A DNA stretch of 64,000 bases, from positions 1 through 64,000 of the IMG/VR virus record IMGVR_UViG_3300034104_005687, one strand, 5' to 3'. Below the pieces are notes generated by a model. It saw nothing but the letters and a program-made list of their open reading frames with translations, was not told where the DNA came from and searched no databases. This document shows positions 1 to 64,000 of this stretch, in pieces. Position 1 is the first letter of the stretch. Every line of letters begins with the position of its first letter. The position numbers and the translations under genes are program-made. Origin of the DNA: a virus.

Positions 1-189
1 ACTGCTGAAGCACCTGCTGAAGCTCAGACTATCAAGTTGGCAGATTTGATCAGCAACAGCCGAAGCATCGTAGCACACGACCCTGCTTTCGCCCGGACTT
101 ACTTGGCGGAAAAGAGATTGTTGTTGGCTGTGATGACTCGGGGCGATGCAGGGTTGCATGCCGAAGCCAGTGAATATGTAGGAGAGTAA
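1..189 (+). CDS. C-terminal end of an HD-domain-like phage protein (partial)
   Basis: The window opens inside this gene; 62 codons remain before the TAA at 187-189. The visible segment contains KLADLISN followed by SIVAHD, then FARTYLAEKRLLL. That layout resembles the last conserved motif of HD-type phosphohydrolases of the SpoT/YfbR kind, where the Asp of 'KLADL..N' is a metal ligand. The assignment rests on this short stretch only; the N-terminal HD motif lies outside the window. The next gene begins one base after the stop, so they are probably co-transcribed. Confidence 0.5.
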   Translation, partial: TAEAPAEAQTIKLADLISNSRSIVAHDPAFARTYLAEKRLLLAVMTRGDAGLHAEASEYVGE

Positions 190-190
190 A

Positions 191-388
191 ATGAACACAC
201 GAATTCAAGAACTAATGAAGCGGGCTGGCACCGACACCAGCGGCAAGTGGCTGGGCACAGAACATGCAGAAAAACTAGCCGAGTTGATTGTAGAGGAATG
301 CAACCAGTATGCTCTTAGGAACTGGGAGCATGGTCATCTACTAGGACAAGACTTAAAAATATACTTTGGTTTCGGAGTCGAAGAATGA
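191..388 (+). CDS. Small conserved phage protein of unknown function (65 aa)
   Basis: A 65-residue, acidic, soluble protein with no signal peptide or membrane segment. Its central part (EHAEKLAELIVEEC) is a likely amphipathic helix, and it ends in a KIYFGFGVEE tail. Short proteins with an 'AELIV.EC' helix and an 'HFGV'-like end are common in T4-like phages of aquatic bacteria, but I know no function for them. GGAGAG at 181-186 is a suitable ribosome site. The stop overlaps the next start as ATGA. Confidence 0.75.
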   Translation: MNTRIQELMKRAGTDTSGKWLGTEHAEKLAELIVEECNQYALRNWEHGHLLGQDLKIYFGFGVEE

Positions 389-561
389 AAGACGAATCGC
401 ACTTACCGGTCTCTGAACAGAGTCTGGTATTTAGACTGCGTAAGAGGGCAGAGATCCGTAGGCAGATTCAGGATCGCAAGAGTGTACAAGAAGGTCGTCC
501 AGACCGCATTGCAGACTTGCTGGAAGAAGCTGCCAACGAGATTGAGTGTTTATCTAAGTAA
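385..561 (+). CDS. Small basic phage protein with a GRPDRIADLLEEAANEIE motif (58 aa)
   Basis: ATG at 385 lies in an ATGA overlap with the upstream stop. The product is 58 residues. The N-terminal half is basic (FRLRKRAEIRRQIQDRK), and the C-terminal half is an acidic helix (PDRIADLLEEAANEIECL). This two-part layout is familiar from a small conserved T4-like cyanophage protein of unknown function. Its 3' end overlaps by 12 bp the end of the convergent gene on the minus strand, and a strong hairpin lies just downstream. Function is unknown. Confidence 0.75.
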   Translation: MKDESHLPVSEQSLVFRLRKRAEIRRQIQDRKSVQEGRPDRIADLLEEAANEIECLSK

Positions 562-1716
562 AATCTGTTTTACCCTTGCAAGATCAATGTTTTGCAAGGG
601 TAATTCTTTTCCGTCTATTCTGCCGTTGTTCCAGAGTCGAATCGACCGTTCAAAGTTGTTGACCAATTCGTCCACAATTTGATGTTTAAACGTAGTCCAT
701 AAGTGGTCAAAGTTGTGCTCTAGTATTGGCTGCATTTCTTTGTGCATTTCTCGCAGTTCTAAGTCACTCATGGCACACAGTCGACTGGTTTGATCAACAA
801 TGGCCTGCAGTCTCTGATCTGGGTCTTTTATGTTGTCGTAGCTTTCGTCAATCCACTGATCAAAAGTTCGAAATCCATAACTTTTTAAATACGCAAGATT
901 GCCCGGAGCCGCGGCCAGCATGAACGGTCGCTGCGCCACAATGGGTTTGAATATTTTTTCTGTGAGGTGCAGTTTGTCATGATAAAACACTGTTTCGGTC
1001 ACAATGTGCCAAAGCCCCGACTTCCACAGTTCAAACTCTTGGTGCCCAAAGTTGGCACTCAAGCTACCGGTGCTGGTTTCGCAATCCAAGATCAGGGGTT
1101 GATCAAGATGCTGTGCAATCATGTTGCAGGCCTCACTGCTTAGACGAGTGTTGGGGTTGGTCAATTCTTGGCGCCAGGTACCGTATTCGGTGTGCCCGAG
1201 ATGCAGGCTCACATGTCCTTGATCCAGCAAGTTTTGTTCTGCTAGACGTGCCGCAAGGTTTAGTCTATAACTGCGATCGTTGACATGCAATCGATTCAGT
1301 GTGATGTAAGGACGAGTCCAGTCAATATGTTGGTCAAAGTATTGACCATCCTGATACCAGTCAAGGGCAGCAAAGCCGTGAAAAAAGTAATACCAATCTT
1401 GACATTGATGTTCGTGACACAAGTGTTTTTTTAATTTGCTGATTTCGCTGTTGGCCAACATCTTGAAATGTTTTGGAGTAGTCCATTCCATTAGATCAGC
1501 AATTGGCATTGATTGCACAGGCTCTTGATCAAAATAATAACAAGAGTTTACTCCCGAAAATATCTTCCCGTACATGCTTGTATTTTTAAAATACCGTCCA
1601 AGTCGTATATCAACTGGATCAGTTGATCCAAAATTTATGTGCATAGTGTCCTGTAGACCCAGCGGTTTTAACAGATGACTATGCAAAATATAGTAAAAAT
1701 TTTCGATGGAAAACAT
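550..1716 (-). CDS. GT10-like / TEK-motif glycosyltransferase-like protein, paralogue 1 (388 aa)
   Basis: The signature lies at residues 252-259 (TEKIFKPI), followed by a Gly-rich turn (APGNL), then YGFRTFDQWIDESYD to about 294 and a C-terminal IxEHN element. Four other proteins in this window share this block: 15116-16246, 16230-17420, 24463-25455 and 29239-30345. The 'TEK.F.pi..g.pf' pattern resembles the donor-sugar site of GT10 fucosyltransferases, so glycosyl transfer from a nucleotide sugar is the likely role. Residues 61-66 (YFDQEP) and 109-121 (YYFFHGFAALDWY) are nearly the same in the 15116 paralogue. The gene stands alone, reversed between plus-strand genes. No clear Shine-Dalgarno precedes ATG 1716. 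Confidence 0.7.
   Translation of the reverse strand: MFSIENFYYILHSHLLKPLGLQDTMHINFGSTDPVDIRLGRYFKNTSMYGKIFSGVNSCYYFDQEPVQSMPIADLMEWTTPKHFKMLANSEISKLKKHLCHEHQCQDWYYFFHGFAALDWYQDGQYFDQHIDWTRPYITLNRLHVNDRSYRLNLAARLAEQNLLDQGHVSLHLGHTEYGTWRQELTNPNTRLSSEACNMIAQHLDQPLILDCETSTGSLSANFGHQEFELWKSGLWHIVTETVFYHDKLHLTEKIFKPIVAQRPFMLAAAPGNLAYLKSYGFRTFDQWIDESYDNIKDPDQRLQAIVDQTSRLCAMSDLELREMHKEMQPILEHNFDHLWTTFKHQIVDELVNNFERSIRLWNNGRIDGKELPLQNIDLARVKQILLR
570..603. terminator. 12-bp stem hairpin between convergent genes
   Basis: Arms at 570-581 (TTACCCTTGCAA) and 592-603 (TTGCAAGGGTAA) pair perfectly around a 10-nt loop. On the plus strand the hairpin is followed by TTCTTTTCC, a passable U-rich tail, so it can end the short plus-strand operon. 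It sits inside the last codons of the minus-strand gene, which still encode protein. It may act in both directions. Confidence 0.65.
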
Positions 1717-1738
1717 ATGGAGACAGTATTTAACAACG

Positions 1739-1756
1739 GTAATACTGTAGTATTAC
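1739..1756. promoter_or_regulatory. 8-bp palindrome, candidate operator
   Basis: GTAATACT (1739-1746) and AGTATTAC (1749-1756) are perfect inverted repeats with a 2-bp spacer. They lie between divergent genes, about 23 bp upstream of the minus-strand start and about 33 bp upstream of the -35 box of the plus-strand promoter. A related ACAGTATT lies at 1723-1730. The symmetry suits a dimeric repressor, but no binding protein is identified. Confidence 0.45.
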
Positions 1757-1761
1757 AAATT

Positions 1762-1787
1762 AAAACCCTGCACTACGTAGGGTTTTT
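1762..1787. terminator. Intrinsic terminator (AAAACCCT / AGGGTTTT)
   Basis: Arms at 1762-1769 and 1779-1786 pair perfectly around a 9-nt loop. T-runs occur on both sides, so it could work in either direction. It lies between divergent genes, immediately upstream of the promoter at 1789. This would insulate that promoter from read-through in the plus direction, or stop antisense transcription leaving it. Confidence 0.65.
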
Positions 1788-1788
1788 A

Positions 1789-1817
1789 TTGACTGAAATT
1801 TTGTATTTTGCTATAAT
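1789..1817 (+). promoter_or_regulatory. Sigma70-type promoter
   Basis: TTGACT at 1789-1794, a 17-bp spacer, and TATAAT at 1812-1817 with an upstream TGC (extended -10). Start of transcription is expected near 1824. It serves the small gene at 1848 and probably the MoxR ATPase behind it. It belongs to a set of near-identical promoters in this region. Confidence 0.9.
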
Positions 1818-1847
1818 ACACACATGTCAACAAAACAAGGAACTGCA

Positions 1848-2000
1848 ATGAGCAAGATGAGCGAACTAGCAATGGATATTGAGTACTTGCTGAACAAGGG
1901 CATGAGCTTTGCAGAAGTTGCTCGAGAACTGGAAATTCCAGTGAGCTTTGTGATTGAAGCCAGCGAAGACTGTGATCCTTTTGCAACAATCAACAGTTGA
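1848..2000 (+). CDS. Small HTH-like protein (50 aa)
   Basis: ATG 1848 follows a good ribosome site (AAGGA at 1837-1841) and the promoter at 1789-1817. The 50-residue product contains a stretch like a helix-turn-helix: GMSFAEVARELEIPVSFV at residues 18-35, matching the 'S..EVA..L.I....V' pattern of small DNA-binding folds. It is too short for a full repressor, so it may bind DNA as a dimer or be an adaptor. Its stop codon TGA forms part of the -35 box of the next promoter. Function is inferred from pattern only. Confidence 0.7.
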   Translation: MSKMSELAMDIEYLLNKGMSFAEVARELEIPVSFVIEASEDCDPFATINS

Positions 2001-2025
2001 CCAATAAATCCCAATGCCTTATAAT
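1997..2025 (+). promoter_or_regulatory. Sigma70-type promoter for the MoxR ATPase
   Basis: TTGACC at 1997-2002, exactly 17 bp, and TATAAT at 2020-2025. The -35 box overlaps the TGA stop of the preceding small gene. Expected transcript start is near 2032, giving a leader of about 36 nt before ATG 2068. Confidence 0.9.
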
Positions 2026-2067
2026 TAAGGCTTACCAACCCAGTTTTGTGTTTTTTGAAAGGTAATT

Positions 2068-3150
2068 ATGTCCGATACCCGCACCGTCTCTTCTGTTCAA
2101 GCTCGTCGCAGCCTGTTGTCTGCATTCAAAGTCAAACGTCCTGTGTTCCTGTGGGGGCCTCCAGGCATTGGCAAAAGTGAATTGGTCGAAGGCATTACCC
2201 AAGAACTAGGAGGCCTTATGATTGACCTGCGTTTGGGTCAGATGGAGCCCACTGACATTCGCGGTATTCCATTCTACAACAAAGAAAAGAACGTGATGGA
2301 ATATGCCCCTCCTGTGGACTTGCCCGATGCGGCCACAGCGGCTCAGTACCCTATTGTGGTGTTGTTCTTGGACGAAATGAACAGTGCCCCGGCCAGTGTT
2401 CAGAGTGCGGCTTATCAGCTGATTCTGAATCGTCGAGTGGGCAAGTATGTGTTGCCGGACAATGTTGTGATGGTGGCTGCTGGTAACCGTGAAAGCGACA
2501 AAGGTGTTACTTACCGCATGCCTACTCCTCTGGCAAACCGTTTCATCCACCAAGAGATGAAGGTGGACTTTGCTTCGTGGCAAGAGTGGGCTGTCAACAA
2601 CAGCATCCACAAAGACGTTGTGGGTTACTTGAGCTTTGCCAAGCAGGACCTGTATGACTTTGATGCCAAGAGTTCAAGTCGTGCATTTGCTACCCCACGT
2701 AGCTGGAGCTTTGTGAGCCAGTTGTTGGACGACGAGATTGACGACGACACTGTGACCAACTTGATTGCAGGTACTGTGGGCGAAGGTCTTGCTGTGAAAT
2801 TTATGGCACACCGCAAGATTGCAGGTCGTATGCCCAACCCCGTGGACATCTTGAAAGGCAAAGTCAAGGACTTGAATGTCAAAGAAGTCAGTGCCATGTA
2901 CAGCTTGGTGATCTCCATGTGTTACGAGCTCAAAGCACAAGTCGAAGGCAAGACAGTAGACAAAGAGTTCCACGAAATGGCTGACAACTTCTTTGGCTAC
3001 ATGATGAAGAACTTTGAGACTGAACTGGTAGTTATGGGTGCTCGTATTGCACTGACCACATACAACTTGCCATTCCAGCCCACCAAGTTGAAAAACTTTG
3101 ACGAGTTCCATCAGCGTTTCGGCAAGTACATTTTGCAAGCTAGTGCCTAA
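2068..3150 (+). CDS. MoxR-type AAA+ ATPase
   Basis: The 360-residue product has the AAA+ core: Walker A GPPGIGKS at 30-37, Walker B VVLFLDEMN at about 97-105 with D102/E103, sensor-1 AAGN at 137-140, and an LANRF arginine-finger region near 155-159. MoxR-family ATPases act as chaperones or remodellers with VWA-domain partners, and such a partner is encoded at 4743-6023 with a closely matching promoter. GAAAGG at 2057-2062 is the ribosome site. A textbook terminator follows the stop. The substrate in infection is unknown; remodelling of a host or phage complex is an inference. Confidence 0.9.
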   Translation: MSDTRTVSSVQARRSLLSAFKVKRPVFLWGPPGIGKSELVEGITQELGGLMIDLRLGQMEPTDIRGIPFYNKEKNVMEYAPPVDLPDAATAAQYPIVVLFLDEMNSAPASVQSAAYQLILNRRVGKYVLPDNVVMVAAGNRESDKGVTYRMPTPLANRFIHQEMKVDFASWQEWAVNNSIHKDVVGYLSFAKQDLYDFDAKSSSRAFATPRSWSFVSQLLDDEIDDDTVTNLIAGTVGEGLAVKFMAHRKIAGRMPNPVDILKGKVKDLNVKEVSAMYSLVISMCYELKAQVEGKTVDKEFHEMADNFFGYMMKNFETELVVMGARIALTTYNLPFQPTKLKNFDEFHQRFGKYILQASA

Positions 3151-3154
3151 AAAG

Positions 3155-3179
3155 AAAGCGGTAGAAATACCGCTTTTTT
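3155..3179 (+). terminator. Intrinsic terminator after the MoxR gene
   Basis: AAAGCGGTA (3155-3163), a GAAA tetraloop (3164-3167) and TACCGCTTT (3168-3176) form a 9-bp stem; the T-run extends to 3179. It lies 4 bp after the MoxR stop and 3 bp before the next ATG. Confidence 0.92.
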
Positions 3180-3182
3180 ATT

Positions 3183-3521
3183 ATGAAGTACAAAGTTACC
3201 AAACTCGACAAGCGATATAGCCAGAAAGAGTATTTTCAATTCATGATTGAATTTTCAAAGTCTCATTGGAAAGGAACCGGTGTACTAGATTTTGATCATG
3301 CTCGGAAATGGTTTAATAAAACATTTGGGTGGAGCCAAGATGTCGAAACTCGTTTGGCCATGATCCGAAGTGGCAGTGCCAATCCGTTACGAGCTGAGCC
3401 CGATGATATTAACCCTTATTGGGCATACTCTGCCAAGTACAACGATTATAGAATCTATGTGGGCACAGACAAAGAACTAAACTGGTTTGTACTAAGTAAT
3501 CCCAATGAAAGTCACAATTAA
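3183..3521 (+). CDS. Hypothetical phage protein (112 aa)
   Basis: The product is a soluble 112-residue protein with several aromatic and basic stretches (KDKEL, WFNKTFGW, YWAYSAKYNDYRIYVG). No known motif is recognised. The N-terminus MKYKVTKLD followed by a WF.K.FG segment resembles small hypothetical proteins of T4-like aquatic phages. ATG 3183 abuts the T-run of the upstream terminator and has no Shine-Dalgarno, so translation initiation here is unusual. The next gene overlaps its end by 17 bp. Confidence 0.65.
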   Translation: MKYKVTKLDKRYSQKEYFQFMIEFSKSHWKGTGVLDFDHARKWFNKTFGWSQDVETRLAMIRSGSANPLRAEPDDINPYWAYSAKYNDYRIYVGTDKELNWFVLSNPNESHN

Positions 3522-3801
3522 AAACAACCTGATTGTGTTTCATCGTCCCGGTGAATGGTCTGATGTGTATGCACGGATTCTGCAGGATTATGGCATGGGC
3601 ATGGCTGTGAGACCGCGACTGCGTCGTGAACTGGGCTTTGTGTACAGATATCACCGGGGACTGGTGCCCAACGCAACCCCCCGGAAAGATGGTCCTACCA
3701 TGTACTACGAAGACCAAGTACACCTAGATTTCTACTCGGATTCTGCACAATCTTGGTTTCAGTTAAAGTATCTAAATCTTAATACTCAAGTATTACCTTG
3801 A
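3505..3801 (+). CDS. Hypothetical protein (98 aa)
   Basis: The start at 3505 lies within the end of the preceding gene (17-bp overlap). The 98-residue product is basic in its middle (RPRLRRELGFVYRYHRG) and ends in a predicted beta-rich segment (HLDFYSDSAQSWFQLKYL). I recognise no family. It is probably translated together with 3183-3521. No ribosome site is evident upstream of the ATG. Confidence 0.6.
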   Translation: MKVTIKNNLIVFHRPGEWSDVYARILQDYGMGMAVRPRLRRELGFVYRYHRGLVPNATPRKDGPTMYYEDQVHLDFYSDSAQSWFQLKYLNLNTQVLP

Positions 3802-4007
3802 TATTTGCAAGATCTTGTAGCAAACCCACAGATCACGTGGTTTTTGTCAGACACAGGCGTGCTATCATGTTGATTTATATAGGGTTTTGATATGCTAAAA
3901 TCGCTGTTTTTGCTACTGTGAGCACAATAGCAAGATCTTCGTGAAATATTGCTGTAAAACGCCCAAGATCTCAAAAATGTATACTTTTTGCTACAGATAC
4001 AAAACGG
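3802..4007. other. Gene-free interval with CAAGATCT repeats and a weak hairpin
   Basis: No convincing gene lies here. It holds CAAGATCTTG at 3808-3817 (a perfect palindrome), CAAGATCTT at 3931-3939 and CAAGATCT at 3964-3971. A weak CCAC/GTGG hairpin followed by TTTTT near 3824-3845 could terminate the 3183-3801 operon. TTTTTGCTAC occurs twice (near 3907 and 3984) and resembles the TTTTGCTATAAT context of the real promoters. A regulatory leader or small RNA is possible but not shown. Confidence 0.4.
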
Positions 4008-4036
4008 TTGACCAAAAATCCCCATTTTGCTATAAT
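4008..4036 (+). promoter_or_regulatory. Sigma70-type promoter
   Basis: TTGACC at 4008-4013, 17 bp, TATAAT at 4031-4036 with TGC just upstream (extended -10). The leader carries AAGGAG at 4055-4060 before ATG 4067. Confidence 0.92.
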
Positions 4037-4066
4037 ATGAACATAGTAAGAAATAAGGAGCCACAA

Positions 4067-4441
4067 ATGACAGCATTTACATCTTGGGAAGACATGACAG
4101 AATTGGAACAGGCCCAGGCTACTTTTTGGGACATCTACAAAGACGCTTATGGCGTTCGTCCCCGTGGTATTGACACCAGTGGCTGGACCCTGGAGACCTT
4201 CCGTAAGGAATTTGACTATCTGGGTCAGCTCATTGAGCGTGAGGACATTGCTCGCAAGGCCGCCGAAGGCAAGGCTGTAGAAGCATTTGATCGCCGTGTT
4301 GCTGAATTGATCAGCATGGGCGCCAAGGACTCGGAAATGGCCATGCGTTGGATCCACGAAGCAGAAGGCACCCAAGGTGACAATGATTACCTTGCTTGGA
4401 CTTTGGGCTTGCCCTATCGATATTTTCGCAAAGCGGCTTAA
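4067..4441 (+). CDS. Conserved hypothetical phage protein (124 aa)
   Basis: The frame is open from 3941, but that would place the promoter inside the gene. ATG 4067, after AAGGAG at 4055-4060 and downstream of the -10 box, is the real start. The 124-residue acidic protein is helical, with SWEDMTELEQAQATFWDIYKDAYGVRPRG near the N-terminus and a helical middle rich in E, A and R. Small proteins with 'D.YK..YG.RPRG' are frequent in bacteriophages and of unknown function. It is strongly expressed, judging by the promoter and ribosome site. The 77-residue gene behind it is in the same transcript. Confidence 0.85.
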   Translation: MTAFTSWEDMTELEQAQATFWDIYKDAYGVRPRGIDTSGWTLETFRKEFDYLGQLIEREDIARKAAEGKAVEAFDRRVAELISMGAKDSEMAMRWIHEAEGTQGDNDYLAWTLGLPYRYFRKAA

Positions 4442-4451
4442 GGAGTCAAAT

Positions 4452-4685
4452 ATGTTGGTAGAACACACAAGATCTGGTTACTACAACGAACGCCATGGCG
4501 GTCCTTATGATCGTGGCCAGGCTGACAGCTACTACGGTCGCGAGTACAATCCTCACTACTTTGTGGGAGACTCTTACAACTCGCCCAAGATTGAGTTGGG
4601 TCAGATGACCCCAGCAGAGATCGTGGCCTACACCGCGGGGTATCGCGACAACGAAGCCAACGGCGACAAAAAATCCTGGGATTAA
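4452..4685 (+). CDS. Small Tyr/Gly-rich hypothetical protein (77 aa)
   Basis: ATG 4452 follows AAGGAG at 4440-4445, which overlaps the stop of the preceding gene; the open frame from 4377 would overlap that gene heavily and is not used. The first half is rich in Gly, Tyr, Asn and Arg (RSGYYNERHGGPYDRGQADSYYG) and may be disordered. The second half holds LGQMTPAEIVAYTAGYRDNE, a likely helix. No family recognised. Confidence 0.75.
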   Translation: MLVEHTRSGYYNERHGGPYDRGQADSYYGREYNPHYFVGDSYNSPKIELGQMTPAEIVAYTAGYRDNEANGDKKSWD

Positions 4686-4689
4686 CAGT

Positions 4690-4718
4690 TTGACCAATAA
4701 ATTGTCTTCAGCTATAAT
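4690..4718 (+). promoter_or_regulatory. Sigma70-type promoter for the VWA protein
   Basis: TTGACC at 4690-4695, a 17-bp spacer and TATAAT at 4713-4718. The first 10 bases (TTGACCAATA) match those of the MoxR promoter at 1997. AAGGAC at 4733-4738 is the ribosome site for ATG 4743. Confidence 0.92.
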
Positions 4719-4742
4719 ATACATATTGCAACAAGGACATCT

Positions 4743-6023
4743 ATGACTTCCACTACACAGACCAAAGACGACAAGAAAAAGTTTGCCAATCTACTGGGTC
4801 CAACTGACGCCAAAGTTGATCGAGAGGTTCGCGAAAAACTGATTACTGCTCGAGTGGGTTTACTGCTTCGTGCCAGCTTTTTTGGCAATTTGGCCACCCG
4901 TCTCAAACTGGTCAACGCCGATGAGTGGTGCTCAACAGCGGCCACAGATGGTCGCCACTTCTACTACAACAGCCGTTTCATTCAGATGTTGCGTCCCAGA
5001 GAGATCGAATTTTTGTTTGGACACGAGGTCTTGCATTGCGTTTATGACCACTTTGGACGCCGCGGAGATCGAGACCCGCAGTTGTTCAACATTGCCAATG
5101 ACTTTGCTGTCAACGCAGACTTGATCAAGCACCGTGTGGGAGAAAAGATTACCACAGTGCCTTGCCTGCACGATCCCAAGTATGATGGCATGAGCTCAGA
5201 AGAGATCTATGACATTTTGTACGAAAAAGCAGACAAAATTGACATCGGCGATTTACTGGATAAACTGATCGACGAGCACTTGGACGGTGATGGTGATGCC
5301 GACGGTGATGGTGATGGTGATCAAGAAGGCAAAGGCAAAGGTCGTCCCCAACTCAGTGCCGCAGATCGTCAGGCCATCAAGGACGAGATCAAAGAAGCCA
5401 TGTTGGCTGCCGCTCAGACCACAGACGGTGCAGGTAACATTCCTGCAGGCGTAATGCGCATGATCAAAGAGCTTACAGAACCACAGATGAACTGGCGTGA
5501 ACTGTTGCGTATGAACTTGGAGAGCACTATCAAGAGTGACTACACCTGGATGCGTCCTAGCCGTCGTGGATGGCACATGGATGCAGTGATGCCAGGTCGC
5601 AAAAACGACGAAATGATTGACATTGCTATTGCAATCGACACTTCAGGTTCGATTGGCGAGAAAATGCTCAAAGACTTCTTGGGCGAGATCCAAGGTATCA
5701 TGGACTCGTTCCCAGCATACAAGATTCACATTGTGAGTTTTGACACCGACACTTACAATCCTGTTCAGTACGATAGTGACAACTTGGATTCAATTGTGGA
5801 CTACGAGCCAGCAGGCGGTGGCGGCACAGACTTTGATGCTATCTATCGCTACTTGAAAAATGAGGACATCCAACCACGTCGATTAGTAGTGTTTACAGAC
5901 GGCTATCCGTTTGGCAGCTGGGGCGACGAAAACTACTGTGATGCTACCTGGATCTTGCATGGTACCACCAGCATTGTTCCACCCTGGGGCACTTACGCCT
6001 ACTACGAAGATGCAAAAGACTAA
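4743..6023 (+). CDS. DUF2201-type metallopeptidase-like and VWA-domain protein (MoxR partner)
   Basis: The 426-residue protein has two parts. Residues about 30-130 carry a zinc-peptidase-like signature, HEVLH at 94-98, followed by NIANDFAVN near 116-124, as in the DUF2201 N-terminal domain. A low-complexity acidic Gly-Asp linker spans about 180-200. Residues about 290-426 form a VWA domain with a complete metal-ion site: DTSGS at 299-303, Thr in GGGGTDF at 362, and FTDG with D386. Such proteins work with MoxR ATPases like the one at 2068-3150. Whether the HExxH site is catalytic is unknown. Its job may be to dismantle or mature a metal-bound complex. Confidence 0.88.
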   Translation: MTSTTQTKDDKKKFANLLGPTDAKVDREVREKLITARVGLLLRASFFGNLATRLKLVNADEWCSTAATDGRHFYYNSRFIQMLRPREIEFLFGHEVLHCVYDHFGRRGDRDPQLFNIANDFAVNADLIKHRVGEKITTVPCLHDPKYDGMSSEEIYDILYEKADKIDIGDLLDKLIDEHLDGDGDADGDGDGDQEGKGKGRPQLSAADRQAIKDEIKEAMLAAAQTTDGAGNIPAGVMRMIKELTEPQMNWRELLRMNLESTIKSDYTWMRPSRRGWHMDAVMPGRKNDEMIDIAIAIDTSGSIGEKMLKDFLGEIQGIMDSFPAYKIHIVSFDTDTYNPVQYDSDNLDSIVDYEPAGGGGTDFDAIYRYLKNEDIQPRRLVVFTDGYPFGSWGDENYCDATWILHGTTSIVPPWGTYAYYEDAKD

Positions 6024-6032
6024 GGACAGACC

Positions 6033-6254
6033 ATGCCCACAATATATACTGAAGTTGAAGTTGACGTAGAGTTGCATGAGTTTGACACAGATGATCTAAT
6101 TGAAGAGTTAGAAAAACGTGGCAAGGGATTTGAAGTTGCGAGTCGTTCGGGCACTGAATTACTTGATGCTATCTACGAAAAACGTCGATTAGGCAAAGAC
6201 TACCAACGTGAACTAGATGAACTGATCTACGTCGGAATAGGACGGATTGTATGA
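6033..6254 (+). CDS. Small acidic hypothetical protein (73 aa)
   Basis: ATG 6033 follows AAGGAC, which overlaps the stop of the VWA gene. The 73-residue product is acidic in its first half (EVEVDVELHEFDTDDLIEELEKRG) and helical afterwards. The 'FDTDDLIEELEKRG' stretch is seen in short phage proteins of unknown role. Its end overlaps the next start as ATGA, and it is the first of a chain of four very small, overlapping genes. Confidence 0.75.
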   Translation: MPTIYTEVEVDVELHEFDTDDLIEELEKRGKGFEVASRSGTELLDAIYEKRRLGKDYQRELDELIYVGIGRIV

Positions 6255-6379
6255 ATGACTTCTTTGCAGCCTTGGGCCCGTTTGTGTATGGTTTTGTGCT
6301 AGGATATTTTTGGCATCCTGTATGGACGATTGCAAAGAAGATTTGGGTTGAAGTTAAACAAGCCCGAAAGGAATGGTAA
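6251..6379 (+). CDS. Small membrane protein (42 aa)
   Basis: A gene too short for normal calling. ATG 6251 overlaps the preceding TGA, and the TAA at 6377-6379 overlaps the next start as TAATG. The product begins MNDFFAALGPFVYGFVLGYF, which is one hydrophobic segment at about residues 4-28, followed by a basic tail (KKIWVEVKQARKEW). This fits a single-pass inner membrane protein. Function unknown; the tight translational coupling on both sides supports it as a real gene. Confidence 0.72.
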   Translation: MNDFFAALGPFVYGFVLGYFWHPVWTIAKKIWVEVKQARKEW

Positions 6380-6582
6380 TGAGCGAAGATAAAAAGTTTG
6401 ATCGATTTGATCTCGAACAAGGTATCATGCAGTGCTGGAACGTGGTAGACGATGTTCGTCTGCTGGTCAAGCGTGGCGCATCTCTAGAGGACTTCGACGG
6501 TGTGGCCAGACTGTATCAACACAAATTTGAAGAACTGTTTGCTCAGTTTGAAAACGGGGTACATGAAAGGAAAATTGTATGA
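6379..6582 (+). CDS. Conserved small phage protein (67 aa)
   Basis: ATG 6379 is preferred over the in-frame ATG at 6373 because it forms a TAATG junction with the upstream gene. The 67-residue product is helical (FDLEQGIMQCWNVVDDVRLLVKRG, then FDGVARLYQHKFEELFAQFE). The LEQ.IM.CWNVVDD.. pattern is widespread among T4-like aquatic phages, without known function. Its stop overlaps the next start as ATGA. Confidence 0.8.
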   Translation: MSEDKKFDRFDLEQGIMQCWNVVDDVRLLVKRGASLEDFDGVARLYQHKFEELFAQFENGVHERKIV

Positions 6583-6755
6583 ACAAATTTAAAACATGGT
6601 ATGTGACACACCAAGATGCTATCACTTGGTTCTTGATTGGCTGGCTTTCGAGTGCAGGGTTGAATGAACTAGCACACAGTAATTATATTTGGGCCGCGGT
6701 GTTGTTTGTGATTGCATTCTTGAACTATGCAGTAAACCGAGTACGATTGTCATGA
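6579..6755 (+). CDS. Small two-segment membrane protein (58 aa)
   Basis: ATG 6579 overlaps the TGA of the preceding gene. The 58-residue product has the familiar phage layout FKTWYVTHQDAITWFLIGWL, then a polar turn, then a second hydrophobic segment AAVLFVIAFLNYA and a basic end (VNRVRLS). Two membrane passes at about residues 15-30 and 37-51 are likely. Similar 'ITWFLIGWL.....L' proteins occur in many T4-like phages. Function unknown. Confidence 0.78.
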   Translation: MNKFKTWYVTHQDAITWFLIGWLSSAGLNELAHSNYIWAAVLFVIAFLNYAVNRVRLS

Positions 6756-6756
6756 C

Positions 6757-6996
6757 ATGGGCAGTCAAACTGACTACTTCAATCGCATAGGATACAAGCA
6801 TACCTATGTCATCGGCGATCGTGTTTTTGGACACTGGAATCAGATTCCGTTTGTGGGCAGTGTGGGAAATGACCGCAAGATCAACAACATTGATGGACCT
6901 GAAGTCACAGTTTACTTAGATCTTCCGATCAAGCACAACGGCAAATGGCGGCATGTGATAGTGGTCAAGCACTGTGACATACGGCCTTATCAGTAA
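6757..6996 (+). CDS. Hypothetical protein (79 aa)
   Basis: The 79-residue product starts one base after the preceding stop, with no strong ribosome site. It reads as a small beta-rich fold (YVIGDRVFGHWNQIPFVGSVGNDR, then VTVYLDLPIKHNGKWRHVIVVKHCDIRPY), like an SH3-type or KOW-like barrel. The 'GDRVFG....IPFVG.VGND' pattern recurs in aquatic T4-like phages. No function known. It is probably the last gene of the operon that starts at 4743. Confidence 0.75.
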   Translation: MGSQTDYFNRIGYKHTYVIGDRVFGHWNQIPFVGSVGNDRKINNIDGPEVTVYLDLPIKHNGKWRHVIVVKHCDIRPYQ

Positions 6997-7017
6997 CATC
7001 AATTTGTCCAAAATACT

Positions 7018-7025
7018 GCTATAAA
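7018..7025 (+). promoter_or_regulatory. Possible extended -10 promoter element
   Basis: TGCTATAAA matches the extended -10 context of the stronger promoters in this region. No -35 box stands at proper spacing (TTGTCC at 7004-7009 is only about 10 bp away). It lies in the 65-bp gap before the gene at 7062. Confidence 0.35.
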
Positions 7026-7061
7026 ATAATTTGTGCCGGTTAATACACCTTAAATATCTGC

Positions 7062-7256
7062 ATGGAAAATCTACAACTCACTATAGCCGATATGGCTAGC
7101 TTGAAATCACTTCTTGAATTGGCTGCATCACGTGGCACATTCAAGGCAGCCGAAATGAGTCAGGTCGGTATTGTGTATGACAAACTGTCACGATTCTTAG
7201 ACGCCAGCACCGAACAGCTACGTCAACAACAAACATCAGGAGAGCAAAATGCTTAA
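7062..7256 (+). CDS. Small helical phage protein (64 aa)
   Basis: The 64-residue product is acidic and helical: LTIADMASLKSLLELAASRGTFKAAEMSQVGIVYDKLSRFL. The 'GTFKAAE...VG.VYDKL..FL' stretch is common in small T4-like phage proteins and has no assigned function. It has a weak ribosome site. Its end overlaps the next start by 8 bp, so the two are probably co-translated. Confidence 0.78.
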   Translation: MENLQLTIADMASLKSLLELAASRGTFKAAEMSQVGIVYDKLSRFLDASTEQLRQQQTSGEQNA

Positions 7257-7992
7257 ACACATAGGTAGACACGGAGACCGCAAGGTTGCAATTGTATTCA
7301 GACAGATCCCAGGCGAGGACCATATGTGCCTTGTGGTATATCCCGACGTACTTCCCACGCATATTCACAACTCAGTGTTGAGCGTGTTGGAGAGTGCACC
7401 AGGACAAGCAGCCACCACACTGGCAGACGTGTTTCATCGCAACTTGCTGCCCGACGGTCGTCCTATCTTGGAGGCCTTGCATCGCGAAGGCATGCTGAAA
7501 AAGATTGCCACAAATCAAGTGATTGTGACACCCACTGCCACTAGCTCAGTCAAGTTAGACGAACTCAACAGACTGGTCAAAGAAATGGAAAGCGGCGACG
7601 ACGCTCGCAAGCGCATGACCGAACTGGATGCCAACACAGGCATAGTGGATCCTGCTACCAAACGTCAGCAAGAACAAGAATTCAAAAAGCGCAGACTTGA
7701 ACAAGAGGCTGCCAGATCACAGCAAGGCCTGCCACCAGTGCCCGCTGGTTCAGATTCGGCACTGGACGACAAATCACTGGCATCCAACATGTTGGCTCAA
7801 GCCAAGAAAATGGAAATTGAAGCCAAGGGCTTGATTGCTGAAGCTGCCAGAATGAAAAAAGATGCCGAACGTATGCACCCAGGAGTGACAACAAACAGCG
7901 GCGTTGCTCCTGTTGTTCAAGAAGTCAAAGCCGAGCCAGCAGTGCGTCGTGGTCGCAAACCCAAAGTAGCGGCTACCAATGCAGTTCAGTGA
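7249..7992 (+). CDS. Conserved phage protein with coiled-coil and basic C-terminus (247 aa)
   Basis: The first ~85 residues form a compact domain (GDRKVAIVFRQIPGEDHMCLVVYPDVLP, then LESAPGQAATTLADVFHRNLLPDG). The middle and end are highly charged and helical, with likely coiled coils at about 105-150 and 175-210. The tail carries RRGRKPK, a lone AT-hook-like motif that may touch DNA. Proteins of this layout are standard in T4-like aquatic phages but not characterised. It overlaps the next gene by 14 bp. Confidence 0.75.
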   Translation: MLKHIGRHGDRKVAIVFRQIPGEDHMCLVVYPDVLPTHIHNSVLSVLESAPGQAATTLADVFHRNLLPDGRPILEALHREGMLKKIATNQVIVTPTATSSVKLDELNRLVKEMESGDDARKRMTELDANTGIVDPATKRQQEQEFKKRRLEQEAARSQQGLPPVPAGSDSALDDKSLASNMLAQAKKMEIEAKGLIAEAARMKKDAERMHPGVTTNSGVAPVVQEVKAEPAVRRGRKPKVAATNAVQ

Positions 7993-8281
7993 TGAATTTC
8001 TTGACAAGTGGGAACATTTAATCAAGGAAGCGCCCAAGACCGAAGTTCCACTTGAGTGTCTCAAAAAAATTATCATCAAGATGCATGGCAAGCGACAACG
8101 AACCATAAATCTTGATGTGTTACGAAAGCAGGGTCTGGACATTGTAGAAATTGAAGTAGTCCTTACCAGAACCTTGCTGGAACTTGATCAACAAGTCAGA
8201 GATATTGAATTTGTGGTTGACACTGTGCTAGTTGCAGAACTTGTTCAACCCGAGACTGATAAATTATTGAAAAATCTATGA
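7979..8281 (+). CDS. Conserved hypothetical phage protein (100 aa)
   Basis: A 100-residue soluble, helical protein. The basic segment KKIIIKMHGKRQRTINLDVLRKQGLD precedes a hydrophobic helix (IEVVLTRTLLELDQQV). It overlaps its upstream neighbour by 14 bp and the thyX start as ATGA, so the three genes 7249-8970 are probably one operon. No known domain recognised. Confidence 0.72.
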   Translation: MQFSDEFLDKWEHLIKEAPKTEVPLECLKKIIIKMHGKRQRTINLDVLRKQGLDIVEIEVVLTRTLLELDQQVRDIEFVVDTVLVAELVQPETDKLLKNL

Positions 8282-8970
8282 ATGTTACCCTTGTATCATA
8301 TTCACAGCCAACCGACGCATTTAGAACCCAAGGCATCGATGATGCACAAGAGCTTATTGCCTATTGTGCCCGTGTGTCCAACCCTGCCAACCAGTTCACA
8401 ACCGATACCAGCGAAAGACTTATCCGATACTTGGTCCGACACCAACACTGGAGCCCACTGGAAATGGTGTCAGCCTGTTGCGAAATCGTCACCACCCGCG
8501 ACATTGCCCGACAGATTCTACGTCACAGAAGTTTCAGCTTTCAAGAGTTCTCCCAGCGATATGCTGATCCTACAGCTGAACTCGATGAGGCGTTTGTGCT
8601 ACGTGAGGCACGATTCCAAGACACCAAGAATCGACAGAATAGCGTAGAATTGGACATGGCAGACGAAGCTCAACGGCTGTTGGCCATTGAATGGGAACGT
8701 GCGCAAAAACGTGTGTTGTTCAGTGTCAAACAAGAATATGCATGGGCCATCAAGAACGGCATTGCCAAAGAACAGGCCCGTGCTGTGTTGCCCGAAGGAC
8801 TCACAGTGAGTCGCATGTATATGAACGGTACCTTGCGTAGCTGGATTCATTTTATTGAACTGCGATCAGGCAATGGTACACAAAAAGAGCACATGGAAGT
8901 GGCTCGCGCATGTGCACAAGTTATTGCCAAAATCTTCCCAATGGCTGCCGACTTGGTTGCTAAAGACTAA
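8278..8970 (+). CDS. thyX: Flavin-dependent thymidylate synthase
   Basis: The 230-residue product carries the ThyX signature RHRSFSFQEFSQRY at residues 82-95 (RHRxxSxxxxS.R pattern), which binds dUMP and FAD. ThyX makes dTMP from dUMP with methylenetetrahydrofolate and reduced flavin, supplying thymidine for phage DNA. Length is normal for the family. The start overlaps the preceding stop as ATGA. A promoter-like element lies across the end of this gene (8957-8985). Confidence 0.95.
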   Translation: MNVTLVSYSQPTDAFRTQGIDDAQELIAYCARVSNPANQFTTDTSERLIRYLVRHQHWSPLEMVSACCEIVTTRDIARQILRHRSFSFQEFSQRYADPTAELDEAFVLREARFQDTKNRQNSVELDMADEAQRLLAIEWERAQKRVLFSVKQEYAWAIKNGIAKEQARAVLPEGLTVSRMYMNGTLRSWIHFIELRSGNGTQKEHMEVARACAQVIAKIFPMAADLVAKD

Positions 8971-8985
8971 CACTTGTGCTATACT
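8957..8985 (+). promoter_or_regulatory. Sigma70-like promoter for the epimerase/aminotransferase genes
   Basis: TTGCTA at 8957-8962, a 17-bp spacer and TATACT at 8980-8985 with TGC upstream. The -35 box lies inside the end of thyX. Expected transcription start is near 8992, almost exactly on the ATG at 8991. Confidence 0.7.
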
Positions 8986-8990
8986 AGTGT

Positions 8991-9320
8991 ATGGCAATAA
9001 CAACCAATTATCCAGACGAATACAAGCAATGGCAGCCTGAACGGGTTGAACTCATTGGAGACCGAGCTGTAAAGTTTCGTGACGTATGTGTACACGAGAT
9101 CCGCATGGGCGACGTAGAAGATCCGGATTTAATGGTTGCTGAACCAATTTGGAGGTGGCAAGAATCAGATGCTGGTAAGTTTATAATGGAGCATGCCAAG
9201 GATAAACCTTACTGGACTCGTAGCATAGATCCGCACACGTATGGACACATGTACCGCATCATAGCAAGATTAAGTGAGCAGGATCAAATCTTTTGGACAT
9301 TAAAGTGGGGTAACAAATGA
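8991..9320 (+). CDS. Hypothetical protein (109 aa)
   Basis: The 109-residue product opens MAITTNYPDEYKQWQPERVELIGDR and is rich in Trp, Asp and His (EPIWRWQESDAG, HTYGHMYRIIA). It has no membrane segment or recognised motif. ATG 8991 sits on the predicted transcription start, so the message may be leaderless. Its stop overlaps the start of the epimerase as ATGA, tying it to the sugar genes. Confidence 0.7.
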   Translation: MAITTNYPDEYKQWQPERVELIGDRAVKFRDVCVHEIRMGDVEDPDLMVAEPIWRWQESDAGKFIMEHAKDKPYWTRSIDPHTYGHMYRIIARLSEQDQIFWTLKWGNK

Positions 9321-10285
9321 AAATATTAGTAACAGGCGGACTAGGGTTAATTGGTCACAATGTAGTGCAAAGACTAGAAGCCCGAGATCACGAAGTGATC
9401 ATCACAGACACTCGTACCAACTACGGAATTATTCCACAAGCAGAACTTGATTACTTGATGGGCGAGCGGTTAAAGAAGATATCAGGCAACAACATCTATC
9501 ACATTGACATTACCAATGCCGAAGACTTTGACTGGTTGGTAGGCAAACACAAGCCCGAAGTAATCATTCACATGGCAAGTTTTCCCCGACAGAAAGTTGT
9601 CAATGCTAACCCTGCCTGGGGCAGTCGTGTTATGATGGAAGGGTTGATCAACGTTTGTGAGAGTGCCAAAAAGCACAATGTAGAACGTGTTGTGTACATA
9701 TCTAGTTCAATGGTGTATGGTGATTTTGAAGATCAAGTAGAAGAAGACTACGACTGCCGACCCATTGGACAATATGGCATCTTAAAATTAACTGGAGAAG
9801 ACCTTGTCAAAGACTACCATCGTCGCGGTGCTTTCGATTACGCTGTTATTAGGCCTAGTGCTGTATACGGGCCACTGGATGTGGAAGACAGGGTCGTTGC
9901 AAAATTTATGCTCGGAGCCATGCGAGGTAGCGTTCTCCGAGTTAATGGGGCAGGGGAGACGTTAGACTTTACCTATGTAGATGATGCCGCTGATGGTATT
10001 GTAGCAGCCGCTACTCGTATCATGGCTCGTAACAATACCTACAACATTACTAAATCGCATTCAGTTAGTTTGTTAGAAGCCGCAGAGATGATTGTGAAGA
10101 TTGTGGGCAAGGGTGAGATCGAAACTCGAGACAAAGATGCAGACTTTCCCAGTCGCGGTGCACTGAACATTGATCGTGCCAGGACCATACTAGGCTACGA
10201 TCCCAAAGTTGATGTAGAAGAAGGATTCCAAAAGTATTATGACTGGCTTTCGAATTCCGTTTACTGGTCTCCAAAGACAGTATAA
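9317..10285 (+). CDS. NAD-dependent nucleotide-sugar epimerase/dehydratase
   Basis: A 322-residue extended SDR protein. The Rossmann motif TGGLGLIG gives G7, G10 and G13; the active-site pair is Y153 and K157 in QYGILK, with a Ser-rich strand (YISSS) at about 127-131. VIRPSAVYGP at about 177-186 is typical of UDP- or GDP-sugar epimerases and dehydratases. It would act on a nucleotide sugar made by the host or phage. The next gene, an aminotransferase, overlaps its end by 47 bp, a pairing usual in pathways to amino sugars. Confidence 0.88.
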   Translation: MKILVTGGLGLIGHNVVQRLEARDHEVIITDTRTNYGIIPQAELDYLMGERLKKISGNNIYHIDITNAEDFDWLVGKHKPEVIIHMASFPRQKVVNANPAWGSRVMMEGLINVCESAKKHNVERVVYISSSMVYGDFEDQVEEDYDCRPIGQYGILKLTGEDLVKDYHRRGAFDYAVIRPSAVYGPLDVEDRVVAKFMLGAMRGSVLRVNGAGETLDFTYVDDAADGIVAAATRIMARNNTYNITKSHSVSLLEAAEMIVKIVGKGEIETRDKDADFPSRGALNIDRARTILGYDPKVDVEEGFQKYYDWLSNSVYWSPKTV

Positions 10286-11342
10286 ACAACTCCGCGAGGA
10301 GATTCTAGACGCAACTGATCAGGTACTGCAATCAGGTCAGCTCATGAACGGCGCCTGGACTCAGAAGTTTGAAAACTGGCTGGCTGTTAGGAACGGTGGC
10401 AAAAATGCTGTGACTTGCCACTCGGGCACACAGGCCTTGGAAATTATAGCCGAATATTGGCGTGGACTAGAACTAACCAATAAGTCGCCAAGAGTGTTGA
10501 TCCCTAGCTTGACGTTTGTGGCCACGGCCAATGCGTTCTTGCGAGCTGGTTGGGACGTACACTTTGTAGACGTGGATGTCAACGGGTTGCTTGACCCTGA
10601 TAAAATCCCCCAAGACCTTGATTATCAAGCCATAGTGTTGGTTGGTTTGTATGGCGCTGCTATTTCCCACGCTCATTCTGTAAAGGCCTGGACACATTGG
10701 TTACACAACAATGTCACAGTGATTGAAGATGCTGCACAACATTGGTTAGGCAACAATAGCCAACGAGTCGGCGAAGGCAGCGCCATCAGTTTTGACCCCA
10801 TGAAGAACTTGGCCTGTTATGGCAACGGTGGTGCAGTGGTCACAGACAACCAGGATCTAGCAGACTTTGCACGAGCCTGGCGCAATCACAACAAAGGTGA
10901 CTACAAGGCCGAACGTGGTGGCAGCAACAGTCGCATGAGCGAACTGGATTGTGCACACATGATGGTCAAAACACAGTACATTGATCAATGGCAAGCTCGT
11001 CGTCGCCGGATTGCTGCCTACATGTGTGAACGATTTGCAAATACCAGCATACGCTGTTTGATCAACGAACACAATGAGCACAATCATGCGTTTCACAAGT
11101 TTGTGATTGATGTTGATCAGCGCAATCGACTGCAAGAGAAACTGTGGAACGCCAGTATTGACACACGAATACACTATGAGCAACCCTTGCACGATAACTC
11201 TGTGTTGAGACAATTCCCCGGGCCCAACATGATGAGTGTAGCCACTGCACTGAGCCAGCGTGTGTTGAGTTTGCCTATCTATCCTGAGTTGTCAGACTTA
11301 GATGTGGAATATGTCACTGATCAGGTGTTAAAGAACGTTTGA
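10239..11342 (+). CDS. DegT/DnrJ/EryC1/StrS-family PLP sugar aminotransferase
   Basis: The 367-residue product begins with the family's N-terminus (IPFTGLQRQYKQLREEI). It has VIEDAAQ at 161-167, giving D164 for the PLP nitrogen, and K189 in SFDPMKNLACYGNGG as the probable Schiff-base lysine. Such enzymes transfer an amino group from glutamate to a keto-sugar, as in perosamine or related sugars. It overlaps the epimerase by 47 bp; start 10239 is kept because the conserved N-terminus begins there. Its 3' end overlaps the convergent repeat protein by 29 bp. Confidence 0.9.
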   Translation: MTGFRIPFTGLQRQYKQLREEILDATDQVLQSGQLMNGAWTQKFENWLAVRNGGKNAVTCHSGTQALEIIAEYWRGLELTNKSPRVLIPSLTFVATANAFLRAGWDVHFVDVDVNGLLDPDKIPQDLDYQAIVLVGLYGAAISHAHSVKAWTHWLHNNVTVIEDAAQHWLGNNSQRVGEGSAISFDPMKNLACYGNGGAVVTDNQDLADFARAWRNHNKGDYKAERGGSNSRMSELDCAHMMVKTQYIDQWQARRRRIAAYMCERFANTSIRCLINEHNEHNHAFHKFVIDVDQRNRLQEKLWNASIDTRIHYEQPLHDNSVLRQFPGPNMMSVATALSQRVLSLPIYPELSDLDVEYVTDQVLKNV

Positions 11343-14300
11343 CAAACGCATAGCTTGCGAGCCAATCCCACTCGTAGCTCTTGCGGAGCTCAGTGGGATC
11401 ACCTTTGACCTCTTCATAGTACTCCACAGCATCCTGTGCGCCTTTATGACTCCAATGTCCATTGGCAATGGTGCCGGAGTCTTCTTTTAACCAGACATTG
11501 AGTCTGTATTCATTTTCCACGTTGGGTAAACTTGCACGTAGTTTAAGTGCTTCACGGAAAGCTGTGCGCCAGGCCATCCAAGGCGATTCAGCATAGTTGG
11601 CTGTGCCACTGAGAATAGGTACAACTTCGTGCGCCTGATCTAGCGTAAAGTCCAGGCCAACACCTGTGTTCTCCAACGCCAACTTCTTGTTGTAGGCAAT
11701 CATGGCTTGGTGACCATACACCAATCCATTGACAGGATTGCCAGCATGAAAGATATAGTGCTTGGGCTGTTGCATACGATCTGGCTGCCAGGTCCAATCA
11801 AACTTGGCGTCAACTTCTAACTTGGCAAACACAGCAAAGAACCAAGGTGTGGTACTGGCTCGTGCTGCCGCATGATAAGCTGCCACACGACCTTTTACTC
11901 CTGATACCATATGTACTTTGTTGGTATGTGATGAGTTGGCTAGATACATCTGCATTTGCAAATAATTAGATGCAGAATTGGGTTCGCCATTGCTGATAAA
12001 CACAATGTCCAGTGGCTGATCGCCATGACGTTTACGTTGTGTCTTGTCAATATGTGCATAATCGTACAGTTGCGTTTTAACATCACCTCGAGCTACTTTT
12101 GGCACAATCACTGCACTGGCACCTGTGCTCAACGGCACAATAGTTTTGACTTCTTGACGCCAAAGAGGAACGGTGGGCATTGTGATAGGCACACCATTTG
12201 TGGTGAACAATGCCAAGGGTCCGGCCCAATCTACATTCTTGACTGCATCCACATGCGAATCAGCAGTGTGTTCAATCACAGGCATGGATCTACGTGGTAC
12301 ACTCCGGCGGGATACATAGTTCACACTATACCATTCCAGCAAAGCTTTCTTTTCGGCACGTTCGGCAAAGGTAGGTACATGCATGTAGAATGTGTCCCCA
12401 AACTTTTGTTCATTGCTGGGGAATACATGCAACATTGTACTTTGCCAGATCTCTGGGTGCCATGAAAAGTCAAAGCCAGTGTAATCGCAAATTGAACTGC
12501 ATATCCACACATGCTCGTATTGCCCCACAAGGCTCCGGGCCAAACGTATTAGTGTATCTCTGTAGTTGTCAAAGTAACGTACTTTTTTAACTACATCTGG
12601 AATTTGCCCTGCGTTGCCATCCAGGTGATCAATTTCAAATATAGGTGCAGCTTCTTGCTTGACTTCTGCCCTCATCATGTCCACATACTTGAACTCAGTG
12701 GCACCAGGCATGCGATACTGCGGTCCTCCAGTCTTTTGATGCTGTGTGGCAAATTGATAGATGTAGGCTGGTTCGCCTGGGTCTGGCTGCCAACTGAAGT
12801 CCATATCAGTAGTGTTCACATATTCAGGAATGGTCCAATTGGTCATATTCGTCAACAAGTTAGCAACCGGTCCTGTCATGTACTTGCGCTCAGTGGCACT
12901 GGGCATGTGATATTCTACAGTGGGCATTTTCTCTGCTGGCCACCACTGGTTACCAAACACATAGATGTAGGGTGGTGATCCAGGTTCGGGTCTCCAGGTA
13001 TAATCCCATTCACAGTCTATGACGGTGTGCCAGTGATTATCGTGTTGAGGCAACAACTGTGCAGGGATATCCATGTACTTGAGTTCTGTAGCACCCAGCA
13101 TGTGATATTCTACAGTGGGCATTACTTCTGCTGAATAGTACTGATTACCAAACACATAGTTATAAGGTGGTGATCCTGGATCGGGTTCCCACGACCAATC
13201 AAAGCTCGCAGGATAGTGTTGTGTAAACCGTGTATGATCCCCACGACGTTGTGCTCGCGGATGATCCATGTATTTGATTTGTGTAGCACCTGTTACTGCA
13301 TACTGTAATGCGGGACGTTGTTCAGGCGTGAGCCACTGATTACCAAACACATACGTATAAGGAGGATCTGTGGGATTGGGCCGCCAGGAGTAATCAAACG
13401 ATTCAATGTCATCCAACAATTCCCAAGCAGCCACGTCTTGTGCTAGTGTAGCAACAATATCATCTACATACTTGATTTCAGTGCCGCCGGCATTGTACAC
13501 TACTGTGGGTTCTAGTACAGCCGAGTTCCATTGGTTACCGAACACATAGGTCATTGGTGGATCAAAAGGATTTGGTTCCCACGAATAGTCAAATTCACTG
13601 ACCGCTAGGTTATGTCCGAACAGGCGTGGTTGCGGCAGTCTGCGTGTGCGTCTATCCATGTACTTGACTTCGATGGCGCCCGGAACAACATACTTGACAC
13701 TGGCTTTGAACTCTGGCTGATTCCATTGATTACCGAACACGTAAATATAGGGTGGATCTTTAGGATTAGGAACCCAGGTCCAGTCCCACCTACTATTATC
13801 AACATCCTCGCATAACTCCCAGTTGGCCATGTTGTCACCTAGTTGAGCAACCACATTGTCAACAAATTTTTCCTGTGTTGCACCAGACATTTCGTAAACC
13901 ACAGTGGGCATTTCTATACCTGGCCAATGTTGATTGCCAAACACATAATTGTAAGGCGGTTCTGTATTGTCAGGATGCCAGGAGTAATCAAATCCTTGTA
14001 TAATTTCTAAATTCTTAAACAACTGTTTATTAGGTAATCTGCGATGCAATATTTCTACATACTTGCGTTCTACAGCACCAGGTACTACATAACAAGCACC
14101 GCCATTGGGTTGCCACTGAGTAGCAAATTCATATATGTAAGGGTTGTCTCCTGGATCAGGCCGCCAAGAATAATCCACGCTTAACGGATCAACATAATCT
14201 GGTACTTGCCAGTTGGTCTTGTCCGCAAGTATCCTGGCAGTCATGTCCATGTATTTGCGTTCAGTAGCACCGGTGACGTGATACTCAACTGTGGCCATTT

Positions 14301-15117
14301 TCTCTGCACTCCACCACTGATTACCAAACACGTAAATGTAAGGCGGATCTCCAGGATCTGGTTCCCAGGCCCAATCAAACTCACAAGGATACAAACAACA
14401 AAATTTACTTTTGTCTGGTAGTCGTTGTGTACGAATATTGTGCATGTACTTTTTTACAGTTGCACCGGGCACATGATACTCTACACTAGAACGAGATTCT
14501 GCTGGCCAATGTTGATTGCCAAACACATAAATCATTGGAGGATCAAATGGATTTGGGTGCCAGTTAAACACAGGATCATGTTCATCTACGTTATCATGTG
14601 TCTGCCAGTCTTTGCGATCCGACTGTGTACGAGCAACAAACACATCCATGTATTTGCGTTCTGTTGCTCCGGGCACACGGTATTCTGGGCCACCTACTCT
14701 ATCCCAATCCCATTCTACAGGAAACTCATATATGTACGGAGGATCTGTGGGATTAGGTGCCCATGTATAGTTTATACTAGCAGGATCAATCCATTTGGGT
14801 ATGTGCCAGTAGCTGATATCAGGCAGTCTGTGTACGGTGCGCTCGCTGTGATAATTTGTTTCAGTATATCCAGCTTTGGGAATAAGATAAACACCTGCAT
14901 CAATTTGATATTGATCTAACCATGCATGTCGCTGATGTGCTTGCCATGGTGGTGGCTCATAAAGCCAATCCCAGTCTGAGTAGTCTGCTAAGTAGTTTGC
15001 TATCCAAAAATACCTTGTGCGACTCAGTTGTTGCGCATGCTGAATAGATTCAACTGCTCGTTCATGAGCAAACAAATTGGGCTTGTGTCCCGATGCAAAA
15101 TAAAATACGTCAAACAT
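11314..15117 (-). CDS. Giant repeat protein with C-terminal glycosyltransferase-like domain (1267 aa)
   Basis: The protein has three parts. Residues 1-90 are an N-terminal domain with an SDWDWLYEPPPW segment. Residues about 92-815 hold eleven repeats of 61-69 residues with the pattern FDYSW.P(D/N)P..PPYIYVFGNQW, then TVEYH.PGATE.KYMD. After about 1025 a C-terminal domain resembles the transferase at 32501-33424: VKG..AAY..AA..S, NPVNGLVYGHQA, SPWMAWRTAFREA and NG.W...GA.. align. That transferase has DGD at its metal site, whereas here the same place reads FAKLEV, so catalysis may be lost. The repeats look like copies of the core of this same domain. The role is unknown; a glycan-binding scaffold is one possibility. 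Confidence 0.8.
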   Translation of the reverse strand: MFDVFYFASGHKPNLFAHERAVESIQHAQQLSRTRYFWIANYLADYSDWDWLYEPPPWQAHQRHAWLDQYQIDAGVYLIPKAGYTETNYHSERTVHRLPDISYWHIPKWIDPASINYTWAPNPTDPPYIYEFPVEWDWDRVGGPEYRVPGATERKYMDVFVARTQSDRKDWQTHDNVDEHDPVFNWHPNPFDPPMIYVFGNQHWPAESRSSVEYHVPGATVKKYMHNIRTQRLPDKSKFCCLYPCEFDWAWEPDPGDPPYIYVFGNQWWSAEKMATVEYHVTGATERKYMDMTARILADKTNWQVPDYVDPLSVDYSWRPDPGDNPYIYEFATQWQPNGGACYVVPGAVERKYVEILHRRLPNKQLFKNLEIIQGFDYSWHPDNTEPPYNYVFGNQHWPGIEMPTVVYEMSGATQEKFVDNVVAQLGDNMANWELCEDVDNSRWDWTWVPNPKDPPYIYVFGNQWNQPEFKASVKYVVPGAIEVKYMDRRTRRLPQPRLFGHNLAVSEFDYSWEPNPFDPPMTYVFGNQWNSAVLEPTVVYNAGGTEIKYVDDIVATLAQDVAAWELLDDIESFDYSWRPNPTDPPYTYVFGNQWLTPEQRPALQYAVTGATQIKYMDHPRAQRRGDHTRFTQHYPASFDWSWEPDPGSPPYNYVFGNQYYSAEVMPTVEYHMLGATELKYMDIPAQLLPQHDNHWHTVIDCEWDYTWRPEPGSPPYIYVFGNQWWPAEKMPTVEYHMPSATERKYMTGPVANLLTNMTNWTIPEYVNTTDMDFSWQPDPGEPAYIYQFATQHQKTGGPQYRMPGATEFKYVDMMRAEVKQEAAPIFEIDHLDGNAGQIPDVVKKVRYFDNYRDTLIRLARSLVGQYEHVWICSSICDYTGFDFSWHPEIWQSTMLHVFPSNEQKFGDTFYMHVPTFAERAEKKALLEWYSVNYVSRRSVPRRSMPVIEHTADSHVDAVKNVDWAGPLALFTTNGVPITMPTVPLWRQEVKTIVPLSTGASAVIVPKVARGDVKTQLYDYAHIDKTQRKRHGDQPLDIVFISNGEPNSASNYLQMQMYLANSSHTNKVHMVSGVKGRVAAYHAAARASTTPWFFAVFAKLEVDAKFDWTWQPDRMQQPKHYIFHAGNPVNGLVYGHQAMIAYNKKLALENTGVGLDFTLDQAHEVVPILSGTANYAESPWMAWRTAFREALKLRASLPNVENEYRLNVWLKEDSGTIANGHWSHKGAQDAVEYYEEVKGDPTELRKSYEWDWLASYAFVKRSLTPDQ
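12670..14844 (-). repeat. About eleven tandem protein-coding repeats of 183-206 bp
   Basis: Spacing between the copies of the FGNQ-coding segment is 183 to 206 bp. The units are diverged at the DNA level, so the array is old, not a recent slippage product. Two units (FATQWQPNGG and FATQHQKTGG) are a distinct, shorter subtype, which gives the array an internal order. Confidence 0.85.
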
Positions 15118-16246
15118 GCTTAGAATAGATGAAATTTACAACAATACATTTTGGCCTTGGTTAAAAGCCAACCGCCCAGGCTTTAGGGCTTTCTTCTGCG
15201 AACCATTTGGCAGAAGTGATGCAGACAGCGTTATGAACTACGGTAGAGATGATGTACACGAACACAATTATATATTCTTTTTTGACCAAGAGCCAATACA
15301 TTTGAACATACACACAAATACTTTTTTCAAAGTGCACGACTATAATTTAGATATCACACATGACCGATCGTTGTCAAAAAAACAGCATGAATATAAAGTC
15401 CAAGACGCTGGGTATCTGCTTACCAGCGAGTACAACAGTGAGAACGTAGATCTAGTGTGCAAAAAGTTTGAATGGAAACCATTGTACTACTTTTTTCACG
15501 GATGGGCAGCACTGGATTGGTATCGAGGATACGACAAGACATTTTTGATTACGCCCCTTGCACAACGACAGATCACAAAAACATTTATTGCGCCCAATCG
15601 TATTGTGGCTGGAGAACGAAAACACAGACTGGAAATGCTGTACCACATATTCAAAAACAACATGACCAACAATCATGTCAGTTGCCCTGCTGTGTGTCCA
15701 GCTGAAAACATTTCTATACTGGAAGCTGTCAAACCATTGATCACAAAGTACACTGACATTGAATCAGTATTTACTGCACAGTCTTTGCCTATTAACTTTG
15801 AGGGAGAAACTGACCATCCCATGCATAGCTGCTGGCTTAGTTTGTTTGATCAGTGTGCAGAAAGCTTGCTGTATTTGGTGACAGAAACTGTGGCCACTGG
15901 TCGTAGACATCACTTAACAGAAAAAACTTTCAAGCCCATTGCCCTGGGCATGCCTTTTGTGATTGTGGGCACACGCGGAAGTTTGGAATACTTACGTAGC
16001 TATGGGTTCCGCACGTTCGAAGGCATATGGGACGAAAGCTATGATGACGCAGAAGACGATGTGCGTATCCAACGCATTGCCAGTTTGTTGCGTAGCCTTG
16101 ATGAGCTATCGCCAGAGGGCAAACAAGACCTGTTTGTTCAGTGCCAAGAAGTAATTGAACACAACTGGAATCACTTCTATGGTGGCGGCTTTGAAGCTGT
16201 GCTGTGGAAAGAACTCAATGAGATGCTGAATGAAATTGAACTTTAA
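15116..16246 (+). CDS. TEK-motif glycosyltransferase-like protein, paralogue 2 (376 aa)
   Basis: TEKTFKPI starts at residue 268, followed by GTRGSLEYLRSYGFRTFEGIWDESYDD and a C-terminal VIEHNWNHF. FFFDQEP at about 54-60, YYFFHGWAALDWY at 124-136 and NRIVAGERKHRL at 161-172 match paralogue 1 (550-1716) closely. The ATG at 15116 and the start of the divergent repeat protein share the bases CATG, so the two start codons overlap by 2 bp. No Shine-Dalgarno is visible. Likely role: transfer of a sugar from a nucleotide donor. Confidence 0.72.
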   Translation: MLRIDEIYNNTFWPWLKANRPGFRAFFCEPFGRSDADSVMNYGRDDVHEHNYIFFFDQEPIHLNIHTNTFFKVHDYNLDITHDRSLSKKQHEYKVQDAGYLLTSEYNSENVDLVCKKFEWKPLYYFFHGWAALDWYRGYDKTFLITPLAQRQITKTFIAPNRIVAGERKHRLEMLYHIFKNNMTNNHVSCPAVCPAENISILEAVKPLITKYTDIESVFTAQSLPINFEGETDHPMHSCWLSLFDQCAESLLYLVTETVATGRRHHLTEKTFKPIALGMPFVIVGTRGSLEYLRSYGFRTFEGIWDESYDDAEDDVRIQRIASLLRSLDELSPEGKQDLFVQCQEVIEHNWNHFYGGGFEAVLWKELNEMLNEIEL

Positions 16247-17420
16247 CTTTGTAGCTGATCAAGTGCTCAAGGGCAGAATATACCCTGCACTTGCACAGCA
16301 TCAGGCAAGACCATACACACAGTCCTGGCGAGAGTTTGGTAAACATTTTCCCTATACTATCCCGTTACGACTGCAGGAATACTGCAATCAACACGGGGTT
16401 GATATCAACATATACAATATACACGACTCTTATCCTGACAACACCTTTTACCCTGTGGGAATAGGATTTTTTGATTTTGGCATAGATTACTTTACTTTGC
16501 TGCCCACAGCAGTATTTCAGGCAGTGTACTACGGCAAAATTCGGGTGTTGTTTTACTATCACGAAGGCGACAATCCGCGGCGTATCAAACAACGGCTAGA
16601 TACCCTGGCTGCACAATTGAAATTGCCGCCTGACTGTTATGTGTTTGTGAGTTCCAACAGTGCTGCTGAACACATACCAGGGTTTGTGGTGTTCAATGAT
16701 TTTGAATTATGGTATTATCAGCGCAACATAGAAACTGATCCATTGCCAGTGCACAGTGATCATCGTACCAAAGAATTTACATGTCTCAGCAGACTGCACA
16801 AGTGGTGGCGAGCCACTGTCATGGCAGATTTGCATCGCAGCGGCATGTTAGATAACAGCTATTGGAGCTACTGTGAATCAGCCACAGGGGCCGACACTGA
16901 CTGCCCAATAGAAGTTGATATGATTGCACGGCTAAGACATGATCGCACAAAATTTCTCAAAGATGCTCCCTATTTCAGTGACGAACTATCTGACAGCGAT
17001 CGTAACAATCACGCTGTAATGGAACCCAAATACTACGCAGACAGTTATTGTCAGATTGTGTTGGAAAGTCAATTTGACGTGGATCAAAGCGGCGGTGCGT
17101 TTGTGACTGAAAAAACTTTCAAGCCCATCAAACACGGTCAGTTGTTTTTTGTAGCAGGTGGTGTAGGCAGTCTTCAAGTACTGCGAGATCTGGGTTATAG
17201 AACATTTGATCACTTGTTGGACAACAGCTATGACACCATAACCAATCATACTCAACGATGGAAACAACTACAACAAAGTATTACAGCAGCTCAACCCAGA
17301 TTGCCTGAGTTATTTGCTGCGGCTCGGGAAGATATAGAACACAACCAACAATTATTTGTGGCCAACAAGAGCCAACGCCTAAATAGCTTACTTGAGAAAA
17401 TAAATGAACAACACCGTTAA
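16230..17420 (+). CDS. TEK-motif glycosyltransferase-like protein, paralogue 3 (396 aa)
   Basis: Contains FVTEKTFKPI, then GGVGSLQVLRDLGYRTFDHLLDNSYD and DIEHNQQLF, the block shared by the five paralogues. The N-terminal half is more diverged (FNFVADQVLKGRIYPALAQH, YGKIRVLFYYHEGDNP, CLSRLHKWWRA). It overlaps its upstream paralogue by 17 bp and the amidinotransferase by 17 bp, so all three plus-strand genes are probably one transcript. Sugar transfer is inferred from the motif. Confidence 0.72.
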   Translation: MKLNFNFVADQVLKGRIYPALAQHQARPYTQSWREFGKHFPYTIPLRLQEYCNQHGVDINIYNIHDSYPDNTFYPVGIGFFDFGIDYFTLLPTAVFQAVYYGKIRVLFYYHEGDNPRRIKQRLDTLAAQLKLPPDCYVFVSSNSAAEHIPGFVVFNDFELWYYQRNIETDPLPVHSDHRTKEFTCLSRLHKWWRATVMADLHRSGMLDNSYWSYCESATGADTDCPIEVDMIARLRHDRTKFLKDAPYFSDELSDSDRNNHAVMEPKYYADSYCQIVLESQFDVDQSGGAFVTEKTFKPIKHGQLFFVAGGVGSLQVLRDLGYRTFDHLLDNSYDTITNHTQRWKQLQQSITAAQPRLPELFAAAREDIEHNQQLFVANKSQRLNSLLEKINEQHR

Positions 17421-18432
17421 TTCCTACACATCATGGCAACCACTAGAAGAAGTCATTGTGGGCCGTGCCTACACACCAGACTATTTTGACTTCATTGACA
17501 ATCCACAGGTGCGCAATCAGTTGCAGCAAATCCTAGCTGAGACAGAAGAAGATCTTGACAATCTTTGCCGCACCATCGAACGGTACGGTGCCACTGTACA
17601 TCGACCAGACTTGCCTGGCAAGGACAACTTTGTTTGGCATCAAACCGAAGGAGGAGGTGCTCCGCTGCCGCCATTGACACCTCGCGATTGGCAGATTACG
17701 CTGGGCAACAAATTGTTACGTGTGCTCAACATGGAAGAGCTAGACACAATTTGCAGTAGGTACGGCGATCAAGTGGTCAACCCTCACACCAGTCGGTGGG
17801 ATTCGGATTGCATTCTCAATGGTGCCAGTGCTAGTTGCATTGTACGTGTGGGTCGAGATGTGTTCTTTGACAACTCAGACTTCCTACGACCCGATCAAAC
17901 TCGTTGGATTGTGGACAATGTGTTGGGTCCCGAATATCGCATACACGAAGCAGTCACAGACGGACACGGTGATGCTGTCTTTGCCATTCTTAAACCTGGT
18001 GTAATTCTCAGCAGCAAACACGACGTGAATCTAGATCTTGGCAGAGATTTCCCAGGATGGGATGTGTGCAAGATTTGGGACAGTTCAATCTGGGCAGCAA
18101 TGGAAGTGGGCAAGTTCAAATACGAGCAAAGCCCTGGTGCATGGTATGTACAAGGTCAAACTCCTACACTAGAGTTTACCAAGTTTGTGGACACTTACTT
18201 GAACAAGTGGACTGGCTTTGTGGCCGAAACAGTGTTTGATGTCAACTGTCTTGTGCTAGATGAACAAAATGTGATCTTCAGTGCCTACAACAAAGAAGTG
18301 TTTGACTACTGTAAAAAGCATCGTATCAATCCCATTATCTCAGAATTGCGACACAGCTACTTCTGGGACGGCGGCATCAGTTGCTGTACACAGGATATTC
18401 GACGACGTGGTGGGCTTGAAAATTACTTATAA
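17404..18432 (+). CDS. Amidinotransferase-family protein
   Basis: The 342-residue product has the beta/alpha-propeller signatures of the GATM/arginine deiminase group: DGHGDAVFAIL with H188 and D190, and a C-terminal nucleophile Cys at 327 or 328 in GGISCCTQD. An SSWDS-like substrate segment occurs as SRWDSDC at about 130-136. Members move the amidino group of arginine to an amine, or hydrolyse it. In this sugar-rich setting the acceptor might be an amino sugar from the epimerase/aminotransferase pair, which is a guess. Its stop overlaps the convergent oxygenase gene by 6 bp. Confidence 0.85.
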   Translation: MNNTVNSYTSWQPLEEVIVGRAYTPDYFDFIDNPQVRNQLQQILAETEEDLDNLCRTIERYGATVHRPDLPGKDNFVWHQTEGGGAPLPPLTPRDWQITLGNKLLRVLNMEELDTICSRYGDQVVNPHTSRWDSDCILNGASASCIVRVGRDVFFDNSDFLRPDQTRWIVDNVLGPEYRIHEAVTDGHGDAVFAILKPGVILSSKHDVNLDLGRDFPGWDVCKIWDSSIWAAMEVGKFKYEQSPGAWYVQGQTPTLEFTKFVDTYLNKWTGFVAETVFDVNCLVLDEQNVIFSAYNKEVFDYCKKHRINPIISELRHSYFWDGGISCCTQDIRRRGGLENYL

Positions 18433-19011
18433 CTTGGTATATTCGCCCAAGGTAATGTAACAACAAATTCGTTGCACTGATTCAGGAACCTCACGTTCCA
18501 TATCGTGCCATAATAATTTTTTAACACCGCCACATGTGTGAGAATTAAACATCAGGTATCCGGTGTTTGTAACACTGGGGAATCGATGCACAACATCACT
18601 GTCTGAATTGGTGTTGAAAAATGTTGTACCTATCGTGGTATCATTGTTGGGCAAAAGGTATATTTGCATAGCCGATGGCAGTGTACCATCACAGTGCATA
18701 CCAGGTCTAAAGCCGGGTTCGTCTATCCACCAGCTCAGACTCCAGTACTTTTCATCTACAAACCTTACTCCACATGCTTGTTCAATTTGTGGACGTAGAG
18801 TTTTGCGTGCATAATCTTCCACATCGAAGAAAAACGGTAGGTCAGGTCCGCAAAACATCTTGCGCTTGCTTCTTCCTATCTCCAATCGTTGATATGACAT
18901 TGTGTTCCAGGAACATGATATTATCTGTGACAAAATATTGCTAGGAAATACCTCTGCAACAGAGTACAAATAGCCACAAGAATCAACTGATTGAATCAAC
19001 ATTAGCTGCAA
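18427..19011 (-). CDS. 2-oxoglutarate/Fe(II)-dependent oxygenase
   Basis: The 194-residue product has the iron-binding facial triad on a jelly-roll: H106 and D108 in GMHCDG, and H169 in LLWHD, with R181 about 12 residues later to bind 2-oxoglutarate. MQIYLLPN after the HxD and GYLMFNSH before the last His are usual in prolyl-hydroxylase-like enzymes. It would hydroxylate or desaturate a small molecule, sugar or side chain. It is the last gene of the 17-kb minus-strand run and overlaps the carbamoyltransferase by 10 bp; an in-frame ATG at codon 4 is an alternative start. Confidence 0.8.
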   Translation of the reverse strand: MQLMLIQSVDSCGYLYSVAEVFPSNILSQIISCSWNTMSYQRLEIGRSKRKMFCGPDLPFFFDVEDYARKTLRPQIEQACGVRFVDEKYWSLSWWIDEPGFRPGMHCDGTLPSAMQIYLLPNNDTTIGTTFFNTNSDSDVVHRFPSVTNTGYLMFNSHTCGGVKKLLWHDMEREVPESVQRICCYITLGEYTKL

Positions 19012-20489
19012 ACCTTTACACCATACAACGTTTCAAATCTGTCTGCGTCTTTGCGATCGTTGACCATAGGTTCCCCACGTATGTTAAGGCTAGTGTTTAA
19101 CAACATCGGACACCCAGTCATTACATACCACTTTTCCAGTAGCTGTCTTATACCGGATCCGTCATTGGGTACAGTCTGTACACGACTAGTGCCGTCAGCA
19201 TGAATGATAGCAGGAAATAGGTCAGGATGCCTGCAACGAGCGATGACTTGCATATACCTACTGTTACCGAAGCCACGAGGCATATCAAAGTACATATCAG
19301 CCAGTTCCTCCAAAATAACCGGCGCAAAGGGTCTAAATTGTTGTCTACGTTTGATTCCATTTACTTGATTCTTTATATCAGGGCCGCGAGGATCGGCCAA
19401 CAAACTACGATTTCCTAGTGCTCGTGGACCAAACTCAGCACGGCCGCTGGCAACACCAACGATGCGAGAGGACACAAGCTCGTCTAGAATCTCATTCACA
19501 GGGTAGGCACCGCCAATATTGTGACCCAGAAAAGCATTGTGCCAATTGATCCTACCGCCATGAGCCAATGCGGCAGCACCCAGACTGCTGCCGGCATCAC
19601 CGGGACAAGGCATAATCCAAATGTTGTCAAATAGTTCACCTAGCCTCCTGTTGGCACTACAGTTTAGCGCAACTCCACCTGCGTACACAAGATTGCGACT
19701 CCACCCAAATCCTTTGGCACGAGCCATCACATTCATGATTAGGTCCTCCACAAGATCCTGGGCACCTGCTGCAATATCTACATCGCCTATGTGACTGAGA
19801 TATTTGTGAGTTAGTCCTGTGTGCAAGTTATCACGAAAACGAACTTTCCAGGCATCCTCCACAAGATCCTGCTTCATAAGTTCACCAAAGCCACGTTCGC
19901 CATAAGCGGCCATGCCCATTAGTATGTATTCTTCGTCTAGTGGGCGTAGGCCAACGCGGCCAGTAGCTGCAGAGTAGAAGAGTCCAATTGAATGCGGGTA
20001 CCGTTGACTCCAAAGTTTGCGATAAGTTGCTTGATTGTTTCGATCATATTCAGCTGCCCATATTGTTACAGTATCAAATTCACCAATAGCATCTATTACA
20101 ACTACAGTGGCACGATCAAACGGGCTGGTTTGAAAACCTCCGGCTGCATGGCTTTGATGATGATTGTGCGTGCTGATGTGTGCCGGCAGTTGAATTTTGT
20201 GGTCAAGTTGATCATTGATGATTTGCCGAGCACTCAATTTGTTCCATTCTATGCCCTGGCCTGAATACAGTTGTCTCAATTGTTTTAGCCACGGTCGTTC
20301 ATAGTATGCAACATGATCAATGGCACCGCCATGTGCTATTGCGTCTTGAATCAATTCAAGACACAGATTTTCGTCATTTTTTTTCTTGCTGTAGCGTTCA
20401 CTGTGGCCAGCAAAAAGAATATCGCCCTGCGGAGATATTACTGTGGCTGCTGCATCATGAAAGCCGGCTGCTATTCCCAGTATGTTCAT
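19002..20489 (-). CDS. NodU/CmcH-family carbamoyltransferase
   Basis: The 495-residue protein starts with the ASKHA-type strand NILGIAAGFHDAAA, has HNHHQSHAAGGF near residues 108-119 (metal-site histidines), YAGGVALNC, and the family hallmark GRAEFGPRALGNRSLLADPR at about 349-368. These enzymes activate carbamoyl phosphate with ATP to carbamoyladenylate and transfer the carbamoyl group to a hydroxyl of a sugar or antibiotic. It is somewhat shorter than the usual 550-600 residues. Its start overlaps the 33-residue gene upstream as ATGA. Confidence 0.93.
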   Translation of the reverse strand: MNILGIAAGFHDAAATVISPQGDILFAGHSERYSKKKNDENLCLELIQDAIAHGGAIDHVAYYERPWLKQLRQLYSGQGIEWNKLSARQIINDQLDHKIQLPAHISTHNHHQSHAAGGFQTSPFDRATVVVIDAIGEFDTVTIWAAEYDRNNQATYRKLWSQRYPHSIGLFYSAATGRVGLRPLDEEYILMGMAAYGERGFGELMKQDLVEDAWKVRFRDNLHTGLTHKYLSHIGDVDIAAGAQDLVEDLIMNVMARAKGFGWSRNLVYAGGVALNCSANRRLGELFDNIWIMPCPGDAGSSLGAAALAHGGRINWHNAFLGHNIGGAYPVNEILDELVSSRIVGVASGRAEFGPRALGNRSLLADPRGPDIKNQVNGIKRRQQFRPFAPVILEELADMYFDMPRGFGNSRYMQVIARCRHPDLFPAIIHADGTSRVQTVPNDGSGIRQLLEKWYVMTGCPMLLNTSLNIRGEPMVNDRKDADRFETLYGVKVCS

Positions 20490-20587
20490 TTGTAGATAAA
20501 TGGATCTCGTTTGCGGAGCTCTTTGAGCTTTTTACGATAACGAATTTCCAGGGTGATTCGTGCCCATAATCTCTTGATCCAGTTCAT
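20486..20587 (-). CDS. Conserved 33-residue basic mini-protein
   Basis: ATG at 20587 and TGA at 20486-20488 give 33 residues. The product opens MNWIKRLWARITLEIRYRK and ends KRDPFIYK, so it is strongly basic with an amphipathic N-terminal helix that may lie on a membrane or nucleic acid. It overlaps both neighbours as ATGA, which indicates translational coupling. I recall very similar 'EIRYRK.LKELRK.DPFIYK' mini-proteins in T4-like aquatic phages; function unknown. Confidence 0.75.
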   Translation of the reverse strand: MNWIKRLWARITLEIRYRKKLKELRKRDPFIYK

Positions 20588-21627
20588 TTCAATTCCTTTA
20601 TTTGCTGTTCAGCATAGTCTGGATCGCTCCAGTTGTATGTGTATGTAGCTGAAATATTGCCAATTTGAATTTTATACACATCCAGGTGTTGAGCCAGCTG
20701 TGCCCAAATTTGTTCATAGTCTGTGGTACCAAAACTCTTGATCAAATTGACCTGAGCCACTTTGGGATGCCCTATGGTCAAACTTTTGTCTTCGGGGTCA
20801 AATCCGTTTTGTGTTAGCCAGGTTCTGAACTCTGCCAGTTGTTTTTGTTGCCAATAGTACGCACCCGGATCACGTGCCCATTCAATATCAAAGTCCCCAG
20901 CGGCTTGTGTTTGTGCTCGCAGTGAAGTTGTGGTCAACTCGCTGAGCCGCGAATCTCGACCTTCGTCGTTGAACACTTCCCAATGTGCTTTGCCCACAGC
21001 TTTGTTGACTCCCACATACACTCCGCCTAACTGTCGATTAATTGTTTCAATGCCAAACAGTTCGTAGTCTTCGGGCCCTAATTCAAATCGGGGTGCTCGC
21101 AGCCAACACATCAATTGACTGGGACGACGCCACTCAGGTGCTTGAATCACTTTACGCATGCTGAGCACCAGGCTTTCCAGTTCATGACACAAGAGATTTA
21201 GTTGTCGAATGTGCCAGCGAGTAACATCATCTGCTGCGGTATAGTACGGACTCATGGCTCCTGACACACCTTGTAGATCTTCAAAGTAGCGGTGCAACCA
21301 ATTCATGCGTTCATGATTGATGTCTAGGTCTGACTGTATCACTGATTCCACATTGTAATCAGGGCACACAATGTGATAGCCTAGGTTGGCTTGATTCACG
21401 GCTGTGATGCTGCGATTGATCTCTCCACAAATGTATTCAGCTGTGCGTTCGCTCTCAGTCCACCCCAGCCAACAGTAGTTCTTTTCCAAATGATATTGAT
21501 TCTGCACTAGATGCTGCAAGGCGGCGTGCCATTTACGTCCAAGACTGGTGTCAGGAACATCAATATACACTGGCAAAGTGCTGCCGGTGCGTGAGCTGCG
21601 TAATGTTATTGTGATTTGGTCAAGCAA
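20584..21627 (-). CDS. Hypothetical protein in radical-SAM operon (347 aa)
   Basis: The 347-residue soluble protein has no motif I can name. It holds conserved-looking segments such as YHLEKNYCWLGW, HERMNWLHRYFEDLQG, CHELESLVLSMRK, and LFGIETINRQLGGVYVGVNKAVGK followed by HWEVFNDEG. There is no signal peptide or membrane span. It overlaps the radical SAM gene upstream by 8 bp and the mini-protein downstream as ATGA. It may act on the same product as the flanking enzymes. Confidence 0.7.
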   Translation of the reverse strand: MLDQITITLRSSRTGSTLPVYIDVPDTSLGRKWHAALQHLVQNQYHLEKNYCWLGWTESERTAEYICGEINRSITAVNQANLGYHIVCPDYNVESVIQSDLDINHERMNWLHRYFEDLQGVSGAMSPYYTAADDVTRWHIRQLNLLCHELESLVLSMRKVIQAPEWRRPSQLMCWLRAPRFELGPEDYELFGIETINRQLGGVYVGVNKAVGKAHWEVFNDEGRDSRLSELTTTSLRAQTQAAGDFDIEWARDPGAYYWQQKQLAEFRTWLTQNGFDPEDKSLTIGHPKVAQVNLIKSFGTTDYEQIWAQLAQHLDVYKIQIGNISATYTYNWSDPDYAEQQIKELK

Positions 21628-22912
21628 TTTGATCCCACCATTTCTTTATTTCAGGTCTCGCACTCAATATTGTGGCCATGTCTGTGGGCGCTGTGCGAAT
21701 ACTTTCTAATTTTAACACACGAGCCTTGCCTTGAGCAAGAGCAGACTGATAAGTGTCAGGCCATTGTTGTTCAAAAGTAGGTCTTGATTTTAACTGCGTT
21801 AGCACATCTCTCATGCTGGTTGCTGTGCATTTTGCAATCAATTCATCCAACCAAGGGTCCAGCAAATGTCGTGGCAAGGCCAAAGGACTCATCACAATGT
21901 CTGGAGAAAAGCTGAACATTACCTTGCTCAACAATTCTACATCATACTGCTGTGCCAATGCCTGTATGGCATCTACTTCAAACATACCTGGTAGAGTAAG
22001 TGTAAAGTCCAGTCTCATTTGTCTACGGTTTTGTTGATGTTGGCGTCCTGCTTCGAAGTTTCTGCAGAAAATATTGTAGTCGAGGCCTGTTCTAATGTAT
22101 TCACCAATTGCTCCAGTGCCGTCAATGCTTGCGCAAATTTGCCAATCTTGTATATGATCCAAAATATCGCTGTAAAGATTGCACCCGCGATAATCAATTC
22201 TGCTAAGGTTAGTGTTGTATCTAGCGTAAACATTTTTTCCATCCCCTAGTTCCACAATTCTTTTCATGTAGCGCCAATGCTGTTCATACATTAGAGGTTC
22301 GCCGCCAACCCAGTATATTTCTTCTACTCGGTGTTGCTCTACAGCATCACTGAATTCTTGTTCAATCTGCTGATCTTGAAACTGCGAGATTTGTTGTCGT
22401 ACACTGGGAGTCATCCAGTTGTTTTTAGAATTTGCCCAATCAACCATGTTGTGAGTTTTTTGTTCTGTTTCCCAGGATGACGACAACATGTCTCCGCAAG
22501 TTCTACACTTAAAGTTACATAGGTTACTGAACCTATAATCCCAGCTAACAGGTTGCATTGTGGTGGCTCCACTGGCATCAGTTGTGGCATATACTTCTGA
22601 TATTTTGTGCCCAAACAGATGACCAAAGTAGTCTCTGTACACGCTGGTGTTTAACAATTTTGAATTACAAACATCGCACTCGGGTAATGTTTCGCCGGCC
22701 ATCATTCGTCGACGTACACTCCGCATGTGTTCGCTGTTCCAGTGTTGCTCCAGTGTGGCAGGAATATACTGACCTGTGCCTGAACTAGTATCTATATATT
22801 GTTCAAAGTTCTGTGCAGGTTCACGACTAGCGCAACACAATCGTCGTTCAGTTTGCGGGCTAAGATATGTGTGAGTCCAAGGTGCAAGACAAAGAGTATC
22901 AGGTTTTTTCAT
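21620..22912 (-). CDS. Radical SAM protein with SPASM/twitch-like cysteines (430 aa)
   Basis: The [4Fe-4S]-binding CxxxCxxC motif is C132, C136, C139 in SNLCNFKCRTCG, followed by VGGEPLM. An N-terminal Cys pair (CC at 26-27) and CDVC at 79-82 may hold an additional cluster. CLAPWTH at 8-14 resembles the entry segment of the two paralogues at 25448 and 26656. Radical SAM enzymes cleave SAM to start difficult C-H chemistry. The substrate is not evident. It overlaps both neighbours (8 and 14 bp). Confidence 0.85.
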   Translation of the reverse strand: MKKPDTLCLAPWTHTYLSPQTERRLCCASREPAQNFEQYIDTSSGTGQYIPATLEQHWNSEHMRSVRRRMMAGETLPECDVCNSKLLNTSVYRDYFGHLFGHKISEVYATTDASGATTMQPVSWDYRFSNLCNFKCRTCGDMLSSSWETEQKTHNMVDWANSKNNWMTPSVRQQISQFQDQQIEQEFSDAVEQHRVEEIYWVGGEPLMYEQHWRYMKRIVELGDGKNVYARYNTNLSRIDYRGCNLYSDILDHIQDWQICASIDGTGAIGEYIRTGLDYNIFCRNFEAGRQHQQNRRQMRLDFTLTLPGMFEVDAIQALAQQYDVELLSKVMFSFSPDIVMSPLALPRHLLDPWLDELIAKCTATSMRDVLTQLKSRPTFEQQWPDTYQSALAQGKARVLKLESIRTAPTDMATILSARPEIKKWWDQIA

Positions 22913-23864
22913 AAATTTGTTGGCATATCCAAGTATATAACTGTTCTAACCCGTGTTCTAAATTATCTGGTGGCTCCCACCCTAACACTTGTTGCACCAA
23001 AGTATTATCACTGGTACGGCCCATAACTCCAAGAGGACCGTCGATGTTGCGTATGCTCACAGACTTGTTGGCCAACTTGCTAATCAAAAATACCAGCTGG
23101 TTAATAGTGATCATTCGTTGACTACCAATGTTGATAGGTTGTGTGTAATTGCTGTCCATTAATCGATGAATACCTTCTATACACTCGTCAATGTAAAGAA
23201 AACTGCGTGTTTGTGTACCTGGACCCCAAACGTCAACAATGCCTTGATCTTCGCATTGTAGAACTTTGCGACACAGCGCAGCAGGGGATTTTTCTCTACC
23301 CCCGGTCCAAGCGGATTCAGCACCAAATACATTGTGCAGCCTGGCAATTCGAACATCGATACTGTGGTTACGAGCAAAGGTTGCATACAAACGTTCACTG
23401 AACAATTTTTCCCAGCCGTATTCAGAATCAGGTTCTGCCGGATATGCGCTGGCCTCGCTCATTACAGGATTGTCAGGATCTTGTTGATTGTAAGCAGGAT
23501 AAATGCATGCACTGGAACTGTAAAATATTTTTTTAATCTTCTTAAACACCATTTCGTGCAAGATATTCAAATTAATAATTGCCGAGTTGTGCATGATCTC
23601 AGCGTCATTGTTGCCAGTAAAGATATATCCTGCGCCGCCCATGTCTGCTGCCAACTGATATATTTCATCTATGTCCCGTGTAATCAATCTTGTGACTTGG
23701 CGTTGGTTGCGAAGATCCACAATATGGAATTCATTGGCATCAGTTTGACTAAACTCTGGACGATGTAGGTCAGCGCCTACAACATAGTGTCCTTGTGCTC
23801 TCAAACTCCGAACCAAGTGTGCACCAATAAATCCGCCTGCACCACAGACCAATACTTTTTTCAT
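22899..23864 (-). CDS. GDP-mannose 3,5-epimerase-like SDR enzyme
   Basis: A 321-residue extended SDR: GAGGFIG at 8-14 for NAD, YGWEK with Y149 and K153. The stretch LAADMGGAGYIFTGNNDAEIM at about 71-91, the SSACIYP segment with Cys120, and YPAEPDSEYGWEK are close to plant GDP-mannose 3,5-epimerase, where that Cys is an acid/base residue. The enzyme would make GDP-L-galactose or GDP-L-gulose from GDP-mannose, giving L-sugar donors for the nearby transferases. It overlaps the upstream gene as ATGA and the downstream radical SAM by 14 bp. Confidence 0.88.
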   Translation of the reverse strand: MKKVLVCGAGGFIGAHLVRSLRAQGHYVVGADLHRPEFSQTDANEFHIVDLRNQRQVTRLITRDIDEIYQLAADMGGAGYIFTGNNDAEIMHNSAIINLNILHEMVFKKIKKIFYSSSACIYPAYNQQDPDNPVMSEASAYPAEPDSEYGWEKLFSERLYATFARNHSIDVRIARLHNVFGAESAWTGGREKSPAALCRKVLQCEDQGIVDVWGPGTQTRSFLYIDECIEGIHRLMDSNYTQPINIGSQRMITINQLVFLISKLANKSVSIRNIDGPLGVMGRTSDNTLVQQVLGWEPPDNLEHGLEQLYTWICQQIYEKT

Positions 23865-24466
23865 TCAGTTGCTTTCGTATAATATTCAGCCACATGTTTG
23901 TGTACATCGCTATCAACTATGTGGTAATAAGGGCGATAGCTTCTAGTTCTAGCATAATCCCAAAGATTTATTTTGCTACGATACTGGTCAAACTGTTCAA
24001 AGTATATATTTGTACTACCAAAACTAGAATGTTCAAAGCCGCCTTGGTCGAATAAAAATGGAATACTGCTCTGTACTAACTTATGAAGAGTATTCTCGAT
24101 TATGCACTTGTTCTCATACACAGCTAACTCGAGATCAAAAAATTCTGTGTAGTATTGTTTGAGAATTTTCAATTGAGTTGAATCAAAAGGTGTGGTTGTT
24201 TGATTGGCTGTGTGATAACTAAAAGGTACTACTGCACCGTTGTGTCTTGTTTGACTGCGTGTGCATGCAGTGCCCTGAACTATTATATAATCTGCAGATT
24301 CTGCAATGGCCTGATCAACTTGCATGGATATCATTAAATTTGTTGCAGACACACAGGCCAAGTTTGTCACTGAGTGCTGCTGAGCCAAATAATCTACCCA
24401 GCACGGACCGTATTCAGGATCACTGACACAGAAACTATCGCCGCAAATGTAAACTCTTTTTTTCAT
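23861..24466 (-). CDS. SGNH/GDSL-like hydrolase (201 aa)
   Basis: The product begins KRVYICGDSFC, a GDS nucleophile motif with Ser at about residue 11. A second block IIVQGTACTRS is consistent with the oxyanion region, and the C-terminus HIVDSDVHKHVAEYY contains a D..H pair where the catalytic Asp/His are expected. Such proteins are esterases or acyl-/acetyl-hydrolases of glycans. The fold is inferred from short motifs. It is bounded by 4-bp overlaps on both sides. Confidence 0.65.
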   Translation of the reverse strand: MKKRVYICGDSFCVSDPEYGPCWVDYLAQQHSVTNLACVSATNLMISMQVDQAIAESADYIIVQGTACTRSQTRHNGAVVPFSYHTANQTTTPFDSTQLKILKQYYTEFFDLELAVYENKCIIENTLHKLVQSSIPFLFDQGGFEHSSFGSTNIYFEQFDQYRSKINLWDYARTRSYRPYYHIVDSDVHKHVAEYYTKATE

Positions 24467-25455
24467 CCTAGAAACTTTTGCAAATCTCCAATGATTTCTT
24501 TTTCAAAGCGTTGTAAAACTTGATCGCGATCAAAGAATCTAGCATGATTATGCTGTAATTTTTGTTCAGTGTACGAATCAATACCAATATTGCCACTGCG
24601 GAACCTGGCAACATTATCTAGTATCAACTCAGTTACAACATTGTGTCTGCCTTGGTCTGATTCAACTAAGTCGTAGCTTTCGTCCCAAAGATTGTCAAAG
24701 GTCTCAAATCCTTCTCTGCGCAAGTATTCAAGTGTGCCAAGACTGCCGTATACAACCATAGGATGATAAAACATGCCTGGCTTAAAAAGTTTTTCACTGA
24801 CCTCTGTGCGGTAGTTGGGAACCGTTGGACAGGCAATCCAGGGGTCTGACCTCATGTAGCTTTCTACAACCACGCTGAAAAATGTAGAGTTGTACCACAT
24901 GGGGTTGATATAAAATTCCCAAAAAATACTATTGTCGATAGTATGATCTTTGTCACCGGGCACAAATATGTCTTTTTCAACATAGCTCCACAGGGCCTGA
25001 TCCAATACTGGTCGCAGTTTTTCCTGTGCTTGATCTCTGTGCCAGCGTGTTTTGTGCATAGGCATAAAAAATGCATGCGTATAGTTTCGCTGCGGAACAT
25101 AGTTATGATAGCCTTGCTCCATAAAACGTATGCACTCTCGATACCAAACCCAGTTACCGTTTCGCAAAATCAGTCTACCGTTTTTTACAGTGCTAGGTGT
25201 GTCAACATCGCTGTCCCATAAATGATCTACTACTACACGAAAGCCTGCTTGTTCAAACGGTGTAAACCATCCTGTTGAGTTGCGTGTTTCAACTTCTTCA
25301 ACATGTGTGATCAATATCACTGTGTCACATGGATTGTAGGTCTTGGCAGCATCATAAACTTCTATGTTGTACCATGGCTCTACAATACGCTGAATATCCC
25401 CGCTTATAAAACAAGGATGGTTGCCTTGTTGATAAATGAAACGAATTTTACTCAT
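24463..25455 (-). CDS. TEK-motif glycosyltransferase-like protein, paralogue 4 (330 aa)
   Basis: The start at 25455 (MSKIRF) leaves an 8-bp overlap with the upstream radical SAM gene; the longer frame from 25467 overlaps more. The signature reads VSEKLFKPGMF, then YGSLGTLEYLRREGFETFDNLWDESYD and QHNHARF. Here Thr of TEK is replaced by Ser and the 'KPI' by 'KPG', so it is a divergent paralogue. MPMHKTRWHRD in the middle and WYNSTFFSVVVE before the motif are shared in style with the 29239 copy. Sugar transfer inferred. Confidence 0.7.
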   Translation of the reverse strand: MSKIRFIYQQGNHPCFISGDIQRIVEPWYNIEVYDAAKTYNPCDTVILITHVEEVETRNSTGWFTPFEQAGFRVVVDHLWDSDVDTPSTVKNGRLILRNGNWVWYRECIRFMEQGYHNYVPQRNYTHAFFMPMHKTRWHRDQAQEKLRPVLDQALWSYVEKDIFVPGDKDHTIDNSIFWEFYINPMWYNSTFFSVVVESYMRSDPWIACPTVPNYRTEVSEKLFKPGMFYHPMVVYGSLGTLEYLRREGFETFDNLWDESYDLVESDQGRHNVVTELILDNVARFRSGNIGIDSYTEQKLQHNHARFFDRDQVLQRFEKEIIGDLQKFLG

Positions 25456-26659
25456 ACCGGTAATCAATTATCTCAGCAAGTTCGGGTGCAACTGTGGCCA
25501 AGTTTTGTTGGCGCTTACGATCTAGGTCACGCACTTTCATACGCAACATGAATCCATCAGTTGATGCACCACGACGCATGAAGTCACAAATTCGATCAAA
25601 TTCGTCACGCCATTGAGACGGAATGCTGGCAGATTCTAAGTGCAATATGATGTCGTTCTTGGCTGATTCTGGCAGGGTTGCAATACTGAAATACCAGGCG
25701 TCATGCATCATGTTCCAGTACACAAAGTCAAATCCTTGACCAGCAATCCAATTAGCCAGCTGATCAATATATCGAACATTGAACACATTTACAGTACTGC
25801 AACACTGTAGTCGGATGTTGGGATAGTCTTTCCTTAGTAAACGGAAACGATCAATATTGAATACTACGTCTGACCATACAGCGTTTGAACGCTGATATTC
25901 AAATCTTGCGCCTAGGTCATCAATTGAAAATGCTATTTCCACAGTTTTAAAATGCTTCCAAATTTCAATAGCTTGCTCTGGATATTGTGTGCCATTGGTA
26001 TTGTAGTGTATTTCAACTTGATGCGCGATGCCACGATCCACAATACCTTGCAGCATGGCAAAATGTTGTTCAATCATGAATGGTTCGCCGCCAGTGAACT
26101 CAATATAACGAATGTCTGTTAAATGCTGGTCGATCTGATTCCAGAACTGCAGATTTTCTTTGGGCCAGGCGCCGGCACGCAACATTTGATATGCATAGGT
26201 ACTTTTCTTTTCTTCAGGAGGTGCATCGTTGATCTCTTCGGTAGCAAACTGACTTGAACTCCAAGATCCACATATGCGACATTTTAGGTTGCAGATATTG
26301 CCCAGCTTGAGATCCAGAAACATCAAAGGTTTGGCATCTTCGGTCCAGGTCTGATTGCCAATTATATGCTTGAGCCGATCCAGTGTGTGCATACGTTTGC
26401 TAGTACGGCCAGATCGTTCTTCGTTCCAGCACTTTCTACAAGTTTGCGGTTTTTCGCCTGCAAGAAATTGTTGTCGCAATTCACGCATGCCACCACTGTT
26501 CTGAATATTGCCAAAGTCTGCTGTAAGCAAATTGAACTTTTTGCCAGCATCATCCACAAGTTCGTCGTCGGCTAGACAACAAGGTCTCACAGTACCAACA
26601 GGGCTGGCTTCTAGACTAATCCAGGGCAGCACACAGAATGTAGGGTGTGGTATGTTCAT
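25448..26659 (-). CDS. Radical SAM protein with SPASM/twitch-like cysteines (403 aa)
   Basis: CxxxCxxC is C123, C127, C130 in GNICNLKCRICG; TGGEPFM follows. An N-terminal block FCVLPWISLEASPVGTVRPCC and CRKCWNEE at 74-81 hold further cysteines, as in SPASM/twitch proteins. The N-terminal block is shared with 21620-22912 and 26656-27915, which makes these three a subfamily. Substrate unknown. The start overlaps the upstream radical SAM gene as ATGA. Confidence 0.87.
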   Translation of the reverse strand: MNIPHPTFCVLPWISLEASPVGTVRPCCLADDELVDDAGKKFNLLTADFGNIQNSGGMRELRQQFLAGEKPQTCRKCWNEERSGRTSKRMHTLDRLKHIIGNQTWTEDAKPLMFLDLKLGNICNLKCRICGSWSSSQFATEEINDAPPEEKKSTYAYQMLRAGAWPKENLQFWNQIDQHLTDIRYIEFTGGEPFMIEQHFAMLQGIVDRGIAHQVEIHYNTNGTQYPEQAIEIWKHFKTVEIAFSIDDLGARFEYQRSNAVWSDVVFNIDRFRLLRKDYPNIRLQCCSTVNVFNVRYIDQLANWIAGQGFDFVYWNMMHDAWYFSIATLPESAKNDIILHLESASIPSQWRDEFDRICDFMRRGASTDGFMLRMKVRDLDRKRQQNLATVAPELAEIIDYRYE

Positions 26660-27915
26660 TTTAATGCTCGCAATTCAGGAATTATGTTCATAATGTTTTC
26701 ATTTCTAATAGAATCTAGCTCATAGGTCTTGCGCCAAAATGTGTCTAGTAGGTGTGTGTTGTCAGTCTGCATCATGAAATTAATTGCACTCTCAAATCCC
26801 ACTGTGGCTCTGGACAATTGATCTTGTGGCCTCAGCCATTCAATATGCTGTTCAAATTTGTGCTTAATCTGTTGTTTATACTCAGTAGTAGCAATGTCTA
26901 TTCTGTAGTGTACTGGATCTTGCAAGATATTTACATTTAAGTCTTGCGCTCGTAATAGGCCTTGCTCAACCCAGTCACGATGAAAATCTGGCAGGTGCAG
27001 GGCGTTCATGATGCTTAGAGTGGGGCTGATATAGAAGTCTACTTCGGGGCATATTCTCATCATGTCTCGGCGATTCTGTTCTACCACTGCCCAGTCTGTG
27101 CCTTTGCGTATGTATTCACCTCTAGCACCAGATGCGTCTAGGCTAGCACCAACTGCTACTGATTTGAACTGGCTCCAATACTCAAACACTGATCGGCCTT
27201 TGAGGTCGGTGTGGGTAAAGTTGGTGTTGTAGATCAGTCGCACATCAAATCGCTTTCTGCGTACCAGTTCGTCAAGAATACGATAGTGTTCCTCCATCAG
27301 CAAGGGCTCGCCACCAGCAAAGTAAATCTGTTCCACGTAGTCAAGATGAGGCTCTAGTTGTGACCACATGTCTGTTTCTGTGCGCCCAGCATAGTTCAGC
27401 ACTGTGTTGCGGTCTTTCCAGTCACCGCCGGCCAGCTTGGCCTGATCCTGATACCATTGGCTGCTAAAGATGTGTCCACAGCTACGACATTTCAAATTGC
27501 ACAGGTTGCTGAATCTAATATCCCAGTAAGTCATTTCAAAAGGATTTGACTCTAGCTTTTTGATGTGATGTCCGTGATGCTTGTTGGCGCTTTTACGACC
27601 ACTAAAGAATCCTGATGCTTCTTGTTCATAACAACGACCGCAAGCAGCGTTGGAGGTTTCACTCAGCATGTCTTTGCGCAACTGTGCCATGGGCTGATCA
27701 CGCCATATTTCTTCAAGAGTATTGGTACGACAATTGCCTACTTGGCCCACGCCCATTTCAGCATGACAACAAGGATATGCTTCACCTGTGGGATATGCAT
27801 GCAGGTGAATCCAAGGATAGATGCAAAAGGTCTTGGAATCTTGTAGCAAGAATTCTTCACGGTCGGTAAGGTCCACTGGCTTTACCAAGTCTGATGAGTT
27901 GTAGTTATAGGTCAT
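26656..27915 (-). CDS. Radical SAM protein with SPASM/twitch-like cysteines (419 aa)
   Basis: CxxxCxxC is C139, C143, C146 in SNLCNLKCRSCG; AGGEPLLM follows. The N-terminal FCIYPWIHLHAYPTGEAYPCC (about 30-50) and CGRCYEQE near 92-99 mirror the two other members of its subfamily. IPELRALK at the end is near the terminus of sibling proteins (ELAEI, EIKKW). The gene overlaps both flanking radical SAM genes by 4 bp, so three are translated in a row. Confidence 0.87.
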   Translation of the reverse strand: MTYNYNSSDLVKPVDLTDREEFLLQDSKTFCIYPWIHLHAYPTGEAYPCCHAEMGVGQVGNCRTNTLEEIWRDQPMAQLRKDMLSETSNAACGRCYEQEASGFFSGRKSANKHHGHHIKKLESNPFEMTYWDIRFSNLCNLKCRSCGHIFSSQWYQDQAKLAGGDWKDRNTVLNYAGRTETDMWSQLEPHLDYVEQIYFAGGEPLLMEEHYRILDELVRRKRFDVRLIYNTNFTHTDLKGRSVFEYWSQFKSVAVGASLDASGARGEYIRKGTDWAVVEQNRRDMMRICPEVDFYISPTLSIMNALHLPDFHRDWVEQGLLRAQDLNVNILQDPVHYRIDIATTEYKQQIKHKFEQHIEWLRPQDQLSRATVGFESAINFMMQTDNTHLLDTFWRKTYELDSIRNENIMNIIPELRALK

Positions 27916-29252
27916 AGTGTGTTGTACCAGTTGGTAATATCAGCCCTGATACCAAATGTTTCGGCAAAGTTCTTGTTGCGGCGGCGGTCGTACTGTGAGA
28001 AAAACTCATGAAAGTCGTTGAGCAAGCGAGGCATGTCAAATGCTTCTGAATGCGGAGTTTCAACTACATCCAAGTAATCGATTAACCTCTGCAAGTGATC
28101 CAGTTCATGTTCATGAAACAAGGGATTGTGCTGATTGCGGTAGTGTAGTTCTTTTAGTTCTGCAGCAAATCTAGCACGTAGGTCATGTGGCATTACCAGC
28201 GCACTTTGAAAACTGGGAAATCTCAAAATATTCAAGGTGTAACTTACTGCGTCACGCCCGTGGCGTTGCTTTAATTCTAGTAGATAACGCAAATGGTCAG
28301 ACAAGCTGGGCAGGCACAGTGCATTGATTGTGCCCATAAAGTGCAGGGTGCGTACACGCCTACTGGCCAAGATCTTTTCTACATTTGCCTGCCAGGCTGT
28401 GTAATCTAGGCCATCACGTATGTATTCAGCTTGGACACCCACGGCTTCCTGACTGGTATAGATATCTACATCCAGTCCTTGTATTGAATCCAACAGTCGG
28501 TCTACATCTACATCTGCACCTAGATTTGAGTTGATGGCCAGGCGTGTGTTGCTTCGCCCTGGATTGTTGCGAAACCAGTCAATCAGCTTCCAGGTATGGC
28601 CGCTCATTAAGGGCTCTCCACCAGTGATTCTTAACTCTTGTAGGGTGCTATGCAGATCTGATTCCCACCATGCAAAAAAAGCTTCAACATACGGATTGGT
28701 CTCCCCGAAACGATACAGTTGAGCACTTGAGTGCTCATGTGTAAAGTGATTACGACCGTCAGACACAAGGCCCATATAGGGTCCGTTATTCCTAATATCT
28801 TTAACCCATGTTGAGCTAAAAGCAGGATTGCAGTAACTACAAGCAAACTGGCAGGTCCGATCAAAAGCAATTTCAAGAGTTCGCAAATCAACATCTTGGT
28901 CAACTGGAGTTTCATATGCTTCCTTTAATGCAGCAATGGGGTAAATCTTTGACTTGTACACACGGTCGCTGACAGCATCACGACCCATGTCTTCAATTTT
29001 CCAGCAGTATTCGCAACCTGCAGGACGTTCACCTGCAATCATTTTGGCACGATCAGCTTTCTTTTGCGGTGTATTGTGCAGCAGCTTAGGGTTGGTTGTG
29101 ACTTTATCAATGTCCACCAAATGAGCTGGCGGGTGGTGGCAGCTGGTGCTCATGCCGCTACCAAGCCAAATGGTAGCATTAAACCACTTTGCGCCACAAA
29201 AACTAGGGCTCAGTGTGTCCAGTACTTGCTGGCGAAATTCAAGATCGTTCAT
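27912..29252 (-). CDS. Radical SAM protein, second subfamily (446 aa)
   Basis: CxxxCxxC is C134, C138, C141 in DRTCQFACSYC, then NPAFSSTW; TGGEPLMSG follows. The N-terminus has SFCGAKW and SCHHPPAHL, and CEYCWKIED near 80-88, in common with the gene at 30329-31729 but not with the other three. It ends near FFSQYDRRRNKNFAETF, also shared with that gene (FFSEHDRRRGTDFKKMF). The pair is therefore a separate subfamily. Substrate unknown. Confidence 0.87.
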   Translation of the reverse strand: MNDLEFRQQVLDTLSPSFCGAKWFNATIWLGSGMSTSCHHPPAHLVDIDKVTTNPKLLHNTPQKKADRAKMIAGERPAGCEYCWKIEDMGRDAVSDRVYKSKIYPIAALKEAYETPVDQDVDLRTLEIAFDRTCQFACSYCNPAFSSTWVKDIRNNGPYMGLVSDGRNHFTHEHSSAQLYRFGETNPYVEAFFAWWESDLHSTLQELRITGGEPLMSGHTWKLIDWFRNNPGRSNTRLAINSNLGADVDVDRLLDSIQGLDVDIYTSQEAVGVQAEYIRDGLDYTAWQANVEKILASRRVRTLHFMGTINALCLPSLSDHLRYLLELKQRHGRDAVSYTLNILRFPSFQSALVMPHDLRARFAAELKELHYRNQHNPLFHEHELDHLQRLIDYLDVVETPHSEAFDMPRLLNDFHEFFSQYDRRRNKNFAETFGIRADITNWYNTL

Positions 29253-30345
29253 TTAGATAATTTAGTAGATTTTGTGGCAGTAGAGCACGTTGCTCACGAT
29301 TGTACTCCACAAGATGTTGCTGATTGTATTTACAGATGTCGCGGCTGGCCTTCCAGAAATCCCCAGAGCCCGAGTAACTTATGGCACGTACTGTATCTAT
29401 TATACGCTCACTCCTGGCTTGTGGACAATCAATTTGGTCGTAGCTTTCGTCTAACAATGTGTGAAATGTTTGAAATCCTGCGTTGCGTAGATCTCGCAAA
29501 TAGCCCTGATTGGCTGCAACCACAAATGGGTGTGCCATCAGAATAGGCTTGTAGATCTTTTCTGTACGAAATGTGTGCGGATAATCAAAAATGGTTTCTG
29601 TTACCAAACTGAACCAGGTGTCTGTGTAGCAACGATGATTCACAATAGCATCGCCCCAGGTGTTGTTGAACAGTTGATGTTTGACAAAGCCTGCGTCAGG
29701 GACTGCGTTTAACTGCGGCACAGCACGATCTATTTCGTATTCAGGCGGCAACAAACGTATAGGTTCTGTTTTGCCTGTGTCCAACGCAGACGTAAATGCC
29801 ATTTCGACTTGACTGCCCAAATTGGTCCACAGTGCATGTGACAACATGCCTTGTGCTCTTAGATGATCCATTAGGTACTTGCGGTGTGGTCGCAATCGTC
29901 CGTTAAGGAACAAAAATTCATAAGGACGATGTTCTTTGTATTCCAAGGCACCTTCAATCTGTGCTGCCTTGTTTTCTGTGTACTCCACTATGTTAGAGAA
30001 GTAGCAATCTGTTTTGCAATAACGCCACCCTGGTTCTAAGTCGCCAGAGGTCAACAAACCAATGCGACCATCGCGCACATGGTCAGCGATACGCAATCGT
30101 CGGAGTTGCAGCAACACAGTTTCAGATCCTTCAGCAGGATTTGAAAACACAATGCTCCCTGGATACTGAGTAGCCCACTCTGTGATTTCTGTCCAGTGCT
30201 GTTTCAACAGCACACGGCCCACAATGTACACAGTGTTGGGATCTAACTCAGCAGGCCATTGCCAGAATTCTTCGTCAGAATAGGGCTTCAACAAGTCATA
30301 GACTTCGGCCCAGGTGTCTACTGCAATCTTATGTGACCCTAGCAT
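29239..30345 (-). CDS. TEK-motif glycosyltransferase-like protein, paralogue 5 (368 aa)
   Basis: ATG 30345 (MLGSHKIAVDTW) is used; the longer frame from 30501 would overlap the upstream gene by about 170 bp. The signature reads FRTEKIYKPILMAHPF, then ANQGYLRDLRNAGFQTFHTLLDESYD. Earlier, FLFLNGRLRPHRKYLMDHLRAQGML gives a conserved Arg-rich block, and VTETIFD precedes the TEK. A glycosyltransferase-like role is inferred from the shared block. It overlaps the radical SAM neighbours by 14 and 17 bp. Confidence 0.72.
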   Translation of the reverse strand: MLGSHKIAVDTWAEVYDLLKPYSDEEFWQWPAELDPNTVYIVGRVLLKQHWTEITEWATQYPGSIVFSNPAEGSETVLLQLRRLRIADHVRDGRIGLLTSGDLEPGWRYCKTDCYFSNIVEYTENKAAQIEGALEYKEHRPYEFLFLNGRLRPHRKYLMDHLRAQGMLSHALWTNLGSQVEMAFTSALDTGKTEPIRLLPPEYEIDRAVPQLNAVPDAGFVKHQLFNNTWGDAIVNHRCYTDTWFSLVTETIFDYPHTFRTEKIYKPILMAHPFVVAANQGYLRDLRNAGFQTFHTLLDESYDQIDCPQARSERIIDTVRAISYSGSGDFWKASRDICKYNQQHLVEYNREQRALLPQNLLNYLNERS

Positions 30346-31729
30346 AGTATTCACATTCGTGCCACCAGGTGGCCATTTCAGGAAACATTTTCTTAAAGTC
30401 TGTGCCTCTGCGACGATCGTGCTCTGAGAAAAAACGATGGAAATCTGCTTTGGCCACAGTGTGATCTTGTCCTTGGCCTGTTCGCATCCAGGCAATGTCA
30501 CGTTCTAGACGCTGTACTTCATAGTCCTTGAATCCGTGCAGGGGATTGGCTTCTGTGGTCATGTTGGCCAGCATGAAGTCACGTGACTTTTCTAGTTGTA
30601 CTGCATAACTTTCAGGCAACAGTTGCAGACTCTGCCACGCAGGTTCTCTAAGAACAGGTGTATCGAACCACACACGCTGATAGGTTGTGCTGTGAGTGCG
30701 TCTAAGTTGCAGGATCCATTCCATGTAGTCTTGAAATCCAGTGACACTCAAGTTGTTCATTGTGATAATAAACGTTAGACTGTTGCGAGTGGGCACTTCT
30801 GTCAAGAAACGATTCACATTGCGTACCACTCGATCAGCACTCATACCGTGTCTAATATACTCGGCCTGTGCACCACGTCCTGAGTCCAGGCTCACGTACT
30901 GCATGAAGTGTTCAATGTTGGGTGTGCATAGTTGTTTGGCATAGCCTAGATACTTTTCAAACAATGCATCTTCCACTGAGAAGTTTGATGTTACGTTTAG
31001 ATGCAACTTGGGACTAGGATTTGCCAACACATAATCAAACACTCGATAGGTATTTTTGTCCATCAAGGGCTCGCCGCCAGTCATGCGGAAATGTTCTAGC
31101 TTAGGATACAGTGTGGGCCACCATGACCAAAACGCTTCAACATATGGATTAGCCTCCCGAACTGGGATAGGTTTGCGATTACCGGTAAAGTGAGTAGGAT
31201 CGTTATGGGTAGTACTAGTCGGATATCCTCCCAACCTATCAACTTCATCAGCCCATGAGCTACTAAATTGAGGGCTACAGTAACTACACTTGAGATTACA
31301 AGCGTGATTAAAGTTAACTTCCACGTAACTGGGTACGATATCATCTTCTGTTCCTGTTGAATTACGAATCTGTTCAAAGTCTACTGCGGCCCAGGGCTCT
31401 CCTGACCGATAGTGTCTATCCGACAGTTTGTCGTTGGCTTCCATGTTCCAGCAGTACTGACACTCTGAGGGCTTTTCACCACGCAGCATCATCACACGCT
31501 GAGCCTTTTTGTGATCAGTGTTATGTAGGCCGCCGGGCCGAGCCAGATCAGCTTTGGTGATCTTGTGCAAGGGAGGATGATAACATGAGTTGTTGAGACC
31601 TGTAGGCAAGTGAAAACTCACTTGCTTCCATTTGGCCAAGCACAGTGCAGGACCAAGATCCTGTTTCATTTGTTCAGCTGAGTTTAAGAACCTGCTTTTG
31701 TTGTCTACGGTTTCGTCGCCTTTATTCAT
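30329..31729 (-). CDS. Radical SAM protein, second subfamily (466 aa)
   Basis: Start at 31729 (MNKGDETV) is chosen: it overlaps the upstream gene by 8 bp, whereas the open frame to 31831 would add a hydrophobic, unrelated segment inside that gene. CxxxCxxC is C144, C148, C151 in NHACNLKCSYC, then TGGEPLMDK. The N-terminus has ALCLAKWK and NNSCYHPPLH, and CQYCWNME at about 90-97, matching 27912-29252. The C-terminal RFFSEHDRRRGTDF is also shared. Substrate unknown. Confidence 0.87.
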   Translation of the reverse strand: MNKGDETVDNKSRFLNSAEQMKQDLGPALCLAKWKQVSFHLPTGLNNSCYHPPLHKITKADLARPGGLHNTDHKKAQRVMMLRGEKPSECQYCWNMEANDKLSDRHYRSGEPWAAVDFEQIRNSTGTEDDIVPSYVEVNFNHACNLKCSYCSPQFSSSWADEVDRLGGYPTSTTHNDPTHFTGNRKPIPVREANPYVEAFWSWWPTLYPKLEHFRMTGGEPLMDKNTYRVFDYVLANPSPKLHLNVTSNFSVEDALFEKYLGYAKQLCTPNIEHFMQYVSLDSGRGAQAEYIRHGMSADRVVRNVNRFLTEVPTRNSLTFIITMNNLSVTGFQDYMEWILQLRRTHSTTYQRVWFDTPVLREPAWQSLQLLPESYAVQLEKSRDFMLANMTTEANPLHGFKDYEVQRLERDIAWMRTGQGQDHTVAKADFHRFFSEHDRRRGTDFKKMFPEMATWWHECEYYARVT

Positions 31730-32423
31730 TGTAAACTGCTTTCCATACCATATCAAATATATCACTGCGATAAAGATCAAGTTCTTGTGCCATAAAAACA
31801 CAAAAATCATCCTGATCTTGATCAATATCAATCACATGTTCTGCCTGCGAAAAATCCATTGGCCAGTTGTTGTAATAATTTTTGTGCCAAGAAATAATCT
31901 CGTAAGCAGAATTTATTTTATCCAAACACTCTTGAGCTATGGATTCTAATAGGTCCGGCACATCAATATTTTGGTTAATTACTTTTGAATAGTCTGCTTG
32001 TACTTCGCCTAGAATATGTGCAGGCAACTGATCCAGTTGTTCTGTGCAATTGATTTCGGGCCAGGCAGGATCTTTGATGGCCTGATAGTGCAACAATCTT
32101 GAAACGTCGTTTTGAATTTGTAGATCTACAAATCTTTTGTGTCCGTGCAGAATCCACTCTCTTCTTAAACTAGACTGCAAATCAGATTTGATAAAGGTTA
32201 TTGATTGCCCTGGAAAAACTTTGGCAATTTGTTGACTGTTCATGCAGTGTGTTAACGTGTGATCTAACGGATTTGATAGAACAGTGTCTAATAGATATCT
32301 GTGCTGAAATACCTGATCGCGATTTGTGTTGTCGTAACTGATGTTAAATTTGTCCCAGGAGTTTCCTAAAAGACGCTGCAGATATCGGTTGCCGCCAGCA
32401 CCGGGACAAAAAGCAATTATCAT
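31722..32423 (-). CDS. Hypothetical P-loop-like / sulfotransferase-like protein (233 aa)
   Basis: The N-terminus MIIAFCPGAGGNRYLQRLLG resembles the 5'-phosphosulfate loop of sulfotransferases, and IKSDLQSSLRREWI may be the later binding segment. The rest is helical with no other motif. The match is weak, so the family remains uncertain. It has a good ribosome site (AAAGG) in the 77-bp gap upstream. It overlaps the downstream radical SAM start by 8 bp. Confidence 0.6.
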   Translation of the reverse strand: MIIAFCPGAGGNRYLQRLLGNSWDKFNISYDNTNRDQVFQHRYLLDTVLSNPLDHTLTHCMNSQQIAKVFPGQSITFIKSDLQSSLRREWILHGHKRFVDLQIQNDVSRLLHYQAIKDPAWPEINCTEQLDQLPAHILGEVQADYSKVINQNIDVPDLLESIAQECLDKINSAYEIISWHKNYYNNWPMDFSQAEHVIDIDQDQDDFCVFMAQELDLYRSDIFDMVWKAVYNE

Positions 32424-32500
32424 TTGTGACCTTTGAGGTTAAGAGTAAGTATTGGAATATTCATTACGATCCAAAAACGCATCAAGCATTAGACAAAAAA

Positions 32501-33424
32501 TTACCAACCTTCTTGCTTGCGGATTACATCAATTTCTCGAATCATGATGCCTTGATTGTGCCAATTTGATCTATAGTGATGTTTAAAAAATGAACTTTGT
32601 TCAGCCTCTAATATAGCCATTGGCAAATCTAATTGTGTACCAAGTTCAGGTCCCAACTGGTTGGCCAATATACGCGGCTGCGAATCTTTGACTGTGTCCC
32701 ATAATTTTGCTAATGCATCAAAGTCTTGTACTTGAGTATGGTCCCAGTTTGTGAGCATGGTCATGTATGTTCCTTGCCGTGCTCCTGCAATTGCCCATTC
32801 TCCATTTTCGACATCACTGCCTACATTGTGCCAGATTGTGAGATTGTCAAGATTGCGCAGTACCTGAGTTTTGAATTCTTCCACAGTGGGCTTGCGTCCA
32901 CGTTGTAGGCTCATTTTGACGCCTTCGCGAAACCCTGCACGCCAGGCTTGAAAAGGTGATCCATTAGGGTATGTTTTGCTGTAGCAGTCGTGCATGGCCC
33001 AATACGCAGGGTCAAAGCAAAACTCTACTTGTGTTTCTGTTCTACCGTCGGTGGCTTCATGCGTCTGCATGGCCGCAACAAAAGTCTTGGTCCACGAACT
33101 GAGTCCTCCGTTGCCATACATCAGTCCATTGATATGATTACGTGCTCGCCATCTAAACACAGCTTGTTCATAATCAGGTGTAGGAAAATGTAGCGTTTGA
33201 TTAAAAAAGCTTGCATTGGGAAGATTGTCTCCATCAATGAGAATAAATCTTTCAGTGCCAGATGCCAAGGCTGCGGCCTTGTGCGCTGCATCGCTGCCCT
33301 TGACACCGTCTACCCGTTTGGCCCAGGGCACCATGTTCTTGATTTTGACCCAAAATTCTTCGCGTTGAGGTTCATCATAGGTTAGAAAAATGCAGTCTAG
33401 ATCTGCTATGTCAATTTGTTTCAT
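32501..33424 (-). CDS. GT-A-like glycosyltransferase with DGD motif (307 aa)
   Basis: The 307-residue product has a DxD motif at 64-66 ([11 protein letters not shown]), consistent with divalent-metal binding of a nucleotide sugar. Downstream are [19 protein letters not shown] and [18 protein letters not shown]. These segments align with the C-terminal domain of the 1267-residue repeat protein at 11314-15117, whose metal site is altered. This protein is therefore the catalytic relative. It overlaps the 106-residue gene upstream by 14 bp. Confidence 0.75.
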
Positions 33425-33731
33425 AAGTTTGTTTGCTCCAGCATTGGTGTGGTTGTTGATCAGACACTACTACAGCAACATCACAAGGATGACATGGCGT
33501 TCCTGTTTCGGCATGCTCCAGTCGTGCAGTAGTTTGCCAAGTCAGTTCTACTAGTTTGCCACCGCGCACTCGCACATTGGTGGCGCTGCGGGCAAAAGTG
33601 TCTGCGTCAATTTCTATGTATGTACCTGGCACATCTTCCATGCTGTAGAATAACGGAACACCTTGACTGTCATGATACAGTCGAAAGAACACAGGCACTG
33701 GGTCAGCAAAATTCATTTGATATTCAATCAT
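33411..33731 (-). CDS. Hypothetical protein (106 aa)
   Basis: ATG 33731 ([11 protein letters not shown]) is used because it overlaps the upstream stop as ATGA; the longer frame to 33764 would not. The 106-residue product is beta-rich: [29 protein letters not shown], then [11 protein letters not shown] and a His/Cys-rich end ([19 protein letters not shown]) that might bind metal. No family recognised. It lies between the glycosyltransferases at 33728 and 32501. Confidence 0.7.
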
Positions 33732-34495
33732 GATCGTTGTGCCCTGTAATGTACTGCTCCCCATTGTGCCACAGTGTTGATACGAACAGGATCCATTTCA
33801 AATGTTAGTTCTTTCATCCAGTCCTCTGTAGTAGTGTTGGCATGATGTCGCTTCATGTGTACAATTTGTGGGTAAGTTGCAAATGGCATGGTCACCTGTT
33901 CTGTGCCTATCACTGCGGCAGCCATGGCATACACAAGATCAGTGCTGGGAACGTCTTCGGGATACTTTAGTAATTTTTTGAACTCTGTCCAGTTTGCAAA
34001 TATCTCCCGTACTAGATCAAAAAACGTCTGGGCAGTTTTGCTTAGACGCCAATAGGTTATGGCATTGTACACATCTGGCAGTTGATTTTGATCAAAGCAA
34101 TGTCGATAATTGCGAGCACCACTGATCTCACCAAGCCAGTTTCTACAACCAGTGCTGATCACAACATCACGATGTCTAAACATAGTCCACCAGTGATCAA
34201 TTGGAGTGGCAATCAGCATGTCTGCTTCCAGTTTGATAGTTTCACGAAACGGGGTTTGACGGAAAACCATCCAATCGTTGGCCCAAGGATTTTCAGTGTT
34301 GATGTCATCAACCACGTGTGTGTAAGCAAACAATGCTGAGTCAGCGGCATAGGGCTCGTTGGTCAGCAAACAGATACGTGCCGCGGGATTGTGTTTCAAC
34401 AGTGTCTTTGCCAACGCCCGAGCACAATCCACATAGTCAGTTTTGCCTACATTCCAAGCAGGAATGATATAGCCTTGTTCTTCAATGGGACGCAA
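33728..34495 (-). CDS. GT-A-like glycosyltransferase (255 aa)
   Basis: The product starts [30 protein letters not shown], a Rossmann-like N-terminus of nucleotide-sugar transferases, with [13 protein letters not shown] behind. The metal site reads LEADM at about 89-93 (EAD in place of DxD), and the pattern [15 protein letters not shown] matches this group. HMKRHH at about 219 may complete the site. It overlaps the next transferase by 14 bp. Confidence 0.72.
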
Positions 34496-35285
34496 TTATT
34501 TTCTCCAAGTGCTGTTTGCCCATGGCATGAAAGTCTGTACCTTGCCAAGTCACCCATCTTGGGCTGTTGTCTGAATCATTGTAGTTGACCTGGTACATGC
34601 TGTCGTCTAGCTTGACAAGTTCTGTGTCAGGCAGCACACTGAGCAAAGGCCAAGGTATTTCTGTGACCTGACCAGTGTGACCTGACACAATGCCCAAAGC
34701 AATGCTGAGTGCAAAATCGTTGCGATAGGTCAACTTGTCAATACCATACAAGTCTCGATAGTGTTGCCAGTTGTTTCGTATCATTTGCATGCAGTCAAAT
34801 ATGTATTGTGCAGTGTTGCTGCGACGAAACATCATTACCGTGGCCCACCACATGGGCATGCTGTGTTGACCAAAAACATTGAGTCCTGGTATGGGAAGGC
34901 CCGTGGCCATGTTGACAGCAGTTCTGTGACACATAAAGTCTGTGTCACTTTGCAGTACACGGCGCAACTCTGATCCGGCTACAACATAGTCAGCATCCAA
35001 CACCAGAGTCTGGTCCCAGGGGGTCAAAGAGTAAGAGTCAACTCGACCTGCATTGTGCCAAGACACAGTTGCTGCGTAATCCTCAAACCAACGTGTGCCT
35101 CCTGTTTGCGGTGCCACGTTAATGACTCGATCAAACGCTCTATTTCTTTCATGGTCCACACAGTCTGTGACAATGGCAACCGGTATGTCAAGGTGTCGGC
35201 GAATGTTTCTAGCACTCCACTCAGCCATAGCAAGGTAGTTGGTTTGTTCATTGTTGAACGCAAAAATAAGTGCGCCAGTGGTCAT
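34482..35285 (-). CDS. GT-A-like glycosyltransferase with DAD motif (267 aa)
   Basis: ATG 35285 (MTTGALIF) gives an ATGA overlap with the upstream gene; the frame to 35342 is longer than needed. Residues 1-50 form a nucleotide-binding half (GALIFAFNNE, IPVAIVTDC). The metal motif is LVLDADYVV with D97 and D99. Near 140-200 are GLNVFGQHSMPMWWATVMMFRRS and NDFALSIAL. These mark a sugar-transfer enzyme, probably acting on the same product as the following transferase genes. Confidence 0.78.
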   Translation of the reverse strand: MTTGALIFAFNNEQTNYLAMAEWSARNIRRHLDIPVAIVTDCVDHERNRAFDRVINVAPQTGGTRWFEDYAATVSWHNAGRVDSYSLTPWDQTLVLDADYVVAGSELRRVLQSDTDFMCHRTAVNMATGLPIPGLNVFGQHSMPMWWATVMMFRRSNTAQYIFDCMQMIRNNWQHYRDLYGIDKLTYRNDFALSIALGIVSGHTGQVTEIPWPLLSVLPDTELVKLDDSMYQVNYNDSDNSPRWVTWQGTDFHAMGKQHLEKIIASH

Positions 35286-35590
35286 CGTTTTTTGTTGTTT
35301 GCGTCGTGTTCCACTAGCCAAGCATTCATTTGCTCTTGCCAACGTTGTTGTACGGCCATTTCGAGATCTCCAACATTGATCCGGATTGGATTTTCATACA
35401 AGTCAAGAATAACTGCTGATTCTCTGTCAGGACAGACTGATAACATAGTCAGTAGTTCTGGTCCAGCACGCCACATACCACCTGCGTAAGCAAATAACAT
35501 ACGTGCTTCGTATTTTTCTTTTAGTAGTCGACGTGCTGTTTGATGATCAAAACGGGCTCGCGAATGTGCAATCAAGGCTTCAGTATCCAT
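35282..35590 (-). CDS. Conserved T4-like phage protein (102 aa)
   Basis: First gene of the 17-kb minus-strand run. The 102-residue product contains RARFDHQTARRLLKEKYEARMLFAYAGGMWRAGPELLTML, a familiar segment in T4-like aquatic phages of unknown function. Its ATG at 35590 lies almost on the predicted transcription start, with no Shine-Dalgarno. The end overlaps the transferase start as ATGA. Confidence 0.8.
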   Translation of the reverse strand: MDTEALIAHSRARFDHQTARRLLKEKYEARMLFAYAGGMWRAGPELLTMLSVCPDRESAVILDLYENPIRINVGDLEMAVQQRWQEQMNAWLVEHDANNKKR

Positions 35591-35595
35591 AACAT

Positions 35596-35624
35596 ATTAT
35601 AAGGGAATTTTAGAGAAAAGTAAA
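35596..35624 (-). promoter_or_regulatory. Sigma70-like promoter for the minus-strand modification operon
   Basis: Read on the minus strand: TTTACT (35624-35619), a 17-bp spacer, and TATAAT (35601-35596). Transcription should begin near 35589. The -35 box overlaps the outer stem of the terminator of the structural genes, so terminator and promoter share bases. Confidence 0.7.
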
Positions 35625-35641
35625 GGGGCAACAGCCCCTTT
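35622..35641 (-). terminator. Intrinsic terminator of the late structural operon
   Basis: AAAGGGGC at 35622-35629 and GCCCCTTT at 35634-35641 form an 8-bp stem with a 4-nt loop. Read on the minus strand it is followed by ACTTTTCTC. It lies directly after the stop of the 35645-36610 gene. Confidence 0.75.
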
Positions 35642-35644
35642 TGG

Positions 35645-36610
35645 TTAAGCAGTTGTGGCAGCTACAGTTGGTGTGCCCCAGCTTGCAGTCAGGTACGTGG
35701 TGCTGGGAGGGAAGTAGGTGCAGATTGTGGTAGGTGCTGTGCCAGCCGTTGCGCCTGAACTTGCTGTACCGCCAGAAATTGGATCACCGTCACTGGCTGA
35801 CCAAAGTGTAGTAAATGTCAGTATAGTCGATGCTGCATTTAGGGCCACCTGAACACGAATAAAGTTGTTGGTGTAAGGTGCTGTGTCAGCTGCTTGTTGA
35901 TAGATTGTTGTGGCAGCAGCGCCTGCTGTTAAATCATAAAAACCAGTAGTAGTGGCCAATGTTGTGGGAGTACCTGTGCCGCCAATTTTTGTGGTGCCAG
36001 TGTATGCTGCACCAGCAATGGTTTGGCTAAAGGCGCCTCCGGTGAAAAAGATATCTCCGCACAAAGTATTGGCTAGGTCGTTCCATTCTGGGTCGCCAGT
36101 CTGACCTGTGGCAGTTTTGCTGAAATCCAATTTGATGCGGCCGCCTGCATTGAAGAAATATCGTGCCGCAGCAGCACTGGCAAACGTCACAGTGTTAGTA
36201 AATGTAATAGTCCAGGTTGCACCCGATGTGGCTGCTGTTTTGCTGTTGGTACCAGTCCATGCTGTGTATTGACTGCCGCTGGCTGCTGCGTTGCCACGGT
36301 TGTTGTAGCAGTTGGTAATGTCTGTGTTGACTGCTGCCAATACTGCAATAAGTGTGCCAGCAGTGGGTGCAGTTCTTGCTGTGATTGTGGTACCTTGATG
36401 ATTGGCCATAGAAGCAACAGTGTTGACCAAACTAGCCCATTGTGCTGCGGTAACTGTGCCTGCTGCACTCACAGTGGTCAAGTCAGTTTGACCGTACCCT
36501 GCTGATGTAACACCTGTTCCCCAGGTAGCGTTGATGTTGGCTCCTGCCGTGGTGCTAACAAACCCGTTGTAGTCCGTAGCTTGAATTAAACCGCCTACTG
36601 AATATGCCAT
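35645..36610 (-). CDS. Virion structural protein, tail-fibre-associated (321 aa)
   Basis: The 321-residue product is rich in Thr, Ala, Gly and Ser, opens MAYSVGGLIQATDYNGFVST and has a beta-rich middle (IKLDFSKTATGQTGDPEWNDL). It resembles the small fibre-associated proteins found next to tail-fibre genes in T4-like aquatic phages. No enzymatic motif. It is the last gene of the late operon. AGGAC, 13-9 bases before the start, is a plausible ribosome site. Confidence 0.72.
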   Translation of the reverse strand: MAYSVGGLIQATDYNGFVSTTAGANINATWGTGVTSAGYGQTDLTTVSAAGTVTAAQWASLVNTVASMANHQGTTITARTAPTAGTLIAVLAAVNTDITNCYNNRGNAAASGSQYTAWTGTNSKTAATSGATWTITFTNTVTFASAAAARYFFNAGGRIKLDFSKTATGQTGDPEWNDLANTLCGDIFFTGGAFSQTIAGAAYTGTTKIGGTGTPTTLATTTGFYDLTAGAAATTIYQQAADTAPYTNNFIRVQVALNAASTILTFTTLWSASDGDPISGGTASSGATAGTAPTTICTYFPPSTTYLTASWGTPTVAATTA

Positions 36611-36623
36611 TCTTTTGTCCTAA

Positions 36624-38408
36624 TTATTTGATCGTAACAATAGCTTCTATTGTACCTTGATCGGGATCCAGTTTGTCAACCAGTGCTCGTCCAATCACGT
36701 TGAATGCTGTTGCTTCTCCTGCTTGAGCTGATCTAGCAACACCGTTGCCAGCACTGACCAATCTGTCGCCTTTGCGTACAGACCCGATTACTTGAACAGG
36801 TACTCGACCAGTCATGGCCACCGCAGGGTGAGTGATGTCATCACCGGCACCTCCGTTCATGGTGTATGCAGGCCGTGTACTTATGACACCGAACACTGTT
36901 TCAGTGAGATCGTTTTTGGCTCTAGTAATTTCTTTGGAGCCACCTAGTTCAACCACTGTGCCTGGAGCCAACAGTTCGTCAGCTTCAAATCGTTCTGCAA
37001 CGTCAGCGTACAGTGCTGTGGTAGCTGTGGCAAACACGCGGTTAAAGTAGTTAGAGCTTGAACCAATGTTGCCCACAGCATTGGCTCCTGTTTTTTCAAT
37101 GGCCGCCACACTGACGTTGCCAGAAAAGAATGTGGTACCAGTAGTAAAAACAACCACGTTGCTGGTGCCTCCAATTGTGACGTTGGCATTGCCTCCGCTG
37201 GCGCCAATTTGCACTGAACTGGTACCGTTTTGAATCTGAGTCACGCTGACCGCAGCACTGAGTCCAGTGAGCTGACTGCCGTTACCAATAAAGAAAGATC
37301 CAGAGGTGATGTTGCCAGCAGCACTGATTGTGGTGCCTGCAGTAATCACGTTGCTGGTGCTGATGTTGTTGCCTGTGACGTTGCCTGTGGCACTGACTGT
37401 GGCACCTGTGACCAATGCTGCACCGTTGATGTTGCCACCGTTGATGTTGCCTGTGGCACTGACCAAGCCTGCAGTGTTGATGTTGGCACCTGAGGCGTTG
37501 CCAGTGACTACCAATGTGGTACCCACTGTAGCAGCGTTGGACACAGCAAATACGCCTGTGCCTAATGCACTGGCCACGTTGAAAATAGTGCCGCCCACAT
37601 TGCTTTGAATAACCAAGTTGGCGCCGCTGATTGAACTGCGTACTAGGCCGTCGTTGGTGCTTTGTGTCATGCTGATAGCATTGGTTGCACCAACTGTTAG
37701 GCCTGAATTGTTGAGAACATTGAGTGTGCCGGTAGTGGACGTATTGGCGTTGGTACGCATAAACGACGAACTTGGCAAGCTGTTTAGGTTACTGGCATTG
37801 TTGGCTGTGCCAGCAAAAATAGCACTGTTGGTTGTGGTCAGTGTGATGCCAGGATAAATTATAGGAAAGGTAGATAACAAGCTGGACTGTGGCACAAATT
37901 GCGCACCGTCATATGCAATAGCCACACGGTTGTTGTTGACATAGATACTGGTAATAAACTTGGTAGCACCTACGCTGTCTGCGATAGTTTCAGGAATTGC
38001 ACCTGATGTGCCTTGACTGCTGGAGAATGCTGGCCCAACCACAATAAATGCAGCGCCAGTCCATACTTTCAACTGTGCATTGGTTGTGTCGTACCACAAG
38101 TCGCCTGTGACGTTGGAGGTAGGAGCAGTTGAAGAACTGGTGGCGGCGCTGATTGTTTTGAATATCGTGCCGTTGTATACTTTTAGCAAACTGTTGGTTT
38201 TGTCCCACCAAAGCTGACCAGTCAACGGTGCGCCGGGAGCAGTGGTATTGGATCCACTTTCCAACAAGTGAATGTAGTTTTCGTTGAGAAAATCACCGTA
38301 TCCAGCGTAGTTTTTGCCCACTAGGGTCATTGAGCTGTTGGTATTGATTGTACCATCAGCTATTGTTGCAAAAACCGTACCATCAGTGAGAGTAATTGTA
38401 TATGCCAT
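36624..38408 (-). CDS. Tail fibre protein with C-terminal chaperone-like domain (594 aa)
   Basis: The N-terminus holds LWWDKTNSLLKVYNG and LWYDTTNAQLKVWTG, two copies of a short beta module typical of fibre attachment regions. A Gly/Asn/Thr repeat section follows (NINGGNINGAALVTG, NVTGNNIST, NITSGSFFIGNGSQLTGL), likely a trimeric shaft. The last ~130 residues (YADVAERFEADELLAPG, AGNGVARSA, FNVIGRALVDK) resemble a fibre-end chaperone or peptidase-G2-like domain. It binds the host surface, probably. A T4-type late promoter lies just upstream. Confidence 0.8.
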   Translation of the reverse strand: MAYTITLTDGTVFATIADGTINTNSSMTLVGKNYAGYGDFLNENYIHLLESGSNTTAPGAPLTGQLWWDKTNSLLKVYNGTIFKTISAATSSSTAPTSNVTGDLWYDTTNAQLKVWTGAAFIVVGPAFSSSQGTSGAIPETIADSVGATKFITSIYVNNNRVAIAYDGAQFVPQSSLLSTFPIIYPGITLTTTNSAIFAGTANNASNLNSLPSSSFMRTNANTSTTGTLNVLNNSGLTVGATNAISMTQSTNDGLVRSSISGANLVIQSNVGGTIFNVASALGTGVFAVSNAATVGTTLVVTGNASGANINTAGLVSATGNINGGNINGAALVTGATVSATGNVTGNNISTSNVITAGTTISAAGNITSGSFFIGNGSQLTGLSAAVSVTQIQNGTSSVQIGASGGNANVTIGGTSNVVVFTTGTTFFSGNVSVAAIEKTGANAVGNIGSSSNYFNRVFATATTALYADVAERFEADELLAPGTVVELGGSKEITRAKNDLTETVFGVISTRPAYTMNGGAGDDITHPAVAMTGRVPVQVIGSVRKGDRLVSAGNGVARSAQAGEATAFNVIGRALVDKLDPDQGTIEAIVTIK

Positions 38409-38434
38409 GTCAGTAACCTGTTCCTATTTCCTTA

Positions 38435-38442
38435 TATTTATA
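38435..38442 (-). promoter_or_regulatory. T4-type late promoter box (TATAAATA)
   Basis: An exact match to the T4 late -10 element on the minus strand. It overlaps the stop of the upstream gene and would drive the tail fibre gene starting at 38408. Confidence 0.75.
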
Positions 38443-39043
38443 CAGCATTGATGTTGCTCAATGTCTGAATACGTAACGTGTAATCAATTTGAATCTGTCG
38501 GTTCAAGCTCTTTTGGACCGGGTGAAAAATCACATGCGTGATCAATCGCAAGTTGTCAGCTGAGCCATTCCATGCTTTGAGTCCCAGTTCGTCAAACACA
38601 AATTCGCCGTTGAAATTGGTTGAATTGTCAAACGCCTGCTGTTGTGCAGGCTCGCCGTAGTCCAACAAGCATTGTACCAAAATATCAGTGTACACATTGC
38701 CTGCTGTGTGCAGCACAGTCATTTTGTTGTTGGCAGGATCTGTGTCAGCAGCCGAGTTGTCGTTGACCACTTTTGCATAGGTTTGATTGTACAAGTCAGC
38801 ATTTTGACCCACGGTATTAGGGGGCAAATAGGTAATAACACCTGTGGGGTCCACAGAACTTCCGCCATTGCCAAATGCCATTTCGTAGATGTAGCCTATG
38901 TTACGATCGCTGAGAGTTTGTGCCATGGCAATACTGATGTTTTCGTAGTGAATAGCATTGTGATCGTTGTAGTAAATTTCACCGCTGTCGGGGTCATGAA
39001 TCTTGACATGCCCTGTGATTTTGGCCAATCCTGGAGTGATCAT
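38438..39043 (-). CDS. Virion structural protein, tail-fibre/baseplate type (201 aa)
   Basis: The 201-residue product opens MITPGLAKITGHVKIHDPDSGEI and contains IGYIYEMAFGNGGSSVDPTGVITYLPPN, a segment usual in small T4-like tail proteins that sit between baseplate and fibre. It ends with an IQIDYTLRIQTLS strand. No enzyme motif. Its start overlaps a 48-residue gene as ATGA. The exact position in the particle is not known. Confidence 0.75.
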   Translation of the reverse strand: MITPGLAKITGHVKIHDPDSGEIYYNDHNAIHYENISIAMAQTLSDRNIGYIYEMAFGNGGSSVDPTGVITYLPPNTVGQNADLYNQTYAKVVNDNSAADTDPANNKMTVLHTAGNVYTDILVQCLLDYGEPAQQQAFDNSTNFNGEFVFDELGLKAWNGSADNLRLITHVIFHPVQKSLNRQIQIDYTLRIQTLSNINAV

Positions 39044-39186
39044 GCTCGTCCCTCCACAAATACCTGTTTGGTAATTGGATCAAAAATACGCATGTGTGCT
39101 TGCACACTTATGGTACCTTGCTCGTTGGGACGAGATTTTTCTGGCTGAGCAGTTGCGGCTGGCTTTGTTGATTCAGTGTTTGACAT
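39040..39186 (-). CDS. Small virion-associated protein (48 aa)
   Basis: ATG at 39186 and TGA at 39040-39042 give 48 residues. The N-terminal 20 are polar and Ser/Pro/Glu-rich, and the end reads ISVQAHMRIFDPITKQVF. The 'H..IFDP.T...' pattern resembles a small conserved protein near the fibre genes of T4-like phages. It overlaps the 201-residue gene as ATGA, so the two are translated together. Confidence 0.7.
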   Translation of the reverse strand: MSNTESTKPAATAQPEKSRPNEQGTISVQAHMRIFDPITKQVFVEGRA

Positions 39187-39193
39187 GGTTCTT

Positions 39194-39201
39194 TATTTAT
39201 C
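39194..39201 (-). promoter_or_regulatory. T4-type late promoter box (GATAAATA)
   Basis: One mismatch to TATAAATA, lying in the 19-bp gap after the giant structural gene. It would feed the small genes at 39186 and 39043; transcription would start almost at the ATG of the first. Confidence 0.5.
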
Positions 39202-39205
39202 CACA

Positions 39206-42200
39206 TTAATTTCCACACAAAAACCTTGCGGCAATAGTGGTGCTTTCTTGCAGTGCAACCCCGTCAGATGCTGTTGTCACAGTGCCTGTGCCGCTGGCCG
39301 GACCTGTGCAGGTAAACAGCACGCCAGGAGTGTTTTCCAATGAGCCAACTGCAACAAAATTAGTGGTACCCACAAAGTCTATAAAGTAGCTTTCTCCAGC
39401 AATCATTGCAGATGCTGAAATCACAGGACCAGTGTTGTACCAAGATTTGCCACGACGTTGCAGCACAGTGATTTCTACTCCAGCAGGTGGTGCTAACACA
39501 GGATCCACAGGATCGTTGGTTGTGTAAAAATCAATTACCAATTCGCTCAGCGATGCCACAAAGAACGGGTATTGCGATGGTGTTAAGTCTCCAAATTTGT
39601 TTACACCCACTGGGTACTGTCTGACACCGGCTACGTAGACTTCGATCAGATCATTGATGTAGCCAGTGCTGGAGTCTTTGGGATCAATCACATTGATATC
39701 AAAATCAGTTACTCTGAATACTGTAGTGCTGCCGTCAGCCACAAATGTCTGACTAACCACATAATCTTGATATTGTTGTGCCAACAAATTGCCACCGGTG
39801 ATATCATACACTTCGGCATCAACAGCATGGTCAGCAGCAGCAGTGCCAGCTGTGCCACGACGCAGACCTCTGAGTGTGTTCAGTGCTATATCTCGTTCAC
39901 GATACATAATGCGTTCGCCATCTATTGTGACCACACCCAAACGTCCTGCTGGCAAATTGGGTGCAGTCAGTGCTGACGCATTGGCAACATACACTATGTC
40001 TGCAGATGCTGACAATGCCTGTGTTAGCACAGTGGTGGTAGCGTCGGTAATTCGGTAAGTTGCTTGTACACCGCGCATGTCTTGGAAAATACGGAAAGCC
40101 ACAGCTTCTGGCACGACGCTGTCAGTGAACTGAGTGATTACCATGGTATCTGATAGCTCAATAGGGCCAGTGGCCAAAATCAAGTAGTTGTTTTCAACGG
40201 TGAAATCTTGACCTTCAAACAATCTTGTGCCATTGAGTGTGACCCACAATCTTCCAGCAACAACGTTTTCGCGCTGTAACAAGAAGTCGTTTCTGTTGAG
40301 GCCCACGCCCACAGAGTAGTCAAATGTTCCCGGGCCTCCAGTGATCGAACCATCGTCAAATACGGTGCTGTCAAATCCTTCAGACACCACAATACTGGTA
40401 ACCACTGGTCCCACAAATACCTGTGTCAGTATTTCTTGCTGAGCAGTATCGTTCCAGGTAGTTACTGCAATTACATCACCTAGGGTAGGATTAAAAGACA
40501 ACTGCAATGTGCTGTCTGCTACGTTATAGGCTGCCAAAGTAGTGACCACAATCAGTATTACATCGTCGGGAGTAGGAGCAGTGTTGAACACCACTTGACG
40601 TCCAGGCGTATTGCTGCCAGTCCAGTTGGTAACACTGTAAGAGCCAACAATGGCACCCACACTCTGCACCTGCAGTTCGTTGTTGACCCAAACTTGAACA
40701 TCAGTTGGTGCATTGATTGAGCTTTGAACAAAACTTTCTCCCAGTCGTTGTGGCAATCCAAAGCTGGTAGAACTTCCGTCGCCGTGCCATTCAATACCAG
40801 CAGGTGGATTCAATCTCAGACCGTTGCGTGTCACAATCATGTTGACTGTGTTGGTGCCTTGCAGGCTGTTGTCCAGGGTAATAGTGCCGGTGTCAATAAT
40901 GTTTTGATCAACAAAAATGTACTGTCGTTGTGGTGTACTCCAGCTGTAGTTGTTGGGGGTTGTGGTACCAAATACCACAATAGCTACGCCATCAGTAGCA
41001 AGTGGTTCTGTGGCCAAGGTCACTTGACTCAACAGTGTAGGCACAAAACTTTCCCAGTACGCAGTATCAGTGATTGCAATACCAATTGGTACCGCTTGCA
41101 CAGCTCGATAGTATGTGCCTGCAGAGTTTACCACGGTGTTTAGAGTGTATGTGCCAGTAATGCTCCAGGCTGCGGACTCAATGTAAGGAATCCATGTTGG
41201 TGTACCCGAAATTTCACCGTTGACAAATACTGCAACAGCAGTGATTTCGCTGGTGTTGACTGGCACAATCACAATACTGTCATTGATTTGGTCGCCAACA
41301 TAATTCACACGGTACAACTGACTGCCGCCACCTAGTTCATACACTGCAATGTTTACAATATCGCCGTTGTCAAATCCAGCGTTGGGAATTATGTCAATGT
41401 TGCGATCGTCCCAATTGACAAAATAGTCAACATCCAGAACTGCATCACGGCCAGTGGTTTGGTTGCTGACCAGAACCTGTACAGGGTGATCAGTTTGGTC
41501 AGCCCAGCTTAGTCTGAAATCAGTGACTGCATTGTACACATAGTTTACTGTGCTAATTTCAAATCCGTGACCATTGGACTGCCAGTCAGACCCTGGACGA
41601 GTGTAGATACGCATGTCCAGTGTGTCAAATTCGCTGCCGTTGACCAGTTCTTCAGGTGCATGGCCTTCGTAAGGGCCAATAAATTCGCCGCCGTCAACAT
41701 TGACGTCAATAGGACGAGTTCCCAAGGCAGCATCATCAAATGTGCTTTGATAATCAGCATCAACTATGGCATTGCCGCCAAAATAGTCGCCCCATACTTG
41801 AACACCAGGATATTCAATTCCGTCTATCAGCAACGGTAGTTCTAGGCCAGGAGAGTTGATACCAGCAACATAATATCCCATGGTACGATCTACACCGCTG
41901 AGGTCTTTTGCTGCCACTGGTTGCCAGTTGTCTAGATCAAAAGTTGGATCCGACACCGCAGTGCTGTCTGGGCTTGCGGCACGCCATACACGATTGTCAT
42001 ATCTAACCAAGGTACCGTCTAGATATGTGGCACCGGGTATCCAAGTTTGAACTTGGGTCTGATACTGATACCGGTCATACTTGATTGTGGTTTTGAACGA
42101 GCGTACCAAATTGTAGTCGTTGACAGTGTTTGATATTGTTGGTGTGTTGTACAGCTGGCCTCTTCCTGACCCGCTCAACACTGCGTATGCACGAGCACTG

Positions 42201-45200
42201 ACTCCGTTGCCACCAAAGAATGTTATTGTAGGTTGCGATCTGTAGCCTGATCCAGACGAAGTCAGGTTGATTGCAACCACGCGGCCTGCACTGTTGATCA
42301 CTGCTGCTGCGGTTGCTGCGATTGCTGCATCGCCGGTGATTGTGACTTCAGGTGCTTCGGTATAGCCCGAGCCGCCATCGACCACTGTGATAGAATCAAT
42401 GCTTACCAAATAGTTGTTGTACCACTGATTGTAAGGAAATTGTGCCCAAATTGTGTCAGTAGCGGCTGCGTCGCTTAGTACATTGCTGACTTGAGCTGCA
42501 CTTTGTGCATAAGGCAACAGTATTGGACTGGTAAACTGCGGAATTTCAAGACTGGTGTTGAAATATGCAGGAACATCAAAATCAGCAATATCGCCTAGGT
42601 AGGTGTCTGAACCAAAATATTTTAAGTTAAACTCTCTGATCTGTACATGATAAGGTTTGACTTCTTGAATGTAATCCAGCACAAATTCTTGATTGTCTCT
42701 GCTGTAATTCTGGAACGGCAACAGTTCACGAAGTTTGTGATCAACATCAACCAAACTGGTCTTGACCAGCCACTCAGGTGCTGCAAATTCGCTCAACACA
42801 AAGTTAAACATCAAAATCAGTGCACGATTGCGCTCAATGGCCAACTCGTCGATCAGCAATTCTTCGTTGATGGCCTGAATAATTTTTCTTGATTCGATGC
42901 TGGGTTCTTGATCGTAATACTGAGCATCGAACACTTCTGAATCAAACCCAAAACGTCCAATTTCGTAGTCCCACACTTCGTTGCTCACACTGATTGTACC
43001 GTCTTCGAGTCCTACTCGTTCCCACCCAAGGTCGGTCAGCAGGTAAATTTCGAATTTTCCTTGAGCGTTGGCAGTTACTTTTACAGAGCTGCCAACAGGA
43101 ACGTCAATGGTGCCAAGGCTGCTAAAAGTAGGAACTTCTGCAATGGGTTTGATGCTGAAATTGTATCCAGGTCTGTACCAGTTGATATAGTCCCAGTAAT
43201 CGGGGGTGTTGAAGTTCTGTACTTTGACCAACACCAGTTCACGAACTCCCAGGTTGTTGCCAGTGGTGGATTCTACTTGATAAATGGTCCAGAGACCTTG
43301 ATTGTCAGCATCAGACAGAACCAAATATCTATAATCCAGTGGTACTGCATAGATATTTTGAAATCCAAGAATTTCAAGGTTAGCCACTTCCATGTTCCAT
43401 TGGCTTGTGCCTGCCAGCGGGATAGGATCAGCACTGTTCAGCAGATTGAAACTTCTGATTTCAGAAATTGGATACTGTGCCAACACGCTGTTGACTTTGT
43501 TGATATAGTTCTGCAATGCTGCAAATCGATCCACAAACATGCTTTGACGAGGACGGAATTGCACACCATAGCGTTCAGCTGGGCTTAGATTTATGTCAGG
43601 AACTTGATTACCAGCGGTGTCAACGCCACACAGGCTGTCTTGAAACTTTCTGTACAATCCATCGCTTAAGAACCCGTCGCTGCGATCCTGCGGAATTAGT
43701 TCGTATTCAACGTGTACATTGTCGTTGGTAAGTTGTCTGTCAAACTCAATATGCAGCACAGTGTCTTGTGCTTCAATTAGAGTTTCGCAGTTGTAGATAG
43801 CAACCGTGTTGGCATCAATTGGCGCAAGATATGCAATACCTGTGGCTCGAGGATTTTCAATGTATCTAGCCACTGTGTCTATGCTCAGCGTTTTGCCTTG
43901 CTGTGTTGCCACTGTGCTGATACCGCGCACCCAGAAATAGTATCTAGTGTCAAACACATTTTGACGGCTTAAAGAAGTATTGACCACAAAACTCAATGTG
44001 TTCAACGGAGTTCCTGGACCAGTATAGTCAGCGGGTGCCACTGTGCTTTCAATCCATTGATAAACATCTACAGTACTGCCAGGGAAGATTTGTCCCCATC
44101 GACGGCTAGCGTACACAATGTCGTCTTGGGCAGGATCAATAAATCTCACGTTGCTGACGTTCCACCACACTTGGCCCACATGAATTGGACCCCATACTGA
44201 TCCGCGATTGTTTTGTGGACCAGCATTGTAGCCTGCTGGGTCAACAGCACCAATGTAATCAATGTTTTGCTGTGCGGCGCCCAGTATTTTGCCTTGCAAG
44301 GGATTGAAAAAATCCAAGAACTCGGTAGTGGCTGAAGTAACTTGATCGTACAAGAACACAGAATTCAACAGTCGGATATCCACAGTAGGTTGTTGAATTC
44401 GCTTGACTGCCCATGTGGGAGAACGAGTTGGATTACTCCAAACATACGCACGTCCAAAGTTTGACAACGACGAGTCTTCAATATCGTCTCCGGGTGCAGA
44501 CATCCACAAGATACCCGAGTTGTAGTTTACAGCAGTCCCAAAATTGTCACCATACACCAACGACGGTATTTCAATCTGAGTACCAAATATAAATTTACCT
44601 GGATTGGTCACAGACGGGGCCGATGACGCCAAATAGTCATAGGTGTAAACAGCACCACTCTGAGGTACGCCACTGAAAAACTCTGTGGCGCCTGCGTCCC
44701 AGTCTGTGGTGTTGTTGTCCCACACAGCAATGATGTATGTGGTACCAGTGGGTGCTCCGACCACCAGTGATGTAGCAGAGTCGTCGATGCTGATGCTGTA
44801 ACCAAACTGTGCAAAGTTTTGTGGATAAGGGCTTTGTATAGCCTGTGTGTACACAAATGTGTCAAACCCAATGTCGTCAAACGCAGTTCCAATACTGCCT
44901 GGCGCAACTTGTAGTTTGTTGCCAACAGGTGCTGCATTTGTGTTGGCAACACTGATTGTTATTTTGCCATCTGAGGTCACAGAGGCTGTGGTGTTGGGCA
45001 CAATGTTGCTAATTGCTGTGGCCAACCCGGCCAAGTTGGCTCCTGCTCCTGCTGGCACAGCAACATCAATGTTGTTGACACGCAGTGTATTGCCTGCAGT
45101 GAGTGTGGGATTGGACACAGTAGATGTGATTGTGCCGTAAACTCTGGCCTGGTTGACTTGTCGTTCAACTATGCCGCCTTTGTAAATTTGCAAACTGCTT

Positions 45201-48200
45201 TGTGGTGCACCCACATACAAGCTACAGTTGTAAGAACAAATATCCACGCTTTGCCCAAAATTTGAAAACTCTTCAATGACGTTTTGTGCAACTTGTTGTA
45301 CCAATGCAAACTGGTTGGTTTCTATCTCAACAATGTCGCCGGCGCTTAGAGGCTGATTCACAATCACACTGTTACCGTCCACTCCAAAAGTAAACGTGTC
45401 TCCAGGATAACTGTAAGTTTCGTTGATCAAAAACTGATTGTTGACCACAACACTTATTGGCTCAACTGGGCTACCTTCTACATCAAACACAATGTCGCTG
45501 CCGCCTTGATAGATAAAGCGTTGAACATTTCTGTCAAAAACGTAGACCAATCCTGCCTGCACTTTGCCAGCAGCAGTCACAGTTGGTGTACCAATCAGTA
45601 CTTGTCTACCGTCTGTGGTGCAACTCACACTGGTTCCAAAGCCAGCATCTGATGCTAGGCCTGCAACTGTCAATGCGCCTACGTACTGCCAGAAACCTTT
45701 GGCTCGCACAACTACCACATCTGCAGAGCCCGGAGCAGTGGTGAATGTAATTCTTTTGGTGGTGCTGTTGAATGTGTAATCAATGTTGGGACGTTGCAGC
45801 ACTGTGTTGATTTCAACACTAAAACTGTCGATTGTGCTGTCTGACAGACTTACTTGATACAAATATGGTGCCAAATCAAACTGAACTGTGCTGCCGTTGG
45901 TTGTCAACTGTAGCAGCGAAATGCGGGTGATTGCAATCAACACATTGTCAGCAGGAGGGGTTGTAAATGTTACTGAAGTAAATCCAACACTGGCTGTTCC
46001 AGTACCAGTACCAGGGCCTGTGGCAGTAAATGTTACTCCCACAGTGTTTGATGCGGCACCAATCAATGTAAAATTAGTTGATCCTACAGACACAATGGTG
46101 TACTGTGTCCCAACAGTGAAGAATCCTGCTGGTACCACTGTGGAGTCCACAGTGTAATCAGTGTTTAACTGCTGGATTGCTCCGTCCAAGGTAACACGTA
46201 ATTGAGTGTCAAACGCAATTCTAATTGCGTTACCAATAGAGAATGTTTCGGTGGCGCCGTTGCCGCGAGCAGTGACTGTTTGATCTTGCCAATCAACTCG
46301 TCCATATGCATACACTCTATTGACTGCAGGCGCACCAACATACATCCAACGCTCGTCTTGGCTCATGGCCACACTGTAGCCAAACTTGCCTTGATCTGCA
46401 CTGACGCTGCCAGGAGTGGTCAATAGTTGCCAGTTGCTGTAAGGGTTAGAACCTGGAGTGTAGGTAGCCTGATCTCGATAGATTACAGCGGCATATCCAT
46501 TGTTGGCTTGGCTAGCAGACCCCAAACTGTAGGGAGCACCAGCAACTGCCCAGTTGGTGCTGCCAAAGTCCACAGAGAATCCATAACCGCGTGCTGCTGG
46601 CACACCTGAGCCTGCGCTGGTTTGTACATCCAGCGTGAGTATAGCATCTGCGTCAGTGACTGGACTCACTGGCTGATAAGTGCTGCTGAAGTCTTTGACA
46701 TACACATACACTGCTCCTCGAGTGTAAGGATTGGTGCCAGTAAGGTAGTTGGGACTGCCAACTATGGCTGCAAACTGATTGGTAGCCTGACTGATTGCTC
46801 GACCGTATTCTTCTCGTGCATCCAAAACCTTTGGAGCCAGTTCAGTGACTTGATCGAATACTACATCTTTTTCTAGCACTTCCCATAGATTGTTGCCATT
46901 GTTGTCTACCCAAACAGTCAAAGTATTGTCTATGGTGTTGGCATAAGGCAAGTCAACTACATCACTGGCCTGTGCCACACGCAAACTTTTGAGCGTGAAT
47001 CCTATACCGTTGCCATTGGCCACTGTGCGGTTGCCCGCAAACTGGAATGCAATGGTTACTTCTGTCAATCCAGGCACAGTCAACACATCGTATACACCGT
47101 CAACTTCGCTGTCAAAGTACTTGATAATCAGTTTGTCGCCCACGGCCAATCCGTGTTGCTGGCTAAACACCACTCGACTGGTAAAATCCAAATTGTCGCA
47201 AACATGACTTATGATGCCTGGCACAGCGTTGCATTGATACACATTCCAATCATAGTTGTTGACTTTGGCCGCCCATATAGTGGCACCGTCAACAACTTTT
47301 TCAATGTTGGCTGCAATGTTGGCAGAGTCATTGATGTCAAACACTGTGATGTCAACGTCGTCTAGGTTCACATAACCTGCACCAGGCAGCCCTATATCAG
47401 TTGGCAATTCAGTAGTGGTTGGCAAATAGTCCGGCGATGTCAGTTTGAAACTCTGTCTCCACACATTACCTAAAAATATCTGTTGATCAGCTATACTGGG
47501 TTCTTGAGGATTTGTAACTTGAATCAAACTTGGGCTGGCACTCAGCAATGCACGGTTCAGTCGTAGCTCTACATAACTGCGATTTGCGTTGGCGCCGTAC
47601 ACTGCACGCTGAACTGCCCAGTTTTCATAAATGTCGTACTCAGCACTTTCCTTGCCCAAGTCAGCCTGTTTGAACAGTTCAGCACTGAGAATGGTTCCTT
47701 TGCTGCCCAAGAATTGACGATACACATTGATCTGGCTGACATCATCAAGGTTCAATGCTGCCATGTATTCACGTGGTCTAAAACCAATCAGTCCATAGCT
47801 AAACAAGTCGTTTTCGGCATCAAGGTTGGCTGTGTTGATGTTGTAGCTGTTTTCCAACTGGTCAGCTTTGTTGGCCAAGTTAGGCAACAGGCCTTGTTCA
47901 ATCTGTTCATACTCGCTTTGCAACCAATCACTGAAATTGAAAATTGCACTGGGTTGAACAATGGTTGCTGCGCTCCAGAATCGATTCTTGTAACGAACAA
48001 TTTCGCCCTTGCTGTAGGTTCTTGCGCCAGTCCATTCTTCCACATTGTCTTGATTGAGAATAAAACCTTGAGCATCTACACTGCCGTTCCAGTCGCTGCT
48101 GTTGGTCATTACCAAGTTGAGGCGGCTCTGGCGAGCTCCGGTGGTCGGGTCATAGATCAAATCACCAAACACACTGACGTTGTCCAACACAATCATGTGC

Positions 48201-51200
48201 TCGTAGGAAGTGTACTTGAGCTCAACAAAGCTAAGAGTTTGATCCACCAACGGTTGTACAGTGAATGTGTTGTCAATTCTGACCACATTTACATTTCGAG
48301 TTGGCAGTTCCTGACGGTTTTGATCCAACAGCACATTTTCGCTGGTTTGTGCTTGAATGCTGTCAACCACTGCTTGATCACGACTCACACTGAGTTTGGT
48401 CGCCAATGGGTTGAGGTTGATAATGGCATCTTCATTCCACCCTTGCTGGCTCCAGTACAGGAATTCTTGAGACATTTGAGCCCAGGTCAGCACATAACCA
48501 TTGTCAATGTTGTCAAATACCAAGCCCTGTGTTTCGTAATACTTGCCCAAGCTCAACAAAAAGTCAACCACACTGGTAGTGTTGTTGAAAATATATCCGT
48601 AGGGTATCTGCACCACAGTGTTTGAATATGCAGTAGGCACACGCACAGTTGCACCTGCTACGCTGATGGTTTGCAATTGTCCATTTGGTCGGCTTTGTAG
48701 CACACTGAAATATGGTTGCACGGTACTGTAGCCAAACACAGCATACCCTCCGGGTACTTGCTGTATCAGCACAGAACTGTAACTCACACGCTCAAACGGC
48801 TGGTTTTTGTACAATACCAGATTGTAACTTTCGTCAGGAATCAAGAAAGTTGTGTTGGTAGAATTTGGGCTAGACTTTTCTGTAAAGACCTTGATGTATT
48901 GCTTGTCTGAAAAACTAGCCAGCCTATAACTCAGTCTTACATCTAAACTAGCCAAGTTGGCAGTCAAATCTTCAGTAGAGTCTAGGCCACTTTGTCGGTT
49001 GTAGTCCACAATCCAGTTGATGTAACTGGCTTTGCTGACGCCGTCGCCGTAGACTTCAATACCATTGGCGTCCAGTCGGTAGCGATTGTTGTACAAATAT
49101 TGATCTTGTGCAATGTTGTAACGATACAGATCTCGGTCAGCAAACAGTGCAAAAAATTCAGCAGACCTAGTAAGGGCCAGCAGTCTCATCACTGCAAACG
49201 GATAATCTGAGCTGTTGTACCAGGATGCTTGCACTGGACCGCCATCAGCAAGACTCCAGCTCTTGCGGAACTGGCTGTCGTTGTAAGTACCAACCACAGA
49301 GTTAAAAGGACTCAGCAAGTTTCCTTCCTCACCAGTGGGGACAACGTCAGTCAGCCCTGGGCGTGCATACCGTGGATCAAAGTAAGGGGCCACAGGATCA
49401 CGAATATAACCTGCTTCAAGGTCGTCCCATAGAACCAAGTTGCCCGAAGTATAAGGGGCTGGACCGTAGGTGTCGTCCCACCACAGTGGTTTTACAGATA
49501 GCCCCAACATTTCCCATGGGGTCAGTTGTGGTTGCTGGGTGTCGTAATAGTATTGGTATATGCCGCGCCAGGCGCCAGGCAAGTCTTCACCATCGAGTTT
49601 GCTTTGTGCTGTGCTGTAGTTCCAAGTAAACTGATTAGACACACTGTAGTCTTGAGTGGTGTAATCAAGTTTGTTCCAGGCTACATAGCTCAAAAACTGC
49701 TGATTCAAAATAGTGTCTACATCGCTGACAGAATATCCTGTGTCACGGAACTGTCCAGGAATTACATCAGCAGTAGACAGCGGAATAGGATTGCCATCCA
49801 TCTTGATGTTGTTGAAAATTCTTGTTTCGAATTCCAACAACACATCGTCCCGAATGTCGCCAAACACTGGTGTAATTGATCCGTCATGACCGACTATCAC
49901 TGACTGTGGACCTGATGTGGCCTGTATAGTGATTGTTTCAGGACGCCAAACTGGATACAATCCCATTTTAGTAGGAGTATTGGGCACAAAACTTCCGTAG
50001 GTAGCAGTGTACTCACGAATGGTCAATTGATCTCCCAGAGTCAATGCAGTTAACACTGTGATTCGAGGTCCGTCGCTGGCCACAACATAGTCTAGATTTC
50101 GTGTCAAGATTTCGCTATTGAGGTACACGTTCATACCTAAGTAGTTGGAGCTAGAGTAATTGTAAACTTGTACTGTGTCAAATACATCTGTGGTTGTGAA
50201 GCTCACTGTGTAATTGGTGTCAGTGTACACAGCGCCTGATGGCAACATGTCAGTCCAATAGAATGGCTGTGTATCTACTTTTCCTGCAGTCAAAGTTTCA
50301 ATGGCTTCGTCTAATATCTGGGCAGGAGTTTCAAACTGTATCAGCTGCTGAGTCACATTGTTGAGAATCAAGTTTTTTATCTTGATATATTCACGACTGT
50401 TGTAGACCAACGAATTAAAAATATTGTATTCTTCGCTGCGCATGAAATAGCCCAGCATGGTCATTGGAGAACTCTGTTGAAGAATTATCAGGCCGTAGGG
50501 CACCAGGTTGCCAAGGTCTCGAGTGTTGTTGGAGCCTGATATAGATCCAGCAAATGCAGGCAAATTTTCGCAGATAGACTGATAGTGTTGACGAACAGTG
50601 CCCAGTGTATAAGTTGGGCTGTTGCTGTTCAACGGGTTGTTTTCCAGGTTGATAGGTACTTGATAAAACCCTGTTTTGCTGATCTGCTGACTCAGTGCTG
50701 ACACTTCAATTACATCGTCGGGCGAATAGATCTTAGACAACACAATGGTAGTGGTGTTGTTGGTGCGTGTATAAGTGTAATCGCCAGGCAACACAAACTG
50801 CGATCCCACATATATTTTCAACACAGGCACTGTGGTAACGTCATCTACTCTGACATCAATCAGCAAAGGTTGTCCAGAGTAGGTAAATTTAAATTGTTGA
50901 TAAATCTGACTGGTGGTAGCAGCATTTTGCCAACCAATCAATGACTGATACTCTGTACGAGACGAATACTCACGCACAAACCCATCACTGACTGATTGTG
51001 TTGTACTCACACTGCCGAGAGTGTACACAAATGTGTCTGTGTAAAGATTGTTGTCAAAAACAATGTCTCCCACATTGGCAATATTTAGATATTTGAGAGG
51101 TATTTTTAGCACAGCGTCAAGAATACCAGTGTCTCCTACAGCATAGCTAAACAATTTACTGCCCACAAAGTTTGAGCTTGGATATACTGCACGGTTACCA

Positions 51201-53908
51201 AAGCTTATGCCGTTGGAGTCGTATACATCAAACAACGGTGCTTGTTGTATCGCAGTCTTTTGTTGTGCCTTTGTCCAGGTTATACCATCGTACCAGTAAG
51301 TGTCCCCTTGCAAGGTTTGTCCTTGCAGCACCAATGTGCTTTGATTCACTGCCACATTGCCGTCGCTGGCCAATGTCAAATTGATGATTGGCTGTGCCAT
51401 CAGTGGCAGCACTGTGTCAGGAGTAATAAACTCAACCACATAAATTTTGTTTCTTACTTGGTTGTCTTCGTCGGCAGCAAAAATTACTCGAGTGCCATTG
51501 ACAAAATTATAGCCATCCACAGAATAACTAGTAGCACCTTGTATATTACTCAGTGCATCAGTTTCGTCAAAATCAATAATGTCCACTGGCTGTTTGCCTT
51601 CTGTACCCATGTTGAACAGTTTTAGGTCAGGTCTAAACTGAATAATAGCACGTTTGGCTCTGTAATTGTTGTCCAATGTGGCCACTGTACCGTTGTACTG
51701 TGATGTGGCGTTGATCACATCGATATGGAACCAACGGTTTGATCGGCTCCATGCGTTAAGGTCACGACTGCTGCGATCAATAGTAAGATAGTCAGGTTCT
51801 TCAGGCACAGGCAAGCTGCTGTCGTTGCTGGCTTCAACATATGGCTCGGGAGTAACAAAGTCAGTGACTGGCAACAAGCGAATACCGGTGCCTACTCCGT
51901 CTACATAATATTCTTTGTAGACCACAGCTATTGCTGAAAATTCAGCGGATGTAGTGGTCAGTGTAACTGGCATTCCGCCCGGAGTTGTAGACACTGTGAA
52001 TTCAAACAAGTTGACCACGCTGCTTACATAGTAAGTCACACCGCTGATTAGGCCACCAGTGGGATCAATGAACACCACTTCCAACCCAGGGTACAGATCT
52101 GCTGTGCTGTAAACTGTGATGGTGTTGGTGCCCGCTGTGGTGTTGGTGCACAAGAACTCAGTAGTACCAGATTTGTAGCTAGCAGGACGAACATCTCCAC
52201 GGAACACCACTTTGAGTCCATTGGTAAATTCCACACCGTTGGGCGAAGTATAGTTGGTCGCGCCAAGAATGTTGTTGATAAACAACGTAGATTCCTCAGG
52301 CTGCTCTAACAATGTGATACGACCAAATATTTCTGGATCAGTGCCATCTTGATAGTACAGTGTGTTTAGATTGGCTGTCAACAATGGGATTTGTGAGATT
52401 TCGCCAATGTTGGTTTTGTACCAATTGGTATTGCTGTAGGTCGTTCCAAATCTTACCGAAAACTTTTGAAGCGGTTCAATGTTTATGAGTTTGGTCAAGT
52501 TCAAGTAAATGAGCCCGTTGTCGACCACGTAGTTGATTTGCCAAATCTGACGACGGTCCTGCACTGGTACCACGTTGGCTTGAGCATACAGTGTAGTGTC
52601 GTAGCTGCCTGGCAAACCGTTGTTGGCCGATCCTGCAGTCAATGGATCAAAGAAACTGGTTCGTTCCCAAGCGTCGTCAGACTCGTTGTTGGTCAAGAAC
52701 ACAATGTTGCGGCCAGCTAGGCTGGTAATGCCATCAATACCGCCGTATTGTGCCACAAACAGGTCCAGTCTGGCATTGTTGATCTGACTAAATTCTAGCT
52801 CAGTTACCAAGTCAACTGGCTGACTTGTAGGGTCAAGATTGTAATAAAACTCTTGTGCTGTGCGTGTGGGCACATCAAAGGTGACTATGCCAAGATCTTC
52901 ACCGTTGTTGCTGACTCCAAACACATCTCTGCTGCTGATGTTGGGAGTAGTAGGAATCTTTCCCAAAATGCCAGGATTGGTTTGAATCCAGAATCCTGGT
53001 CCTGTTCCGGGCACAGCATCAACAACTGTGATCTGGCCGCCCATGTTCACAATGTTCTGACTGATATAGTACAAGGTGTTGGGTGCGTCTTGTGGCACAA
53101 CAAATGTAACAAGACCGTCGGCGCTGCCATTGCGGCTGACTCCAGCGTTGTATGCATTACCTGTGCCTGTGGTAGGTGTTGTTTTGATCCAGAATGGATA
53201 CACCCCTTGTGTGTTGAGGTTGAACACATAGGTATTGCCGCGCACCAATGTCAGTGCAGGATTGTTTTCAAAGTCAATTACATATGCTGCTGTGCCCTGA
53301 TTACCCACACGATAGTTCACAGTTTCTTTGTTGTTTTGAGCAACCTGAAATGTGTAACTGCCGCCACGTACCAACTCGATGTTGGGATTGTTGCCAGTCA
53401 ATCCCGAAAATGTGTATACTCCATTTTCACGGTTGACCACATAGTTGTCGGTGGTAGGAACTGTGGATGCTGCGACCTCTACTGCATCAGGCCCGTTGGG
53501 CAACCAGTAATACTGGCTGAAGTTCACAAACGAGTCAAAATCAATAAACGGATCCCAGGTGTAGTAGGCGCTTTGATACAGTCGATCTGGTCGGGTGCTG
53601 TTGCCGCCCTGCAAAGCAATGGCATCATTGATACCTGGGTAGGTAATGGCGTTTTGAATGTTGTCGGTGTCAGGTTGCAGATTGATCACTGTTGGTTCAA
53701 GCTGATAATCACTGCGAGTTTTACTAGGCTCAACTACATATCGATCGTTGGGGTTTACACCTGGTCCAACTGTTCTACCAATGTAACCTTGTGTTTTTTT
53801 GAACTTGGGCTCTTGAATCAGTTGATCAAGAGTTGCTGCCAAAAACTGCTTGTTGGCATCTGTTCTAAAAATTTCCGGTAGAAAGTCTACTGATCTTACT
53901 CGGGCCAT
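39206..53908 (-). CDS. Giant baseplate/tail structural protein (4900 aa, gp7-like)
   Basis: The N-terminus MARVRSVDFLPEIFRTD and FVNFSQYYWLPNGPDAVEV are characteristic of the very large virion proteins behind gp6 in T4-like aquatic phages, in the place of T4 gp7. The protein is beta-rich and Asn/Thr/Val-rich with no enzyme site. Residues about 2380-3170 hold FG-GAP-like units (e.g. YGFSVDFG...AVAGAPYS, FGYSVAMSQDERWMYVGAP), likely an integrin-type beta-propeller. A GTxNFTxIG...GTGTGT module occurs at about 2595-2640 and again near the C-terminus. The start overlaps the gp6 stop as TAATG. Assembly role in the wedge is inferred from position. Confidence 0.85.
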   Translation of the reverse strand: MARVRSVDFLPEIFRTDANKQFLAATLDQLIQEPKFKKTQGYIGRTVGPGVNPNDRYVVEPSKTRSDYQLEPTVINLQPDTDNIQNAITYPGINDAIALQGGNSTRPDRLYQSAYYTWDPFIDFDSFVNFSQYYWLPNGPDAVEVAASTVPTTDNYVVNRENGVYTFSGLTGNNPNIELVRGGSYTFQVAQNNKETVNYRVGNQGTAAYVIDFENNPALTLVRGNTYVFNLNTQGVYPFWIKTTPTTGTGNAYNAGVSRNGSADGLVTFVVPQDAPNTLYYISQNIVNMGGQITVVDAVPGTGPGFWIQTNPGILGKIPTTPNISSRDVFGVSNNGEDLGIVTFDVPTRTAQEFYYNLDPTSQPVDLVTELEFSQINNARLDLFVAQYGGIDGITSLAGRNIVFLTNNESDDAWERTSFFDPLTAGSANNGLPGSYDTTLYAQANVVPVQDRRQIWQINYVVDNGLIYLNLTKLINIEPLQKFSVRFGTTYSNTNWYKTNIGEISQIPLLTANLNTLYYQDGTDPEIFGRITLLEQPEESTLFINNILGATNYTSPNGVEFTNGLKVVFRGDVRPASYKSGTTEFLCTNTTAGTNTITVYSTADLYPGLEVVFIDPTGGLISGVTYYVSSVVNLFEFTVSTTPGGMPVTLTTTSAEFSAIAVVYKEYYVDGVGTGIRLLPVTDFVTPEPYVEASNDSSLPVPEEPDYLTIDRSSRDLNAWSRSNRWFHIDVINATSQYNGTVATLDNNYRAKRAIIQFRPDLKLFNMGTEGKQPVDIIDFDETDALSNIQGATSYSVDGYNFVNGTRVIFAADEDNQVRNKIYVVEFITPDTVLPLMAQPIINLTLASDGNVAVNQSTLVLQGQTLQGDTYWYDGITWTKAQQKTAIQQAPLFDVYDSNGISFGNRAVYPSSNFVGSKLFSYAVGDTGILDAVLKIPLKYLNIANVGDIVFDNNLYTDTFVYTLGSVSTTQSVSDGFVREYSSRTEYQSLIGWQNAATTSQIYQQFKFTYSGQPLLIDVRVDDVTTVPVLKIYVGSQFVLPGDYTYTRTNNTTTIVLSKIYSPDDVIEVSALSQQISKTGFYQVPINLENNPLNSNSPTYTLGTVRQHYQSICENLPAFAGSISGSNNTRDLGNLVPYGLIILQQSSPMTMLGYFMRSEEYNIFNSLVYNSREYIKIKNLILNNVTQQLIQFETPAQILDEAIETLTAGKVDTQPFYWTDMLPSGAVYTDTNYTVSFTTTDVFDTVQVYNYSSSNYLGMNVYLNSEILTRNLDYVVASDGPRITVLTALTLGDQLTIREYTATYGSFVPNTPTKMGLYPVWRPETITIQATSGPQSVIVGHDGSITPVFGDIRDDVLLEFETRIFNNIKMDGNPIPLSTADVIPGQFRDTGYSVSDVDTILNQQFLSYVAWNKLDYTTQDYSVSNQFTWNYSTAQSKLDGEDLPGAWRGIYQYYYDTQQPQLTPWEMLGLSVKPLWWDDTYGPAPYTSGNLVLWDDLEAGYIRDPVAPYFDPRYARPGLTDVVPTGEEGNLLSPFNSVVGTYNDSQFRKSWSLADGGPVQASWYNSSDYPFAVMRLLALTRSAEFFALFADRDLYRYNIAQDQYLYNNRYRLDANGIEVYGDGVSKASYINWIVDYNRQSGLDSTEDLTANLASLDVRLSYRLASFSDKQYIKVFTEKSSPNSTNTTFLIPDESYNLVLYKNQPFERVSYSSVLIQQVPGGYAVFGYSTVQPYFSVLQSRPNGQLQTISVAGATVRVPTAYSNTVVQIPYGYIFNNTTSVVDFLLSLGKYYETQGLVFDNIDNGYVLTWAQMSQEFLYWSQQGWNEDAIINLNPLATKLSVSRDQAVVDSIQAQTSENVLLDQNRQELPTRNVNVVRIDNTFTVQPLVDQTLSFVELKYTSYEHMIVLDNVSVFGDLIYDPTTGARQSRLNLVMTNSSDWNGSVDAQGFILNQDNVEEWTGARTYSKGEIVRYKNRFWSAATIVQPSAIFNFSDWLQSEYEQIEQGLLPNLANKADQLENSYNINTANLDAENDLFSYGLIGFRPREYMAALNLDDVSQINVYRQFLGSKGTILSAELFKQADLGKESAEYDIYENWAVQRAVYGANANRSYVELRLNRALLSASPSLIQVTNPQEPSIADQQIFLGNVWRQSFKLTSPDYLPTTTELPTDIGLPGAGYVNLDDVDITVFDINDSANIAANIEKVVDGATIWAAKVNNYDWNVYQCNAVPGIISHVCDNLDFTSRVVFSQQHGLAVGDKLIIKYFDSEVDGVYDVLTVPGLTEVTIAFQFAGNRTVANGNGIGFTLKSLRVAQASDVVDLPYANTIDNTLTVWVDNNGNNLWEVLEKDVVFDQVTELAPKVLDAREEYGRAISQATNQFAAIVGSPNYLTGTNPYTRGAVYVYVKDFSSTYQPVSPVTDADAILTLDVQTSAGSGVPAARGYGFSVDFGSTNWAVAGAPYSLGSASQANNGYAAVIYRDQATYTPGSNPYSNWQLLTTPGSVSADQGKFGYSVAMSQDERWMYVGAPAVNRVYAYGRVDWQDQTVTARGNGATETFSIGNAIRIAFDTQLRVTLDGAIQQLNTDYTVDSTVVPAGFFTVGTQYTIVSVGSTNFTLIGAASNTVGVTFTATGPGTGTGTASVGFTSVTFTTPPADNVLIAITRISLLQLTTNGSTVQFDLAPYLYQVSLSDSTIDSFSVEINTVLQRPNIDYTFNSTTKRITFTTAPGSADVVVVRAKGFWQYVGALTVAGLASDAGFGTSVSCTTDGRQVLIGTPTVTAAGKVQAGLVYVFDRNVQRFIYQGGSDIVFDVEGSPVEPISVVVNNQFLINETYSYPGDTFTFGVDGNSVIVNQPLSAGDIVEIETNQFALVQQVAQNVIEEFSNFGQSVDICSYNCSLYVGAPQSSLQIYKGGIVERQVNQARVYGTITSTVSNPTLTAGNTLRVNNIDVAVPAGAGANLAGLATAISNIVPNTTASVTSDGKITISVANTNAAPVGNKLQVAPGSIGTAFDDIGFDTFVYTQAIQSPYPQNFAQFGYSISIDDSATSLVVGAPTGTTYIIAVWDNNTTDWDAGATEFFSGVPQSGAVYTYDYLASSAPSVTNPGKFIFGTQIEIPSLVYGDNFGTAVNYNSGILWMSAPGDDIEDSSLSNFGRAYVWSNPTRSPTWAVKRIQQPTVDIRLLNSVFLYDQVTSATTEFLDFFNPLQGKILGAAQQNIDYIGAVDPAGYNAGPQNNRGSVWGPIHVGQVWWNVSNVRFIDPAQDDIVYASRRWGQIFPGSTVDVYQWIESTVAPADYTGPGTPLNTLSFVVNTSLSRQNVFDTRYYFWVRGISTVATQQGKTLSIDTVARYIENPRATGIAYLAPIDANTVAIYNCETLIEAQDTVLHIEFDRQLTNDNVHVEYELIPQDRSDGFLSDGLYRKFQDSLCGVDTAGNQVPDINLSPAERYGVQFRPRQSMFVDRFAALQNYINKVNSVLAQYPISEIRSFNLLNSADPIPLAGTSQWNMEVANLEILGFQNIYAVPLDYRYLVLSDADNQGLWTIYQVESTTGNNLGVRELVLVKVQNFNTPDYWDYINWYRPGYNFSIKPIAEVPTFSSLGTIDVPVGSSVKVTANAQGKFEIYLLTDLGWERVGLEDGTISVSNEVWDYEIGRFGFDSEVFDAQYYDQEPSIESRKIIQAINEELLIDELAIERNRALILMFNFVLSEFAAPEWLVKTSLVDVDHKLRELLPFQNYSRDNQEFVLDYIQEVKPYHVQIREFNLKYFGSDTYLGDIADFDVPAYFNTSLEIPQFTSPILLPYAQSAAQVSNVLSDAAATDTIWAQFPYNQWYNNYLVSIDSITVVDGGSGYTEAPEVTITGDAAIAATAAAVINSAGRVVAINLTSSGSGYRSQPTITFFGGNGVSARAYAVLSGSGRGQLYNTPTISNTVNDYNLVRSFKTTIKYDRYQYQTQVQTWIPGATYLDGTLVRYDNRVWRAASPDSTAVSDPTFDLDNWQPVAAKDLSGVDRTMGYYVAGINSPGLELPLLIDGIEYPGVQVWGDYFGGNAIVDADYQSTFDDAALGTRPIDVNVDGGEFIGPYEGHAPEELVNGSEFDTLDMRIYTRPGSDWQSNGHGFEISTVNYVYNAVTDFRLSWADQTDHPVQVLVSNQTTGRDAVLDVDYFVNWDDRNIDIIPNAGFDNGDIVNIAVYELGGGSQLYRVNYVGDQINDSIVIVPVNTSEITAVAVFVNGEISGTPTWIPYIESAAWSITGTYTLNTVVNSAGTYYRAVQAVPIGIAITDTAYWESFVPTLLSQVTLATEPLATDGVAIVVFGTTTPNNYSWSTPQRQYIFVDQNIIDTGTITLDNSLQGTNTVNMIVTRNGLRLNPPAGIEWHGDGSSTSFGLPQRLGESFVQSSINAPTDVQVWVNNELQVQSVGAIVGSYSVTNWTGSNTPGRQVVFNTAPTPDDVILIVVTTLAAYNVADSTLQLSFNPTLGDVIAVTTWNDTAQQEILTQVFVGPVVTSIVVSEGFDSTVFDDGSITGGPGTFDYSVGVGLNRNDFLLQRENVVAGRLWVTLNGTRLFEGQDFTVENNYLILATGPIELSDTMVITQFTDSVVPEAVAFRIFQDMRGVQATYRITDATTTVLTQALSASADIVYVANASALTAPNLPAGRLGVVTIDGERIMYRERDIALNTLRGLRRGTAGTAAADHAVDAEVYDITGGNLLAQQYQDYVVSQTFVADGSTTVFRVTDFDINVIDPKDSSTGYINDLIEVYVAGVRQYPVGVNKFGDLTPSQYPFFVASLSELVIDFYTTNDPVDPVLAPPAGVEITVLQRRGKSWYNTGPVISASAMIAGESYFIDFVGTTNFVAVGSLENTPGVLFTCTGPASGTGTVTTASDGVALQESTTIAARFLCGN
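44400..46770 (-). repeat. FG-GAP-like repeat region in the giant structural protein
   Basis: At least five units with F/YG.SV... then a hydrophobic strand and (V/I)G(A/T)P: YGFSVDFG, FGYSVAMSQ, FGTSVSCT, FGQSVDIC, FGYSISID and FGTAVNYN. Units are separated by irregular insertions of up to about 150 residues. The pattern is that of integrin-alpha beta-propellers, where some blades bind calcium. Confidence 0.75.
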
Positions 53909-56900
53909 TAAATTACTCCACTGCCTGGCGCGGTGCGCAAGTTGGTACTTGTCAACGCTTCAATTACATCAATATTGTCAATGGTAGCACCATTGGCAAA
54001 AATTTCATTTGGTTGTGATCTTATTTCGTACAAATCACCAAAACTCTTTTGAGGATTCAACGGCACCAGGACCACACTACTAATTATGGTTCCTAAAGTT
54101 CGGTGCAAATATGCAGCCAATTCTGAGAAGTAGAACGTGTCACCAAAGTTCCACTTGTCGATGCTGAAGTATTCATTCATCTGAGCCAGAACCGCACTCT
54201 TGATTTCTGATGTGCTGGCAGTTGAATTCTGTGCACGAATTACTTTGATAGTTGCTCGCAATTCAGCGGCTGCCTTGGCTCCAAACAACGGTTTGAACGT
54301 CACAGAGTTCAACACAATGTTGTCTGAAATCATTTTGTAGTTTTGCAATCCTTGGTATGCAGTATTGAGCTCATCAATAGTGGGCTGTTGAGGTTCTGTC
54401 ACAGTGCCTGTGGTATCACGCAACCAGTTTTGATAAGCAGTGTAATATGCCTGTGTGACCACATACAAGTCAATGATGTTGGTAGTGCCTGGATCAATCC
54501 GGTTGGTCAGCGGTGAGTTGTGACGATACTGATAGTATAGTCCTTGTCTACCTGAACGTGCAATCCATTCATCTTGTTGAAATTCTGTGAGTTCACGCAC
54601 ACCAGTCACAGTGATTGACAAACTGTAAAAAGTGTTTTCGCTGTAGGCATAAAACACTTGACCCGGACTCCATTCTGTTTTGGCCAGTTCTATTTCGTCC
54701 AGTGTGCCGTACTGACTGATGACTCGGCCACTGTCTACCAACAAGTATCTTTGTAGATTGTCAAAGTCCACAGTGCGTTCCAAGAATATCCAAGGTGAAG
54801 TGGTGTTGGCTGTGACTGGCACAGTGCCCACTATCTCTTTGAAGAAATCAGGATTGTCAGGTACACCGTCAAGGTCGCTGTCACGGTAGCTGACCAGCAC
54901 CTGAAAGTCGTCTACATAACCGTCAGACTCTACTGGCTGACCAATGATGGTCATGGGTATGTCGCTTTGTAGGGGTATTCCCAGTGTGTTGCCTGGCTGG
55001 CTGTTCATGGCCAGCACGTTGATAAAATCTTTGATCACTGTGCCAGTGCGACTGTCGAACACCTGTTGATCTTCGTAAAAGAAGAAACGTGTCTGCAGCA
55101 CTGATCCAAACGAATATGCAAGTCCGCGGAAAGTAATGGTGTAGTTTTGATTTTCAACCACAAACTGCACCATCCAGCTGGCATCGCCGCCGGGCACTGG
55201 TTGTCCTGCATTGGCCTGACTCCACGGTGCATCCTGATCAAGGTACGTTGATGGTATTAGATACCAAGTGTAGGGTGTTCCTGTAACTGATCCATTGTTG
55301 TCATACCCCAGGCCAAAATTACGGAACAACACAATTTGTTCTGCCATCTGTTGTTCGATGCTCAAGGGCAAATCTGTCACGAACAACGAAATAATAGTGT
55401 CTACAATGGCACCAGTTGGCACAAAGTTGTTGAGCACAATTGGCCCTGATCCGTTGGTGAGATTGCCCAGACCTGAATTGGTTCCGTCACCAATGACCTG
55501 CACTGGGCTGGCCCATATTTCAGTTTTTTGTTCTGTGCGAGTAGGGATACCAGTTTGCAATCGGTTGTTGCGATCAAAATACTGTCCTGCTGGAGCCACA
55601 AACTTGATCAAGCTGCCATTGACAGCGTAGCGGAACACTGTGCCAGATTCGGACCCTACTGCTACGGGTGTACCTGTGGCAGTTTTGAAATAGCCGGTGG
55701 TTTCGTTGGCCAGTGTGGTACTTTGATTCCATATTGTGTTGCCAGTCACAGTGGTAGCCACGGTTGTTACTGATCTGCCCACTGTAGTGGTCAACGGAAA
55801 CACACCACCGTTGGCCACGGTGCTTACAGTAAAAGTTCGTGCGGTCAGATTCCAGCTGCCTGGTCTGACATAATAGGTTACTCCGCCAATCAGTCCGCCA
55901 AAAACTGCACCGTCATCGGCTGTGCCAAACACCACAGGCATGTTGTCAAACACATATTGATCAAACAAAGCTGCAGTGGCAGAGCTGACTGTAACAGAAT
56001 TGACAGTTGCAGTAGTCCCTGTACACACAACTTCAATAGTGTTGGCTGCTTCACGGGGGAAGTTTGCGTAATAAAACTGTTTGACTGTGGCTTCTGTCAA
56101 TGCTGGTTGTACTTGATTATTGATAACATCTGCAATTTCATTGCGGTTGGTCCAGGAGAACAAAATTGTAGGAAGAATATTTTGTTCCCACAGTCCGCCA
56201 TCGCTGCCAAATGTGTTGGTGCTAGAATATTTGCCAGTGTTGTCTACCAGATCCAGATATCGACTGGTACCAATGCTGGAACGATTCAGAGCCTTGCTCT
56301 TGATAATGCTGTTGTACTGAGTGAACGGAAACAGGTTGTAGTCTTCGCCGTTGACCATACGGTTTTGTGTGTAATAACGAGCAGGAGCACGCTGCTTAAT
56401 GGCAGCAATAGGTTCACGAGCCTGAGCGTTGGTCACAGGGCGTGTGATACCACAGGTGAATGTGATGGTCTGCAGATTTCCGTTGCGGTCAGTGTAACTG
56501 ATGGGAATCACAACGTTTTGCATTTCTTCAGGATTGATAATGTACTGCAATCCATTTGAGCTGCGAACATATGCACGGAATGTTCCTACAGGAATTTCTG
56601 AGAACACGCCATCGCCAAACACCACAGTTATTTGATCGTTGGCACGGCTAGTAGTTGAATAAATTGGACGCAGAGTGGTAACTTGTTCAGCTGCTGCGGT
56701 GTATACGTTTTCAACATAGGTCCATTCGCGAGCAATACTGCCTACGTTGTCCAGTTGGAAAATCCAACGATCTTCGTTGTTGATACCTTCAATATTGATA
56801 TCTACTGTGCGATTGGCGATGCGTTCAGCCAAGTTGAAGTCTTGACTTTGTAAAATACCTTGCTTGAACAAAAAGAAATAGCCAGTGTTGTCTGAATTGA

Positions 56901-57639
56901 AGCCCAGTTGGTCATTGCGGTACAACACGTTGAAACTGGTGCCTGACACAGGACTGGGTTCATAGATTACATCAGTACCTACTGTGCTGGATGTAACAGC
57001 TTCAAAAGGCATGTTGATGCCGTCTACAGTGGCCGAGTATGGCACCACTGGCAAAAATCCTGGTACCAGGTTAATGGCGTATTCATCTGTACGTACACCC
57101 AGTATGGTTTGACGATTGCCTGGACGACCCACACGCTGGCTGTCCACTAGACTGGCGTTCACAATAGCAGTGAACTGTTCTTGCCAGTCAGGGTTTGTGG
57201 GGTCAGCCCAGTTCACAGTAACGTTGCTTAGGTTTACGCCGTTGTAGTCTACTACATTTTCTGTGGTAGTCACATTGAACACTTTCAGCAGACCTTGTGC
57301 TGCTGTGTTGCGTTTGGCAGTGTAGCTGACCAAGTCGGCCAATCGTACCACACTGTCACGACGTTCAGCAGTGTCTAGATAGTTTTCTCGAGTGTTTAGA
57401 TCTGTACGAAATGCCAGCGCCTGACCCATGAACGCAATAACGTCCAGCAGCGCAATAAACTCTGAACTTTCAATGTAGTCATTGAATGATTCAGGATAGT
57501 AAAGACGAATATAATCAATGAAACTCTTGCGCAGCGTTTCAAAGTCATAGCTTTGAAAGTCTGCTTCGCGATAAGTTTGATAGATCTGTTTCCAGTCTTC
57601 AACTCCAAATATAGCTGTTTGTCTAGTAGTCTGTGCCAT
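53908..57639 (-). CDS. 6: Baseplate wedge protein, gp6-like (1243 aa)
   Basis: ATG 57639 (MAQTTRQ) follows AAAGG by 9 bases and is preferred to the TTG at 57648. The N-terminus DWKQIYQTYREADFQSYDFETLRKSFIDY and FIALLDVIAFMGQALAFRTDLNTRENYL is the standard gp6-type start, which forms the core of the baseplate wedge with gp25. At 1243 residues it is about twice T4 gp6, in keeping with the large versions of aquatic phages. GLSYSFGSV and related beta-segments fill the rest. Confidence 0.9.
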   Translation of the reverse strand: MAQTTRQTAIFGVEDWKQIYQTYREADFQSYDFETLRKSFIDYIRLYYPESFNDYIESSEFIALLDVIAFMGQALAFRTDLNTRENYLDTAERRDSVVRLADLVSYTAKRNTAAQGLLKVFNVTTTENVVDYNGVNLSNVTVNWADPTNPDWQEQFTAIVNASLVDSQRVGRPGNRQTILGVRTDEYAINLVPGFLPVVPYSATVDGINMPFEAVTSSTVGTDVIYEPSPVSGTSFNVLYRNDQLGFNSDNTGYFFLFKQGILQSQDFNLAERIANRTVDINIEGINNEDRWIFQLDNVGSIAREWTYVENVYTAAAEQVTTLRPIYSTTSRANDQITVVFGDGVFSEIPVGTFRAYVRSSNGLQYIINPEEMQNVVIPISYTDRNGNLQTITFTCGITRPVTNAQAREPIAAIKQRAPARYYTQNRMVNGEDYNLFPFTQYNSIIKSKALNRSSIGTSRYLDLVDNTGKYSSTNTFGSDGGLWEQNILPTILFSWTNRNEIADVINNQVQPALTEATVKQFYYANFPREAANTIEVVCTGTTATVNSVTVSSATAALFDQYVFDNMPVVFGTADDGAVFGGLIGGVTYYVRPGSWNLTARTFTVSTVANGGVFPLTTTVGRSVTTVATTVTGNTIWNQSTTLANETTGYFKTATGTPVAVGSESGTVFRYAVNGSLIKFVAPAGQYFDRNNRLQTGIPTRTEQKTEIWASPVQVIGDGTNSGLGNLTNGSGPIVLNNFVPTGAIVDTIISLFVTDLPLSIEQQMAEQIVLFRNFGLGYDNNGSVTGTPYTWYLIPSTYLDQDAPWSQANAGQPVPGGDASWMVQFVVENQNYTITFRGLAYSFGSVLQTRFFFYEDQQVFDSRTGTVIKDFINVLAMNSQPGNTLGIPLQSDIPMTIIGQPVESDGYVDDFQVLVSYRDSDLDGVPDNPDFFKEIVGTVPVTANTTSPWIFLERTVDFDNLQRYLLVDSGRVISQYGTLDEIELAKTEWSPGQVFYAYSENTFYSLSITVTGVRELTEFQQDEWIARSGRQGLYYQYRHNSPLTNRIDPGTTNIIDLYVVTQAYYTAYQNWLRDTTGTVTEPQQPTIDELNTAYQGLQNYKMISDNIVLNSVTFKPLFGAKAAAELRATIKVIRAQNSTASTSEIKSAVLAQMNEYFSIDKWNFGDTFYFSELAAYLHRTLGTIISSVVLVPLNPQKSFGDLYEIRSQPNEIFANGATIDNIDVIEALTSTNLRTAPGSGVI

Positions 57640-57657
57640 TCCGTGCAACCTTTGTAT

Positions 57658-57665
57658 TATTTATC
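57658..57665 (-). promoter_or_regulatory. T4-type late promoter box (GATAAATA)
   Basis: On the minus strand GATAAATA lies about 19 bp upstream of the gp6 start. One mismatch to the T4 consensus. It adjoins a small hairpin (CGCCG/CGGCG at 57665-57681). Confidence 0.6.
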
Positions 57666-57684
57666 GCCGAAAAAAACGGCGTAC

Positions 57685-58059
57685 TTATACGTAGGAAGCA
57701 GAACGCTGTTGAAGGTCAAAAAAGATGCTGAGTATTTCGGCGTTGGTACTGGGTACTACAGCAATCTCTAACTGTATCAATATGCCGTTTTGCTGCGGAA
57801 ATATTTGAATATCTGTGACCTGTATTCTGGGATCACCTGCAGCCACACGCTCAACTTCTCTGCGAATATTGTTGGCCAATTCTTCAATTTGGTTTTCAAA
57901 CACAAAGTCCCACATTGCGGTACCGTAACCAGGACGGCCAGGTAGTTCACCTTGACGTATGTTAAAGGCGTTTAACAGGTCACGCTGAATCAGAGCAAAT
58001 TCAGTTAGTGTGAACTTTTTGAACTGGTTGATGGTGTTGAAGCCAATAAATGTAGTCAT
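57685..58059 (-). CDS. 25: Baseplate wedge protein gp25
   Basis: The 124-residue product has the gp25 family order: LIQRDLLNAFNIRQGELPGRPGYGTAMWDFVFE, then NIRREVERVAAGDPRIQVTDI, and a C-terminal strand pair. The R.GE.P..P.YGT..WDFVFE block is diagnostic. gp25 joins the sheath-attachment end of the wedge with gp6 and gp53. Length is normal. Confidence 0.95.
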   Translation of the reverse strand: MTTFIGFNTINQFKKFTLTEFALIQRDLLNAFNIRQGELPGRPGYGTAMWDFVFENQIEELANNIRREVERVAAGDPRIQVTDIQIFPQQNGILIQLEIAVVPSTNAEILSIFFDLQQRSASYV

Positions 58060-58077
58060 GGCAATATTTAGCCTAGA

Positions 58078-59484
58078 TTATGCAGCAGATTCTGCAACAA
58101 CTTCCTTGAAGCCTTTGATAGCTTTTTCAAAAATAGCAATTGCTCTAGCAATATCAGCTCTGCTGGTTTCAATCTGAGCCAATTGTGGTGGAGTAAAGTT
58201 CAATTGGGCTTTGATCAAGTTGGCTTCGCGCAACAGTGACAACAGTACCCCATCAGACGCATTCAAGTCGCTGACCAGTTGTTCCAGCTGTCTGATAGTA
58301 GGAGACAGATTGTTTTCATCAGCGGTTCTGGTCAACGCAAGTCCACGTTTCAAAAAGCCTGGGTATTTTGATTGCTCGGCACTGACTGCATCGCCAAATT
58401 TAACAATATCTACTTTAGGAGCACTGTTATAATTGACTGCAGGCACTTTGGCATTGCCTATTACTCGGCTGCCAGCAGCGTTGAGTGTTTCACGATTCAC
58501 TGTGTCGCTGGCTGGAACAGGTACAATTTCTTGTTTTAACGAGTTTGTGATGTTTTGATTGGCAAAGTCCACTGCAAATGCACCATCACGTGCAACTTTG
58601 TCAAATTGTCCTTTGACGTCAGGTGGCACTGGCAAACCCTTGGCCCAATCTGCAGCAGCCGGTAGATTTTTGGCAGCATTCAACGCTGTGCCCACCAGTG
58701 CAGTGGGAGTCAGAGTGTTGACTGGAACTCCTACTTGTTTGAGTCCTTCTACACCTTTGGACATCAAGCTTTGCTGTATGCTGTTTTGTTTGACTTCAGA
58801 TCCCAACAAATCTGTTAGAGACTTTATACCATCCTTGCCAGTGAACACTGTGGGGCTTTTGAGCACGTCAGTCAGTTTGTTGGCACCGCTTTGTAAATAT
58901 TGTGCTGCTACCCCTGGTTTTAGTATGCCAGCTGATTCTAGTTGGGCGCCATCAAAGCCAAATTTTCCCACGCCTGCTGTGTTTGATACAACGTCGGCTG
59001 CTTGTCCTACCAACTTTGAGGCCTGTGCCATGCCTGCTCGAACATCCACTGATGTCAGATTGCCAATAGGCAATAACGCCGAAGCTTGTTTTGCAAAATC
59101 AGCTGGGTTGATACCGTTGGTTACTGGTATGGTTTTCACAATGTTTGTGACGTTGGTCACAGCCGCACGGGCCACAGAAGTTGCCTGTCCCACCGCTTGT
59201 GAAATTTGCCCTGACACTTGTCCTACTGCATTGTTTAGCACCGCGCCGTTGACGATGCTGGTACTGCCTGTCAGCGACTGTGCCAATTGAGAAGCTGCGC
59301 CAGGCAATCCAGCAGCAGCTTGTTTTGCTGAGTTCAACACATCGCCTGGGTTGAATCCCACAAAACTGCCAGCAGCAGCTTGTTGATCAAATATAGATCG
59401 TGCCTGTGCTTCAGTAAAACCGTCAGGTCCTTTGATGCTAAAGGACTTGGCAGACCCTGGGAGAGTAAAAGTAAATGATGCCAT
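58078..59484 (-). CDS. Virion structural protein, Ala-rich (468 aa)
   Basis: ATG 59484 (MASFTFTLPGSAKSF) is chosen because it follows the upstream gene's stop by one base; a longer frame to 59499 exists. After a short beta start and FTEAQARSIFDQQAAAGSFVGFNPGDVLNSAKQA, the protein is a long Ala/Val/Asn/Gln-rich, mostly helical chain ending in a coiled-coil (TSRADIARAIAIFEKAIKGFKEVVAES). It is a structural protein of the baseplate or tail by position; it could serve as a hub-associated or needle-like component. No enzyme motif. Confidence 0.72.
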   Translation of the reverse strand: MASFTFTLPGSAKSFSIKGPDGFTEAQARSIFDQQAAAGSFVGFNPGDVLNSAKQAAAGLPGAASQLAQSLTGSTSIVNGAVLNNAVGQVSGQISQAVGQATSVARAAVTNVTNIVKTIPVTNGINPADFAKQASALLPIGNLTSVDVRAGMAQASKLVGQAADVVSNTAGVGKFGFDGAQLESAGILKPGVAAQYLQSGANKLTDVLKSPTVFTGKDGIKSLTDLLGSEVKQNSIQQSLMSKGVEGLKQVGVPVNTLTPTALVGTALNAAKNLPAAADWAKGLPVPPDVKGQFDKVARDGAFAVDFANQNITNSLKQEIVPVPASDTVNRETLNAAGSRVIGNAKVPAVNYNSAPKVDIVKFGDAVSAEQSKYPGFLKRGLALTRTADENNLSPTIRQLEQLVSDLNASDGVLLSLLREANLIKAQLNFTPPQLAQIETSRADIARAIAIFEKAIKGFKEVVAESAA

Positions 59485-59485
59485 A

Positions 59486-60991
59486 TCAGTTTGCCACAAT
59501 CTCTACACCGGCAGGAACAGGCGGTGCGCCCGGAGGAGGAGCTGGTGTTCCTTCTTCAAACACAACTTCAACGTCTACACCCTTGTTGTGATATGGATAA
59601 GGTTCATGGGTAGGTGCTCGTCCCACAATGCTTTCTAATTTTTCTTTTTCAACTTGCCAGCCTTTGAGGTTGTCAAAAGTGGTATCATCAAGTTTGGTTT
59701 TTTGCAAGGGTCGTGGCGCTTCCACAGTAGCAGCAGCAGGACCGTTGAGATCAATGCCCCCGGCTTTGAATACCAAACTGTCGCCACCGCCCCAAGATCC
59801 ACCTTGACTGTTGAGAGTCAACGTGCCATCAGCTTTGATGCCAATGGTGGCCTTGCTGTACAGTTTTAGATCTGCTTGTGCTGTAATTGTGGTGTTGACC
59901 ACTGCTTCCATGGTGATGCTGGCATTGGCTTTGACTTTGAAATCTCTCCCAGCATACATGTTGATGTCGCGGTCAGCATGCAAATTAATATCGCCCTGTG
60001 TGCGTATGTTTACAGAATTTGTGCTGAATACATCAACTGTGCCTTCTACGCCTAACTCAATCCAGGTTTGTCCATTGGCATGAATGATGTACAGGAAGTT
60101 TCCTGTGTCATTCATGGTGATCTGATGCCCTTTGGCTGTGCGCAGACGGAACATTTGATTGTTGCCGTCTATATCGCCATCGTCCATGACCAGGGTATGG
60201 CCGCCCATGCGTCCAATTACGCCTATGTCAGCTGGCTTGACTTCTCCTGCATTGAGTTTTTGTCTGATATCTGCAGGTGTTAGTCCGCCTTGATAAATTG
60301 CAGTGCCTGGAGTACTGATACCAAACACAGCAGATGGTGATTCTCGTTGGCTGCTGCTGCGCACAGGGCCGCGTTCAATGTCGTTGTTGAGACCTTGTTG
60401 AAACATAGAGCTTGCTACAACACCATGAACTGGTTTGGCTTGGTCATAGAACCTTCCAGCATTGTCCAACTGCTTGTTGCTGGTGTTGATTTCAGTCACC
60501 GGCAACAGCGGCGAATCAGCAAAGTAGCTTTCTTGATTCTTGTTTCCCACCACATAGTTGGCTGCTGCGCCAATAGCCGGCACCATGTGATTCACACCAT
60601 TTTCAGGAATCACCCCCACATAGTAACCGCCTTCGGTTCTATCGCCGTTGACAAAAAAGCACAGCACTTTGACACCAATGTCTGGAGGTGTAAACCACAT
60701 GCCGTAGCTGTTTTGATTGCCAGGGTATTCGCCTGTGCCAGTGTTGGGTGTTTTGCCTTCAGGTGTGGCGCCATAAAACGGCGGCAGGTATCGAACTCGA
60801 GTCCATTTGTTTGCGTTGTTGATATCTCCAGAGCCGAATGCTTCAATATATACCTGCAGCCGTCCTGACCGTGCAGGGTCAATGTTGTTCATGACTGTGC
60901 CAATAAACGGCCCTGATTCCGCAGGAACACCGCCACGATCTAACTTGTAGTTTGACGGCCGACCTCGACTGCGTTCACTTTCTTGTGCCAT
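59486..60991 (-). CDS. 5: Baseplate hub/spike protein, gp5-like (501 aa)
   Basis: Residues about 25-125 form the OB-fold start (FIGTVMNNIDPARSGRLQVYIEAFG, MWFTPPDIGVKVLCFFVNGDRTEGGYYVG) used by gp5/VgrG proteins. The C-terminal part is a triple beta-helix needle, with short repeats INLHADRDINMYAGRDFKVKA, ITMEAVV and LKLYSKATIGIKADGTLTL. I see no lysozyme-like catalytic segment between them, so it is a spike without an obvious muralytic domain. It punctures the outer membrane after sheath contraction. Confidence 0.85.
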   Translation of the reverse strand: MAQESERSRGRPSNYKLDRGGVPAESGPFIGTVMNNIDPARSGRLQVYIEAFGSGDINNANKWTRVRYLPPFYGATPEGKTPNTGTGEYPGNQNSYGMWFTPPDIGVKVLCFFVNGDRTEGGYYVGVIPENGVNHMVPAIGAAANYVVGNKNQESYFADSPLLPVTEINTSNKQLDNAGRFYDQAKPVHGVVASSMFQQGLNNDIERGPVRSSSQRESPSAVFGISTPGTAIYQGGLTPADIRQKLNAGEVKPADIGVIGRMGGHTLVMDDGDIDGNNQMFRLRTAKGHQITMNDTGNFLYIIHANGQTWIELGVEGTVDVFSTNSVNIRTQGDINLHADRDINMYAGRDFKVKANASITMEAVVNTTITAQADLKLYSKATIGIKADGTLTLNSQGGSWGGGDSLVFKAGGIDLNGPAAATVEAPRPLQKTKLDDTTFDNLKGWQVEKEKLESIVGRAPTHEPYPYHNKGVDVEVVFEEGTPAPPPGAPPVPAGVEIVAN

Positions 60992-61000
60992 TGTTTGTCC

Positions 61001-63502
61001 TTAATAATCTCTTGCGCCTGGTTGCGACGCACTGGGTACAGCTCCGGGTGCTGCAGAGGATGGATTGAGTCTACTATTAGCAGGTGTTTCAATTGGTTGT
61101 CCATTACTACTTACCGGTAGTGGGGGCAACAATCTAGAAACTGGGTTGTTTGCGTTGGGTGCTACAGCAGGAAACTGCCCCGAACTCACTGGGGTAACAG
61201 CAAGGGTTGGTGTTGGCTCCAACCTTGCACTAGGAGATGCCGAACTGGACAATACTGCTGCAGGGTTGTCGGCTTTTCTTGGATCTGCTTGGTCGTTGGC
61301 AGCATTTGGACGATTTGTTTCTGTATCACTTTGATCAGGTTCACTGCCTGTTGCATTACCTGCAGCTGGTCCAGGCACACGATATCGGTACAGTACACCT
61401 TTGATTTTTTGCTGGAATCGTCCTTTGGTAAATTCACTAACAATACCTATAGCTCGATAGATCACGCTTTGACGAGGCTCTCGATCTCCAAAGATATTCT
61501 GTGTTCTTGCATACGGGTCTGCAAGCCCGTTGTTGAGATCATAGTCTTCAGGACGTTGCCACACTATTTCAAACAGCACATCCTGTGTGTCGTAGTTGAT
61601 GGTACCATCACTGGTAAACGGACTATAGTCAACCGCAGTTGGGTTTAGTTCGCCCACAGCAGATCCCTGCTGTATCCAAGCAGGATCTCCAATAATGGTT
61701 ATTTCTCCTTGTCCGTTGTCTGCTGGATTGTACAAGTATTCAGCTGCGTTGGCTGCCAGTTCGTTGGCTTTGCCAGCGGCACCTTGTGCTGATTCTGTAC
61801 TACGAGGTGGAAAATCCACAAACGGCAATTCTCTCTGGCTGGCTGCAAAGTTTGCTCTACTGCGAGCCAATACTGAATTGTCGGCTGAACTGCCGGTCAC
61901 AGTTTGTACATACAGTTTGTTGAAGTTGGCTCTGTAGTCCAGTACCGCAGTGTTCTCACCTGTGAACCAGTAGGGATAACTTTTTACTACACCTCTAAAT
62001 TTGGGCACTGGAAAATACTGACTTTGAAAATCTTGCGGCGTGAAAGGTATAATGGTGTATCTGACTCGATATGCAAAATCATTGCGTTTGGGATCGTAGT
62101 CCAGCTGCTGCACACTCATGGCAATGTGATACCAGGAAAAAGATGTAGTGGTGGCTGTGCTACCAGCTTCTGATCTATCGTCATCGCCTTCGGCAATCAC
62201 TGTGGTGGCCTGGTTGGTGATGTAGTCGGAATTTCTTATGGCTATGTCAATGGCCTGCAACATCTGCATGCCAGCGGTGATGCCTTGATTTCTGCTGTTG
62301 GGATTGACTGCTCCTTTGTCTGGGCTTAGACCGCTGGGATCCTGCTGTGGCGCAGGACCCATGTCAGTGGCTCCTTTGTTGACAGTAGATCCAGGTTTGA
62401 ACAGCGTAGCGTCTCTGATTTTTTCAGCACCGTTGGCAAACACAATTTCATATTCGTCAGCAACATCGGCTCTGCCATCTTTGACCAGTTGTTGTTGATA
62501 GGCATTCATGACACCAACCAGACCAGTTCTCAATGCAGATTTTTGTTGTGCCGCTGATGCATTGGGTGGAGGTGTACCTGCCTGTGCCAATCTAGTGGTC
62601 TCAGCGTTAGACTGGTTTGGATCAGACCTTGCACCAGCAGGAGCACTACCACTGACATTGTTGTCTGCTACGCTGCCTACCAGCAATTCGCCCACAGTCT
62701 GCCCATTGAGTTCATAATCAGCAGTGATGGTGCCGCGTCGTGTGCTGCCGGCCACAATCTGTCCAATAGGCTGACAATCAAACTCATAGCTGACCAGTCT
62801 GGAACTTACTTCCCATTTGATGTCTTTGATTCGGAAAGGAATATATTTTTCAACTATAGCCCTAGAGTCTGACTGTTTGGAGGCCTGGTCAGTAGAAGCC
62901 ACTGCTTGCAGTTTGCCAGTTTTATCATACCCATAAAAACGAATCACCATGAGATAGCACACTGCTGCGTAGTTTATGGCTCCGTTGCGGGTTTTGGGCT
63001 GTAGATCTTGTACAGCTTTGTATATGCAGTCTATCAGGGTAATGTTGGACGGTTCAACCACAGTGAACTTCAACTGGGTTGAACCGTGCGCGGCCATGGT
63101 ACCTTTTCCCAAAGGAATGTTTTCCAGGGTAATGGTATCTATATAAAAGTCATTGGGAAAAAATGGATTGCGTCCTGCATCTGGTGCACCAGCGCCTGCT
63201 GCAGACCCTTGGGGTCCTCCTATGTTGTTGGGTGCACCTCCGCTTTGAAACATCAAATTGTAGCCCGTAATTGATTTTTTTCCTGTGCGTTGAAATGCAG
63301 TAAGCTGAGCCGGAGTCAACATGTAGACCGAAGCCTGATAGCTAGTAGTTTCAAAGCCGTCCAGTATGTTGGGCTGTGGTACAATGGGTTTGTCCGCCGC
63401 AGTCTTTGCTGGGCGCGAGGTAGTAATTACTATTTCGCCAAGGTTGGCTACGTCTGACGTTTGCGGGTTGTCGTCATTGGCTTGATTGTCTGCTACTGAC
63501 AT
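61001..63502 (-). CDS. Baseplate hub-associated structural protein (833 aa)
   Basis: The N-terminus is disordered and rich in Asn/Asp/Pro (MSVADNQANDDNPQTSD), followed by SYQASVYMLTPAQLTAFQRTGK and FYIDTITLENIPLG. The core includes IKDIKWEVSSRLVSYEFDCQPIGQIVAG and a WYHIAMSVQQLDYDPKRNDFAYRVRYTIIPF segment. The last ~120 residues are low complexity (Pro/Ser/Asn-rich). Such proteins occur between gp53 and gp5 in T4-like aquatic phages. Its place in the hub is inferred from gene order. Confidence 0.72.
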   Translation of the reverse strand: MSVADNQANDDNPQTSDVANLGEIVITTSRPAKTAADKPIVPQPNILDGFETTSYQASVYMLTPAQLTAFQRTGKKSITGYNLMFQSGGAPNNIGGPQGSAAGAGAPDAGRNPFFPNDFYIDTITLENIPLGKGTMAAHGSTQLKFTVVEPSNITLIDCIYKAVQDLQPKTRNGAINYAAVCYLMVIRFYGYDKTGKLQAVASTDQASKQSDSRAIVEKYIPFRIKDIKWEVSSRLVSYEFDCQPIGQIVAGSTRRGTITADYELNGQTVGELLVGSVADNNVSGSAPAGARSDPNQSNAETTRLAQAGTPPPNASAAQQKSALRTGLVGVMNAYQQQLVKDGRADVADEYEIVFANGAEKIRDATLFKPGSTVNKGATDMGPAPQQDPSGLSPDKGAVNPNSRNQGITAGMQMLQAIDIAIRNSDYITNQATTVIAEGDDDRSEAGSTATTTSFSWYHIAMSVQQLDYDPKRNDFAYRVRYTIIPFTPQDFQSQYFPVPKFRGVVKSYPYWFTGENTAVLDYRANFNKLYVQTVTGSSADNSVLARSRANFAASQRELPFVDFPPRSTESAQGAAGKANELAANAAEYLYNPADNGQGEITIIGDPAWIQQGSAVGELNPTAVDYSPFTSDGTINYDTQDVLFEIVWQRPEDYDLNNGLADPYARTQNIFGDREPRQSVIYRAIGIVSEFTKGRFQQKIKGVLYRYRVPGPAAGNATGSEPDQSDTETNRPNAANDQADPRKADNPAAVLSSSASPSARLEPTPTLAVTPVSSGQFPAVAPNANNPVSRLLPPLPVSSNGQPIETPANSRLNPSSAAPGAVPSASQPGARDY

Positions 63503-63505
63503 TGT

Positions 63506-63805
63506 TTAGTACCCCAAGACCGATTTCAGTGTGCTTTCTTTGGGCAAGTAAATTTCTTTGCCCACAGTAAAATCCAAAGGAGGCTTGGTCAGCGTATTGG
63601 GATTTCGTTGATAAAACACCCACCACAGTGTGGGTGTGCCATACAGGTCATAGGCCAACAAGTCGGGTCTGTACTGATATGTCAAGTTTATGACAGTTTT
63701 TAAGTCATCACTTTCTTTGGGTATGGGACGATCCACCATGACGTCAAGAAAAAACTGACTGTATGGAGTTGTGTAATAGGGACTGGTTGAGTCGTAGTTG
63801 GCCAT
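63506..63805 (-). CDS. 53: Baseplate wedge protein gp53
   Basis: The 99-residue product carries the gp53 block TYQYRPDLLAYDLYGTPTLWWVFYQRNPNTL, followed by DFTVGKEIYLP, a LysM-like C-terminal unit. gp53 caps the wedge and contacts gp25 and the sheath. Length is about half of T4 gp53 and typical for the aquatic relatives. It starts one base before the upstream stop ends. Confidence 0.92.
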   Translation of the reverse strand: MANYDSTSPYYTTPYSQFFLDVMVDRPIPKESDDLKTVINLTYQYRPDLLAYDLYGTPTLWWVFYQRNPNTLTKPPLDFTVGKEIYLPKESTLKSVLGY

Positions 63806-64000
63806 TACCAGAATCCTTTCTTCAATAAGTTGCCATTGCTGAATTCTTTGACGCTGAACTGTTTGCTGACTTGTGACCTGGTCTGTATGGGCAGTAAGGT
63901 AATGTTCATGTCAATTTTGGTTGGTACATATGTGGCTTGATTCAAGCCGTAGACTGTTGCACGAGTCTGTCCCAGATCTCCTCGAGTGCCTGGCACAGCA
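63805..64000 (-). CDS. 48: Tail-tube cap / baseplate protein, gp48-like (C-terminal part)
   Basis: The gene runs off the right end of the window; no in-window start is trusted (a GTG at 63996 is only a codon). The visible end is YVPTKIDMNITLLPIQTRSQVSKQFSVKEFSNGNLLKKGFW. The strand pattern 'I.LLPIQTRSQVS..FS...F..G.L...G' fits the C-terminus of baseplate tube-initiator proteins of the gp48/gp54 group. Its position directly before gp53 agrees, but the rest of the protein is needed to confirm. Confidence 0.65.
   Translation of the reverse strand, partial: AVPGTRGDLGQTRATVYGLNQATYVPTKIDMNITLLPIQTRSQVSKQFSVKEFSNGNLLKKGFW

Follow-up and report, generated by a model that had tools for sequence, protein, structure and literature searches.

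An intact MoxR ATPase and peptidase-like VWA gene pair in a giant phage, with a sigma70-type promoter before each gene

Why would a giant phage encode a MoxR-type ATPase together with a VWA protein that also harbors a metallopeptidase-like domain, and place a strong promoter before each? The locus lies in the window, the 64,000-nucleotide stretch of DNA analyzed here (positions 1 to 64,000 of IMG/VR record IMGVR_UViG_3300034104_005687), which is part of a 349-kb phage record. In that record both open reading frames (ORFs) are complete, with 1,592 bp between them, in agreement with the 1.6 kb given by the first-pass annotation; the phage thus carries an intact MoxR and DUF2201 (peptidase-like plus VWA) gene pair. 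The pair itself is already described. It belongs to the N4 gp24/gp25 family, core genes of the Schitoviridae; in jumbo phages, Iyer et al. 2021 (PMC7824862) presented it as a chaperone–cochaperone pair with a fused peptidase. The two proteins match 794 and 847 cultured phage records, respectively, and for each host genus the two counts are the same or nearly so. The pair is among the gene sets common across large lytic phages, including the laboratory coliphages N4 and the vequintaviruses. In the literature searched, with most subscription papers outside its reach, neither N4 gp24/gp25 nor the jumbo-phage pair was found as the subject of a functional study. Three observations are new here: each gene keeps its own strong sigma70-type promoter across close relatives, the MoxR and VWA distances co-vary more closely than do those of ThyX and VWA, and a third conserved gene and a thymidylate synthase gene are located downstream of the pair.

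Domain architecture and catalytic residues of the two proteins

The ATPase matches phrog_1297 (4.5e-96), the family that also contains N4 gp24 (2.1e-136), and the Pfam AAA_3, AAA_5 and AAA models above cut-off. It contains the residues expected of a MoxR-type AAA+ protein, with a Walker A motif, GPPGIGKS, that includes K36, Walker B residues D102/E103, N140 as the sensor residue, and arginines R158 and R211. Its score against the bpMoxR conflict-system family (PF20030) falls below the curated cut-off (18.1 bits versus 27).

The partner is composed of an N-terminal HExxHxxxxH metallopeptidase-like domain (residues 31 to 275), in which HEVLH occupies residues 94 to 98, and a C-terminal VWA domain (residues 294 to 417) with a complete MIDAS (D299-x-S301-x-S303, T362 and D386). 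These regions match PF13203 (5e-40) and PF09967 (8e-15), and the protein matches phrog_1314 (1.4e-105). The VWA fold is backed by a structure model and Foldseek. For the peptidase domain, the matches listed for the model include no close solved peptidase, and the single sequence lead, to MJ1213, is weak (E = 0.007). The complete ATPase and the partner with HEVLH and an intact VWA metal site, as first annotated, therefore both stand. The phrog_1314 database label, "HNH endonuclease," appears to be wrong: Pfam HNH models match neither the window protein, N4 gp25 nor the WalterGehring homologue, all of which are covered by PF13203 and PF09967. This misleading label, present on many records, conceals the pair.

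Table 1. Features of the locus in window coordinates
Feature	Position	Strand	Remarks
Sigma70-type promoter of MoxR gene, TTGACCAATAAATCCCAATGCCTTATAAT	1997..2025	+	exact TTGAC/TATAAT, 17-bp spacer
MoxR-type AAA+ ATPase, 360 aa	2068..3150	+	phrog_1297; N4 gp24 family
Four small ORFs between the pair (3183-3521, 3505-3801, 4067-4441, 4452-4685)	3183..4685	+	variable between relatives
Sigma70-type promoter before small ORF 4067-4441, TTGACCAAAAATCCCCATTTTGCTATAAT	4008..4036	+	motif
Sigma70-type promoter of VWA gene, TTGACCAATAAATTGTCTTCAGCTATAAT	4690..4718	+	motif
DUF2201 protein, 426 aa	4743..6023	+	N4 gp25 family, phrog_1314
Gene X, 247 aa	7249..7992	+	phrog_15894; third conserved gene of the locus
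ThyX thymidylate synthase	8278..8970	+	conserved neighbor; context, not a proposed part of the machine

Promoters, co-inheritance and neighboring genes

The two promoters share the arrangement TTGACC-N17-TATAAT and have TTGACCAATAAAT and TATAAT in common, the remainder of the spacer being different. They are near-identical and strong, as had been noted, but not unique: further members of the family are found at 1789 and 4008, and across the 349-kb record the same spacing recurs in 37 exact copies, every one of them on the + strand, which rules out that they are special to the pair within this phage. They are, however, special among the genes of the locus in relatives. When a promoter was counted at no more than 2 mismatches in 12 positions, a strong copy was found upstream of MoxR and of VWA in about 93% of loci (93–94% for MoxR), compared with 1–9% for the genes X, ThyX, p7979, DegT and epimerase and for the two small ORFs that follow MoxR. 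The share is 27% at p8991, 18% across the remaining forward ORFs and 5–6% in shuffled sequence. Even where the MoxR–VWA gap is shorter than 250 bp, the VWA promoter is present in 30 of 32 related loci. From the motif, both genes are probably expressed early from host-type promoters, and the retention of a strong promoter by each gene in close relatives points to an early intracellular job rather than a one-off anti-defense trick.

Comparison of 157 loci from relatives revealed both genes in every locus with enough sequence, with MoxR upstream on the same strand in 153; of the four exceptions, three are truncated at a contig end and one has MoxR ~10 kb upstream. The intervening gap ranges from 65 to 6,321 bp. 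In the VWA protein, H94, E95, H98, H103, D120, D299, S301, S303, T362 and D386 are retained in 145 of 145 sequences, and in MoxR, K36, D102, E103, N140, R158 and R211 are kept in all sequences covering the position. The catalytic residues are also all retained in N4, phage G, S-TIM5, phiFa and a vequintavirus, at 25–50% identity. Such practically invariant residues rule out that relatives hold degraded remnants, a check that the first-pass annotation had called for. The pair is under purifying selection (dN/dS of 0.05–0.13, and 0.06–0.13 for MoxR), and MoxR and VWA distances correlate with r = 0.91, versus 0.63 for ThyX and VWA over the same 71 loci. The two genes are thus intact, inherited together and diverging together, with every tested catalytic position conserved.

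The four small ORFs between the pair are probably outside the machine: the family of the ORF at 3183 occurs in 14 of 41 VWA clusters and that of the ORF at 4067 in a few loci only. Gene X, by contrast, is present in 140 of the 157 loci and also in PA5oct, RaK2, XaC1, Munch and Atu_ph07. Its model combines a confident, folded N-terminal part with a long helical tail and has no PDB match (best E = 1.2); X is a candidate adaptor or substrate. ThyX is replaced by ThyA in other relatives, and one or the other adjoins the pair in up to 33 of the 41 clusters. The association of the pair with its neighborhood may reflect shared expression timing alone.

Possible functions of the pair

Collectively, co-inheritance, fixed active sites, purifying selection, the distance correlation and the dedicated promoters, together with the middle-gene context in N4, the ThyX/ThyA neighbors and the absence of homologues of N4 gp24/gp25 from the LIT1 virion proteome, lead us to favor, at somewhat better than even chances, one ATP-driven machine that is made early, is intracellular and serves a core phage process. 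By analogy with NorQ–NorD, RavA–ViaA and Midasin, MoxR would form a hexameric ring that binds the partner by its VWA domain and, upon ATP hydrolysis, pulls or twists it. In a NorQD-like mechanism, the conserved segment 262–287 of the VWA protein would be a candidate finger to enter the pore of the ring. The movement could open the adjoining predicted zinc-peptidase domain of the same protein, or bring a target to it, such that a specific protein complex would be remodeled or cut once (limited proteolysis). Its target would most likely be a complex of the replication/nucleotide phase, or host machinery to be taken over at that time. The dedicated promoters and fixed catalytic sites yield a specific prediction that is testable in a tractable model, namely early expression and a function dependent on E95 and K36; in N4, dCas13d knock-down has already been applied to other genes (PMC11879866). 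The lack of a close solved peptidase among the matches listed, with the weak MJ1213 match, counts against this early machine.

It is possible, though on balance unlikely, that the pair is instead a virion-assembly chaperone and processing peptidase, acting late in infection to mature or cleave structural proteins. Iyer et al. 2021 (PMC7824862) drew on an analogy with ATV p618/p892 to propose this role in group 2.2 jumbo phages. Tail and head genes adjoin the pair in RaK2, XaC1 and S-TIM5, and PA5oct MoxR was detected by mass spectrometry (an ESI-MS/MS note that fits virion association or contamination); both observations also count against the early machine. However, the 10 genes behind the promoter family of the pair in this phage, which include an exonuclease, an endonuclease and a homing endonuclease, contain no recognized virion gene, while the tail sheath, baseplate hub and head genes lie behind the TATAAATA motif, classes that are judged on 18 sampled genes of the record only and of which TATAAATA is not virion-exclusive, with one copy upstream of the DNA polymerase gene. 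The N4 and LIT1 data argue in the same direction, and the podoviruses and myoviruses that carry the pair have unrelated virions. None of this is decisive, because assembly factors can be made early.

More tentatively still, gene X could complete a three-part early machine, in which X would be the dedicated substrate or adaptor that delivers a replication- or transcription-phase complex to the peptidase, alongside the MoxR ring and the VWA-peptidase as the other two parts.

Counter-defense or host takeover, in which the pair would disarm a host complex or a defense system, was the interpretation first attached to this locus, and we consider it doubtful. The functional-looking pair and the matched promoters on which it drew are confirmed, the genes are under purifying selection, and the early-type promoters are compatible with it. 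In addition, the pair is found in the region of the rII genes in N4 and vequintaviruses, rII being a counter-defense module studied in five phages including N4, and related MoxR–VWA operons occur on plasmids. The disarming role itself, however, is not borne out. Phages of very different lineages and hosts share the pair as a core gene set, and the near-universal retention and strong conservation of both genes look like a core function, not like patchy anti-defense genes. PADLOC returned only weak, generic AAA matches for the ATPase (DolB and IetA) and none for the VWA protein; no defense target is suggested, and nothing found bears positively on counter-defense. Nor does PADLOC support a phage-borne defense gene.

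Least probable is a metal-insertion or chelatase-like activase (CobS/CobT- or NorQ/NorD-like), whose zinc site would only bind metal and which would supply some phage or host enzyme with its cofactor. This is a common job of bacterial MoxR–VWA pairs, and in the comparison with CobS/CobT-like cobalt chelatases the ATPase weakly matches phrog_249 (porphyrin biosynthesis, 4e-5), with no NCBIfam match above cut-off. Against it, no conserved metalloenzyme partner lies beside the pair, and E95, the catalytic acid/base of HExxH and not a metal ligand, is invariant.

Comparison with known systems

Among bacterial systems, NorQ–NorD and RavA–ViaA likewise combine a MoxR ring with a VWA partner, but what is described for them is metal insertion and the maturation of complexes rather than peptidase activity, and they serve as a working analogy only. 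The MoxR/DUF3150/VWA-like operons of plasmids Cupriavidus pMTS2 and Synechocystis pSYSA have the same DUF2201 protein adjoining an ATP-binding or MoxR protein, although identity is below 33% and in pMTS2 a DUF3150 gene, of a family not found in the window, is located between them.

The closest cultured relatives are PA5oct EST35_0335, the ATPase, and EST35_0340, at 52% and 44.5% identity. In PA5oct gene X is 2 kb away, but on the opposite strand, and a homing endonuclease separates the pair. N4 gp24/gp25 belong to the same two families (E < 1e-95 for window and N4) and share gene order and catalytic residues. The N4 pair is located among middle, nucleotide-metabolism and replication genes and, as here, has a thymidylate synthase nearby (gp30, near gp25, is Thy1). 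However, the N4 proteins are only 27–28% identical to the window proteins, transcription of the N4 middle genes relies on N4 RNA polymerase II and not on host sigma70 promoters, and the N4 stretch examined yielded no gene X. The group 2.2 jumbo phages of Iyer et al. 2021 (PMC7824862) share this architecture, down to the peptidase at the N terminus of the vWA protein. That study proposes virion assembly; the promoters, gene X and co-divergence described here add evidence for an early role.

The MoxR-VWA pair and its conservation

The window opens a 349,369-bp virus record, of which it makes up the first 64 kb. Genes for tail sheath, baseplate, head and DNA polymerase mark this record as that of a large tailed phage. 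Its VWA protein combines an N-terminal metallopeptidase-like domain (PF13203, 5e-40) with a C-terminal VWA-like domain (PF09967, 8e-15). The AlphaFold model of this protein (mean pLDDT 76) matched solved VWA domains, with BatB the best (E=2.7e-5), and each match shown spans ~130-200 alignment columns, a length that fits a single domain; the peptidase-like part gave only a weak sequence match to a solved structure, that of the small archaeal protein MJ1213 (E=0.007). No HNH domain was found in these DUF2201 metallopeptidase-VWA proteins, and the "HNH endonuclease" label of PHROG 1314 is probably an annotation error; many GenBank/RefSeq phage records carry it, and "anti-sigma factor" or "homing endonuclease" also occur.

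Features of the locus and of its surroundings (window coordinates unless prefixed)
Feature	Position	Strand	Match or motif
MoxR-type AAA+ ATPase, 360 aa	2068-3150	+	phrog_1297, 4.5e-96 (PHROGs)
VWA protein, 426 aa	4743-6023	+	phrog_1314, 1.4e-105 (PHROGs)
Sigma70-type promoters of the 37-copy family	1789, 1997, 4008, 4690	+	shared spacer TTGACCAAAAATTCCCAATTTGCTATAAT
Gene X	7249-7992	+	phrog_15894
ThyX	8278-8970	+	
Run of epimerase-, transferase- and radical-SAM-like ORFs	9317-35342		
ORF of 1267 aa	11314-15117	-	
WalterGehring bas51_0056	L178:5933-6910		

The catalytic residues of the pair are practically fixed. H94, E95, H98, H103, D120, D299, S301, S303, T362 and D386 are invariant in 145/145 VWA proteins, and MoxR K36, D102, E103, N140, R158 and R211 are kept wherever the position is present (139 sequences). 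Eleven divergent phages, including N4, phage G, cyanophage S-TIM5, Thermus phage phiFa and a vequintavirus, also keep the catalytic residues, down to 25% identity. The first-pass annotation had read the MoxR ATPase as complete and the VWA protein as having a zinc-peptidase-like HEVLH and an intact VWA metal site, and the conservation of H94, E95, H98, the MIDAS residues and K36 across relatives bears this out. Pairwise dN/dS against near relatives is 0.05-0.13, ratios that are rough because dS is high.

MoxR and VWA form an old unit. MoxR lies upstream of VWA on the same strand in 153 of 157 loci (gap 65-6321 bp), a figure that gives how often MoxR accompanies VWA, since the loci were retrieved via the VWA protein; three of the other four end at contig edges and one has MoxR ~10 kb away. 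Cultured phages yield 794 and 847 matching records for the two proteins, the two counts being almost the same within each host genus, and vequintaviruses carry both genes on opposite strands, 4-5 kb apart. Raw distance correlation with VWA, which is not a formal coevolution test, is r=0.91 for MoxR versus 0.63 for ThyX (same 71 loci) and 0.72 for gene X.

Neighbouring genes

Gene X follows the pair in 35 of 41 VWA clusters; its model shows long helices and an N-terminal domain predicted with confidence, and a PDB search with it returned no match. In PA5oct, RaK2 and XaC1, too, it lies close to the pair, and in Atu_ph07 further off. The complete gene order (MoxR, VWA, small ORF, X, thymidylate synthase) recurs in XaC1, with ~29-37% identity. 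The downstream thymidylate synthase is ThyX in 16 clusters, and in 17 the ThyX site holds an unrelated ThyA-like enzyme, sometimes with a DHFR-like gene (ThyA and DHFR being what we take these to be, by eye). This alternation is non-homologous enzyme replacement within a fixed gene order.

In the vequintavirus WalterGehring, bas51_0056, annotated as an anti-sigma factor, directly precedes the VWA gene; its PHROG matches are endonucleases and sigma70 decoy/Srd anti-sigma families. A long run of ORFs adjoining tail genes in the window presumably encodes, as read by eye, a sugar-nucleotide epimerase, a DegT-like aminotransferase, glycosyltransferase-, amidinotransferase- and carbamoyltransferase-like proteins and several CxxxCxxC radical-SAM-like proteins. 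The 1267-aa ORF consists of many degenerate repeats around YxYVFGNQW...YHVPGATERKYM.

Promoters and timing

The near-identical promoters reported earlier before MoxR and VWA are present but not peculiar to the pair: they belong to a phage-wide family of 37 exact TTGAC-18-TATAAT sites, all on the + strand with a shared spacer (consensus TTGACCAAAAATTCCCAATTTGCTATAAT) and clustering near 159-160, 192-193 and 233-241 kb of the record. With one mismatch allowed, the record holds 79 sites of the TTGAC/TATAAT family, versus 11-19 in simulated sequence. In relatives, a promoter of comparable strength precedes MoxR and VWA in ~93% of loci; for X, ThyX, p7979, the epimerase, DegT and the two small ORFs that follow MoxR the figure is only 1-9%, for p8991 27%, for other forward ORFs 18% and for shuffled controls 5-6%. 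VWA retains its own promoter in 30/32 loci with MoxR <250 bp upstream.

The 37-copy family is likely an early-gene promoter class. Of ten genes that follow it in the record, none is a recognised virion gene, whilst three encode an exonuclease, an endonuclease and a homing endonuclease. The T4-late-like TATAAATA has 15 sites in the record versus ~5 expected and, among eight genes tested, precedes the tail sheath, the baseplate hub and two other virion-type genes; it also precedes the DNA polymerase gene and, at greater distance, an SSB gene. Given these gene classes, DNA polymerase included, early expression of the pair is a reasonable but not proven reading of its promoters.

Proposed role and known systems

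We favour an intracellular, early role, because the pair is found across unrelated virion types, its promoters are of host type, it has a middle-gene setting in N4 and its homologues are absent from the LIT1 virion. All four points speak against late virion processing, which is less favoured, though structural genes adjoin the pair in RaK2, XaC1 and S-TIM5 and an MS note concerns the PA5oct MoxR. Disarming of a host complex or defence system had been suggested as well; no finding supports counter-defence specifically. As the HExxH glutamate is invariant, genuine peptidase chemistry is favoured over mere metal binding.

The pair itself is already known from group 2.2 jumbo phages and N4-like phages; we found no earlier description of its dedicated promoters, its co-divergence or gene X. 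Iyer et al. 2021 (PMC7824862), who named the pair and its fused peptidase from group 2.2 jumbo phages, proposed a role in virion assembly. N4 gp24/gp25 belong to the core gene set of N4-like phages and have no assigned function; in N4 they sit with middle genes, 1.5 kb from gp30 (a Thy1 protein). In bacteria, MoxR-VWA pairs serve to remodel complexes or to mature them. In NorQ-NorD the VWA domain inserts a finger into the pore of the ring, and the partner is twisted as ATP is hydrolysed. In the phage VWA protein, residues 262-287 lie just before the VWA domain, where the model is not confident, with D266, R274, W277, P284 and G285 invariant or nearly so; MoxR 53-86 is highly conserved. We suggest that these two segments may make a NorQD-like contact.
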